Positions 1 through 42,761 of a DNA stretch of 42,761 nt are shown one piece after another. The stretch is from an archaeon (GTDB taxonomy: Archaea > Nanobdellota > Nanobdellia > Pacearchaeales > GW2011-AR1). The notes beneath the pieces were generated by a model. That model had not been told where the DNA came from. It saw only the letters and a program-made list of their open reading frames with translations, and did not search any database. Location: positions 1 to 42,761 of the forward strand of contig JABHSE010000003.1 in NCBI GenBank assembly GCA_018697035.1, read 5' to 3'. The first letter of the stretch is position 1. Every line of letters begins with the position of its first letter. The position numbers and the translations under genes were made by a program.

Positions 1-1
1 A

Positions 2-97
2 AAAAACCCAAACCAACTCTCACCAACCGGAGCCGTCGTAGGTATAATCATCGAGCCCTCAGAAGTAGAAGATAAACTAGCGGGCCCACCACAATGA
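2..97 (+). CDS. Small membrane protein, C-terminal end only (third array copy)
   Basis: Only the last 31 codons lie in the window; the gene is open at the left edge. The frame ends in TGA, and the ATGA overlap holds the start of the next gene. The residues match the C-terminus of the complete 64-residue protein at 680-874 almost exactly (one Ile/Val difference in the GAVVG segment), including the ending LAGPPQ. It therefore shows that the tandem two-gene array continues upstream of the window. Function unknown; by analogy with the complete copy this part would lie outside the membrane. Confidence 0.8.
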   Translation, partial: KNPNQLSPTGAVVGIIIEPSEVEDKLAGPPQ

Positions 98-678
98 AAA
101 GCACAGAAGCAATAACCTACGCATCAATCGCGGTAATAGCAGTATCATTATTATTCATCGGAACAGAGTTGACAGGATTCGCAACAGGAAACGATACAGC
201 CATAGTAAACGTTACAATAACAGGAGCGGCAGAAATAAATTTCACAACAGATGTCTTAGACTTCGGAACAGGAGCCGTAACCCCAGGACAGACAGCAATA
301 CTAAATAGCGAAGGAACAAACACAAGTTGGAGTGGAAATGCAACAACAGGAGAATTAATTTTAGAAAACATCGGAAATACGAATCTAACACTTCAATTAA
401 TGACAGACCTATCACCAGCAGATTTTCTCGGAGGAGCATCACCAACCTTCCAAGCAAAGGTAGCAAATAATACGGGTAATATAGGTGCATGTAATGGTAC
501 AAATGTTTTCACAAGTTACGCAAATATAAACACAACATTACAATCGGCATGCGGGACTATATTCGGATACGAATCCGCATCTGATGAAATAAAAATAGAC
601 TTCAGTATGAACATCTCAGATGATGCAGAGGGTACAAAACAAGTAACAATAACAGCAGTCGGAACATACGGAGGTTAA
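94..678 (+). CDS. Small secreted/surface protein, tandem copy 1
   Basis: Predicted 194-residue protein with one hydrophobic N-terminal segment (about residues 8-28) followed by a motif LTGFATG and an extracellular domain. The domain is rich in Asn-X-Ser/Thr sequons, with two Cys about 19 residues apart (residues 133 and 152) that could form a disulfide. The phrase LDFGTGAVTPGQTA and the beta-rich pattern suggest a small Ig- or camelysin-like surface domain; this is inference and no family is firmly recognised. The start overlaps the stop of the preceding small gene by ATGA, and the 64-residue gene follows 1 nt after the stop, so the genes alternate in one transcript. The copy at 871-1449 is closely similar along its whole length. 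Confidence 0.75.
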   Translation: MKSTEAITYASIAVIAVSLLFIGTELTGFATGNDTAIVNVTITGAAEINFTTDVLDFGTGAVTPGQTAILNSEGTNTSWSGNATTGELILENIGNTNLTLQLMTDLSPADFLGGASPTFQAKVANNTGNIGACNGTNVFTSYANINTTLQSACGTIFGYESASDEIKIDFSMNISDDAEGTKQVTITAVGTYGG

Positions 679-679
679 T

Positions 680-874
680 ATGGAAGATAAAAAAAAAGTG
701 ACAATTCTCGTCGTAATCGCCCTAATTTTAGCCATAACAGCAATAACTCTAACAAACATTAATTCAGAAATCTCAACAAAAAACCCAAACCAACTCTCAC
801 CAACTGGAGCCGTCGTCGGTATAGTCATCGAACCCTCAGAAGTAGAAGATAAACTAGCGGGCCCACCACAATGA
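680..874 (+). CDS. Small membrane protein alternating with the surface protein
   Basis: Predicted 64-residue protein: a short charged N-terminus (MEDKKK), one transmembrane helix (about residues 7-27) and an outer tail of about 35 residues containing SPTGAVVG and ending LAGPPQ. Its stop overlaps the next ATG (ATGA), so it is translationally coupled to the following surface-protein copy. The strict alternation with the 194-residue protein suggests that the two products act as a pair, for example as an anchor or chaperone for a surface subunit. That is an inference from order alone. No known family is recognised. Confidence 0.7.
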   Translation: MEDKKKVTILVVIALILAITAITLTNINSEISTKNPNQLSPTGAVVGIVIEPSEVEDKLAGPPQ

Positions 875-1449
875 AAAGCACAGAAGCAATAACCTACGCA
901 TCAATCGCGGTAATAGCAATATCCCTATTCTTCATCGGAACCGAACTAACGGGCTTAGCAACAGGAAACGATACAGCCATAGTAAATGTCACAATTCTAA
1001 CTGCAGCAGAAATAAATTTTACAACAGATATCCTAGATTTCGGATCAGGAGCCGTAACTCCAGGCCAGACGGCAATATTAGACAGCGAAGGAACAAACAC
1101 AAGTTGGAGTGGAAATGCAACATACGGAAATCTAACTCTAGAAAACATTGGGAGTGTAAATCTAACACTTCAATTAAAAACAGACCTATCACCAGCAGAT
1201 TTTCTCGGAGGAGCAGCTCCAACATTCCAAGCAAAAGTAGTAAACAACACAGGTAACGTAGGTGCATGCACCGGAACAAATGTTTTCACAAATTACGCAA
1301 ACATCAACACAACAATGCAATCAGCATGCGGAACTTTCTTCGGATACGAAGCAGCTATTGATGAAATAGCGATAGACTTTAGTATGAACATCTCAGATGA
1401 TGCAGAGGGTGTAAAGGTAATGACTATAACAGCAATCGGAACGTACTGA
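871..1449 (+). CDS. Small secreted/surface protein, tandem copy 2
   Basis: Predicted 192-residue paralogue of the protein at 94-678, with the same N-terminal helix, an LTGLATG motif in place of LTGFATG, and conserved Cys positions and sequons. The first ~70 bases of both genes are nearly identical at DNA level, while the middle has diverged at scattered codons. This fits a tandem duplication followed by drift, with the ends possibly homogenised by recombination. It lacks the final two Gly of copy 1. It overlaps the preceding 64-residue gene by ATGA and is the last intact gene of the array. Confidence 0.75.
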   Translation: MKSTEAITYASIAVIAISLFFIGTELTGLATGNDTAIVNVTILTAAEINFTTDILDFGSGAVTPGQTAILDSEGTNTSWSGNATYGNLTLENIGSVNLTLQLKTDLSPADFLGGAAPTFQAKVVNNTGNVGACTGTNVFTNYANINTTMQSACGTFFGYEAAIDEIAIDFSMNISDDAEGVKVMTITAIGTY

Positions 1450-1460
1450 GGATAACTAAT

Positions 1461-1536
1461 ATGGAAGGCAAAAAAAGTGACAATCCTCGCTATAATCGCT
1501 CTAATTATAGCCATAACAGCAATCGGGACAGCCTAA
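1461..1536 (+). pseudogene. Decayed third copy of the 64-residue membrane protein
   Basis: After the second surface gene the sequence again starts like the 64-residue gene (Met-Glu, then a Lys run and the VTIL / ALI / AITAI pattern). The A run has 7 rather than 9 bases, which shifts the frame by two. When that is corrected, the frame stops after AITAIGTA, before the outer tail. The array therefore ends in a truncated, frameshifted remnant. A homopolymer sequencing error could explain the shift but not the loss of the tail. Confidence 0.65.
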
Positions 1537-1546
1537 TATTTATAAG
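1537..1546 (+). promoter_or_regulatory. TATA box of the 1568 gene
   Basis: ATTTATAAG is centred about 26 nt before the ATG at 1568, the spacing expected for a leaderless archaeal transcript. It lies directly after the decayed array copy and separates the array from the next operon. Confidence 0.6.
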
Positions 1547-1567
1547 CCCTATTCTTCTATATTAGAT

Positions 1568-2707
1568 ATGAAGAGGTCATTAGTTTTTTTAATATTAATA
1601 ACACTATCATTACAATTAGTCCAATCTAGCGGCGTGGGAATAACACCCGTCTACTACAAAGAGTTCTTTGAACCCGGATTAACAAAAACATATTCTTTTC
1701 ACGCATTCGCAACAAATTCAGAGGACGGGGTAGATCTTTACATTAAAGGAGATCTTGCAGAATATGTCACACTATCTACGGATCATCTTCCAGATGGCGG
1801 AAATTTCAAAGTTGAAATATCACTACCAGACGAAATAGCAATACCCGGAACTCATAAGATTTATGTAGGAGCAATAGAGGCAAGCGGAGCAGAAGGAGCT
1901 ATGGTAGGTGGAATCGCTGCCATACAAGGCAGAATAGATATCTTAGTTCCCTATCCAGGAAAATACGCACAATCAATATTCAAAATGTCTAATATTAATC
2001 AAGGAGAAGAGGCGCCTTATGAATTAGAAATACAAAGTCTAGGAACCGAATCAATAATAGTAAATCCAAAAATAGAAGTCCATAAAATAGGGTCAACAGA
2101 AGTTATAATCACGGAAAAATTTCCCGAAATCAATATGGAATCAAAAGAAACTCAGAACATAAATGGCATGTTAAAAACAAAAGAATTACCACCTGGAGAA
2201 TATATAGCATACGCAACAATAGAATGGGGAGAAACAACCATATTAAATCAAACATTCCGGGTAGGAGAATTCCTAGTAGACATTGTTGATTATGATTACG
2301 AATTTGAACAAGGGAAAATAAACCCATTCCGAATAGAAGTGGAAAATAAGTGGAATACAAGAATAGAGGAAGTCTTCGCAACAGTTTCAATAACAGATGC
2401 AGGCACATTAATAACCGATTTTAAAACAGTCTCAGTAGATACAAAGCCATGGGAAATTAAAAACATAACAGGATATTTTGATACAACCAATCTCGAGGCA
2501 AAAAGATACACCGCAAAAATAATACTATCTTACGACGGAGCCACAACTTCAAAACTAGTAGCAATTTACGTTCATGAACCTTCATCAAAAACATATATGA
2601 ACTATATCATAATAGCATCAATAGTAGCGATACTAATCTTCACAATATTTATATACCTAATTTGGAAAGTCAATAAACTAAGTAATCAAAATGGAAAAAA
2701 GAAATAA
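1568..2707 (+). CDS. Secreted Ig-like protein with C-terminal membrane anchor
   Basis: Predicted 379 residues. An N-terminal signal peptide (hydrophobic residues ~5-20) is followed by a beta-rich ectodomain of roughly 320 residues with the feel of tandem Ig-like/CARDB-type domains, for example the GTHKIYVGAIEASG and LPPGEYIAYATIEWG strands. It ends in one transmembrane helix (about residues 346-367) and a short basic tail (NGKKK). It would sit in the membrane facing outward. It overlaps the next small membrane protein by 17 bp, so the two are probably co-transcribed. No specific family is recognised; a structural or adhesion role at the cell surface is inference. Confidence 0.75.
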   Translation: MKRSLVFLILITLSLQLVQSSGVGITPVYYKEFFEPGLTKTYSFHAFATNSEDGVDLYIKGDLAEYVTLSTDHLPDGGNFKVEISLPDEIAIPGTHKIYVGAIEASGAEGAMVGGIAAIQGRIDILVPYPGKYAQSIFKMSNINQGEEAPYELEIQSLGTESIIVNPKIEVHKIGSTEVIITEKFPEINMESKETQNINGMLKTKELPPGEYIAYATIEWGETTILNQTFRVGEFLVDIVDYDYEFEQGKINPFRIEVENKWNTRIEEVFATVSITDAGTLITDFKTVSVDTKPWEIKNITGYFDTTNLEAKRYTAKIILSYDGATTSKLVAIYVHEPSSKTYMNYIIIASIVAILIFTIFIYLIWKVNKLSNQNGKKK

Positions 2708-3092
2708 GACAATATCATTATTAGCGACAATAGGAATAATAGCCTTAGCAATATTATTAAACATCCCATTAAACAAGCAAACAATTCCAACGAGGTTCGT
2801 AGGCGGAGAAAATATGGGTTTCGATTTAGGTCCAGGAAATCTAAATTTTGGACAAATAATTCCAGGCTATAGCGCTTCAAGAAAAATAACAATCACAAAC
2901 GACTTCGACAAACCAACAATCACAAAAATAGAAACCTCAGGAGAAATATCAGATTGCATCAGAGTCTCAGAAAATAACTTCATCTTACAACCCGAAGAAT
3001 CAAAAAATCTAACCTTTTCCTGCTTCACAACAGAAGATATAGAGATGAGAGAATATGCAGGGGAAATATTAATCATAACAAAAAAGGCCTAA
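2691..3092 (+). CDS. Membrane-anchored single Ig-like domain protein
   Basis: Predicted 133 residues: an N-terminal transmembrane anchor (about residues 8-24) and one beta-sandwich-like domain. The phrase LNFGQIIPGYSASRKITITND resembles ASH/DUF1573-like Ig domains, in which such a phrase precedes the first strands. Two Cys (in DCIRVS and SCFTTED) may pair. The gene overlaps the preceding one by 17 bp and ends at a small hairpin facing a convergent gene. Function unknown. Confidence 0.65.
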   Translation: MEKRNKTISLLATIGIIALAILLNIPLNKQTIPTRFVGGENMGFDLGPGNLNFGQIIPGYSASRKITITNDFDKPTITKIETSGEISDCIRVSENNFILQPEESKNLTFSCFTTEDIEMREYAGEILIITKKA

Positions 3093-3103
3093 TTATTTTA
3101 GGC
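3087..3103. terminator. Short hairpin between convergent genes
   Basis: The 6-bp arms GCCTAA and TTAGGC flank a T-rich loop at the junction of the convergent genes ending at 3092 and 3113. The position suggests a terminator or transcript-end structure, though archaeal termination mainly needs a U-run and the evidence is positional. Confidence 0.4.
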
Positions 3104-3112
3104 TCACCAGAG

Positions 3113-3988
3113 TCATGCCGTTTGAGACCTAAACTTCTTCCAAAAAACCCAAACAATCAAAAGAGCAACAGCCCATGGAATTATTCCAAAAATAAAAGAT
3201 AATAGTGAATTCAAATTATCAACAAATCCCCTAATCAGCGAAGACAACTTAACAAACACAATATCAGTCCACTCACTCCTCTCTTCGGTCATACTAAAGC
3301 TAACACTCGAGTAATCAATCCTATTATCAACATTCTCAAGCGAATCCTCAAGATATTTAATCCGCCTCTCCTGATTAAAAATTCTATCATTCAAATCAAT
3401 CCTATCACTCACAATCTCAGCGTCCTCATACATTTCCAAATACCTCGCAAGCCTCTCTTTCTCAACACCTACCTCAATCTCCAAATCATTATAGCTACCA
3501 GTAACATCATCCATATTCTCACTAAAAGATTGAACCTCTCCAATCTCCTTCAACTGAGCCACAACAGAATCATACTTATCCACATTAACTTTCAGCTGAT
3601 AGTATCCAGAATAATAACCTCTCCAACCCTCACCATTCCTATTAACCCTCTCATCCAACAAAAAAGCTCCAGAGGACGTAACAATATTCTTTAATCTCTC
3701 TTCAGCTTCTCCAAACTCTCCCCTAGCAGTCTCCGTAGACAAACTCGAACTCTTAACAATCTTTCTCTCTTCAACTTCAGGAGCAAAGTCAGAATTTGTT
3801 TCTGGATAATAACCCATCACTCTAGAGTCAACCATATCAGCATATCCCTTTTCAAAAGAGCCACCTATGTTATTCAAACTCTGTCCAACAATCCCATTAC
3901 TACCAGAAAGAAAAACAATCACGACCAAAGCTAAAACAAGCATCAGCCAATTTTCTTTCATTTTCTCAAACTGCTCTTTAATCCCCAT
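3113..3988 (-). CDS. DUF4349 domain membrane protein
   Basis: Predicted 291 residues. It has an N-terminal transmembrane segment (about 14-30), then a DUF4349-like region with a conserved start (SLSTETARGEFGEAEERLKN), an alpha/beta part and a coiled coil (about 165-225). A second membrane helix near 255-280 is followed by a short basic tail. DUF4349 proteins are membrane-bound and of unknown biochemical role; some bacterial members are thought to act in envelope stress sensing. A TATA-like element (TTTATATATT on the - strand, near 4007-4018) lies about 24 nt before the ATG, so it has its own promoter downstream of rps2. Confidence 0.8.
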   Translation of the reverse strand: MGIKEQFEKMKENWLMLVLALVVIVFLSGSNGIVGQSLNNIGGSFEKGYADMVDSRVMGYYPETNSDFAPEVEERKIVKSSSLSTETARGEFGEAEERLKNIVTSSGAFLLDERVNRNGEGWRGYYSGYYQLKVNVDKYDSVVAQLKEIGEVQSFSENMDDVTGSYNDLEIEVGVEKERLARYLEMYEDAEIVSDRIDLNDRIFNQERRIKYLEDSLENVDNRIDYSSVSFSMTEERSEWTDIVFVKLSSLIRGFVDNLNSLLSFIFGIIPWAVALLIVWVFWKKFRSQTA

Positions 3989-4067
3989 GATATACTCAAA
4001 TAAAATTAATATATAAATCTATTTGAAAAATTTCCAAATATAAACTACACTATAAATCTATTCAAGG

Positions 4068-4967
4068 TTAAACGCCCTCAGCAACAACTTCCCCAACCCG
4101 AACACTTTCCTTCTCTTCTTCTTCCTTCATCCCATCCAAAGCCTCTTCATCCGCCTTCTCGGCCAAAGCCCTCATCTTCTCCTCAATCGCACTCTCAGCA
4201 CTCTTCAAATCTTGTTCCTTCTTCTCTCTCGCCATCTTCTTCTTTCGTGGTTCTTCCAATATCAACTTCTCACCAACGAAATCTTCCAAACTAGGGCACT
4301 CCTTGTCAATCCCATGCGCCTTCATATATTCTCGAGCCATCAACCAGAAAAACAAACCCATAGATTTATTCGACTTATTGTTCCCAATCATAACAACATC
4401 ACAGTCAGCAGTATGATTATTAGTGTCACAAATAGCAGCAACAGGAATCCTAATATTTTTAGCATCCTTCAAAGCATTCTTATCTAACCACGGGTCACAA
4501 ATCACAACCATCTTCGTCTCAATGAAATCATCCAAAACAGTATTCGTCAAAACACCCGAAGGATACTTCTTAGTATAAGTCCGAACCCCAGTAAGCTCCG
4601 CAAACATCTTAGCTCCCCTCCATCCAGCTTCTCTCTTACATATTAACGTCCAATCACCAGGTTTAAACTGCTTAATAAAATCAATTCCCTCAGCCAACTT
4701 CTTATCAACCAACAAAGTATTCAAAATCGCCAAGCCATCAAGCCGCCTTCTATAAACATACTTCCTCATAGTCGGAGTAATAACCTTAGTCCCCAAATAT
4801 GCAGCAGTCTTAATATAATCTTCAAGAGGAGTCAAAATCGTCTGATCTTCTTTTTTGTCGCCATCACTTACGCTTAGCGTTATTTCTTTTTTGTCAGGTT
4901 TCCCCTCCTCTTGTTTATCTAGATTGTTATCTTTTTCTATTTCAATAATTTCTTTCTTATCTGCCAT
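4068..4967 (-). CDS. rps2: Small ribosomal subunit protein uS2
   Basis: Predicted 299 residues. The central ~200 residues carry uS2 signatures: YLGTKVITPTMRKYVYRRR, the LICKREAG turn, VVICDP and IPVAAICDTNNHTADCD. uS2 bridges the head and body of the small subunit. The core is flanked by a Lys/Glu-rich N-terminal extension of ~45 residues and a charged, coiled-coil-like C-terminal extension of ~70 residues. Both are longer than in typical archaeal uS2 (about 200-230 residues in all). In many archaea rps2 follows rpoK and enolase, and that order is kept here. The start is the ATG after a structured leader. Confidence 0.95.
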   Translation of the reverse strand: MADKKEIIEIEKDNNLDKQEEGKPDKKEITLSVSDGDKKEDQTILTPLEDYIKTAAYLGTKVITPTMRKYVYRRRLDGLAILNTLLVDKKLAEGIDFIKQFKPGDWTLICKREAGWRGAKMFAELTGVRTYTKKYPSGVLTNTVLDDFIETKMVVICDPWLDKNALKDAKNIRIPVAAICDTNNHTADCDVVMIGNNKSNKSMGLFFWLMAREYMKAHGIDKECPSLEDFVGEKLILEEPRKKKMAREKKEQDLKSAESAIEEKMRALAEKADEEALDGMKEEEEKESVRVGEVVAEGV

Positions 4968-5070
4968 TTGGTTATAATTCTGCTCAGGAGTTATTGCTAC
5001 TACTCGAACTCAATCGAGCCCCGCACCTGATACATAAAACAACTAAAAATCCTCACTATATAAGTTTACC
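4968..5070 (-). promoter_or_regulatory. rps2 promoter and structured 5' leader
   Basis: Unlike most genes here, rps2 has a long leader. A TATA element (CTTATATAG, - strand, near 5057-5070) is about 95 nt upstream of the ATG, implying roughly 65-70 nt of untranslated RNA. In that RNA TCAGG and CCTGA (5026-5030 and 4984-4988) can pair, enclosing a second helix between CTCGA and TCGAG (5014-5018 and 5003-5007). The structure may serve autogenous control by uS2, which is an inference. Confidence 0.5.
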
Positions 5071-5122
5071 TATAACCGATTTAAAATCTTATCACAAATA
5101 TAACATAATGAAACAACTAAAA

Positions 5123-5314
5123 TTAATCCTTTCTCATTTTCTCTAGTGCCATACCTAAACAACCTCTGAAATGAGGAATGCTCTCTACTCCCTTCCATTC
5201 AGAAGTTTCATAAAAGTTTCCCTGATCTATTTTCATTGGACTTACATCATTTGTTACACAATAAGTAACATAATCAGAATAATCATCAGTTATTGCTCCC
5301 ATCATACTTGTCAT
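5123..5314 (-). CDS. Hypothetical small protein
   Basis: Predicted 63 residues, acidic to neutral, with no membrane helix and two Cys 32 residues apart (residues 19 and 51). A TATA-like A/T stretch (near 5333-5345, - strand) lies about 25 nt before the ATG, which supports a real leaderless gene in the gap between enolase and rps2. It resembles no family I recognise. It could also be non-functional sequence between two conserved genes. Confidence 0.45.
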   Translation of the reverse strand: MTSMMGAITDDYSDYVTYCVTNDVSPMKIDQGNFYETSEWKGVESIPHFRGCLGMALEKMRKD

Positions 5315-5387
5315 AACTAGAGGATGTTAGCCTTATTTTTTAATAATTCGTATACTTCAATATATATATTATGTCGACAAGTTCTTG

Positions 5388-6653
5388 TTATTTCAAACTC
5401 TTTTCAATGTCCATAATCCTCTTCAGCTTAATCAACCTTTCTTTCCCAAAAATTCCAGCCTTCAAAAATGACCCTCCAAACCCAACACAATAATCCGCCA
5501 AAATATTATCCATAGTCTCTCCACTACGATGCGAAAAAATCATAACAATACCATACTTCTTACAATATTCAACAACCCGCTTCACTTCCAAAATCGACCC
5601 AACCTGATTCGGTTTGATAATCATGGCATTCATAGCCCCACCTCGAACAGCCCTCTGCACCCTCTTTAGATGCGTCGTCGTTAAATCATCCCCAACAATC
5701 AAACTCTTCATCCTATTTTTCTTAGCCATCTCACTCAAAGACTTGAAACCAGAGAAATCATCTTCCTCAATTCCATCCTCAACGTAAAAAATCCCAAACT
5801 TCCGAATCAATTTCGAAATATATTCAACCTGATCAACTTTATCCCGAATCAAATTTTTATTTTTATAATTATAATAACCCTTTTCGAAAAAGCTTCCCGA
5901 TGCAACATCCAACCCAATTCTCAATCCATACCTCTTTGCAACTTTTCTCAAAATCTCCAAAACTTCCTCATTATTTCTCCTAGTCAACCAAGCCCCCTCA
6001 TCATTTCTCTCACGTCTCCACTCTCTAAACTTACTCCCAACCCCCAACCCCCAACTACTAACTAGCGACTTTTGAGATAAAAGACGCTTGGCATATTCAT
6101 AAGCCCGTAAGTTTTTAGTCACCGCTCGCCCAAATTTTTTCTCCTTAGGTATTAGCAAAAACTCCTGAAAATCAGGACGCCTATTTTTAATCTTCTTAGA
6201 ATGCAAACCACCACCAATACAATTTCCAACAGGCATCGGCATCTTCGGCTTCAGTCCATTATTTACATCATCATTAATAAATTCCCAAAGCTCTTTCCCA
6301 ACATCTTTAGCAGCCGCCTTCAAAAAAACACCCTCCACAGCATACCAGACATTCCCACCAAACTTCCCATGCCTCGCCTCAAACTTAACCATCAAACCAT
6401 TCAACTCCTTTAAATCATTCAATCTCTTTACCAAAAAATTTCCATGAATCAACCCCTTACAAAACACCCGCAACAACTTCATCGAATGGTCAATACCCTT
6501 CCTATTATAACAAGCTACCTCACTACTTCCAGTTGACTTTCCCGACGGTGCCGAACATCTAAACTTCCCCTCATAAGTTTCCAACTCAATCTCAATACTC
6601 CGTTCTCCTCGCGAATTCTTAACGAACCCTGGCATCACACTCTTTACAAACAT
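5388..6653 (-). CDS. eno: Enolase (divergent)
   Basis: Predicted 421 residues, normal enolase length. Enolase converts 2-phosphoglycerate to phosphoenolpyruvate. Recognisable pieces in order: SRGE and APSGKSTGS near the N-terminus, GGGLHS (catalytic His), DFQEF (Glu), NDEGAW (equivalent of DEGG), GLDVASG (metal Asp), YVEDGIEEDD (metal Glu), VGDDLTTT (metal Asp), KPNQVGS (catalytic Lys), SHRSGET and FLKAG. The usual metal and acid/base residues are therefore kept although spacer regions are unusual and rich in Lys/Arg. A period-7 DNA repeat at about 6032-6057 encodes the segment around WGLGVGS. The TATA near 6677 gives leaderless spacing. Placement between rpoK and rps2 is typical of archaeal ribosomal operons. 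Confidence 0.9.
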   Translation of the reverse strand: MFVKSVMPGFVKNSRGERSIEIELETYEGKFRCSAPSGKSTGSSEVACYNRKGIDHSMKLLRVFCKGLIHGNFLVKRLNDLKELNGLMVKFEARHGKFGGNVWYAVEGVFLKAAAKDVGKELWEFINDDVNNGLKPKMPMPVGNCIGGGLHSKKIKNRRPDFQEFLLIPKEKKFGRAVTKNLRAYEYAKRLLSQKSLVSSWGLGVGSKFREWRRERNDEGAWLTRRNNEEVLEILRKVAKRYGLRIGLDVASGSFFEKGYYNYKNKNLIRDKVDQVEYISKLIRKFGIFYVEDGIEEDDFSGFKSLSEMAKKNRMKSLIVGDDLTTTHLKRVQRAVRGGAMNAMIIKPNQVGSILEVKRVVEYCKKYGIVMIFSHRSGETMDNILADYCVGFGGSFLKAGIFGKERLIKLKRIMDIEKSLK

Positions 6654-6704
6654 AAATCAATAAAACAAAAGGAGATTATAAATCTTACTCCAATAAATCA
6701 AAAA

Positions 6705-6986
6705 CTAACTTTCTATATAACTAATCGGAATCTTTTCATCGTCTTGACCCTCTTCGCGTGGGAAATAACTAAGTTGATATTCAGAATCAGGACAAAGGTA
6801 TTTACATATAAAATTATTTCTATCATGTGAACACTCTCCACCGAAATCCCCAGTTATGGTTATCCCCCAATATTTCCCCAAACGTGTAAGATCAACGTTA
6901 AAATTACAAGGAGTACAGTCCACTTTTGCAGCCAAATCCTTAATCCTATTTATAGCAAGTTGCACAGGCTTAGGTCCAATCAGCAT
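6705..6986 (-). CDS. Hypothetical Cys-containing small protein
   Basis: Predicted 93 residues from the ATG at 6986 (a longer TTG start exists at 7007). The ATG is preferred because a TATA (ATATATAT, 7017-7024) lies about 35 nt upstream. Five Cys occur: a CTPC pair, then Cys in GECSHD, ICKYL and LCPDSE. This is compatible with metal binding or disulfides. No signal peptide is evident. It sits between rpoK and enolase, where other archaea often have rpoN. It does not resemble RpoN, whose CxxC pattern and length differ. Function unknown. Confidence 0.5.
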   Translation of the reverse strand: MLIGPKPVQLAINRIKDLAAKVDCTPCNFNVDLTRLGKYWGITITGDFGGECSHDRNNFICKYLCPDSEYQLSYFPREEGQDDEKIPISYIES

Positions 6987-7033
6987 AAAAAACACAGAAA
7001 AACACAACTTAAAAGAATATATATGGTAGAGTT

Positions 7034-7426
7034 TTACTCAAGCTTAGCTCGAGCCTTATCGACCTCTGCAACTTCCTCAGCAACATCACCCTCACCCTCA
7101 TCGTCTTCCTTCATAACTCCACTTTCAACAATCTCAGCCGCAATCTCTTTCTCCTTAGCAATCTTCTCCGCATCAGAAGGGATATCATCATCAATCTTAA
7201 CATCCTCAATAGCTTCCGCAGTCCGAGCAGGCATCGGCTTATTAACAGAAATAGGTAAAACCCCACTATCCAACTCTTTCTCCGCAATCTTCAAAGGATC
7301 AAAGTTCATAGCATCAAGCTCACTTTCCTTCATATCAACTAGCAACGGCGCATCCATAGAAATTTGCAAACCTCGAGCTCCAATAATCCGTGCTCTCTCA
7401 TACTTAGAAAATTCTTGTTTTGCCAT
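7034..7426 (-). CDS. rpoK: RNA polymerase subunit K (Rpo6) with acidic tail
   Basis: Predicted 130 residues. Residues ~5-65 match archaeal RpoK, the RPB6/omega homologue that stabilises the polymerase core: SKYERARIIGARGLQISMDAP, then DPLKIAEKELDSGVLPISVNKPMP. Archaeal RpoK is usually about 55-95 residues. Here the core is followed by ~65 residues of acidic, low-complexity sequence (many Glu/Asp and Ala/Val), and an extra segment MKESELDAMNF sits between the two conserved parts. The gene follows rrp42 by 38 nt and belongs to the exosome-enolase-uS2 block. Confidence 0.88.
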   Translation of the reverse strand: MAKQEFSKYERARIIGARGLQISMDAPLLVDMKESELDAMNFDPLKIAEKELDSGVLPISVNKPMPARTAEAIEDVKIDDDIPSDAEKIAKEKEIAAEIVESGVMKEDDEGEGDVAEEVAEVDKARAKLE

Positions 7427-7464
7427 TATTTTATTTTTTATACTGGTACTCTTTGAGCGCCATC

Positions 7465-8286
7465 TTATCCAAAGACATCTTCCCTAATCTTAGGAAACAT
7501 ATCTGACCATTTAGATTCAGCTAACTTTAAAATTGTTTCCATATCTTTATCAGAAATAGTCCCAGCCAAACCCTTCTGCATAGCAGTAATTCTAGGTTTC
7601 CCTTCATTATCTCCCATAGCAATAGTTAACCTAAACTTCGAAACAGCTTCCTCTTCCTTAGAAACATCTGCAACAATAGCATCTCCAATTTTATGGAAAG
7701 TCATACTGAAAGACAAAACTTCTTTATTCAAAGGAATTCCTTTCTTCTCATCGTAACCATCGATCTTATCTTCCTCTTCATTATAGATAGGCATTCGAGC
7801 TCGTCCAAGAGCAATCAAAGCAGCAAGTCCAGCAACATCCATCAAGTTCCCATCGTCGTTAATAGCAAAGATATCAACAAAAACCTGGTAAACCTTCTCG
7901 CCTTTCTTAATACATAAAGCTTTCATATCAATAAAACCAGATTCCCTAATTCCTCGGTCAATAACTCGAGCAAGTTCAATAGAATTAATTCCAGGTCTTC
8001 CAATATCAAACTGCTGTGAAGCCATAGGGTGCAATTCAGCACTAGTCATAAATGTTCCAGAGTCAGGTGAATCAGGATAAGGAGTAGCCAAAGCCAAATG
8101 AACCCCAGCCAAAACCTCAGTCTTACCATACTTAACACGAACAGCACTAGACGAATTCTTACTAACACCAGTCTCAACACTAATCTCTCTAAACTCTTCA
8201 GCCTTTCGACCATCAAGCCTCTTACCTTCACCTAAGTAAGACTCAATCTTTTCCTTCTGCAGATTAGGCATAATAAATTTACCCAT
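7465..8286 (-). CDS. rrp42: Exosome subunit Rrp42
   Basis: RNase PH-fold, catalytically inactive partner of Rrp41 in the hexameric ring of the archaeal exosome, which degrades or tails RNA 3' ends. Family signatures: GKRLDGRKAEEFREISVETG, VRVKYGKTEVLAGV, IGRPGINSIELARVIDRGIRES and DDGNLMDVAGLAALIALG. The longest frame starts at 8304. I prefer the ATG at 8286, which has GGGAG 9 nt upstream and gives 273 residues; a further ATG (MPNLQ) is at 8271. It overlaps the rrp41 stop by 8 nt, so the two subunits are translationally coupled. Confidence 0.93.
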   Translation of the reverse strand: MGKFIMPNLQKEKIESYLGEGKRLDGRKAEEFREISVETGVSKNSSSAVRVKYGKTEVLAGVHLALATPYPDSPDSGTFMTSAELHPMASQQFDIGRPGINSIELARVIDRGIRESGFIDMKALCIKKGEKVYQVFVDIFAINDDGNLMDVAGLAALIALGRARMPIYNEEEDKIDGYDEKKGIPLNKEVLSFSMTFHKIGDAIVADVSKEEEAVSKFRLTIAMGDNEGKPRITAMQKGLAGTISDKDMETILKLAESKWSDMFPKIREDVFG

Positions 8287-9037
8287 TTTTACAATCTCCC
8301 GCATTCTTCAATGCATCCATCTGAACTTTCAAAATATCATCACATGCAACCTTCCCAAGCTCGATAACAGCCTTAAATTCTTCAACAGAAATCTTACCAT
8401 CCAACTGCAAAAGCGCAATCTCTTTCTTCCGCGAAGTCAAAACAATAGGAATATCAGTCGAACCCTCAGCGTCATGAAACTCACTATCTTCAAACTTATC
8501 TAAGTCAACAACCAAAGTCTTATCAATCTTGCCAACACCAATAGCCGAAACCATCTCTTTCATAGGAATACCAGCATGAGCCAAAGCCAAAGCAGCAGCA
8601 TTAATACCAGCAACACGAGTTCCAGCATCAGCCTGCGGAATCTGAACAAAAACATCAACCACAGTATTTGGAAATCCAGATAAATCAACAACAGAGCTCA
8701 AAGCCCATTCAGTAACCTTACCAATCTCTTCAGCCCTTCTATTTGGTCCAGGTCGAATCCTATCCTCAACAGAAAACGGCATCATACCATAAGAAACTCT
8801 CAAAATCCCAGTCCTAGCATTCTGCATATGTTGCGGATGAAGCGTTCTAGGTCCTCGAACAACAGCAATAGCTTTAGTCTTACCAGTCGAAAAACTAGCA
8901 GATCCATCAGCAGAAGGAACAATACCAACCTTAGCAGTCATTGGTCGAACATCTGTGAATTTCCTTCCATCTTCTCGCTTAGTATAAATTCCTTTTTTGC
9001 CCTTCAAGGGTACGCTTTGTGTTGTTGGTGCTGCCAT
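8279..9037 (-). CDS. rrp41: Exosome subunit Rrp41 (catalytic)
   Basis: Predicted 252 residues. It is the phosphorolytic RNase PH-like subunit of the archaeal exosome. Visible signatures are the RPMTAKVGIVPSADGSA strand, VRGPRTLHPQH, RNA/phosphate-site Arg in PGPNRRAEEIG, IPQADAGTRVAGINAAALAL and the acidic catalytic region VVDLDKFEDSEFHDAEGSTDIPI. Compared with typical Rrp41 the DLxxxED loop carries a few extra residues (SEFHDAEGS). The order rrp4-rrp41-rrp42, with 2-nt and overlapping junctions, is the standard archaeal exosome operon. Confidence 0.95.
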   Translation of the reverse strand: MAAPTTQSVPLKGKKGIYTKREDGRKFTDVRPMTAKVGIVPSADGSASFSTGKTKAIAVVRGPRTLHPQHMQNARTGILRVSYGMMPFSVEDRIRPGPNRRAEEIGKVTEWALSSVVDLSGFPNTVVDVFVQIPQADAGTRVAGINAAALALAHAGIPMKEMVSAIGVGKIDKTLVVDLDKFEDSEFHDAEGSTDIPIVLTSRKKEIALLQLDGKISVEEFKAVIELGKVACDDILKVQMDALKNAGDCKNG

Positions 9038-9039
9038 TA

Positions 9040-9750
9040 TTATTTATCCGTGTCCTCCGAAACAACTTCAACATCATCAGTCTTCAATCCCATCTCCTTA
9101 ATCATCTTCTCAACGTTCTCAGTCAAACCAGCAACCAAAACATTGCAACCAATAAACTCAACAATCTTCTTAGCAGCAACTTCCATATCAGTATCCTTTC
9201 CAGAAATCCAAACCTTTCCATTCTGCCCAACAGTCACATCGCAACCAGTCGCATCCTTAATCATCCTAACCATACTACCCTCTCGTCCAATAATCCTCGG
9301 TACCTGATTCGAACCAACAGAAACAATCATTCCACCCTCGATCTTACCATATCCCCTCATCTTCATAGAAACGTCAACGCCTCGTGACTTAACATCCCAA
9401 ACCTTAACAATAACAGTCTCACCAAAATTCAAAAACTCAGCCATCTCGTTCTTGTTAACATATCGAGGAACTTCAGCTACAGGTAGGAATGCATTCTGCG
9501 CGCCACCAAAATCAATCAACCATCCATTAAAAGTAATATCAACTATAGTCCCAATAATAGTATTCCCTCGTTTAGGATAATAGGCACCACTCACAGGAAC
9601 AACCCTTACATGCTTCTCAAAAATATTCGCAATCCCATATCGGTTAGCAACAACTTCCTCACCATCTCGATAAGCACCGTCGCCAGGTAAAAATTCATTC
9701 CCAGAAACAATCGTTTCTCCTGGTACAACAATTTGCCTTTTTTCTGCCAT
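9040..9750 (-). CDS. rrp4: Exosome RNA-binding subunit Rrp4
   Basis: Predicted 236 residues from the ATG at 9750 (MAEKRQIVVPGE). The frame opens further upstream (to 9864), but that part lies across the promoter and is unlike the family. Order of domains: an N-terminal beta domain with VVPGETIVSG, an S1 domain (~residues 60-135, GTIVDITFNGWLIDFGG) and a KH domain (~140-215) with VPRIIGREGSMV (the GxxG loop). Rrp4 caps the exosome ring and feeds it RNA. The acidic C-terminal tail is short. It is the first exosome gene of the operon and has its own promoter downstream of the giant surface gene. Confidence 0.94.
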   Translation of the reverse strand: MAEKRQIVVPGETIVSGNEFLPGDGAYRDGEEVVANRYGIANIFEKHVRVVPVSGAYYPKRGNTIIGTIVDITFNGWLIDFGGAQNAFLPVAEVPRYVNKNEMAEFLNFGETVIVKVWDVKSRGVDVSMKMRGYGKIEGGMIVSVGSNQVPRIIGREGSMVRMIKDATGCDVTVGQNGKVWISGKDTDMEVAAKKIVEFIGCNVLVAGLTENVEKMIKEMGLKTDDVEVVSEDTDK

Positions 9751-9838
9751 TTTATTATTCGTTCGAGATAATCGATAATGCGTTCTTGATGCCCATTGAC
9801 ATCCAATTTTTTCTCGTATGGTTATTTTATCAAAAATC

Positions 9839-9850
9839 GGTTTATAAAGT
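9839..9850 (-). promoter_or_regulatory. TATA box of the rrp4-rrp41-rrp42 operon
   Basis: ACTTTATAAACC on the - strand lies 90-100 nt before the rrp4 ATG, implying a leader of about 65-70 nt. Together with rps2 it is one of the few long leaders in a mostly leaderless window. Its position after the stop of the surface gene suggests that the exosome operon starts here. Confidence 0.5.
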
Positions 9851-9876
9851 TTTCTGCTTATCAAATAGAAGCAAAT

Positions 9877-12800
9877 CTAGATATTTTGGGTCTTATTTTC
9901 ACCTAATATACCCAGTAACCTACCAATCGTTTCCTTTAGAATAAAAATATCACCAACAGCGTCGATATCCATATGTTTAATTAAAACATCCTTCTTTATA
10001 TTATGTTTTCTATAGGGCTTAATAATCCAACCATAAACTCTTCCATTAGATAATACCGGTCCTTTAACCTTCCCTAATTCATGTCCACACGAACCATGAA
10101 CTATCCTTCTTCTAAAATCACTCAGCCTAACACCTTCCTTATCCCGCCTAACTGTTTTTCTGAATCCAAGGTGAGACATCTCATTTTTCTTAAAAATCAA
10201 CATCGCTAAAAAAACCGCTACTAGTATTAACCAAGAAAACTCGAAGTAAAGAGGACTTTTAGGAACTTCCTCAAAAATTTCGAAGGCAATTTCATCATCA
10301 TCAAAAATTAAAATATTAATCTTCCTAAATGATTCAGCGTTATAATTTTCAAAATTAACTTGAGCATACATATCATAAGTTCCATTCGAAATATCCAAAG
10401 GAAGATTAAATCGAGTCTTCTTTATTTTCTCTTCAAAGCTACCTAAGTAAATCGCATCCTGTCCTAAATCAATCCTCCCTGAATCACCAACAATCCAAAA
10501 CTTCATAATAACATCCCCCTCAATATCCGCCATACCCTTAATTAAATACTCTAATTCAAAATCAAGCGTCTCAATTAAAGGGCTCACTTTCAAAATCTCA
10601 ACATCAAACAACTTGACACACGCTCCAGCATAACAACTGTATCCCCCATTACAATCATTGCTAATAATACATTCAGCTTCAACAGCCTCAACATTACTAG
10701 AACCTCCTCCACCTCCTCCACCAGTAGTTGCAGCCGGAGTTTCAACCGCATCATCAACCGGACTCTCCTCGGCAGAGTAAATCGAAAATGCATTAACATC
10801 AAAAACAAATGTTCCACCTGAATACGAAACTTCCGAACAATCTGTACAAATTATATCATCCTTCAAAACACGCGGATCACTAAATGTCAAATTATATAAT
10901 CTTAACCTAGCAGATTTATTCAAGGCAGGTAACGCTGTCGAATTAATTTCAATCCTATTAAAAGAAATATTAACATACTCATTTATATCGGCACCAGAGT
11001 CCAAATCAATCACCTCACTAAAATTAACCTTACCATAACTAGGACTATCAAGAATCAAATTCGTAATATTCGAAACATCAATCTCCGTAAGATTAGTAGT
11101 ATCCCCGACAAACTCACTCTTCTCAATAACACTAAAAAAACGAGTCACCCCATCTCCAATGTTACTAAAGTTATCAAGACAACGCACACTCCAATTATAA
11201 TTCCCAATCCCCAATCCATTCAATGTAAAGTTCTGCGTAGCATCTTTAGTCACCGAAGTATTAGTCTGATTAACAACACCATCAATCATCAAAGAACAAC
11301 TACTCAACTCGTTCAACTCACTCACATTATAACTAAAAGTAATATTAGAATTCTGTCCCGAATTATTCAAAGGAGAAATCAAGCTAACTAGGGGAACCGT
11401 AGCGTCAAGAGAAATCGAAACATTCCATATTGAAGTAATATCACTAACGGTCTCATCCGAAGTCATGTTGGCATAAACAAAAAACTCATGAGTCGTATTC
11501 AAATCTCCCGTAGCATTCACCCACCAGCTTATGATCTCAGACTCACCTTCTCCCAAAGTAACATCGTAAGGATTCGTAGTGTTCGTATAAAACGGAGTCG
11601 TTCCTTCAACCATCGAAATTGTCCCACTCTTAGTTGCACTAATACCCCAATTAGCAATCTGAGATTTTTCATCATCATTAAGCCCAAGAAGTTGAGTCTC
11701 ATTATTAAAATTCTCATAAAGAATATCAGCCTCAGCCTCGGACTGAGCACGAGTATCCCATTGAGTAAAATAATGCATTAAGATCTTAGTCTCTCCAGCC
11801 TCGACGCAAACATCTTCCCATATCCAATAGTTAGCACCACCACCAGCAGTCGTAGGAGAAATCGTATCAACAGCCTCCGAAGTATCATCTTCCTGATAAA
11901 TAAATCCAGCAGCATCATCCCCACTAGTCGCAGAAGAATCATCCCACATCATCCAATGATCACTAAGTTCCCAAGTCAAATCCCCATCCGAAGTGTTCAA
12001 AAAATCCGCCCCATCCGAACCCATGTTTTGATATATTTTAACATCAACACAAATCTCACTCTCACTAGGGTTATTCAATACCTCCAAAAACCTAGCCCAA
12101 TTCTCCTCGACCGGAACATAAACCTTTCGACTAACATTCATTAAAGATTTGGTCTGCCAAGTACAAAGTGCCTCCCTACCCGAATCTTCCGTAGTTGTTC
12201 TAGATCCCGAATAAGCAGACCCATTAATTTGAAGTTGCAATCCAGTGTCGAAAACATCAGCCTCACCATCCGAAAGATAACACCCATCCTGAATATCATA
12301 GTCAAAACTTTTATTGTCATAAAGTATTATTGCACTCTGAACATTAAAGTTGATACCGACCTCCTCATCTTTAACCTCCTTAGGATCCAGCGTCACATTA
12401 ACATCTCCACAATTCCCATTCAAACAACTAATCCTAGCCCGAACCTCGAAGAACTCATTGGGTAAAACATTAACATTGTTTGTAGGATAAATCATGGTAA
12501 GACCAACAGCAGGAATAGTACTAGCAAACCCAACAGAATCAGATGCCTCATTGCCAGAACTATCATTACAATACAAAGTCCATACATGAGACCCTCCACC
12601 ACTATTAAGACCAGTCCAATTAGTCCCACCAGCAACCGTACTCGAATTCGTAACACCACCGTCTTTAGAATACCAACAGTATCCATTATTAGCATCCGAA
12701 TAAGAATAATTTAAATCAACCACATTTATGTCATAAGACGCATTCAATGGATAAGTCAAATTAATAGTCGGAGCAACATTATCCATTATCGTGATATTCC

Positions 12801-15282
12801 ATATCGAAGTTATATTACTAACAGTTCCATCCGAAGTCTTATTGGTATAAGCAAAAAATTGATGTGACGTATTAATATCTCCAGTAGCATTCACCCACCA
12901 GGTAATGATCTGAGACTCGCCAATATCCAAAGTCAAATTATAAGGATTAGTAACATTCGTATAGAATGGAGTATCTCCAACAACCATCGAAACAGTCCCA
13001 CTCTTACTAGACTCAATAACAGTAAAATTAACATCATCATTATCAGAATACGTCGTATCAAAACAAGTATCATTATCAGCGTCGTTAGGATACGAATAAT
13101 ATCCAATAGAACACCGAGCATATTGTTCCCCGATATCTCCACTAACCTCGACACTCACAGAATAGTTCCCATCAGTACACGCACTATCCTGTCTCCAAAT
13201 CTTATTCCATGTTCCATTATAATACATTATCGCTATATCATTATAACTAGACGTCGAGTAACAATCATAATCACAAGTAATATTTATCGTATCTCCCAAT
13301 GCCACAATACTTGCATTAACATGAGCATCGTCAACCCAGAAACCAGAACTATAATACGAACCAGCAGAACAATCACCATAACTGTAATCACCAACACCCG
13401 GATCCGCCCCAGCACAACTCGCTCCCCAAACTCCCGAACAACTTTTCGGTGTAGAATTCGTAGCAGGATCCAAAGTAACATTTACCTCCCCGCAATCAAC
13501 ACCCGAACAGCTCACGTTAACACTCATATTGAAAAACTCATTCTGCGTCACACTAATATTCCCTACAGGATAAATCCATTCCAATCCAAGCAGACTCTTC
13601 GGTGTAACATTCACAAACATCAAAGTCGAATTCTCAAAACCGACACTATCATTCACCGTAATATTAAGCCAATACAATCCAACACTCAACTCAACTCTAT
13701 TCGTCAAATTTCCAGAGCAATCAATATCAAAATTCACACTATCATTAACAGAAAAACAAGACATTTCAAAATCATCAATCGCATTAACCTGATACACTAA
13801 AGCATTACTATATTGAATTGTCTGATTTTCAATTAGGCCAAAGCTCGGTGCCGTAACATCGATAGTGAAATCAAAAGAGTCAGTATAATTGCTACCCTCA
13901 GAATCATTACAATAAACCGTCCAACTATTCACCCCAGGCAACGCATCAACACTACCAAAATCAATACCTGCCTCAACCGCCCCTGAATTCCAAGCCCCCG
14001 AAGAATTAGAATACCAACAAGACTCAAAAGAAAGGTCACCAGCAACAGTATAATTAACCTCAGTGACATTAGAATAAATCTCACCATCAACAGGATAATC
14101 AACATTCAAGGCAAGTAACGGATTGTATGTTCCCAATTGATATAATTTATTATCCGTGGCTCCGAAATACAAAAACCCTTTTGCAACAACAGGATCCCCA
14201 TTAATCGCACCACCAGCGGTATAGGTTCCAATCAAACTGCTAATATCCGAAGCATCAAACTGATACATTTTAGTGCTCGCTCCAATAAAAACATAATCAG
14301 GAGTAGCTATTGGCGCAGTCGTAACACTAGCATCCATAGTATAATTCGCAATCTGCTGAGAAACATTAGAGGCATTCACTTGGAAAAACGTTGACCCCTG
14401 AGCAAAATAAATATAATCCCCAGCCAAAACAGTTCCCCCACTCCAAAGAGTGCTTCCATTAGAAAAGTTTGCAATCTGCTGAGAAATATCCGAAGCATTT
14501 AATTGAACAGTATATGTAACGGAATCTGTTTGACAACTCTTGTATACATATTCATCTGTCGCCGGAATCAAATTCCCAAGGCTCCCTCCACTACAAGTAT
14601 ACTGAGAGATCTTTTGAGAAAGGTCAGAAGAATTCAGGTGAAGCAAAATTCCACTTACACCGGCATATGCATTTTCTCCATAAACAGAAACCGCGTCATA
14701 AGGTCTAGAATAAATATAATAGCTAGACAATATCTGACTTATGTTAGAAGCATTAAACTGTCTGATGTAAGGATTATAATTTCCGGCACTAGCATAAATT
14801 GAACCATCATATATCGTCGGTGCTCCATACCACCCAGCCGAGTCCGCAATATACTCAGTATCAATCACCTGACTTATATTACTAGAATTAACCTGATAAA
14901 GATAATTATCATAATTAAAATAAAGAAATCCATTATAATAATTGAACCCATGCATAGCCTCATAGTAACCGACACTAGTCTCCAAAATCTCACTGATATT
15001 CAAAGCATTTAATTTATATGACTTCGCAGAAGAAAAATCCTCCGGAGCAATATAAAGCAAGTCCCCAACAATTATAGGACCATTGTCAACATCAGAAGCC
15101 AAAGTCACCGTTCTATTCACAGTGTCCGAGATATTAGCCGGAGCGTTAGCAGTGGTATACCTTTGAAGCGCAGAGTTTCCTCCAAACATCCACCAATCAT
15201 CCGAAGGAGCCTCGTAGGTATTAGCCTCGACTAAACTAACCAATAACATTACAGCCAAAAAAATCATCAAATATCTTTTCAT
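9877..15282 (-). CDS. Giant surface protein: beta-propeller, Ig-like modules, membrane anchor and cytoplasmic tail
   Basis: Predicted 1801 residues with a signal peptide (~1-20). Residues ~25-395 contain about seven propeller-like repeats, each with a phrase like NASNISQQI (PQQ/quinoprotein-like blades). Ig-like and Cys-bearing modules follow. A block near 565-900 recurs near 926-1300, sharing IYP, a CG-VNVTLDP phrase, KSGT-SMV, TPFYTN and WWVNATGD. A Gly-rich linker lies near 1519-1530, a stalk with EGF-like Cys spacing just after it, and a transmembrane helix near 1680-1697. An inside tail of ~100 residues contains a PRC-barrel-like pattern (LGKVKGPVLSNGRVYGWII, then DIDAVGDIFILKE). It is very rich in Asn-X-Ser/Thr. 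It overlaps the upstream small gene by ATGA. Role unknown; an adhesin or receptor-like surface protein is inferred. Confidence 0.85.
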   Translation of the reverse strand: MKRYLMIFLAVMLLVSLVEANTYEAPSDDWWMFGGNSALQRYTTANAPANISDTVNRTVTLASDVDNGPIIVGDLLYIAPEDFSSAKSYKLNALNISEILETSVGYYEAMHGFNYYNGFLYFNYDNYLYQVNSSNISQVIDTEYIADSAGWYGAPTIYDGSIYASAGNYNPYIRQFNASNISQILSSYYIYSRPYDAVSVYGENAYAGVSGILLHLNSSDLSQKISQYTCSGGSLGNLIPATDEYVYKSCQTDSVTYTVQLNASDISQQIANFSNGSTLWSGGTVLAGDYIYFAQGSTFFQVNASNVSQQIANYTMDASVTTAPIATPDYVFIGASTKMYQFDASDISSLIGTYTAGGAINGDPVVAKGFLYFGATDNKLYQLGTYNPLLALNVDYPVDGEIYSNVTEVNYTVAGDLSFESCWYSNSSGAWNSGAVEAGIDFGSVDALPGVNSWTVYCNDSEGSNYTDSFDFTIDVTAPSFGLIENQTIQYSNALVYQVNAIDDFEMSCFSVNDSVNFDIDCSGNLTNRVELSVGLYWLNITVNDSVGFENSTLMFVNVTPKSLLGLEWIYPVGNISVTQNEFFNMSVNVSCSGVDCGEVNVTLDPATNSTPKSCSGVWGASCAGADPGVGDYSYGDCSAGSYYSSGFWVDDAHVNASIVALGDTINITCDYDCYSTSSYNDIAIMYYNGTWNKIWRQDSACTDGNYSVSVEVSGDIGEQYARCSIGYYSYPNDADNDTCFDTTYSDNDDVNFTVIESSKSGTVSMVVGDTPFYTNVTNPYNLTLDIGESQIITWWVNATGDINTSHQFFAYTNKTSDGTVSNITSIWNITIMDNVAPTINLTYPLNASYDINVVDLNYSYSDANNGYCWYSKDGGVTNSSTVAGGTNWTGLNSGGGSHVWTLYCNDSSGNEASDSVGFASTIPAVGLTMIYPTNNVNVLPNEFFEVRARISCLNGNCGDVNVTLDPKEVKDEEVGINFNVQSAIILYDNKSFDYDIQDGCYLSDGEADVFDTGLQLQINGSAYSGSRTTTEDSGREALCTWQTKSLMNVSRKVYVPVEENWARFLEVLNNPSESEICVDVKIYQNMGSDGADFLNTSDGDLTWELSDHWMMWDDSSATSGDDAAGFIYQEDDTSEAVDTISPTTAGGGANYWIWEDVCVEAGETKILMHYFTQWDTRAQSEAEADILYENFNNETQLLGLNDDEKSQIANWGISATKSGTISMVEGTTPFYTNTTNPYDVTLGEGESEIISWWVNATGDLNTTHEFFVYANMTSDETVSDITSIWNVSISLDATVPLVSLISPLNNSGQNSNITFSYNVSELNELSSCSLMIDGVVNQTNTSVTKDATQNFTLNGLGIGNYNWSVRCLDNFSNIGDGVTRFFSVIEKSEFVGDTTNLTEIDVSNITNLILDSPSYGKVNFSEVIDLDSGADINEYVNISFNRIEINSTALPALNKSARLRLYNLTFSDPRVLKDDIICTDCSEVSYSGGTFVFDVNAFSIYSAEESPVDDAVETPAATTGGGGGGGSSNVEAVEAECIISNDCNGGYSCYAGACVKLFDVEILKVSPLIETLDFELEYLIKGMADIEGDVIMKFWIVGDSGRIDLGQDAIYLGSFEEKIKKTRFNLPLDISNGTYDMYAQVNFENYNAESFRKINILIFDDDEIAFEIFEEVPKSPLYFEFSWLILVAVFLAMLIFKKNEMSHLGFRKTVRRDKEGVRLSDFRRRIVHGSCGHELGKVKGPVLSNGRVYGWIIKPYRKHNIKKDVLIKHMDIDAVGDIFILKETIGRLLGILGENKTQNI

Positions 15283-15554
15283 AGTCCAATCACCAATTTA
15301 ATTTCCTTTCCAATGTACTCTCTCGGAACAATCACATGAGCCCCAGTCCCAATCCCTTTTACAACTCTTTCAATAATCTCACTTCCTAAAAAATCAACAA
15401 CCAACTTCCCTTTCAAAATCTTACATTTCCCAAAGACAATCTTCACACTCTCCCCAATATTCTCCTTAGAAACAAAAACATGTGCACCATTTCCAAACTT
15501 AGAAACAACCTTCTCAGTAACCTCAGAATTCCCAACATCAACAACTATATCCAT
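15279..15554 (-). CDS. Tandem DUF2080-like small protein
   Basis: Predicted 91 residues made of two similar halves, each with a G-x-GAH-(V)-(F/I)V-(S/P) core and an ending like IGKEIKLVI. The second half (GTGAHVIVPREYIGKEIKLVI) resembles DUF2080, a small AbrB-like or swapped-hairpin domain found in archaea as 'transposon-encoded protein'. Single-domain members are about 45-65 residues, so this is an internal duplication. It could bind DNA or act in a toxin-antitoxin-like way, but no catalytic motif is seen. Its stop overlaps the ATG of the giant surface gene (ATGA), an odd translational coupling. A TATA-like TATATA stretch precedes it near 15556-15570. Confidence 0.6.
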   Translation of the reverse strand: MDIVVDVGNSEVTEKVVSKFGNGAHVFVSKENIGESVKIVFGKCKILKGKLVVDFLGSEIIERVVKGIGTGAHVIVPREYIGKEIKLVIGL

Positions 15555-15611
15555 ATATACATTGTATATATCTTAATTTATAAAAGTTAGTATTCAAACA
15601 AATAAAAATCC

Positions 15612-16280
15612 CTACTTAACTTCCTCACTCATAACCGAACCACTAGTCGCCGAATTCACCTTATCATAAAAATCCATCAACAACCCCGACGGCACCTCAA
15701 CCAAAACTTCCAAGTCCCCATTATTCTTCCAATCTTCCTTAATCATAAACTCCTTAATAATCCCATAAGCCTTCCCAGAATGAATCGCCGGAATCAACAA
15801 CTTCACCTTCTTCCTCTCAATGCTCAGAGGCAACACCTTCCCCAACTGATCCAATATCTCCTCAACCTGCGACTCAACCGGCTTATTCTTAACATTAACA
15901 TGCGCCTCTTTCAAAGCCTTCATAATTCTATCTGGAGTATAAGGCCGGCCCTCAGGCGAAACAGCATTCCGAACCAAAAAGTCCACTACTTGTTTATATT
16001 TCAAATCCTGATCCTTGTTCATCGAATCCGCAGTCCGCACAACCTCACCATTCCTAATAACCTTCTCTGCAACTTCCTCAAAAACACTAGTCCCAAACTG
16101 AGCCTCTAAATCATCCACACTAGCCCTCTCGCCACTCTTCAAATTATGAAAAACAGCATCATTCAAAACGGCCGTGTTCAAGTTCCCATCACCCTTAGCA
16201 ACCTTCAACGCCTCATCCAAATCAACAAGAACCTCATAATGCTTCCCACCCTTCTTAACCCGTGCAGTAGTATTAACCAT
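15612..16280 (-). CDS. sdo1: SBDS ribosome maturation factor
   Basis: Predicted 222 residues, close to typical archaeal SBDS (~230). SBDS helps release the anti-association factor aIF6 from the large subunit. Visible are the FYSH-domain region (KHYEVLVDLDEALKVAKG, VFHNLKSGERAS), the central helical region with DLKYKQVVDFLVRNAVSPEG and TPDRIMKALKEAHVNV, and the C-terminal ferredoxin-like domain. A TATA (TATTTAAAG, - strand, near 16297-16306) is about 22-25 nt upstream of the ATG, so it has its own leaderless promoter. SBDS next to exosome and proteasome genes is the classic archaeal superoperon context. Confidence 0.95.
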   Translation of the reverse strand: MVNTTARVKKGGKHYEVLVDLDEALKVAKGDGNLNTAVLNDAVFHNLKSGERASVDDLEAQFGTSVFEEVAEKVIRNGEVVRTADSMNKDQDLKYKQVVDFLVRNAVSPEGRPYTPDRIMKALKEAHVNVKNKPVESQVEEILDQLGKVLPLSIERKKVKLLIPAIHSGKAYGIIKEFMIKEDWKNNGDLEVLVEVPSGLLMDFYDKVNSATSGSVMSEEVK

Positions 16281-16314
16281 AATAAAAATAATCTTCCAAA
16301 CTTTAAATACTTAT

Positions 16315-16797
16315 TCAAAACAAACTCCCCAAACTCCCAACACACTTATCTCCAGTCTTCAACTCAATCAAACTCCCAATCATCCCAACAGGCTCCGACA
16401 AATCATTAAACAAATAATGCCCTCCAATAAGCCGCCGAGCATCTTTCTCATTCTTCCAACCCAAAAACCTAGAATAAACCCTAAAAGCCTTACCTTCTCC
16501 TAATCGAGCATCCCCAAGTCCATTAAAAAACACCCTCGTACCGCTATCCCGCATCCTAAGCAAATTCTCATCATAAGACTTCCTTATCTCCAAATCATCC
16601 CCACCAAGTCCTCGCCTCTCAAACATCCCATCCAAAACAAACCCCAGATAAGCACCCCTAGCCTCATCACTAAATCCAGTCATCTCACTATTAAAATGCG
16701 AAACATCACTAGCAACAAACTCACTACAAAGACCAATCCTGCTTCCACTATACCAATCTTCCTGTCCCACAATATTCAAAACAATTCCCTTACTCAT
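16315..16797 (-). CDS. Hypothetical protein between SBDS and proteasome alpha
   Basis: Predicted 160 residues from the ATG at 16797; the frame opens earlier with TTG at 16812. The ATG is preferred because TTTTTATAAGG (- strand, near 16816-16828) lies ~26 nt upstream. The protein is soluble, without signal or membrane segment, with an N-terminal beta-alpha start (KGIVLNIVGQEDWYSG) and a conserved-looking FNGLGDARLG loop. I do not recognise a family. Its location in the SBDS/proteasome/RNase P block hints at RNA or protein quality control; that is an inference from neighbours only. Confidence 0.6.
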   Translation of the reverse strand: MSKGIVLNIVGQEDWYSGSRIGLCSEFVASDVSHFNSEMTGFSDEARGAYLGFVLDGMFERRGLGGDDLEIRKSYDENLLRMRDSGTRVFFNGLGDARLGEGKAFRVYSRFLGWKNEKDARRLIGGHYLFNDLSEPVGMIGSLIELKTGDKCVGSLGSLF

Positions 16798-16970
16798 AAA
16801 AACACAAATCAAAACAGCCTTATAAAAATTATTACACTAGACTTCTACTTCAACGTCTCGTTCAAATCATAAAATAACAAACCCAAATAAGCCCCGCGTG
16901 ATAACGCAACCCTCGACGGAGCCAACCACCAAATTCAAAGAATTTAACCACCCACCAGAGAAGCGTCCAA

Positions 16971-16987
16971 TAATTACGCAGTAATTA
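16971..16987. repeat. Inverted repeat over the psmA stop codon
   Basis: The perfect 7-bp arms TAATTAC and GTAATTA flank a 3-base GCA loop and include the psmA stop. The gap that follows in the - direction (16970 down to 16813) is unusually rich in small palindromes: GCGT/ACGC with a GATA loop at 16896-16907 and AAATTC/GAATTT at 16931-16945. No gene is seen in that ~170-bp gap. The structure probably marks the 3' end of the proteasome mRNA. Confidence 0.45.
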
Positions 16988-17692
16988 TATCAACTCTTTC
17001 CCACTCTTCTTCAAAATCTTAGCACCATCCTCGTCCTTACTCAAAACCCCAGCATCAAATCTATCAATATCAAAATCGTCCCCCTGAACTTCCCGAAACA
17101 CATCAAGCGCCAACTTTAAACCCTCATCCGAACTCAAGCCCTCCCTATATTTCTCCCGCAAAATCTTCCGAACCCTATCATCATTCTCCCCAATCGCATT
17201 CGCCTTAAACTTCAAATAATTCCCGGTAATATCCGTCGTATACAAAACAGCCTCACCATTAATTCCAGCAAACATCATCGAAACACCAAATGGTCGCGCC
17301 CCACCATATTGCGTAAACTGCTGCTTAACATCTGCAATATCCCGAACAATAGACTCAGTACCCGGAGCCGAATCATAAGTAACCCTGTGCTGCTGCGCCA
17401 ACATCCTAGCCTTATCAATCAAAACCCTCGCATCACTAGAAATCCCAGCACTCACACAAATAATATGTTCATCAATCTCATTAATCTTGTTCGCCGACTC
17501 ATCAACAACCAAAACATCTTTCTTCCGCCTATCTGAAACAATCACAACAGCATCCTTACAAACAATACCGATTGAAGCCGAACCTAATCGAATCGTCTTC
17601 TCCGCATACTCAACTTGCAAAATATGCCCATCAGGCGCAAACATCGTCGCCGCCCTATCATACCCCATCTGCTGGTGCTGTATATCATCCAT
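16985..17692 (-). CDS. psmA: Proteasome alpha subunit
   Basis: Predicted 235 residues from the ATG at 17692 (MDDIQHQQMGYDRAATMF). The TTG-started longer form (17713) covers the TATA box CTTAAAAG (17712-17721), which lies ~25 nt before the preferred ATG. Signatures: YDRAATMFAPDGHILQVEYAEKTI at the gate-forming N-terminus, then VSDRRKKDVLV and the alpha-type body with RPFGVSMMFAGING. Alpha subunits form the outer rings of the 20S proteasome; they lack the catalytic Thr, and no beta subunit is in the window. Pop5 lies upstream and SBDS downstream, as in the archaeal exosome/proteasome superoperon. Confidence 0.95.
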   Translation of the reverse strand: MDDIQHQQMGYDRAATMFAPDGHILQVEYAEKTIRLGSASIGIVCKDAVVIVSDRRKKDVLVVDESANKINEIDEHIICVSAGISSDARVLIDKARMLAQQHRVTYDSAPGTESIVRDIADVKQQFTQYGGARPFGVSMMFAGINGEAVLYTTDITGNYLKFKANAIGENDDRVRKILREKYREGLSSDEGLKLALDVFREVQGDDFDIDRFDAGVLSKDEDGAKILKKSGKELI

Positions 17693-17776
17693 ATAAGAAT
17701 TTAAATTACCCAACTTTTAAGCCTTTCGGACTCATGGAAATTTACACTCACAAAATATACCAAACAAAACGAGCGT

Positions 17777-17816
17777 CCATAAGAAATGCGTGCCATAGGC
17801 GCGCAATTTTTTATGG
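17777..17816 (+). repeat. 40-bp near-perfect hairpin between Pop5 and psmA
   Basis: CCATAA at 17777 pairs with TTATGG at 17811. TGCGTGCC (17787) pairs with GGCGCGCA (17798) around an ATA loop, giving a stem of about 18 bp. On the + strand two positions are G-T wobbles that become A-C mismatches on the other strand, so if it is an RNA it fits the + strand, antisense to the operon. It is flanked by AGCGTCCA, which also occurs before the psmA 3' hairpin (near 16962). It may be a small palindromic (REP/MITE-like) insertion. Confidence 0.55.
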
Positions 17817-17852
17817 AATAAATTTAACAATCAAAAGTCAAAAAAATACGTG

Positions 17853-18218
17853 TCATCCGTGTAATCCGTGAGCTAATTTTCCCCCCTTCTCCCTCAGCCC
17901 CTTAAGCGTCCCACTGACCTTCTCAATCCGAATCCCAACAAAAGCCAACCCAGCCCGAACCTCCTCCAAACTTCCAACCAAACAACTCCCAATCATATAC
18001 CCTTTACCCAAATTAGGGCCAGCAGGGTCATGCCTATTTGAGGCCCACTTCTTCTCACGCGAAACATCAACCTTCAAATAACAAGACTTCGCAAAACCCA
18101 AAACCCCAACATAATCCAAGATAGCATTCTCAATATCCGAGTTCTTAGCCCGAACCAAAAAATACCTACGCTTATCTCTAGCCGAAGGCCGCAACTTTAA
18201 TTTCTTCATCTTTACCAT
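17853..18218 (-). CDS. rnp2: RNase P protein component 2 (Pop5/Rpp14)
   Basis: Predicted 121 residues. Pop5 is a protein subunit of archaeal RNase P, which trims tRNA 5' ends. The N-terminus KLRPSARDKRRYFLVRA, the following helix, and the C-terminal beta strands with GTLKGLREK fit the Pop5 fold. The middle carries a Gly-rich insertion (HDPAGPNLGKGY). The last codons (LAHGLHG) are encoded by a 9-bp repeat, CGTGT(C/A)ATC read on the + strand, that runs on past the stop. The gene starts 7 nt after the subtilase stop, so the two are probably co-transcribed. Confidence 0.85.
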   Translation of the reverse strand: MVKMKKLKLRPSARDKRRYFLVRAKNSDIENAILDYVGVLGFAKSCYLKVDVSREKKWASNRHDPAGPNLGKGYMIGSCLVGSLEEVRAGLAFVGIRIEKVSGTLKGLREKGGKLAHGLHG

Positions 18219-18225
18219 ATTTTAC

Positions 18226-20826
18226 CTATCTCTTCCTAGTCCTTCTGCCCTTAACTTTCTTTCGATTCAATAAAAATTTAATAACCAAAATCAAAACAAC
18301 AACACCCACCAGAACAAAACCTTTCCCATTCTCATTCAAATCATCTGTCACGCGAAAAACCCTTTCCTCCTCAATATCATCATCACCTTTCCCCTCCTCA
18401 ATATCATCCTCCTTCACATCCTCAACAACAATCTCCTCAAAAATTCTAGTCAATGTAAAATTAGCCTTACCCCTAACAACATCATTCAACCTCACAACCA
18501 AGTCATAATAATCACTCGAACTCAAATTCAACTTAACCTCTTCCCCAATATTCAAAGTTAAATAAACAGGTTCACTCTCAATCACAATATCAGCAGAGTC
18601 CCCACTAGCTCGAAGCAATCTCAACTCATGCCCACCCGAAGCCAAACTAAAACTAACTTTATCTTTCGTTCCAATCACCTCAGATTTACCTTCTCTAAAA
18701 TCAGTATCTTCGACGACATAAGTTTTTGTTGTAGAAATTCCTCCTCCACCGCCGCCACTAGAAACAACAGGAGTAGCACTCGTCACAAAACTCCCAGAAT
18801 CATTCGCACAATTAGAAGCCTCATCACAAGAACTCACAACATAATCATAACCAGTCGAAGCACTCAACCCCGAAACCACAATCGAATGACTCAAAACATA
18901 CCCGCTAGAATTACTCCACGATCCAACACTCATTGCAACCGAAGAATTCGCAACTTCATCCGTCGTCCAACTCACTGTCGCTCCACTACTGCCAACACTC
19001 TCATCTAAGCCAGAAATCACAGGACTAGTTACATCATACTCCATCGAAAAATTAACCCCATCACCCTCATCCGAATTATTATTCACAGCAACACACTCCC
19101 ACAAATAATCATCCTCAATCAAGAAGGTATAATTAAAAATACTCACATTCTCAAAACCAGAAATATTTTTACTCTCATTATAAATCAAGTCATCAGAAGA
19201 ATTCCACAAATTAAAAGTTATATTAGATAATTGATAAGCAACGTCGCTAAAAGAACTACAATTGAAATAAGTCAAATTAACATTACTAGAACTAGCATTC
19301 GCAGGAGAATTCATTACAACATCAACGCCACCAACAGTCAAACTAAAGTTAGTTGCATTACCCAAATTCCCTTCAACATCAGAAACAAAACAATTCCAAG
19401 TATATTCTCCCAACGGCATATCAACCAAACTAAAGCTCGAAGAATTCCCAATCCCAGAAACATCCGAACTCTCATTGTAATAAACTCCACTCGAATTCCA
19501 AATCCTAAAGGTCACATTCGCCAACTGCCAATCCGTCGCATTGCAAACAAAACTCTGATTCACACTCAAATTAACATGACCATAAGCAGGCGAAACCAAA
19601 GTCACATTCGGCGCATCAATATCTAAATCCAAAAGAGCATCATAGACATTTATTCTAGTAAAGTTATATCCACTCTCTGCGCTATCGTCAAGTCGAATTC
19701 CACTATTATTCAAAATAGACTCCATCTCATCAACACTTTTTGATTGACCACTAGATTCAATATACTGACTCATTAAAGCAATCGCACCAGAAACATGCGG
19801 AGCTGACATAGAAGTACCACTCTTGTCACCAAAGCTTCCAGTGTATAAAGTAGATCTAATTATTTTTCCAGGAGCCATCAATTGAAAAAGAGCGCCCCTC
19901 ATATAATCAATAACATCCGCATCGTTAACCGTTCCAACCCGAGTTGCATTTTCAATGCAGGCCGGAAATGAAACACCAGTAATACAAGAAGTTTGTCCAA
20001 CCTGATCACAATTTCCAGCCGAAACAACAACAGGTATACCAGCAGCTACCGCACTATTTATCATACTACTCCAAGAAGCACTATCCCCATCACAATAACT
20101 ATTATACGTACTAGCATCCCCAAGGCTCATACTAATCACGGAAATATTGAACACTGAAGCATTCACAACACACCAATCAATGGCAGCCAAAACATCCGCA
20201 TTACTTTCCGAGCTTCCAGTAGCATTCAAAACTTTCATGGCAACAATCTTCGAACCAGGTGCAACACCACTATATGTAGAATCATTAGACATCACAATCC
20301 CAGCAACATGCGTCCCATGCCCGTGGTCATCCATCGGATTGCTATCATCTCCAATATAATCATACCCTCCAAGAACCCGACAACTAGAATCCGGATCATT
20401 ATTTCCGTAGCAACTACCTAGCGCATCATGACTATAATTAACACCAGTATCAATAACACAAATAGTCTGTCCAGTCCCACTAAGATTCACACCAGAACTC
20501 CTAAGCACCCAGCTGTCATCCGCTCCAATCTTCGGAACACTCAAGTCCAACGAAACACTAAACACTCTATCATCAACAAAAACCGTGTCACCAAATTCCT
20601 CCCTCAACTCATCTAAATCCTCGACATCAATTTCCGCAGCAAACCCCTCAATACTAGAATAATTATGAGTGATATTCATTTCAACATTACTAGAAGCCAC
20701 AGAAAATCCTTCTATTTGTTCAACATCATCCCCTAAAACAATCACAGAAACTTTCTCGCTTCCGCTTACAAAACCCAGAATCATAAAACCCAAAAATAAA
20801 CACAAAATCAACCTCAATTTGTCCAT
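18226..20826 (-). CDS. Membrane-anchored subtilisin-like serine protease
   Basis: Predicted 866 residues from the ATG at 20826 (MDKLRLILCLFLGFM, a clear signal peptide); the open frame extends to 20913 but crosses the promoter. An I9-like propeptide precedes the S8 peptidase domain, with Asp in CVIDTGVNYSHD, His in DDHGHGTHVAG and Ser in GTSMSAPHVSGA, so the triad is intact. Ig/Fn3-like modules follow, then a poly-Gly linker and a module (YVVEDTDFREG to GKANFTLTRI) of a type I recall in DPANN surface proteins. An acidic stalk, one membrane helix and a basic tail end it. It is rich in glycosylation sequons. It probably processes surface proteins, such as the giant protein in the same block. 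Confidence 0.9.
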   Translation of the reverse strand: MDKLRLILCLFLGFMILGFVSGSEKVSVIVLGDDVEQIEGFSVASSNVEMNITHNYSSIEGFAAEIDVEDLDELREEFGDTVFVDDRVFSVSLDLSVPKIGADDSWVLRSSGVNLSGTGQTICVIDTGVNYSHDALGSCYGNNDPDSSCRVLGGYDYIGDDSNPMDDHGHGTHVAGIVMSNDSTYSGVAPGSKIVAMKVLNATGSSESNADVLAAIDWCVVNASVFNISVISMSLGDASTYNSYCDGDSASWSSMINSAVAAGIPVVVSAGNCDQVGQTSCITGVSFPACIENATRVGTVNDADVIDYMRGALFQLMAPGKIIRSTLYTGSFGDKSGTSMSAPHVSGAIALMSQYIESSGQSKSVDEMESILNNSGIRLDDSAESGYNFTRINVYDALLDLDIDAPNVTLVSPAYGHVNLSVNQSFVCNATDWQLANVTFRIWNSSGVYYNESSDVSGIGNSSSFSLVDMPLGEYTWNCFVSDVEGNLGNATNFSLTVGGVDVVMNSPANASSSNVNLTYFNCSSFSDVAYQLSNITFNLWNSSDDLIYNESKNISGFENVSIFNYTFLIEDDYLWECVAVNNNSDEGDGVNFSMEYDVTSPVISGLDESVGSSGATVSWTTDEVANSSVAMSVGSWSNSSGYVLSHSIVVSGLSASTGYDYVVSSCDEASNCANDSGSFVTSATPVVSSGGGGGGISTTKTYVVEDTDFREGKSEVIGTKDKVSFSLASGGHELRLLRASGDSADIVIESEPVYLTLNIGEEVKLNLSSSDYYDLVVRLNDVVRGKANFTLTRIFEEIVVEDVKEDDIEEGKGDDDIEEERVFRVTDDLNENGKGFVLVGVVVLILVIKFLLNRKKVKGRRTRKR

Positions 20827-20866
20827 ATAACCCCAAATATCCTCGACATTAAAAACATTACTAACC

Positions 20867-20872
20867 TTTAAA
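20867..20872. promoter_or_regulatory. Palindromic TTTAAA core between subtilase and RNase J
   Basis: TTTAAA lies about 29 nt before the RNase J ATG (+) and about 44 nt before the subtilase ATG (-). It can serve as TATA box for both strands. It gives a leaderless RNase J mRNA and a ~20-nt leader for the subtilase. Confidence 0.5.
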
Positions 20873-20898
20873 AATAACAACCCCTTGAAAATTACAAG

Positions 20899-22230
20899 AT
20901 GGTGAAAGTACACACAGTAGGCGGATTCTCGGAAGTCGGAAAAAATATGGTCGTCATAGAACTTGAAGAAGACGCATTCATTTTCGACGAAGGATTCTTT
21001 CTCCCAGCAATAGTATCAATGGAAGAACGAGATAGAGTTATGACCGAAAAAAGATTGAAAAGCATTAAAGCAGTACCAGACGATTCAGCAATAGCCAAAT
21101 TTAAACACAAAATCCGAGCACAATTCATATCCCACGCACACTTAGACCATGTAGGCGCAATCCCTTTCCTATCAGACAAATACGACGCTCCAATATACGG
21201 AACACCCTTCACAATGGAAGTCTTAAACTCCCTCTTAGCAGACAATGACATCGTACTAAAAAACTCCCAACACGCAATCAAACCAAACACAACGTTCTAC
21301 GTCCAAGGCAAAAATCAGAAATACAAAGTCGACTTCATCAATATAACCCACTCAACCGCACAATCTCTAATGATCGCAATCCAGACACCAAAGGGCGCGA
21401 TAATCTACGCAAACGACTTCAAACTCGACGATACACCAGTCCTAGGATTAAAACCAAACTACAAAAGACTTCGAGAAATATCAAAAGAAGGAGTACTCGT
21501 CTTCGTAGTAGATTCACTATACTCAGGCTCAGAAAGAAAAACACCATCAGAAAAAGTAGCACGAGTTCTGTTGGAAGAAGTCTTATTAACAATCCAAAAT
21601 CGGAATGCAGGAATGATCGTAACAACATTCTCATCTCATATAGCAAGACTAAAATCCATTGTAGAATTCGGAAAAAAACTAAACCGAGAAGTTGTATTTT
21701 TAGGAAGAAGTCTTGATAAGTATTCAACTGCAGCAAAAAATATAGGAATTGCGCCCTTCCTTAATGATGTCAATATATCAAAATACCGAAGACAAGTTGA
21801 AAGAACTCTCAAGAGAGTCGAAAAGAAAAGAAAAGATTACCTAATTGTTTGTACTGGTCATCAAGGAGAACCAGGCTCAATTTTAGAAAGATTATCCAGA
21901 CACCAGCTCCCCTTTAGATTAAATAAAGACGATAATATCGTATTCTCATCTAGCGTCATTCCAACTCAAGTCAATAAAGATCAGTTCGCAAAAATGGAGG
22001 GCAAATTAAAAAAATCCAAACCAAGAATATTCAGAGATGCTCATGTCTCGGGACACGGCGGGAGAGAAGACCTTCGAGACATTATGCAAATAGTAAACCC
22101 ACAACACGTCATTCCTTCACATGGAGGCTTCGACAAAACCAAACCGATGGTAGAATTAACAGAAGAGCTCGGATACAAACTCCATAAAACATGTCACCTC
22201 ATGCAAGATGGAGGAATCCTAGAATTGTAA
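20899..22230 (+). CDS. rnj: Archaeal RNase J (beta-CASP ribonuclease)
   Basis: Predicted 443 residues. The metallo-beta-lactamase motif SHAHLDHVG binds two Zn ions; HSTAQS and YANDFKLD supply further ligands. The beta-CASP part has TFSSHIARLKS, TGHQGEPGS, SGHGGREDL and PSHGG, matching the 5'-to-3' exonucleases of the aRNase J group. It acts in mRNA turnover in the cytoplasm, complementing the 3'-to-5' exosome coded on the opposite strand nearby. No KH domain precedes it, which separates it from aCPSF1. It overlaps the next small gene by 40 bp. Confidence 0.94.
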   Translation: MVKVHTVGGFSEVGKNMVVIELEEDAFIFDEGFFLPAIVSMEERDRVMTEKRLKSIKAVPDDSAIAKFKHKIRAQFISHAHLDHVGAIPFLSDKYDAPIYGTPFTMEVLNSLLADNDIVLKNSQHAIKPNTTFYVQGKNQKYKVDFINITHSTAQSLMIAIQTPKGAIIYANDFKLDDTPVLGLKPNYKRLREISKEGVLVFVVDSLYSGSERKTPSEKVARVLLEEVLLTIQNRNAGMIVTTFSSHIARLKSIVEFGKKLNREVVFLGRSLDKYSTAAKNIGIAPFLNDVNISKYRRQVERTLKRVEKKRKDYLIVCTGHQGEPGSILERLSRHQLPFRLNKDDNIVFSSSVIPTQVNKDQFAKMEGKLKKSKPRIFRDAHVSGHGGREDLRDIMQIVNPQHVIPSHGGFDKTKPMVELTEELGYKLHKTCHLMQDGGILEL

Positions 22231-22646
22231 ATCCAGCAAATGCAAACAGAGAAGAAGAATTGGCGGGTGGACTAAAGAACGCATTAGAAAGAGGAGCCAC
22301 TCTTCAACAAGCAAAACAAAGTTTTCTTAATTCAGGATACAGTCCACAGGAAATACAAAACGCCATCCAAAAAATGCATTCTACAAGTACTCAAATAATA
22401 AAACCAATAAAACAAGAATCCCCAATTCAAACCCCAATTCAAACCCCAATTCAAACCCCAATTCAAACCCCAATTAAACCCCTAGCTCAACAAACCCAAG
22501 CTCTACCGCAACAAACCCCAGCCCCAATTCAAACCCCAACTAAAAAATATTCCCCAACAACGACAATCATAATTCTCTCAATAGTAGGCGTAATAATAAT
22601 AATCATATCACTCGTTGTTGGACTTTTCTGGAATAACATTTTCTAA
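22191..22646 (+). CDS. Tail-anchored Pro/Gln-rich protein with UBA-like helix pair
   Basis: Predicted 151 residues from the only in-frame ATG; a TTG at 22260 would start just before the folded part and avoid the 40-bp overlap with RNase J, so the start is uncertain. An N-terminal helical segment (LKNALERGATLQQAKQSFLNSGYS, then QEIQNAIQKM) has the UBA-like or SHOCT-like pattern. A TPIQ-repeat linker follows, then a C-terminal membrane helix (about 124-146). Such an architecture would place a small binding domain in the cytoplasm at the membrane. Coupling to RNase J and the methyltransferase suggests a role in membrane tethering; this is inference. Confidence 0.6.
   Translation: MSPHARWRNPRIVNPANANREEELAGGLKNALERGATLQQAKQSFLNSGYSPQEIQNAIQKMHSTSTQIIKPIKQESPIQTPIQTPIQTPIQTPIKPLAQQTQALPQQTPAPIQTPTKKYSPTTTIIILSIVGVIIIIISLVVGLFWNNIF
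22419..22477 (+). repeat. 12-bp coding minisatellite
   Basis: CCCCAATTCAAA is repeated about five times in frame and encodes the TPIQ repeats of the tail-anchored protein. A further partial copy (CCCCAATTCAAA) follows near 22522. The number of units is likely to vary between strains. Confidence 0.8.
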
Positions 22647-23182
22647 TGGGAATATACCAACCATCCGATGACTCTCACGTCTTCGCAGATTTTCTAAAAA
22701 AATACATTACTAAAATCCAACATTCAAAATCCAACATTCAATTTCTAGACATAGGAACAGGTTCAGGCATTTTAGCAAAAATCGCATCAGAATTCATGTC
22801 CCCAAAAAATATCACAGCAACAGACATAAATCAAACGGCATTAAGGGCCCTCCAGAAAGAAAAATTCCAAACAATAGAATCTAATCTCTTTGAAAATATA
22901 AAAGGCAAATTCGACCTAATAACATTTAACGCTCCCTATCTTCCCAGAGACGAGCGCGAACCAAAAGAATCCCAGCTCGCAACAACCGGAGGCGAAAGAG
23001 GCGACGAAATATCCCTAAGATTTCTCAAACAAGCAAAGTCTCACTTAAACAAAAACGGAAAAATTCTCCTTCTAATATCCAGCCTAACCCCAACTAACAA
23101 AATAGAAAAATTATGGCCCTATAATATAGTTGCAAGAAAAAAACTATTTATGGAAGAGCTCCAGATACTAGAATTCATTTAA
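22646..23182 (+). CDS. HemK/Mtq2-like glutamine methyltransferase
   Basis: Predicted 178 residues, the short form without the bacterial N-terminal PrmC domain. SAM-binding motif LDIGTGSGILAKIA, an acidic ATDIN loop, and NAPYLP in place of the usual NPPY. Archaeal/eukaryotic Mtq2-type enzymes methylate the Gln of the GGQ motif in release factor aRF1, with Trm112 as partner. aRF1 is encoded at 40276-41370 here; Trm112 is not seen. The start overlaps the preceding stop (TAATG). A 14-bp direct repeat near 22712-22739 encodes the segment just before the SAM motif. Other N5-glutamine or RNA methyltransferase roles cannot be excluded. Confidence 0.82.
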   Translation: MGIYQPSDDSHVFADFLKKYITKIQHSKSNIQFLDIGTGSGILAKIASEFMSPKNITATDINQTALRALQKEKFQTIESNLFENIKGKFDLITFNAPYLPRDEREPKESQLATTGGERGDEISLRFLKQAKSHLNKNGKILLLISSLTPTNKIEKLWPYNIVARKKLFMEELQILEFI

Positions 23183-23747
23183 TCGAAACAACCGAATCCA
23201 ACCAAGAATTCAAAGCCTCCCCAAACCTCTTCACCTCATCCTCATCCAAAACAATCCCATGATCTTCATCCCTAAAACCCTCTGCTTCAAAATATTCCAA
23301 CTTACCCCTAGTCATCTGCTCAGTAGACCCCTTCCCATCCCAAACTTTCGTCACAGGAAAACCCAGACTCTCCAACTCAAAATTCCAAGTCGCATCAACA
23401 TAAACAGGATAATAGGGATTAATATTCAACTTCAAAACATCACCACTCCATCGAGTGCCACTCTTCCGCAAAATTCCCAATATTTCAGCTGGAATAGGCA
23501 GATCTTTCCAATCAAAAACTACCTTCATTCTATCTACATCAAAATTTTTCTCCTGCAAAAGATTATGAAGCAACAATGACTTATGCCGCGAATCCCCCTT
23601 CTTAATAAAAATACTAACTCCTTCCCCTCGAGCATTAAACTTAGAATCAAAAGGAGTAATTCTAAAAGGAATATTTTGAACAAAATGAAACAATTTCACT
23701 AGTAACTCAGTTCCACGAAGATCCTCTATTCCGTCAAGAAATGCCAT
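23175..23747 (-). CDS. Transglutaminase-like protein, catalytic residues apparently lost
   Basis: Predicted 190 residues. The pattern GDSRHKSLLLHNLLQE, then VVFDW, then YPVYVDATWN resembles the transglutaminase-like core, where one expects GDC-xxK-S-LL, a His before a beta strand, and V-D-x-T-W. Here Ser stands at the Cys position and no His is found in the equivalent strand (LKLNINPYYPVYVDATWN); the Asp is kept. If the assignment is right the protein is a catalytically dead member and may act as a binding domain. The gene converges on the methyltransferase (8-bp overlap) and has a TATA near 23771, ~24 nt before its ATG. Confidence 0.55.
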   Translation of the reverse strand: MAFLDGIEDLRGTELLVKLFHFVQNIPFRITPFDSKFNARGEGVSIFIKKGDSRHKSLLLHNLLQEKNFDVDRMKVVFDWKDLPIPAEILGILRKSGTRWSGDVLKLNINPYYPVYVDATWNFELESLGFPVTKVWDGKGSTEQMTRGKLEYFEAEGFRDEDHGIVLDEDEVKRFGEALNSWLDSVVSIK

Positions 23748-23833
23748 ACCAAAAAGACAATTAAAACTTATAAAAATCTATCTTAATATGCAATCCCAAC
23801 AATCTTTAAATAACCAATCCAACTTTTCCAAAC

Positions 23834-25042
23834 ATGCAACCAAAAACAACAAAATTCGCCCATCTAGCAGACTGTCACTTAGGAGGCTGGCGCCAAGAAG
23901 AACTCCAAAAATTGAATTTTCAATCCTTCCAAAAAGCAATACAAATAATAATAGATCAAAATCTAAACTTCGTCCTAATCTCCGGAGACCTCTTCGACTC
24001 AGCCTACCCTCCAATCGAAATCCTAAAAGAATCTTTCGCTGAATTCAAAAAACTTCATGACGCAAAAATCCCAGTATACCTAATCGCAGGCTCACACGAC
24101 TTCTCAGCCTCAGGCAAAACATTTCTAGATGTGTTAGAAAAAGCCGGTTTCTGCAAAAACGTAGAAAATTCCGAAATTCAAGAAGACGGAAAAATAAAAT
24201 TAAAACCAACACTTCATGAATCAATCGCAATATATGGCTATCCAGGTAAAAAGTCAAGCATGGAAGTAGAAGACCTGAATAAAATATATCTAGAGTCGAT
24301 GCACCCATTCACAATTTTAATGCTTCACACAACAATTAAAGACGTCGTAGGAACCATCCCCATAGAATCAGTAGAAAAACAAAGCCTCCCATTAGCAAAT
24401 TACTATGCCATGGGACACATCCACAAAAGATTCGAAACACAGGTAGCCAATTCAAAATACGTATATCCAGGCCCAACATACCCAAACAACTTCCAAGAAC
24501 TCTCAGATCTCCAACACGGAAGCTTCCAAATAATAGAAACAGACGGCGCAAATATTCAAACTCAAAACGTCCAGATACCACTGAAAGAAGTCACAACAAT
24601 CACAATTGAAATAACCGACGGACTAACAGCAACTCAACAGATAATCTCTCACTTAGATAAACTAAACCTCCGAGACAAAATAGTCTTACTAAAATTAAAA
24701 GGAACACTAACTCAAGGGAAAACCGGAGACATAAGATTCAGCGAAATAGAAGAATTCATAAAAAAGAAAGAAGCATTCACCTTCCTAAGAAACATCTCTT
24801 CAATAAAAATACAAACAACTGATTTCCAAATAGAGTCAACTTCCGAAGACAATATCGAAAAAATAGAAAGCCAAATCCTAGGAGAATATTCCAAGCAAAA
24901 TCCAACTGACTTCAATAAGTACCTGCCTCAACTAATGTCCACATTATCTATAGAAAAAAACGAAGATGAAAAATCCGCGGTATACGAAGAACGCCTACTA
25001 ACCGAACTAAAAAATATTTTAGAATTAAACGAAGTAATATGA
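23834..25042 (+). CDS. mre11: DNA repair nuclease Mre11
   Basis: Predicted 402 residues. Mre11 is the Mn-dependent nuclease of the Mre11-Rad50 complex that processes DNA double-strand breaks. The phosphoesterase motifs are LADCHLGG, GDLFDSA, AGSHDFS, MLHTT and MGHIHK. The third motif is GSHD rather than the common GNHD, so a metal-ligand Asn appears as Ser. A capping domain and a C-terminal Rad50-binding region follow. A TATA (CTTTAAATAA, near 23803-23812) gives leaderless spacing. Its stop overlaps rad50's ATG (ATGA). NurA and HerA, often adjacent in other archaea, are not in the window. Confidence 0.94.
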   Translation: MQPKTTKFAHLADCHLGGWRQEELQKLNFQSFQKAIQIIIDQNLNFVLISGDLFDSAYPPIEILKESFAEFKKLHDAKIPVYLIAGSHDFSASGKTFLDVLEKAGFCKNVENSEIQEDGKIKLKPTLHESIAIYGYPGKKSSMEVEDLNKIYLESMHPFTILMLHTTIKDVVGTIPIESVEKQSLPLANYYAMGHIHKRFETQVANSKYVYPGPTYPNNFQELSDLQHGSFQIIETDGANIQTQNVQIPLKEVTTITIEITDGLTATQQIISHLDKLNLRDKIVLLKLKGTLTQGKTGDIRFSEIEEFIKKKEAFTFLRNISSIKIQTTDFQIESTSEDNIEKIESQILGEYSKQNPTDFNKYLPQLMSTLSIEKNEDEKSAVYEERLLTELKNILELNEVI

Positions 25043-27090
25043 TATTCAAATCCCTAAAACTAAAAAACATAAGAAGCTACGAGAACCTAGAAATCAAGTT
25101 CCCAAGAGGCTCACTACTTCTAGCCGGCGACATTGGATCGGGAAAAACATCAATCCTACTAGGACTCCAATTCGCACTCTTCGGACTACAGCCAGGACAA
25201 AAGGGTGCATCAATCCTAAGACAAGGAGAAGATGAAGCACGCGCATACCTCGAGCTAGAAATAGATGAAGAAAACATTATTTTAGAAAGAACAATTAAAA
25301 AATCTAAATCCGACTCAATCACACAAGATAACAACATAATAACAATCGGAACAACAAGAGAAGAACTCTCAACCTCAGAAATGAAAAACCGCGTAATCAA
25401 TCTCCTAAGATATCCAAAAGAATTCGTCAAGAAATCAAACCTCCTGTATAAATTCACAGTCTATACTCCCCAGGAAGAAATGAAATCAATCGTAATGGAA
25501 AAGCCAGAAATCAGACTCGACACCTTGCGACACATCTTCGGAATCGATAGATACAAACGAATCAAAGAAAACACTCAAATCCTTTTTCAAAAAATCAAAG
25601 AACAAGTCAAGCTAAAAGAAATCCTAGCCTCAGAGTTAAATCTGATCAAAGAAAAATTCAACATAGAGAACGAAAAAAAAATAATACTAACACGGGAAAC
25701 AAACAACCTAAACATAGAGTATCAAAATCTGATCTTAACAAAACAAACTTCAGAGGAAAAACTATCTTCCCTGCAAAAATCTCTCGATAATAAAAGAACC
25801 TTAGAATCCGAATTAGAGAAATCTAAAGTTGTATTAGAAGCCAAGAAACATCTAGAATCAAGGATGAAAAAAGAAATAATTCTAATGCAAAAACAAATTC
25901 ACGAAGAATCAAATTTTTCACAAGAAAGGTTAGACTCGGTTTCTGAACTTCTAAATAATCACAAAAAAACACTTGAAGAACAAAACTCAGAATTTCTAAT
26001 TATTACTTCACAAATCTCAGTTCTTGATTCTAGAAAAGAACAACCTCACGAGCTAAAAAATAAAATCATGTCATTGGAAAACTGCCCAACCTGCTTACAA
26101 AAAGTCGGAGAAGATCACAAATGTCGAATAGAAAAACGAACTCAGTATGACATCGAAGAAATAGACAGGGAGTTAGAACAAAAGATACAACAGAAACAAA
26201 TTCTAATTAATAAGCTGGAAAAAGAAAAAGAATTGATCAGAGGTTACGAAACAGACAAAGCAAATCTTCAACAAGAAAAAATAAAATCTGAACATCAAAA
26301 AACCATTCAAATCAAAATAAAATCCGACGCATTTGTCCTAGATAGGACATCCAACGAAATAGAACAGCTCCAAATCCAACTCCAAGATGCCCAAATCAAA
26401 ATCCAAACTTTCTCAAAACTACAAGAAGAATTCGATCAAGCTAAAAAAGAATTCCAAGAAATAAATGAGATATCCAGAATAAAAGAAATCACGATGGCAA
26501 CAAAAACAAAAGAACTTGAACTTCTAAAAATAAGATTACAAGAGTTATTGGAAGAAATCCAAAAGAAGGAAAAAACAAGAGAACAAGCAAATAAATTAAG
26601 AAGCCTCCAGGATTGGATTCAAGAAAAATTCCTAACAATGATAAACCTCACAGAAAAAAATGTCATGGCAAAACTCCGAAACGAATTCTCAAGCATCTTC
26701 TCTGAATGGTTTTCAACACTAGTATCAGATTCACTCTCAGTTCGACTCGACGAAGACTTCACCCCGATTATCACAAACCAAGACTACGAAATCGATTACG
26801 ACTTCCTCTCAGGCGGCGAACGAACAGCGACAGCTCTAGCATACAGGTTAGCCCTAAACCAAGTCCTAAACTCAATCCTTTCCCAAATCAAAACAAAAGA
26901 TATCCTAATACTGGATGAGCCAACCGATGGATTCGCAACAGAACAAATAGATAAAATGCGAGACATCTTCGAACAATTAAAAGCCGAACAAATAATTCTA
27001 GTCTCCCACGAAGAGAAAATCGAAGGCTTCGTAGATCATGTAATAAAAATCCAAAAAGATGGAATCTCTAAAATAGAAAGCAATAGTTAA
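25039..27090 (+). CDS. rad50: DNA repair ATPase Rad50 (short form)
   Basis: Predicted 683 residues, shorter than typical archaeal Rad50 (about 850-900). Walker A is GDIGSGKTS near residue 30. Two coiled-coil stretches flank a zinc hook (NCPTCLQKVGEDHKC, near residue 350). The C-terminal lobe has the signature LSGGERTATALAY, Walker B ILILDEPTDGF and the VSHEE H-loop. All ATPase motifs are present; the missing length is in the coiled coils, so the arms are shorter. It forms a complex with the overlapping mre11 product. It is followed by the 58-bp direct repeat. Confidence 0.94.
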   Translation: MIFKSLKLKNIRSYENLEIKFPRGSLLLAGDIGSGKTSILLGLQFALFGLQPGQKGASILRQGEDEARAYLELEIDEENIILERTIKKSKSDSITQDNNIITIGTTREELSTSEMKNRVINLLRYPKEFVKKSNLLYKFTVYTPQEEMKSIVMEKPEIRLDTLRHIFGIDRYKRIKENTQILFQKIKEQVKLKEILASELNLIKEKFNIENEKKIILTRETNNLNIEYQNLILTKQTSEEKLSSLQKSLDNKRTLESELEKSKVVLEAKKHLESRMKKEIILMQKQIHEESNFSQERLDSVSELLNNHKKTLEEQNSEFLIITSQISVLDSRKEQPHELKNKIMSLENCPTCLQKVGEDHKCRIEKRTQYDIEEIDRELEQKIQQKQILINKLEKEKELIRGYETDKANLQQEKIKSEHQKTIQIKIKSDAFVLDRTSNEIEQLQIQLQDAQIKIQTFSKLQEEFDQAKKEFQEINEISRIKEITMATKTKELELLKIRLQELLEEIQKKEKTREQANKLRSLQDWIQEKFLTMINLTEKNVMAKLRNEFSSIFSEWFSTLVSDSLSVRLDEDFTPIITNQDYEIDYDFLSGGERTATALAYRLALNQVLNSILSQIKTKDILILDEPTDGFATEQIDKMRDIFEQLKAEQIILVSHEEKIEGFVDHVIKIQKDGISKIESNS

Positions 27091-27097
27091 TTTTATC

Positions 27098-27215
27098 TCA
27101 CCAGAGATACCTACTGGGTGAAAACCCCGGTTTTTAAGAATATCCAAAAGCCTTAGATCACCAGAGATACCTACTGGGTGAAAACCCCGGTTTTTAAGAA
27201 TATCCAAAAGCCTTA
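27098..27215 (+). repeat. 58-bp direct repeat, two copies with a 2-bp gap
   Basis: Bases 27098-27155 and 27158-27215 are identical over 58 bp (period 60). Each unit contains CACC and GGTG arms with a bulge, an AAAACC/GGTTTT inverted repeat, and ends in AAAGCCTTA. The second copy runs into the A run that makes the rpoL TATA box. Only two copies are present and there are no spacers, so it is not a CRISPR. It fills the rad50-rpoL gap and may act as a terminator or as a duplicated promoter region. Confidence 0.85.
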
Positions 27216-27220
27216 AAAAC
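27211..27220 (+). promoter_or_regulatory. rpoL TATA box inside the direct repeat end
   Basis: CCTTAAAAAC is centred ~25 nt before the rpoL ATG, giving a leaderless mRNA. Its upstream half is the last five bases of the second 58-bp repeat copy; in the first copy the corresponding site reads CCTTAGATCA and lacks the A run. Confidence 0.55.
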
Positions 27221-27240
27221 CAAAATCAATCCCTATATCT

Positions 27241-27495
27241 ATGGAAATTAAAGTAGTAAACGAAGAAAAAGGAATACTAGATATAGAAATATCAAACCTA
27301 ACAATCGCAGAAGTTCTTCGAGTCTATCTAAACAAGCAAGGTGCAAAATTAGCAGCATGGAAAAAAGAGCACCAAACTTCAAATCCAGTTCTACATATCG
27401 AGGCAGACAACCCAAAGAAACTTTTAAAAGACGCAATCAAAGCATTAGAAAAAGAAATAGACAAAACAGTTGTAGAATTCAAAAAATTAAAATAA
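27241..27495 (+). CDS. rpoL: RNA polymerase subunit L (Rpo11)
   Basis: Predicted 84 residues, normal size. RpoL pairs with RpoD in the assembly platform of archaeal RNA polymerase. The pattern EVKV-type first strand, LTIAEVLRVYLNKQ helix, AAWKKEHQ strand, VLHIEADNPKKLLKDAIKALEKEI matches the RPB11/alpha-NTD fold. The sequence is divergent, especially in the middle, so a different member of this fold is a small possibility. It is convergent with the deaminase gene, with only 2 nt between stops. Confidence 0.8.
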   Translation: MEIKVVNEEKGILDIEISNLTIAEVLRVYLNKQGAKLAAWKKEHQTSNPVLHIEADNPKKLLKDAIKALEKEIDKTVVEFKKLK

Positions 27496-27497
27496 TT

Positions 27498-27980
27498 TTA
27501 TCCCGACATATATTCAAAACTCAAATCATTATATTCTTTAGTATCAAAAACGCAAATCCCCTCTTCCCGAAACAAAACAAATTCAGAAATCCCAACATCA
27601 AGAGCCATCTTACTACAAATTGTACAATAAGGATCTCCAGCAAAACTAACTTCACCTTCCTTATCTAACCGAGCAAAATAAAGTCGAGAACCAACAATCC
27701 TATCCCCATTCCGACTAAGTGCATTCATAATCGCCCTCTGCTCAGCATGAACACAGCAAGTCTTATCAGTCACCTTTAAATCAAAATCAGCCTTAGAAAC
27801 CCCACACCTCTTATCCTCACCTCCAGCCGACGAATTAAATCCCTCACCAATAATCTTCCCATTATTAACAATAATAGATCCACACTTAGCCCTACCACAA
27901 CCAGATTTACTAGCAACCTCACCAGCCTTCAAAACAGACCTCATTGCTCGCCTTGCCTCAACGCCACTCAAAATCCTCAT
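27498..27980 (-). CDS. Zinc-dependent cytidine/dCMP deaminase-like protein
   Basis: Predicted 160 residues. The zinc site is HAE in CCVHAEQRAIMNAL, plus PYCTICSKMALDVG (P-C-x-x-C with Tyr inserted after Pro). This fits the deoxycytidylate/cytidine deaminase superfamily, in which His and two Cys bind Zn and Glu shuttles the proton. An extra Cys-rich region (SGCGRAKCGS, KRCGVS) may be structural. The substrate cannot be told: dCMP, cytidine or a modified nucleoside are all possible. A TATA (TTTATATAA, - strand, near 28000-28012) lies ~25 nt upstream. The gene diverges from radB. Confidence 0.8.
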   Translation of the reverse strand: MRILSGVEARRAMRSVLKAGEVASKSGCGRAKCGSIIVNNGKIIGEGFNSSAGGEDKRCGVSKADFDLKVTDKTCCVHAEQRAIMNALSRNGDRIVGSRLYFARLDKEGEVSFAGDPYCTICSKMALDVGISEFVLFREEGICVFDTKEYNDLSFEYMSG

Positions 27981-28040
27981 AACAAATCAACAAAATTCAA
28001 TTATATAAATTCTTATAACACTAAATAATATATATTAAAC

Positions 28041-28775
28041 ATGCAACAAAAAATCTCAGCCGGATCCTATCTCCTAAACCAATTCCTGCACGGCGGCTAC
28101 GAAACCGACATCATCACAACCCTCTACGGCCCAGGCGGCTCCGGCAAATCAAACCTAGCAATTATTCTCGCAACATCTCAAGCCAAAAAACAAAACAAAA
28201 CAATCTTCATCGACACAGAAGGAGGCTTCTCAACTGAACGCTTCAAACAAATACACAACGGCACAAAAGAACAAATCAAACAAGATCTCCAAAACATCCT
28301 CCTCCTAAAACCAACCTCATTCAAAGAACAAGAATCCGCCTTCCAACAAATGCTGACCCATGTTAAAAAAGAATCAATCTCCCTAATAATAATAGACTCA
28401 ATAGCAATGCTCTACCGACTAGAACTAGGAACCGCAATCGAGACAAAAGACCAAGAACAAATCCAAAAGATAAACAGAAATCTAGCCAACCAACTTCGAA
28501 CCCTAAACGAAATCGCAAGAAAGCAAAACATCCCAGTAGTCATAACAAACCAAGTCTACGCAAGTTTTACCAAAAACCAAGAAGACAAACAAACCGAACG
28601 CCAAGTCTCAATGGTCGGAGGAGATCTCTTAAAATACTGGTCCAAATGTCTAATTGAATTAAAAAACTTCAACAACAAAAGAACACTAGTTCTAAAAAAA
28701 CATCGAAGCCTTCCTGTAAAAGAACTAGCCTTTGAAATTATAAATCCCGGAATGAAAAAACGTGGATTATTCTAA
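28041..28775 (+). CDS. radB: RadB recombinase paralogue
   Basis: Predicted 244 residues, about the usual RadB size (220-240), without the RadA N-terminal DNA-binding domain. Walker A is GPGGSGKSN, Walker B is LIIIDSIAMLYR, and the QVY / ITNQ segment follows as in RecA-fold proteins. RadB modulates RadA-dependent homologous recombination and binds ATP without strong strand exchange. It shares a short divergent promoter region with the deaminase (TATA near 28010-28018). Its 3' end overlaps the convergent small gene by 9 bp. Confidence 0.9.
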   Translation: MQQKISAGSYLLNQFLHGGYETDIITTLYGPGGSGKSNLAIILATSQAKKQNKTIFIDTEGGFSTERFKQIHNGTKEQIKQDLQNILLLKPTSFKEQESAFQQMLTHVKKESISLIIIDSIAMLYRLELGTAIETKDQEQIQKINRNLANQLRTLNEIARKQNIPVVITNQVYASFTKNQEDKQTERQVSMVGGDLLKYWSKCLIELKNFNNKRTLVLKKHRSLPVKELAFEIINPGMKKRGLF

Positions 28776-29036
28776 GCGCCGAATATGATCATTAACAGTA
28801 TTAGTTATTTTAGGAATAGATCCATCACAAGAAGCATAGCATCGAGTTTGCGCTTTACTAATATATTCTGGAACTGAGTAATCTGCACATCTGCTCTCCT
28901 GAAGCTTAAAATTTCTTTCCTCTTCCAAGCTTTTCAGTGCTTCATTTTTGAAGGAGAACCATTCTCCTTTCTTAGCTCCTTCTCTTCTACGGGAGGAACA
29001 CATTCTACAATTAACAGCAGCTCTTTCCTTGGACAT
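28767..29036 (-). CDS. Hypothetical small Cys-rich basic protein
   Basis: Predicted 89 residues from the ATG at 29036 (a TTG start lies at 29045). The ATG is supported by CTTTATAAG-type TATA (29058-29067), ~26 nt upstream. CRMCSS near the N-terminus and further Cys in SRCADYS, TRCYASC may form a zinc site. It is basic and lacks a membrane helix. No family recognised; a nucleic-acid-binding role is possible given the Zn-like Cys pattern and the radB/topA surroundings, but this is weak. Confidence 0.5.
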   Translation of the reverse strand: MSKERAAVNCRMCSSRRREGAKKGEWFSFKNEALKSLEEERNFKLQESRCADYSVPEYISKAQTRCYASCDGSIPKITNTVNDHIRRLE

Positions 29037-29077
29037 AGCAAACAAAAGAGTAAATACTTTATAAGAATTATTGCACT

Positions 29078-31360
29078 CTACTTCTTCTTCCTAACAACCT
29101 TCTTGCCCGATGAAGATGCAACTTTTTTTGAAGTTGCCAATTTAGAGGGTACACTATTACGTGTCCGCTTTTTCTTAACCTTCTTCTTCTTAGTATGATC
29201 CACAATCTTCCCATCCACAATCTCAACTTCCCCACTCGCCATCTTTGCCTTAAACTCCGCTTTCTTCTTCGCAGCCTCCTCATTACTCGGACACTCCATA
29301 TTAAAACAAAACTTCCAAGGACTCTTCCCCTTCTGAAAACTCTGAATCATCGGAAACCCACAATCCTTACACATATCTAAACTCCCTTCCTCTATACCTT
29401 CTTCAAGAGCAACCTTCTTAGAAACTCGAGCCGGCTTCATCATCCCCTTAGGCGGCAAACTATAAATCGTCTTACATTCAGGATAAGCATCACAACTAAC
29501 AAAATACCGACTAAACCTCTTCCCATACATCACACGCAAATTCCCCTTCTCACATTTCGGACACTTAGTCATAGTATTCGCCTCCTTCTCCTGCTCCCAA
29601 ACAATCGCATTAGCATCCGCCAAACTCTTCCCCATTTCATCTAAATGCTTAGTCATCCCCTCCGCAATCTTAGTGACAGCAACTTTAGCTCCATCCAAAA
29701 TCTTCCCCTCCTCAACAACTCCCAACTCCCAACTCCCAACTCCCAACTCGAGAACTGCAAGTTTATCCTGCATTTCTCGCGTCATCTCTTCACTCAAAAT
29801 CACCGGAGCATACTTCTCCAACGTCTCACACATCCTCATCCCAAGCTCCGTAACCTCAATACTCTTCTCTCTGGCATACCCTCGAGAATAAAGCGTCTCA
29901 ATAATATTTGCCCGAGTTGCCTTCGTCCCTAAATTTCTCTTCTCCAGCTCTTTAACTAAACTGGCAGCCGAATATCTTCTAGGAGGCTTCGTCTCCTTCT
30001 CCTCAGTTCTAATCTCCAAGACATCAACCTCCCCATCTATAGTCGGAATCTTCGCCTCCTTAGTTCCATGCGGATAAACATTCATCCAACCTTTCTTTTT
30101 TATCTGAGTCCCATTCGCACTAAATCCAAGCCCACCAACCCTAACAGCGACCCTCTTCCTATCCAATATAGCCGATTCACAAAAACAACTGATAAACCGT
30201 TTCACAATCAAATCATAAATCTTCTTATCTCTCTCCGGAATCTTAACTTTCTCACCAGTTGGATAAATAGCAGGATGCGCAGGGTCCTTTTTCTTCCCCT
30301 GAGTAGGTTTACTATTGACAACATACTTAACAGCGGTAGTATGTTTTTTCAACCTCTTCAGAATTTTACCATAACCAATTGACTCATCATATTCCTGACT
30401 AGAAGTCCTCGGATAAGAAATCGCACCAGCCAAATACAAACTCTGCGCACTCTTCATCGTCTGAGAAGGAGTAGAACCACAGTTCTTATAAGCCTCAGTC
30501 TGAAGCGTAGTCAAATCAAACGGGACAGGAGCAGGCATTTCTTTCTCGATAACAGTAGTCTTAGCCTCACCCTTCTTTCCCTGCAAATGCTTAAACTTCA
30601 AAAGTTCCGACTCCTTAAAAATATCTTTAGGATACTTAACCTCCAACTTCTGCCCTCCAATATCCTTCACCTGCAAAAACACATTCCAATAAGGCTCGCT
30701 CTCAAATGCCTCAATCTCACGCTCCCTATCAACTATAATCTTCAAAGCAGGCCCCTGCACTCGACCAATAGACAAAATCCGAAACGTTCCAGTAGATGAA
30801 AGAGCCTTCATCAAACCCCGCGACAAATTAATACCATAAAACCAATCCAAATAATGCCGAGTCTCACCCGAAACAGCAGCGCCCCAATTAAGGTCAGGTA
30901 ACAAATTCTTAAAAGATTCTTCAAGCGCTTCCTTAGTGAGTAAGGAAAACTTCATCCTCTTAGCGTTCTTTTTTTTCGCAACAAAACGCACAACATTCCA
31001 ACCAATAACCTCACCCTCAACATCAAAGTCCGTAGCAACAATAAACTCCTTCGACTCTCTAACTAACTTTCTTAAAACAGTCAAATACTTCTTGGTAAAA
31101 TCATTCTTCTTCTTCCTCCCACTAGGAAACCAATCAACCTCAAAATTAGGAAACGGACCCCGAGCCGCAATCTGCTGAACCCCAAACAAATGCCCAACCG
31201 CACAACCAACAAGATACCTCTGACTCCCCTTATAAAATTCATAATACGAAACCTTGTCCTTGTTCGTAATCTTCTCATCCGTAGCTCCGCTTAAAGCCGC
31301 AGCAATCTTCGCAGCCGCTGCAGGTTTCTCTGTGATAATCAATATTGCATCTTTTGCCAT
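29078..31360 (-). CDS. topA: DNA topoisomerase I (type IA)
   Basis: Predicted 760 residues. It relaxes negative supercoils by single-strand passage. Order: TOPRIM domain from the N-terminus (IITEKPAAAAKIA, and the acidic triad in VATDFDVEGEVIG), the four-domain body with catalytic Tyr in AISYPRTSSQEY, then C-terminal zinc ribbons (CPKCEKGNL with SCDAYPEC; CKDCGFPM with CFNMECPS) and a Lys-rich tail. The segment LELGVGSWELGV (~residues 540) is encoded by a heptanucleotide repeat and looks like an expansion. The gene follows xerA with a 1-nt gap, so both are probably on one mRNA. Confidence 0.95.
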   Translation of the reverse strand: MAKDAILIITEKPAAAAKIAAALSGATDEKITNKDKVSYYEFYKGSQRYLVGCAVGHLFGVQQIAARGPFPNFEVDWFPSGRKKKNDFTKKYLTVLRKLVRESKEFIVATDFDVEGEVIGWNVVRFVAKKKNAKRMKFSLLTKEALEESFKNLLPDLNWGAAVSGETRHYLDWFYGINLSRGLMKALSSTGTFRILSIGRVQGPALKIIVDREREIEAFESEPYWNVFLQVKDIGGQKLEVKYPKDIFKESELLKFKHLQGKKGEAKTTVIEKEMPAPVPFDLTTLQTEAYKNCGSTPSQTMKSAQSLYLAGAISYPRTSSQEYDESIGYGKILKRLKKHTTAVKYVVNSKPTQGKKKDPAHPAIYPTGEKVKIPERDKKIYDLIVKRFISCFCESAILDRKRVAVRVGGLGFSANGTQIKKKGWMNVYPHGTKEAKIPTIDGEVDVLEIRTEEKETKPPRRYSAASLVKELEKRNLGTKATRANIIETLYSRGYAREKSIEVTELGMRMCETLEKYAPVILSEEMTREMQDKLAVLELGVGSWELGVVEEGKILDGAKVAVTKIAEGMTKHLDEMGKSLADANAIVWEQEKEANTMTKCPKCEKGNLRVMYGKRFSRYFVSCDAYPECKTIYSLPPKGMMKPARVSKKVALEEGIEEGSLDMCKDCGFPMIQSFQKGKSPWKFCFNMECPSNEEAAKKKAEFKAKMASGEVEIVDGKIVDHTKKKKVKKKRTRNSVPSKLATSKKVASSSGKKVVRKKK
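29716..29750. repeat. Heptanucleotide repeat inside topA
   Basis: CAACTCC occurs five times in a row (last unit CAACTCG). Because 21 bp are a multiple of three, every three units add seven residues in frame. Similar period-7 repeats lie in enolase (6032-6057), in the phosphoesterase (37501-37523) and, as 14-bp units, in the methyltransferase (22712-22739). Confidence 0.85.
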
Positions 31361-31361
31361 G

Positions 31362-32165
31362 TTATAGATTATCCAGAGGAGACTTTATATTTTTAATTGA
31401 TGCTTGAGATATATGAGTATAGATTTGAGTAGTTTTAATATCAGAATGTCCAAGTACTTTTTGTATAATTCGTAAATCAGTTCCAGCTTCAAGTAAATGC
31501 GTAGCAAAACTATGTCGGAGCAAATGAGGATAAACTCGTTTTTTAATCCCAGTTTTCTTAGCAGCATTTTTCAAAATAACCTGAATAGTTTTAGTCGTCA
31601 ATTTTCCCCCACGGTTAGAAGCAAACAAATAACTCTCTTCAGAAATATTCATAAAACTCTCCAGCTCTTCTTTCATCGAACTCGGTATTTTCACAAACCT
31701 ATCCTTACGCCCCTTCGCCATTTTAACATGAATCAATTCCTCTTCAAAATTCACATCTCCCTTTTCCAAAGCGACAACTTCAGAAACCCTTAGCCCGCAC
31801 CCATAAAGAACTTTCATTATCAAAACATGCTTAATATTCCGAGTATTATCAATCAATTGTTTGATTTCCTTAATAGTTAAGATGTTTGGAAGAGGTTTAT
31901 TCTTTTTTATCGTAGGCAATTTTAGATCTTGCCTTAAAATATTTTCAAAAAAGAATTTAATTGCGAACATGTCTTTTGCTACACTTGATGGGTTCTGCCT
32001 TTCTAGCTGCTCAGCGATATATTCTCTTACAATCTTTTCATTAAGACCCCTTCCTTCAGAATATTCAATAAATTTACCCACAGAATACAAATAACTCTTA
32101 ATTGTTTTTCTAGAATAATTTCTAATTTTAAGCTCTTGCTCCAATTTAACAAGCAATCCGTTCAT
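31362..32165 (-). CDS. xerA: Tyrosine recombinase XerA-like
   Basis: Predicted 267 residues. The N-terminal SAM-like core-binding domain (NYSRKTIKSYLYSVGKF) is followed by the catalytic domain with Arg in GCGLRVSEV, Lys in AKGRKDRFV, HLLRH, LGHSD and Tyr in TQIYTH, and the C-terminal phrase IKSPLDNL. All active residues are present. Archaeal XerA resolves chromosome dimers at dif; integron IntI is related but carries an extra ~20-residue patch that I do not see here. It is coupled to topA downstream. Upstream, 215 bp away and divergent, begins an accessory island, so a role in cassette or island mobility is possible. The TATA near 32190 gives leaderless spacing. Confidence 0.9.
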   Translation of the reverse strand: MNGLLVKLEQELKIRNYSRKTIKSYLYSVGKFIEYSEGRGLNEKIVREYIAEQLERQNPSSVAKDMFAIKFFFENILRQDLKLPTIKKNKPLPNILTIKEIKQLIDNTRNIKHVLIMKVLYGCGLRVSEVVALEKGDVNFEEELIHVKMAKGRKDRFVKIPSSMKEELESFMNISEESYLFASNRGGKLTTKTIQVILKNAAKKTGIKKRVYPHLLRHSFATHLLEAGTDLRIIQKVLGHSDIKTTQIYTHISQASIKNIKSPLDNL

Positions 32166-32380
32166 TTTAAAATAAATACTTTATTATTTAAAAAGTTCTG
32201 TAAACATCCCAAAATAGTATCTTTTACGAACATTTATTCGCAGTACACCTTGTTAAGTCGAATAAAAACAGCACATTTTCCCACCCAAAGAAGCGCGCTT
32301 AATTTTTCTTTTCGAAAAATAGATAGCTAAAAATCAAAGATTTTAGAAAGTTATATAACCTATCAAAACTAAGAAGAATT
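32166..32380. other. xerA/GNAT divergent intergenic region with element remnant
   Basis: 215 bp without a gene. It holds the xerA TATA (near 32182-32195) and the GNAT TATA (GTTATATAAC, 32350-32359). Between them lies a remnant of the island repeats: CCCACCC, the 10-bp palindrome AAGCGCGCTT (32291-32300) and TTAATTTTTCTTTTC (32299-32313), which is identical to 15 bases in spacer B (35579-35593). An imperfect hairpin with CTAAAA/TTTTAG arms lies at 32327-32346. If the neighbouring recombinase acts here, this would be the attachment-site candidate. Confidence 0.5.
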
Positions 32381-32860
32381 ATGGCTACAACCATCAGAAA
32401 AGCAACAATGAAGGATTTGAAGAAAATTCAAGAATTAAATCTAGAATTATTTAAAAAAGAAAAGAAAGAATACGACTCCTTATTAGATTTAGATTGGGTT
32501 CTTGGAAAAGATGGAATTGAATACTACAAAAACCGAATTTCCAAAGATAATAGTTGTGTTTTGGTTTCTATTGTTGATGGTAAAATTGTGGGATATTTGT
32601 GTGGAGAACTTGGTAAGACAGGGGCTTACAGACGTTTGTCAAAAGTTATTCCTGCTTACTTAGAAACTATTTTTATTTTAGAAGAATTTAGGTCTAAGAA
32701 AATTGGGAAAAAGTTATATGATAAGTTTATTGAATGGTGTAAAACAAAAAATGTTAGCAAGGCGATGTTGGATGTTTCTACGAAAAATAAATTAGCAATA
32801 AAATTTTATCGGAAAAACAAGTTTGTAGATTATTCATTGACATTAGAAACAGATTTATAG
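32381..32860 (+). CDS. GNAT family N-acetyltransferase
   Basis: Predicted 159 residues. The GNAT fold is indicated by the IRKATMKDLKKI start, the LETIFILEEFRSKKIGKKL segment (motif A, acetyl-CoA pyrophosphate loop R-x-x-x-x-G-K) and the terminal NKLAIKFYRKNKFVD (motif B). It transfers an acetyl group from acetyl-CoA to an unknown amine. Codons end mostly in A or T, unlike the core genes nearby, fitting transfer. It is the first gene of the accessory island, divergent from xerA, with its own TATA ~27 nt upstream. Confidence 0.85.
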   Translation: MATTIRKATMKDLKKIQELNLELFKKEKKEYDSLLDLDWVLGKDGIEYYKNRISKDNSCVLVSIVDGKIVGYLCGELGKTGAYRRLSKVIPAYLETIFILEEFRSKKIGKKLYDKFIEWCKTKNVSKAMLDVSTKNKLAIKFYRKNKFVDYSLTLETDL

Positions 32861-32914
32861 ACAATTAATTTTTACAAACAATAAACCTTAAAACTCCTCT
32901 TTCTATCTAATTCT

Positions 32915-33436
32915 ATGAATAATCAAAGAGTGGCTATTTTTATTGACGGAAGTAATCTTTATCACAACCTAAGAAGATTTGATATAAAAACAAGATTTGA
33001 AGATATCATAAAAAGAATTGAAACAAAGAGAGAAATTGTAGATATTTTTTATTATACGGCCTTGTTGGATAAATCAATAGATGAGAAAAAATACAAAGAC
33101 CATAAAAGATTTTTAGATAAGATTAAGATAATTCCTAATTTTAATATAGTTTTATGCAATTTAAGAAAAATTGTTTTGCCCGATGGCTCTGTTGATTTTT
33201 CAATAAAAGGCGACGATGTTTATTTAGCAACAGATTTAATTAAAGGTTCTTATGAAAATTTATACGATATTGCCATAATTGTCTCAGGAGATGCAGATTT
33301 TATTCCTGCAATAAATCTTGTTAGAAAGAATGGCAAAAAAGTGATTAATGCTTTCTTTCCAAAAAGTTCTTCATATCAATTAAGGAATTGTTGTGATGGT
33401 TCAATAAATCTCAAAAAAGCATTAAATAAAAAGTAG
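32915..33436 (+). CDS. NYN (LabA/DUF88-type, PIN-like) domain protein
   Basis: Predicted 173 residues. Acidic metal-site residues of the PIN-like NYN fold are visible: AIFIDGSNLYHNLR near the N-terminus, KGDDVYLATDLI in the middle and VSGDADFIPAI, then GKKVINAFF. Family members are RNases or RNA-binding proteins; single-domain ones in mobile islands can be toxins or defence effectors, but no antitoxin partner is evident. A TATA (CCTTAAAAC, 32884-32893) gives it a separate leaderless start. The low-GC codon use matches the island. Confidence 0.85.
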   Translation: MNNQRVAIFIDGSNLYHNLRRFDIKTRFEDIIKRIETKREIVDIFYYTALLDKSIDEKKYKDHKRFLDKIKIIPNFNIVLCNLRKIVLPDGSVDFSIKGDDVYLATDLIKGSYENLYDIAIIVSGDADFIPAINLVRKNGKKVINAFFPKSSSYQLRNCCDGSINLKKALNKK

Positions 33437-33533
33437 TCCCAATGTGGCGAACCACACGGGACAGTTATTAATATTATTATATTTCTAAACTTTAAAAATC
33501 CTTCGGTTGTCTAATTTTCACCCTTCGTGGCGA

Positions 33534-33981
33534 CTTACTTTTTAGAAAAAAGTAAGCAAAAAGCGTGCGCTTCCCACCCTAAGATAGGAGATTTAAATTT
33601 TCTTAACGCAGAAGAAAAAACTCCTTCGCTTCGCTCGGTAACGCCTTGCAGGCTCTCGCTTCATTTCATTACGCTCCCACGACTTAACAGGGGATAAAGA
33701 GGAATTTCTTGCAGAAATTCCCCAAATTCTTCTTCCAGCTCGAGCCTGTGAGGTTCCGCTCCAGTCTCGAGGTCAGAAGAACTTCCATTATCCCCGATGT
33801 TAAATCGAATTTTTTCTTCTGCTAAAAATTTAAATCTCCAATCAATATTTCCCACCCCCGACGGAAGCGCGCTAGTCCTACGGACAAATAGTTTTTGACT
33901 TTATCAAAAATAGAAAAACTTCTTTTATCCAACCAACGAAAACCTCACGAAATTAAAATTTCGCATAACCAAGGATAAAAG
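33534..33981 (+). repeat. Structured island spacer, copy A
   Basis: The 599-bp gap 33437-34035 holds no credible gene. It starts with a perfect hairpin (CTTACTTTTT and AAAAAGTAAG, 33534-33556). Then nested inverted arms enclose the core: GTGCGCTTCC with GGAAGCGCGC (33565 and 33863), GGAGATTTAAATTTT (33587) with its complement ending at 33840, and GCAGAAGAAAAAA (33608) with its complement ending at ~33822. After the core come a GTCC/GGAC hairpin, a TTTTTGA/TCAAAAA hairpin and a CTTTTATCC/GGATAAAAG stem (33922-33981) around CGAAATT/AATTTCG. Most of this recurs in copy B in the same orientation. Confidence 0.8.
33682..33805 (+). ncRNA. Three-way-junction core, copy A (candidate structured RNA or recombination site)
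   Basis: GGGGATAA (33690-33697) pairs with TTATCCCC (33788-33795), extended by TTAACA with TGTTAA across a 2-base bulge. Inside are hairpin 1 (GGAATTTCT and AGAAATTCC, TGC loop, 33701-33721) and hairpin 2 (TTCTTCT with AGAAGAA, CTCGAG with CTCGAG, CTGTGAG with CTCCAG, 33727-33781). The ends read ACTTAAC and GTTAAAT, which fit the RYYYAAC and GTTRRRY boxes of integron attC sites, though such short A/T-rich matches may be chance. Transcription is not shown; RNA or folded single-stranded DNA are both possible. Confidence 0.45.
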
Positions 33982-34035
33982 GCTTCGCCCAAATTTTTCT
34001 AATTTATCCTGGCACCTTCACTAAGCTATTAATTT

Positions 34036-35241
34036 TCACTCACGCATCATTAGATAAATAAAACTTTGAATGAAAACGATCGCCCCACTAATTATCAATG
34101 TTCCGCTTGCCCCAATACTGACAAACAAAATCCCAGCAATAAAAACCCCTATAGAATTCGCAATATAAGAATTAATACTTCCAACAGAACCCAAGGAAGC
34201 CCTAATTTTAGAATCCGCTATATAATGTCCTGCGCTATCTCCCACAATTTCAGCAATTCCAACTGAAATATTAACCAAAGCCATAATGATAATTGCATAA
34301 ATAATTCCCGATGAAAATCCAAATAACACAATGATAAAACTAGATATCATAAATATAAAGAACAAATAAGACCCAAAATTTTTAGAAAAATTAATCTTTT
34401 TTAGAATTAATATAACCGATAATGAAACTACAGCAAAAATACTATTTAATCCTGAAAAATGTTCCGAACTTAATCCTAAAACCTCAACAAACATTAAAGG
34501 TACTCCAATCCAAAATATTCCCCAACCAACACCTCCAATAAAATCTCCTAACATTTTAACCCTATTATTTCGTCCAGTTTTACCAAAAATAAATTTATAG
34601 GATTCCTTGGCTTTAATTAAAGATTTCATTAAAAAATGATTTGGAATACTTTCAGGTTTAAAGTTTCTTTCTTCTCCAAACTTCCACATAGCAAAAAATA
34701 AAATCCAATACATTACACTTCCCACCAACCAAATTAATCTAAAATTAATTCCAATTATAAAAAGACCAATTAAGCCACCAAGAATAAACCCTCCTTTTTG
34801 AAACAGGAATCCTTTTGAGGTTAACCGAACAATACCATTTTTATTTTTTGCAACCTTTAGGTTATCGACTATCCAAGCACTTCCCGCTCCTGTATTAAAT
34901 GTCCATGCAATTTCTGCAGTAATCCAAAAAATAGAAATCAGCCAAAAATTTGAAACTAAAAATATCCCTAAATAAGAGATACCAAACAAGAAAAAACAAA
35001 TAAGCAAGGATTTTTTCCTGGAATCATAATCAGCAACTGCTCCCGTAGGAAATTCCATGAAAACGGCTATCAGGCTTGAAACTGCGAAAAGAGTTGTAAT
35101 CCAAAGCACAGGGATACCAATAGAAATAAAATAAAGTAAAGCCATTGTCATAATCAATGTCCTTCTTATTCCTACAGCAAACTTCATTCCTGCCCAAATT
35201 GCAACGACTCTTTTTTCCCAAGAAGTATTTTTATTTTTCAT
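34036..35241 (-). CDS. Major facilitator superfamily transporter
   Basis: Predicted 401 residues, largely hydrophobic, consistent with about 12 membrane helices. The loop EFPTGAVADYDSRKKSL is the MFS motif A (cytoplasmic loop 2-3), where the consensus has Gly-Arg-Lys. It probably exports or imports a small molecule; the substrate is unknown, and drug-efflux relatives have a similar loop. The gene is flanked by two direct ~450-bp spacer copies, so it looks like a self-contained cassette. Codon use is A/T-ending as in the rest of the island. A TATA near 35269-35278 lies ~32 nt upstream. Confidence 0.9.
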   Translation of the reverse strand: MKNKNTSWEKRVVAIWAGMKFAVGIRRTLIMTMALLYFISIGIPVLWITTLFAVSSLIAVFMEFPTGAVADYDSRKKSLLICFFLFGISYLGIFLVSNFWLISIFWITAEIAWTFNTGAGSAWIVDNLKVAKNKNGIVRLTSKGFLFQKGGFILGGLIGLFIIGINFRLIWLVGSVMYWILFFAMWKFGEERNFKPESIPNHFLMKSLIKAKESYKFIFGKTGRNNRVKMLGDFIGGVGWGIFWIGVPLMFVEVLGLSSEHFSGLNSIFAVVSLSVILILKKINFSKNFGSYLFFIFMISSFIIVLFGFSSGIIYAIIIMALVNISVGIAEIVGDSAGHYIADSKIRASLGSVGSINSYIANSIGVFIAGILFVSIGASGTLIISGAIVFIQSFIYLMMRE

Positions 35242-35288
35242 CGGACTATAATCTTAATTAAGGTTTCTACATTATAAATATATCGTGA

Positions 35289-35735
35289 AGTGCCCATTTT
35301 CTTTTTAGAAAAAAGTAAGCAAAAAACGCGCGCTTCCCACCCCAAGATAGGAGATTTAAATTTTCTTAACGCAGAAGAAAAAACTCCTTCGCTTCGCTCG
35401 GTGCCGTCTTGCAGACTTTCGGCATAAATGCCTCACACGACTTAACAAGGGATAAAGAGGAATTTCTTGCAGAAATTCCCCAAATTCTTCTTCCAGCTCG
35501 AGCCTGTGAGGTTCCGCTCCAGTCTCGAGGTCAGAAGAACTTTCCTTATCCCCGATGTTGCTTGGCTTCGCCCAAATTTTAATTTTTCTTTTCTTCCCAC
35601 CCTAACGATACGAGAGATAAGCCCGCGTCCTTCGGACAAATAGCTTTTGTCTTCGACAAAATAGAAAAACTTCTTTTATCCGACCAACGAAAATCAAACC
35701 ACGAAATTAAAATTTCACATAACCAAGGATAAAAG
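35289..35735 (+). repeat. Structured island spacer, copy B
   Basis: The 572-bp gap 35242-35813 has no credible gene. The left half matches copy A from the CTTTTTAGAAAAAAG hairpin through the arms GCGCGCTTCCCACCC and GGAGATTTAAATTTT into the core, nearly base for base. The right half differs: in place of A's complementary arm it has TTAATTTTTCTTTTC and GAGATAAGCCCGC, whose complements occur in copy C (near 37003 and 37051). The tail again matches copy A: hairpins TTTTGTC/GACAAAA and CTTTTATCC/GGATAAAAG (35673-35735). It looks like a recombinant between two element types. Confidence 0.8.
35440..35559 (+). ncRNA. Three-way-junction core, copy B
   Basis: GGGATAA (35449-35455) pairs with TTATCCC (35546-35552). 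Hairpin 1 (35459-35479) and hairpin 2 are identical in sequence to copy A. Just outside, a hairpin GTCT/AGAC with a TGC loop (35407-35417) replaces GCCT/AGGC of copy A, a paired change. The left end has ACTTAAC; the right end reads GTTGCTT, so the attC-like R' consensus is not kept. Confidence 0.45.
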
Positions 35736-35813
35736 GTTCGTTTCACTCACGCAAATTTTTCATTAATATGGGAGTTCCCAATCCTTCGGATAATTTGTTG
35801 GCTTCGCCTAGAA

Positions 35814-36332
35814 TTATTTATTTTCAATCATTCCAGAAAAGGTTTGACAATTCTTTAGCTTTTTCACTGGAGAACCAAATCCGGGAATAAATCTCCAAAA
35901 ATTAAGATTTTTATATCTTATTTCAACTTCTCTACAAATCTCAAAATTATTTTTATATTTTACATAATATTCCGCCGTATCAATTTCTTTATTTTCTATT
36001 TCGTAGGGAAATTGAATTTTATCTAAATCTTTTTCTGAATAAAATCCGATATTATTTCCGTTAATGTAAAAAAGGGTTTTAACCGAAACTTCTTCATTCA
36101 AATTTGTTCCATTTAGCATGGTAGAAATATTTGTTATTGTATTTTTTCCTGCAAGTTGTCCATAATCTCCAGAAATAGTCAAATTGCCTAGCCATAAATT
36201 TCCTATTTCTTTTTGCCTTGAATAATCATCATAAGTAATTATACCAAATCCTACAATGATTAGTGTAAGTATTAAAATTAGCCAAACCTCTAAAGGAATG
36301 TTAATTGATAGTTCTGCCTTTTTATTTCTCAT
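35814..36332 (-). CDS. Type IV pilin-like or membrane-anchored small protein
   Basis: Predicted 172 residues from the ATG at 36332 (MRNKKAELSINIPLEVW); a TTG start lies at 36347. The basic N-terminus, then KKAELS and a ~20-residue hydrophobic stretch (WLILILTLIIVGFGIIT), resemble class III (prepilin) signals, in which cleavage would fall before the Glu-containing helix. The rest is a beta-rich ectodomain with sequons and a Cys pair (EICREVE and KNCQTF). It could be a minor pilin or a simple anchored protein. It diverges from the next gene over a shared TTTAAA. Confidence 0.6.
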   Translation of the reverse strand: MRNKKAELSINIPLEVWLILILTLIIVGFGIITYDDYSRQKEIGNLWLGNLTISGDYGQLAGKNTITNISTMLNGTNLNEEVSVKTLFYINGNNIGFYSEKDLDKIQFPYEIENKEIDTAEYYVKYKNNFEICREVEIRYKNLNFWRFIPGFGSPVKKLKNCQTFSGMIENK

Positions 36333-36355
36333 ATTTTTATAAATCAAGCAAGGTT

Positions 36356-36361
36356 TTTAAA
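36356..36361. promoter_or_regulatory. Shared palindromic TATA core, exactly between two start codons
   Basis: TTTAAA is centred at 36358.5, ~27 nt from each of the two divergent ATGs (36332 on -, 36386 on +). One palindromic element can therefore serve both leaderless genes. Confidence 0.55.
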
Positions 36362-36385
36362 GTTGTTTTTCTCTATTAAAATAGA

Positions 36386-36922
36386 ATGTCGAGCAAAAAA
36401 CAAAATGATAATACTTGGAAAATAATTGCAGGTGTTGCAGTAGGTGCTTTAGTTTTAGTTTTAATATTTTTCTCTCTAGGAAATTTTAATAATAGTTCAT
36501 CTGAAAAGGAGCAAGAAGAAAATAGTTTTACTTATGAATGTAAATTCGCTTTAATTAATGGACAATTTGGCGGAACTACTGGAGAAGATGCAATTATTTG
36601 TAAATTTAGGAATGAAGGAAATGAGCCAGCAGAAGCATGTTTTAATGTCCAAGAAGTAAAAATTGATGGAGCTGTAGAAACAATTATTGCAGAATATAAA
36701 AATATTTGTTCAGGAGTTGTTGACTCATGGACTTATAGTAAAACCTCTACAAGTTATAATCCTTGGAGTGAAGAAAAATATATTTATGAACCCCAAACGT
36801 ATAGAGTTTTTGAAGATGAAGATTGTTGGGCAATAGGCAAAAATGCAGATAGCTGGGATTGTAATATGGAAGGAAGCGAGAGAGAGATACAATATATTAT
36901 TAGAGCAGAGCAAATAAGTTAA
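36386..36922 (+). CDS. Membrane-anchored hypothetical surface protein
   Basis: Predicted 178 residues: a short basic start (MSSKKQNDNTW), one membrane helix (~12-32), a Ser/Glu-rich linker and an ectodomain with five Cys (e.g. YECKFALINGQ, IICKFRNEG, EACFNV, NICSGV, plus DCWAIGK and WDCNMEG further on). The GxxPA-CF-V pattern suggests an Ig-like domain. No family recognised. Together with the divergent pilin-like gene it forms a two-gene cassette between spacers B and C. Confidence 0.6.
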   Translation: MSSKKQNDNTWKIIAGVAVGALVLVLIFFSLGNFNNSSSEKEQEENSFTYECKFALINGQFGGTTGEDAIICKFRNEGNEPAEACFNVQEVKIDGAVETIIAEYKNICSGVVDSWTYSKTSTSYNPWSEEKYIYEPQTYRVFEDEDCWAIGKNADSWDCNMEGSEREIQYIIRAEQIS

Positions 36923-36966
36923 TCCTAATAATCTTCTTTTAGAAAAAGAAGGCAAAAAGGAACTCC

Positions 36967-37217
36967 CCATTTTCTTTTTAGAAAAAAGAAACAAAAAGCG
37001 GGCTTATCTCTCAAATATATTGGTCGTCCCACCGTCCTCCCCCAACCTGAAAAGAAAAATTAAAACTCTGCGTCGCTTCACTCCTTGCCACGCCTTGCAG
37101 GCTCTCACTTCGTTCGGGTCAAGCAACAACAGTTATGAGGAAATTCCCTGCGACAATTTCCCAAATTAATTTTACGAGGTCACTTCGTTCCACTCTGTAA
37201 AATTAACTCCTCATAAC
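36967..37217 (+). repeat. Structured island spacer, copy C (divergent)
   Basis: The 301-bp gap 36923-37223 has no credible gene. It starts with ATTTTCTTTTTAGAAAAAAG as in copy B, followed by the arm GCGGGCTTATCTC (complement of B's right arm), GAAAAGAAAAATTAAAA (also a complement of B), a GCCT/AGGC hairpin with TGC loop near 37092-37102, and the core. The ACTTCGTT and CTTCGCTTCGC-type runs recur in all copies. The gap ends at the phosphoesterase stop. Confidence 0.7.
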
Positions 37218-37221
37218 CAAA
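37128..37221 (+). ncRNA. Three-way-junction core, copy C (covarying stems)
   Basis: GTTATGAGG (37132-37140) pairs with CCTCATAAC (37209-37217); AACA and TGTT flank it as in copies A and B. Hairpin 1 has AAATT/AATTT arms around a TGC-containing loop; hairpin 2 has TTAATTTTAC (37166) with GTAAAATTAA (37197). The stems differ in sequence from copies A and B but the architecture, the CCAAATT junction and the GAGGT to TTCCrCTC terminal part are kept. This is the pattern of a conserved structure. Confidence 0.45.
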
Positions 37222-37223
37222 TG

Positions 37224-37817
37224 TTATATCTCCAAAATCTTCCCCTTCCGCCCGACCTGTACAACCTTAGTCTTACCAATCTTGTCCTCAATTCCTTCAG
37301 CCTCATGAATATGCGCAGCAATCAACAAGTCAGGCTTAAACTCATCAACAGCCTTCCTCACAATTTCGTCCCCAGGAACACCAGAAAACTCCGCCAACGT
37401 ACCCTCAGCATGCAAATGCGAAACCAAAATTCGCTTCTTATCTTTCATCCTAGAAAAATTCTTCTTAATCAAACCCAAATCCTTATCCTCCAACTCGAGC
37501 TTCCAATTCCCACTTCCAATTCCAGCAATACCAACGCCACCATAACTAACATAATAACCATGAAGATTCTTGCCCTTACTAAGTCCATCTATGTCAACAT
37601 CAAAATCCAAATTTCCAGGAACAAATACAACTTTCTGCCCATTTTTCACAAACGGCTTCAAAATACCTTCCCCTTCCCCTTCATACCCATGAATATCCCC
37701 AGCCAAAACAACCAAGTCAACCTTAGATTTTTTCCCTTTGGCAGCTAACTTTTTCGCAACATCCAAGTCCCCATGCAAGTCCCCAGCAGCAAGAATCTTC
37801 AACTTTCTATTTACCAT
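37224..37817 (-). CDS. Metallophosphoesterase
   Basis: Predicted 197 residues from the ATG at 37817 (a TTG start at 37835 would overlap the TATA). Calcineurin-type motifs: AAGDLHGDL, VVLAGDIHG, VPGNLDFD, LVSHLHAEG and AAHIHEAEG. The usual GNHD motif reads GNLD, so the catalytic His is Leu, though the metal ligands remain. Small archaeal relatives hydrolyse cyclic or bis-nucleotides in vitro; the natural substrate is unknown. A period-7 repeat near 37501-37523 encodes the segment around GIGSGNWKLEL. It borders the island and diverges from valS over a shared TATA. Confidence 0.85.
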   Translation of the reverse strand: MVNRKLKILAAGDLHGDLDVAKKLAAKGKKSKVDLVVLAGDIHGYEGEGEGILKPFVKNGQKVVFVPGNLDFDVDIDGLSKGKNLHGYYVSYGGVGIAGIGSGNWKLELEDKDLGLIKKNFSRMKDKKRILVSHLHAEGTLAEFSGVPGDEIVRKAVDEFKPDLLIAAHIHEAEGIEDKIGKTKVVQVGRKGKILEI

Positions 37818-37838
37818 AACATCAACAACCCACAATTT

Positions 37839-37844
37839 TTTAAA
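37839..37844. promoter_or_regulatory. Shared palindromic TATA core, exactly between two start codons
   Basis: TTTAAA is centred at 37841.5, 24.5 nt from both the phosphoesterase ATG (37817, -) and the valS ATG (37866, +). The symmetry implies one bidirectional leaderless promoter. Confidence 0.6.
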
Positions 37845-37865
37845 TACCTTCCCCTCAACCTTACT

Positions 37866-40238
37866 ATGGCAAAGAAAGGATACGACTTCAAGGAAGCAGA
37901 ACCAAGATTAATGCAGCTCTGGCAAGATAAAAAAATCTACAAATTCGATTCAGACGACACAACAACAAAAATCTTCTCATTCGACACACCTCCTCCAACA
38001 GTATCCGGCGCACTTCACATGGGACACGCATTCGGCGACGCACAACAAGATTTCATAGCTCGTTTCAAAAGAATGCGCGGCTTCAACGTCCTAAACCCAT
38101 TCGGCACAGATAATAATGGATTGCCAACCCTAAGATTAGTAGAAAAAGAAAAAGGCATCAAGGCTTCCGATATGACAAGAACAGAATTCATCGACATCTG
38201 CCTAAAAGCAATCAAGGAAGAATACGTTCCAGGATTCCTAAAAGATGCAAAACGCCTCGGTACCTCAGCAGATTGGGAGTTATTTTATTCAACAATAGAT
38301 GCACGTTCAAGAAGAATATCACAAAAATCATTCATTGACCTCTACAAACAAGGGAGAGAATATCGAACCAAATGCCCCTCATTATGGTGCACAACCTGTC
38401 AAACAACAATTGCCCAAGTAGAACTCGAAGACGAAACAAAACAATCGACATTCAACGATATCACATTCAAATTGGACAATAAAGACCTAACAATCGCAAC
38501 AACAAGACCAGAACTCCTACCAGCCTGTGTCGCAATCTTCGTAAACCCAACAGACAAAAGATACAAAGAACTAGTAGGAAAGTCTGCAACAGTTCCTCTA
38601 TTCAATTTTCAAGTACCAATCATGACAGACGAAAGAGCCGACCCAGAAAAAGGCTCCGGTGCCGTAATGTGCTGCACCTTCGGAGATCAAACCGACATGG
38701 AGTGGCAAAAACAATACAACCTAGAAATCAAAGAAGCAATATCTCCAGATGGCAAAATGACAAAACTAGCAGAAAAATATTGCGGACTAAAAGTAGCAGA
38801 AGCAAGAAAACAAATCATAGAAGATCTAAAAAAAGCAAAACTCCTAACAAAACAAGAAACAATAACCCACGACGTCAATGTTCATGAAAGATGTCAGACC
38901 CCAATAGAATTCATCAACTCAAAACAATGGTTCGTAAAATACCTCGACATCAAAGACGACATGATAAAATGGGGCCTAGATGTGAAGTGGCATCCAGATC
39001 ATATGAAGCACAGGTATACCAACTGGGTCAAAGGATTAAAGTGGGACTGGTGTATCTCAAGACAAATCCCATTCGGAATCCCATTCCCAGTATGGTACTG
39101 CAAAGAATGTGACGAACCAATAATGGCAGACGAGTCTCAATTGCCAGTAGATCCTCTAGAAGATTCCCCTCCAGTACAAGAATGTCCAAAGTGTAAATGC
39201 AAAAAATTCACACCAGAAGAAGATATTATGAACACATGGGCAACCTCAGCACTTACACCAGATATTACAAAAGACCTACTAAAAGACACACCAATTTACA
39301 ACAAAATAAAAGATAAGCCATTTTCAATAAGACGAAACGGCCACGACATAATAACATTTTGGGACTTCAATTCAGTTGTAAAATCTCAACTACATCACAA
39401 ACGAAATCCATGGGAAGAGTTAATGATAAACGGCTGGATGCTAGGTAAAGATGGAAAAAAAATGTCAAAGTCAAGAAACAATGGAATATCTCCACAAGAA
39501 ACAGTAGAAGAACACGGAGCCGATGTTCTGAGATATCTTTGTGCAGCAGCAAAACTCGGAGATGACATCGCATTTCCAGAACAGGAATTAATCAAAGGAA
39601 AAAAACTAATCAACAAACTCTACAACGCCTCGAAATTCGTATTCATGAATTTAAAAGATTACAAAGATGAAAAACCAAAGCAATTAGAGAAGATAGACGA
39701 AGAATTTCTAAAACATCTAGATAACTTAATAAGTCAAGTAACAAAATATTTCGAAGCATACTCCTACTCTCACGCAAAAGAACTAACCGAAAGATTTTTC
39801 TTCGATGACTTCGCAAACGACTACATAGAAATCGTAAAGAAAAGAATTTACAATGAAACGGGCGACAAAAAAATATCCGCACAATACACACTAAAAAAAT
39901 CCCTATTGACAATTCTAAAACTCTTCGCCCCAATAATGCCATTTGTCACAGAGGAAATTTACCAAACATATTACAAAGAACAAGAATCAATCCACATAAC
40001 CGAATGGCCAGAACTAAAAGAAAACTCCGAACCCTCAATTCCATTCCAAGGCTTCCAAGAGATACTCTCCAAAATAAGACAAGAAAAAACAACAGCACAA
40101 AAATCAATGAACTCAGAAATAACTTTAACCCTAGAAAAAGAAACCATTGCAAATCTAGAAGCAATGACAGAAGACTTAAAATCAGTAACTGCCGCATCCG
40201 AAATCAAAGAAGGCGACTTCAAAGTAGAATTCAACTGA
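37866..40238 (+). CDS. valS: Valyl-tRNA synthetase
   Basis: Predicted 790 residues from the ATG at 37866 (MAKKGYDFKEAEP), the start being set by the TATA 24 nt upstream; the frame opens further upstream over the promoter. Class I enzyme that charges tRNA-Val. Signatures: PPPTVSGALHMGH (HIGH), the editing domain TTRPELLPACVA, ERCQTPIEF and SKQWFVKY, WDWCISRQIPFGIPFPVWYC, zinc-ribbon Cys (CKECDEP, CPKCKCKKF) and KMSKSRNNG (KMSKS). The anticodon-binding domain ends with a short C-terminal part, so the enzyme is somewhat shorter than usual archaeal ValRS. No tRNA gene is nearby. Confidence 0.95.
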   Translation: MAKKGYDFKEAEPRLMQLWQDKKIYKFDSDDTTTKIFSFDTPPPTVSGALHMGHAFGDAQQDFIARFKRMRGFNVLNPFGTDNNGLPTLRLVEKEKGIKASDMTRTEFIDICLKAIKEEYVPGFLKDAKRLGTSADWELFYSTIDARSRRISQKSFIDLYKQGREYRTKCPSLWCTTCQTTIAQVELEDETKQSTFNDITFKLDNKDLTIATTRPELLPACVAIFVNPTDKRYKELVGKSATVPLFNFQVPIMTDERADPEKGSGAVMCCTFGDQTDMEWQKQYNLEIKEAISPDGKMTKLAEKYCGLKVAEARKQIIEDLKKAKLLTKQETITHDVNVHERCQTPIEFINSKQWFVKYLDIKDDMIKWGLDVKWHPDHMKHRYTNWVKGLKWDWCISRQIPFGIPFPVWYCKECDEPIMADESQLPVDPLEDSPPVQECPKCKCKKFTPEEDIMNTWATSALTPDITKDLLKDTPIYNKIKDKPFSIRRNGHDIITFWDFNSVVKSQLHHKRNPWEELMINGWMLGKDGKKMSKSRNNGISPQETVEEHGADVLRYLCAAAKLGDDIAFPEQELIKGKKLINKLYNASKFVFMNLKDYKDEKPKQLEKIDEEFLKHLDNLISQVTKYFEAYSYSHAKELTERFFFDDFANDYIEIVKKRIYNETGDKKISAQYTLKKSLLTILKLFAPIMPFVTEEIYQTYYKEQESIHITEWPELKENSEPSIPFQGFQEILSKIRQEKTTAQKSMNSEITLTLEKETIANLEAMTEDLKSVTAASEIKEGDFKVEFN

Positions 40239-40275
40239 CACCAACTTTAATAAACAATTTTTACATACTTATACT

Positions 40276-41370
40276 ATGAACGAAGCACAAAAATACGAAC
40301 TAGAAACCCAAGTCGAAGAACTAGAATCCTACCGTGGTCGCCACACCGAACTAATCACAGTCCTAATTCCAGCTGGCACAACTCTAACCCAAGTGACCAA
40401 GCAACTAGAAGACGAAAAAGGAACAGCAACAAACATTAAATCCACTGCAACAAGAAAAAACGTAATCGCCTCACTCGACCGAGCAGTACGAAAACTAAAA
40501 GAGATAGGAAGAACGCCACCTAACGGACTAGCAGTCTACGCCGGAAACGTCACACTAGCCGACGGAAGAGAATCCTTAGAAGTATGGGCAATCGAACCAC
40601 CAAAAAAACTCAAAATCAAAATCTATAGATGCGACCAAACATTCGTAGTAGAACCATTAAAAGAAATGCTAGAAACCGACGAGGTTTACGGACTTCTAAT
40701 TATCGAAAGAAACGAAGCTTCAATCGGAATCCTCGACGGTAAACACATTAGACTCCTCCAACATATGACATCTGGAATACCAGGCAAAACAAAATGCGGA
40801 GGACAATCTGCACAACGTTACGCAAGAATAAGAGAGTCAGCAGCAAAAGAATTCTTCAAAAGAACTGCAGAGCACATGCGAACACATTTCTGGGACAATA
40901 AAAAACTCAAAGGAATCCTAGTCGGAGGACCAATTCCAACAAAAGACGAATTCCTGAGTCAAGGTCAATTACTAACACAACTAAAGGAAAAGGTAATCGG
41001 AGTAAAAGACATCGGAGGAACAGGAATGCACGGACTCCACGAACTAGTCGAAGCCTCAGAAGATTTACTAGCCGAACAAGAAATGACAAAACAACGACAA
41101 ATTCTAGATCTCTTTTTTGAAAAATTAGCAAAAGAACCAAACAAAGTATCATACGGCCAAGCAGAAGTAGAAGATCGTCTAACACGAGGAGCCGTAGATA
41201 AGCTAATCATCTCAAAATCCCTTCCAATAGAAAAAGTAAAAGAGATGGAAAAATTAGCAAAATCCTCATCGACAGAAATATACATAGTAACAAATGAAAC
41301 CGCAGAAGGCGTCCAGTTCGACAATTTAGGCGGCATAGCAGGACTTCTAAGATTCGAAATACACGATTAA
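40276..41370 (+). CDS. prf1: Peptide chain release factor aRF1
   Basis: Predicted 364 residues. Domain 1 has TATNIKSTATR (NIKS stop-codon reader) and YRCDQTF (the YxCxxxF motif). Domain 2 carries the GGQ motif in KTKCGGQSAQRYAR, which triggers peptide release and whose Gln is methylated in related systems. Domain 3 is shortened: archaeal aRF1 is usually about 410 residues. The end (FDNLGGIAGLLRFEI) is the usual C-terminal phrase, so the loss is internal. The TATA near 40244-40254 lies ~26 nt upstream. The HemK/Mtq2-like gene at 22646 is the probable modifier. Confidence 0.95.
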   Translation: MNEAQKYELETQVEELESYRGRHTELITVLIPAGTTLTQVTKQLEDEKGTATNIKSTATRKNVIASLDRAVRKLKEIGRTPPNGLAVYAGNVTLADGRESLEVWAIEPPKKLKIKIYRCDQTFVVEPLKEMLETDEVYGLLIIERNEASIGILDGKHIRLLQHMTSGIPGKTKCGGQSAQRYARIRESAAKEFFKRTAEHMRTHFWDNKKLKGILVGGPIPTKDEFLSQGQLLTQLKEKVIGVKDIGGTGMHGLHELVEASEDLLAEQEMTKQRQILDLFFEKLAKEPNKVSYGQAEVEDRLTRGAVDKLIISKSLPIEKVKEMEKLAKSSSTEIYIVTNETAEGVQFDNLGGIAGLLRFEIHD

Positions 41371-41404
41371 TACATTCCAGGATATAAATAATTATAAACT
41401 ATTT

Positions 41405-41824
41405 ATGACAAAATTTAATATGAACAAGCAAGATGCACCCATAATAGAAAAAACATACACAATAGAATTCAGCAAAGAATCATTGGAAAAGATATCAAGA
41501 GGGCAAAGAATGTTAGGGTCTCATTTCTCTAAAGAAAAAGATGAGATATATGGAGCAATAAAACCTGGAGATACTATACATCTAAAAGAAGAGAATGGTC
41601 CAGTCATTGCAAAAGCGATAGCGGAAAATATCAGATTCTATCCTTACCTAGATGAAGAAAAAATAATATCCATGAAATACACCCACAATCATGCTCTTTT
41701 AGACGACAGGTATCTAAGTAGAAATTCTCTTCTAGAAGACGATGCTTTTTGGAATAAAGTAAAAACATCAAGATACGCAACTCTATTTACCATAAAGAAC
41801 GTAGAAAAGTTATCTAAAATTTAA
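41405..41824 (+). CDS. Possible ASCH/PUA-like domain protein
   Basis: Predicted 139 residues, soluble. The strands around IKPGDTIHLKEENGPVIAKAIAENIRFYP, then a helix, and TLFTIKNVEKLSKI at the end have the arrangement of ASCH/PUA-like RNA-binding domains, where GD-x-I and a final strand define the barrel. The match is by pattern only. It follows aRF1 by 34 nt with its own TATA (GATATAAATAA, ~22 nt upstream). A role in RNA binding or modification would fit but is not shown. Confidence 0.5.
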   Translation: MTKFNMNKQDAPIIEKTYTIEFSKESLEKISRGQRMLGSHFSKEKDEIYGAIKPGDTIHLKEENGPVIAKAIAENIRFYPYLDEEKIISMKYTHNHALLDDRYLSRNSLLEDDAFWNKVKTSRYATLFTIKNVEKLSKI

Positions 41825-41870
41825 GGTAATATAAAGTAGACTTAAATTCGAAATACACGACTAATCCAAA

Positions 41871-42761
41871 CTAAGTTCCATCAGGTCTAACTAACTTTCC
41901 CCTCATATCTCGCCAAATCAATTTATTCTCCGCAACCTTCCTCTTGTGAACTTCCATCAACTCCTCTGTCTTCCTAAGCCTATTATTCAAAATCCTCTCC
42001 CTAGCTCCGACCTTAACTATATCATTTTCATCCATCAATTCCCCAGCCTCCTTCATTTTCTCCTTAACCAGCCTCATCTTCTCCTGCCTCTGTAACTCAA
42101 ACGCCCGACTTTCTTCCCTCAATATCTTCTCCTTATCCTGCAACTCCTTCAACTTAGCATCATACTTAGAAATCATCTCATCCTTCAACTTCTCCCATTT
42201 CCCAGCAAAAGACCTCTCCAGCATCTCAACTTTCTTCTCGTGCTTTTCTCTCAACTCATCCGCTTCTCTCTTTAGCTCCCTCTCCGCAACAAGCCTCAAC
42301 TCAGCCTCTTCCCGCTTCAACTCCTCATCAGCCCTAGCCTTCAACTCCATCTCTTTTTGCCTTAGCTCCTCCTTCATACGAACCTTCAACTCCATCTCCT
42401 CTTTCCTCAACTCCTCATCAGCCCTAATCTTCAACTCCATTTCCTTCCGCTTCAACTCCTCATCAGCACGAGTCTTCAACTCATCCTCCTTCCTTCTTAA
42501 CTCCTCATCAGCACGAATTTTCAAACTCATTACCTTCTCATTCAACTTCCCCTCCGCCCGAGTTTCCAATTCCGCACTCTTCCTCCTCAACTCCTCATCA
42601 GCCCTAGCCTTCAACCCAGCTCCCTTCTGCCCCAACTCTCCCTCAGCACGAACTTCCAACTCCGCAGCCTTCATTTTCAACTCCCCCTCCAATCTAATTT
42701 TTAAGTCATCTTCCTCTTTCCTCAACTCCTCATCAGCCCTAACCCTCAACTCCATCTCCTT
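41871..42761 (-). CDS. Coiled-coil protein with 15-residue repeats (5' end outside the window)
   Basis: At least 296 residues are in the window. The frame is open at the right edge: codons before the first in-window Met (42755) read Lys-Glu and continue the repeat, so this is not the start. Eleven repeats of 15 residues (type RADEELRRKEDELKT) run to about 42246, followed by a further ~125-residue charged helical region ending in WRDMRGKLVRPDG. It is probably a long alpha-helical rod or stalk. No ATPase or membrane motif is visible in this part; the missing N-terminus may hold one. Confidence 0.75.
   Translation of the reverse strand, partial: KEMELRVRADEELRKEEDDLKIRLEGELKMKAAELEVRAEGELGQKGAGLKARADEELRRKSAELETRAEGKLNEKVMSLKIRADEELRRKEDELKTRADEELKRKEMELKIRADEELRKEEMELKVRMKEELRQKEMELKARADEELKREEAELRLVAERELKREADELREKHEKKVEMLERSFAGKWEKLKDEMISKYDAKLKELQDKEKILREESRAFELQRQEKMRLVKEKMKEAGELMDENDIVKVGARERILNNRLRKTEELMEVHKRKVAENKLIWRDMRGKLVRPDGT
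42246..42761 (-). repeat. 45-bp coding tandem repeats
   Basis: Eleven complete 45-bp units (15 residues each) plus part of a twelfth at the window edge. Consensus ends in E-L-K and begins with R-A-D-E-E-L. Unit length is constant with no indels, and the copies differ mostly at third and a few first codon positions, suggesting expansion by unequal exchange. Confidence 0.85.

Follow-up and report, generated by a model that had tools for sequence, protein, structure and literature searches.

On Acinetobacter plasmids, pdif modules are dif-flanked genes of the XerC/XerD system, and their dif sites are short, double-stranded and alternate in orientation. In archaea such as P. abyssi and T. acidophilum, XerA and dif serve the resolution of chromosome dimers. 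Integrons have also been found in archaea, but they are defined by the integrase IntI (Ghaly, 2022; PMC9668308), and known integron integrases need the IntI insertion (PMC9668308). We found no description in the literature of an integron form headed by XerA.

Here, we analyzed a stretch of 42,761 nucleotides of a Pacearchaeales genome (contig JABHSE010000003.1; hereafter the window), in which an earlier note had described three spacers, A, B and C, as copies of a folded element in an accessory island. The island was recognized correctly, and the spacers are very probably the recombination sites of an integron-like platform run by a XerA-family recombinase. The array comprises folded sites (T1), leader elements (T2) and the following features:

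31362..32165, minus strand: tyrosine recombinase of the XerA family, divergent relative to the array and proposed to be the cassette integrase (NF040815; tree clade)
32217..32253, plus strand: attI-like site, made up of a degenerate dyad and, after it, the G^TT crossover with its G at 32252 (complementarity to R'' of site A)
32253..33799, plus strand: cassette 1, ending in attC-like site A (ends from attI and cassette homology comparisons)
32381-32860, plus strand: GNAT acetyltransferase of cassette 1 (Pfam PF00583)
32915-33436, plus strand: NYN-domain protein of cassette 1 (Pfam PF01936)
33535..33563, plus strand: hairpin TTACTTTTTAGAAAAAAGTAAGCAAAAAG, terminator-like and close to where cassette 1 ends on its 3' side (repeat families D3/D4)
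35298-35326, 36937-36959 and 36971-36998: relatives of this hairpin (repeat families D3/D4)
33680..33807, plus strand: T1 site A, attC-like, with the G of its crossover G^TT at 33799 (covariance model R1, 94.4 bits, E = 1.6e-16; part of seed alignment A1)
33800..35557, plus strand: cassette 2 with T2 leader, MFS transporter and attC-like site B
33910..33988, plus strand: T2 leader element of cassette 2, CTTTTATCC..CGAAATTAAAATTTCG..CATAACCAAGGATAAAAG (T2 search)
34036-35241, minus strand: MFS transporter of cassette 2 (Pfam PF07690)
35438..35565, plus strand: T1 site B, attC-like, with the G of its crossover G^TT at 35557 (R1, 94.2 bits, E = 1.7e-16)
35558..37223, plus strand: cassette 3 with T2 leader, two ORFs and attC-like site C
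35661..35742, plus strand: T2 leader element of cassette 3 (T2 search)
35814-36347 (minus strand) and 36386-36922 (plus strand): ORFs of cassette 3
37119..37231, plus strand: T1 site C, attC-like, with the G of its crossover G^TT at 37223 (R1, 76.7 bits, E = 9.3e-13)
37224-37835, minus strand: metallophosphoesterase gene, in whose stop codon the chromosome resumes after site C

The likeness to integrons comprises a divergent tyrosine recombinase at the array head, an attI-like entry site, folded sites of the same orientation closing each cassette, a G^TT crossover with AAC/GTT arms whose R' is given by the start of the next cassette, cassette ends complementing each other and cassettes common to several taxa. 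In contrast to integrons, the array recombinase is of the XerA family, lacks the IntI-specific insertion and stays below the IntI cut-off, R boxes stray from RYYYAAC/GTTRRRY, the sites feature a two-hairpin junction with near-invariant CCCAAAT and AAC, the attI is a dif-like dyad, and the T2 leader is conserved. The earlier statement that no family has this layout consequently holds for the recombinase, which is not IntI, but not for the logic, which integron attC sites and cassettes share. With archaeal XerA/dif, the array shares the protein family (NF040815) and a head dyad resembling the 11-6-11 dif; however, its recombinases form a separate, patchy clade linked to folded-site arrays. The proposed modular movement of genes by a Xer-type recombinase recalls pdif modules, whereas the array sites are folded structures of ~100 nt in one orientation.

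The recombinase and its association with folded sites

The window recombinase passes the NCBIfam model for XerA (NF040815; 239.5 bits, cut-off 220) and fails the one for IntI (TIGR02249; 204.8 bits, cut-off 265), with a match split in two pieces; across eight array recombinases, the IntI scores were 191–215 bits, all below the cut-off of 265. Comparison with IntI1 revealed the absence of the IntI-specific insertion, i.e., the domain around patch III, and the catalytic residues R126, K151, H214, R217, H240 and Y249 are invariant in 11 homologues. A standard integron finder would not call such an enzyme an integrase and would miss it, because it is a XerA-family protein that does not pass the IntI model and has no IntI-specific insertion. 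In the tree, the array recombinases form a clade with 100/100 support, apart from the XerA paralogues of the same genomes (IntI1 sits on a long branch and its placement was not used); this clade is patchy in distribution, whereas the paralogues are widespread. The genome of the window holds two homologues rather than a single chromosomal XerA copy, the second (C4:97888-98694, 42% identity) falling in the separate paralogue clade.

Located 86 bp upstream of the recombinase start, the attI-like site carries GTTAAGTCG, which complements R'' (CGACTTAAC) of site A. In 26 loci (the window and 25 others), a dyad followed by G^TT lay 55–146 bp upstream of where the recombinase gene starts; these attI-like sites match R'' of the first site and would serve as entry sites.

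The covariance-model search proposed in the earlier note did yield further copies, with matches in 78 of the 180 genomes from the host's family and 76 of the 279 from its phylum. Many site-bearing loci had no recombinase on the stretch examined; where one was present, it was divergent in all 16 loci, 15 of which had it upstream of every site. When loci were picked by the recombinase alone, sites were found in 21 of the 26 having more than 3 kb upstream, and 52 of 55 sites were upstream and divergent. Paralogous XerA loci from genomes of the same family, serving as control, had sites in only 1/20 cases (20/25 vs. 1/20, Fisher test, p = 4e-7), and no hit of the site model fell in the 719 kb surrounding other tyrosine recombinases. 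Cassette contents include restriction-modification genes, transporters and enzymes.

An alternative option could be ordinary integron remnants (CALINs), i.e., attC sites of bacterial type served in trans by an IntI encoded elsewhere, next to which the XerA would be a bystander. Archaeal CALINs are indeed known, Nanoarchaeota included, with only six IntIs in 75 MAGs (PMC9668308), and the AAC/GTT core and the fold are attC-like. However, the recombinase heads the array, divergently and by a conserved dyad-G^TT site, in 26 loci, whereas the paralogous XerA loci have none but one; no IntI above the cut-off was detected in the window's own genome (84% complete), and model R1 found nothing on a class 1 integron, giving no score to the attC sites expected there. 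We therefore regard the remnant scenario as unlikely and retain the platform run by the XerA-family enzyme.

Folded sites and matching cassette ends

Each spacer contains one T1 site of ~100–130 nt with the layout R''-AACA-stem-hairpin-CCCAAATT-hairpin-stem'-GATG^TT-R'. The shared folded core of the earlier note was found with its stems in place: the outer stem pairs GGGGATAA/TTATCCCC in A, AGGGATAA/TTATCCCC in B and GTTATGAGG/CCTCATAAC in C, and the second stem TTCTTCT/AGAAGAA in A and B vs. TTAATTTTAC/GTAAAATTAA in C. The CCAAATT junction is kept, and the TGC lies within the hairpin loop (TTGCAG in A and B, CTGCGA in C). Compensatory changes between A/B and C were thus confirmed, although A and B are near copies (83% identity over the spacer, 97% over 128 nt of core), so that the three copies amount to one A/B-versus-C comparison. 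Two further contrasts (GCCT/AGGC vs. GTCT/AGAC and TTTTTGA vs. TTTTGTC) exist as changes, but they separate A from B. Spacers A and B are both composites of a cassette 3' end (terminator-like hairpin and T1), the G^TT junction and the T2 leader at the 5' end of the next cassette.

Across 20 copies, both sides change in 16 of 22 pairs, and the covariation score of 0.491 lies far above shuffled (0.150 ± 0.018; 0/500 reach the score) and slid controls (≤0.127), which places T1 covariation beyond doubt and extends the earlier observation. As had been claimed, there is no shared reading frame; on this ground and that of the covariation, decayed coding sequence was rejected. Folding was strong for spacer A with flanks (z = -7.5) and unremarkable for the whole 291 nt of spacer C (z = -1.3); folded as DNA, the core of site C reached z = -3.9 on the top and -5.1 on the bottom strand, and the bottom strand out-folds the top in 3/3 window sites. 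AAC and GTT are in place in 126 of 140 sites (median length 101 nt), while the R'' consensus RYYYAAC and the R' consensus GTTRRRY occur in minorities of 34/126 and 29/126 sites, yet above the chance level of 1/16. A 260-nt outer stem of A, which would make the whole spacer a single palindrome, is absent in B; it links the cassette 1 3' end with the 5' leader of cassette 2, and therefore arises as a by-product of two related cassettes meeting.

Homology between cassettes sets in at the crossover, and similarity breaks exactly at G^TT: cassette 3 matches eight foreign cassettes from query base 18–19, the crossover G being base 20. Moreover, the bases after TT complement their own cassette's distal site, in its 5' flank, and not the adjacent site. 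Over 59 pairs of adjacent sites, the 6 nt that follow GTT matched R'' of their own site at 4.51/6 and that of the neighbouring site at 3.22/6 (shuffled mean 2.98, maximum 3.46 in 2000); the own end gave the better match in 39 pairs and the poorer one in 12 (p = 2e-4 by sign test, 5e-5 by Wilcoxon test). In the window, the 5' TTAAATCG of cassette 2 pairs with CGACTTAAC of site B (5/6), and the 5' TTGCTTGG of cassette 3 with AAGCAAC of site C (6/6). From these sequence features, we infer recombination at T1. A single site orientation was observed in 37 of 38 multi-site loci, the lone mixed locus being owed to one weak hit, and cassette ORFs are weakly co-oriented (77 along the sites, 49 opposite). 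The NYN gene recurs at 92–95% protein identity in three other genera (four in all), whereas the recombinases of genomes sharing it are 64% (L050) and 38% (L069) identical to that of the window. No close genome pair differing by exactly one cassette was found.

Strong covariation would also fit a family of non-coding RNAs, or elements with a regulatory role in the UTRs of accessory genes, and the terminator-like hairpin and T2 leader suggest transcription through the spacers. This reading, which we consider very improbable, does not predict the sharp breaks at G^TT, the complementarity of a cassette's two far ends, the attI match at the recombinase or the recombinase association; Rfam gave 0 matches at gathering score. 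T1 is hence a DNA recombination site and not an ncRNA family, and of the two options offered originally, the recombination element stands (G^TT break, far-end complementarity, fixed orientation and divergent upstream recombinase) and the new ncRNA does not. The T2 search gave 42 hits in 31 loci, in array orientation in 34/34 cases, and 20 of 24 sit 77–198 nt past a T1 crossover; T2 alone could act as RNA.

Still less probable are MITE- or REP-like repeats spread by a transposase and piling up in a variable island: inverted repeats, many copies and intergenic placement would fit, but orientation is fixed relative to the recombinase, flanks match the cassette's far end, and the genome of the window has its three sites together in this island, with none scattered elsewhere. 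A tRNA-linked element was rejected, as the window contains no tRNA, and a viral origin likewise, as 41 viral contigs with a related recombinase showed ≤40% identity over long stretches and no site turned up in the 16 of these contigs to which the site model was applied.

Proposed mechanism and implications for DPANN archaea

In the proposed mechanism, the XerA-family recombinase would join circular gene cassettes into the chromosome. A cassette would begin with TT, often followed by a T2 leader, hold one or a few genes and close with a terminator-like hairpin and a folded T1 site, of which G is the last base. By analogy with attC, the recombinase would act on T1 in folded single-stranded form, probably on its bottom strand. 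New cassettes would come in at the dyad-G^TT site by the recombinase gene. Structure could be kept while sequence drifts because the recombinase reads the fold more than the sequence.

The system is a widespread DPANN integron-like system, a variant of the integron kind with a XerA-type enzyme. On balance, we lean towards a distinct, widespread class of DPANN integrons whose XerA-type recombinase lacks the IntI domain; folded-site cassette capture would then have been invented independently or be left over from the state that gave rise to IntI integrons. Current integron finders require the IntI-specific domain, and surveys consequently miss a system headed by XerA. Folded-site cassette capture would thereby be shown to be possible without this domain, and the origin of integrons becomes directly testable by asking where in the XerA fold the T1 fold is read.

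DPANN genomes are very small, and their gene gain and exchange are poorly known. Since the folded spacers are cassette-end recombination sites beside a XerA-type recombinase, DPANN archaea appear to run a gene-swapping platform, which, at roughly one quarter to two fifths of the sampled genomes, would be a main route of gene acquisition.

The folded site T1 and its distribution

Spacers A and B of the window are close copies of each other and spacer C has diverged; each contains one folded site, T1, which closes a cassette:

33680..33807 (+), site A, T1 copy at the end of cassette 1 (32253..33799)
35438..35565 (+), site B, T1 copy at the end of cassette 2 (33800..35557)
37119..37231 (+), site C, T1 copy at the end of cassette 3 (35558..37223)
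31362..32165 (-), XerA-family tyrosine recombinase

T1 runs from the outer arm R'' (NNNNNNAAC) through an A, a stem of about 10 bp, hairpin 1 (usual loop TTGCAG) and CCCAAATT to hairpin 2, AACTT, the other stem arm, GATG^TT (^, crossover) and the outer arm R'. In an alignment of 20 copies from the window's genome and related genomes, 89% of cells were paired in the outer stem and hairpin 1, although the choice of seed copies leaned partly on such stems and favoured pairing. Both sides had changed in 16 of 22 pairs, with a covariation of 0.491 against 0.150 ± 0.018 in shuffled and at most 0.127 in slid alignments, which bears out the co-varying paired bases described in the earlier note. The bottom strand folds better than the top for all three sites, and T1 may be used as a folded single strand.

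That note also proposed a covariance-model search for homologues. Matches of the T1 model R1, which are free of stem-based selection in other genomes, occurred in 78/180 genomes of the family (46/87 genera; E <= 1e-3), in 7 genomes from other families of the order and in 76/279 genomes phylum-wide (E <= 1e-6), all lower bounds because only part of each genome's candidates was scored. The host genome (archaeal, 809 kb, 84% complete; closest named relatives by recombinase, Nanoarchaeota and Pacearchaeota MAGs) has its three T1 sites all in the window island. R1 did not match the segment searched from a class 1 integron.

Cassette boundaries, array head and leader elements

Cross-genus cassette similarity starts within 2–3 nt of the site B G^TT in eight loci (L173, L054, L063, L066, L060, L050, L053, L115). 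The sequence after TT varies between T1 sites; if a cassette is a circle opened at G^TT, these bases share a cassette with the far-end site. Among 59 adjacent site pairs less than 2.5 kb apart, they matched their own far-end site at 4.51/6 positions, the neighbouring site at 3.22/6 and shuffled sequence at 2.98, the own site being better in 39 pairs and worse in 12 (p = 2e-4); seven additional pairs gave 4.71 versus 3.57. The start of cassette 3 (G^TTGCTTGG) perfectly matches R'' of site C (AAGCAAC) at its end, as does the start of cassette 1 (G^TTAAGTCG, at 32252 next to the recombinase) R'' of site A (CGACTTAAC) at its own end; this start of cassette 1 was foretold from site A before that stretch was read. 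The last crossover G^TT (37223-37226) lies within the stop codon of a chromosomal metallophosphoesterase gene (37224-37835, minus).

Related recombinases are divergent from the array in 16 site-bearing loci and upstream of all sites in 15, the exception (L104) having one weak site on the recombinase's other side. A second set, chosen by recombinase alignment alone to avoid selection by sites and sharing about nine contigs with the first, had sites in 21 of 26 loci whose upstream stretch exceeded 3 kb, 52 of 55 sites being upstream and divergent. Sixteen contigs stop less than 1.5 kb upstream of the recombinase, which would fit assemblies that break in repeats. Among 20 control loci holding a XerA paralogue within the same family there was one site (p = 4e-7), also upstream and divergent; in 50 control loci with other tyrosine recombinases the site model found none.

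In 26 loci, the stretch separating the recombinase from the first cassette carries a dyad, often near 11-6-11, which ends a few bases ahead of G^TT, 55-146 bp from the recombinase start codon; L080 is a doubtful 27th case, and the dyad is degenerate in the window itself. The first site's R'' singles out the head GTT, whereas foreign R'' arms find a partner somewhere in that stretch in 20% of trials. Cassettes would enter at this attI-like site.

A leader element of about 75 nt, T2 (33910-33988 and 35661-35742; 42 matches in 31 loci), combines a stem CTTTTATCC/GGATAAAAG, an inner AAATT/AATTT hairpin and constant GACCAACG and TAACAAAG. It mostly lies 77-198 nt past the crossover, always in array orientation, and is a candidate promoter/UTR element or accessory recombination site. 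By eye, its stems also vary in a compensatory manner. At L063:1957-2051, T2 starts at a GTT straight after the end of a tRNA-like sequence, with no T1 site detected ahead of it, which may mark a cassette that went in at a secondary site. A hairpin TTCTTTTTAGAAAAAAGAAGCAAAAAGCG, likely a terminator, stands 3' of cassette genes (33535-33563, 35298-35326, 36937-36998 and many loci) and recurs together with T1 across genera. Elsewhere in the window, a 294-aa ORF (41871-42755, minus) of near-repeats of KxxELxxRADEELRRKExEL encodes a long charged coiled coil.

Recombinase family and probable cassette exchange

All six catalytic residues (R126, K151, H214, R217, H240, Y249) are invariant across 11 homologues of the window recombinase. 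Together with seven other array recombinases it passed the archaeal XerA model and failed the IntI model; aligned with IntI1, it lacks the IntI-specific insertion. Its closest solved structures are XerA of P. abyssi and T. acidophilum, followed by IntI4, matched in two pieces. In the tree it falls inside a 40-row clade (support 100/100) of Pacearchaeota, Woesearchaeota, Nanoarchaeota, Aenigmatarchaeota and Nanohalarchaeota, separate from a paralogue clade (99/93) to which the second XerA encoded in the host genome belongs. A few other arrays (L055, L068, L069, L080, L082, L083, L213) are headed by XerA-like recombinases at a greater distance (38-49% identity); the association thus extends beyond this clade, and array use may have been gained or lost more than once.

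The 85 site-delimited cassettes measure 1.1 kb at the median and mostly hold one ORF, 77 ORFs running along the site orientation and 49 against it. Sampled genes include GNAT, NYN and MFS in the window, GmrSD-type and NgoPII-type restriction (the latter with a C5 methylase), Fic, an APH-like kinase, a nitroreductase, a TrmB-like regulator and the arginase family. In L096 (G126:C27), the cassette after 137 carries a full type II restriction-modification pair, NgoPII-like endonuclease plus C5 methylase. The window NYN protein is 92-95% identical to copies in arrays from three further genera (G029, G062, G074), while the recombinases are much less alike (64% in G029, 38% in G074), a contrast for which cassette exchange is the best explanation.

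Relation to known integrons

A published study (PMC9668308) reported integrons, mostly as CALINs, in 75 archaeal MAGs across nine phyla and counted 539 attCs but six IntIs; it called integrases by PF00589 plus an IntI-specific profile, a filter that would reject the window-type recombinase. Literature searches found nothing on integrons in Pacearchaeota or Woesearchaeota or on XerA in DPANN, and for XerA with integrons nothing relevant past archaeal recombinase work; as they covered few subscription papers and no preprints, novelty is not proved. The array system does not count as an IntI integron, since a test for the feature that defines such integrases came out negative. Fold, boundary, orientation and end complementarity are shown, as are the recombinase heading the array, its attI-like site and cassettes shared between genera. 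This DPANN system works like an integron, in which the window-type recombinase would perform cassette joining.
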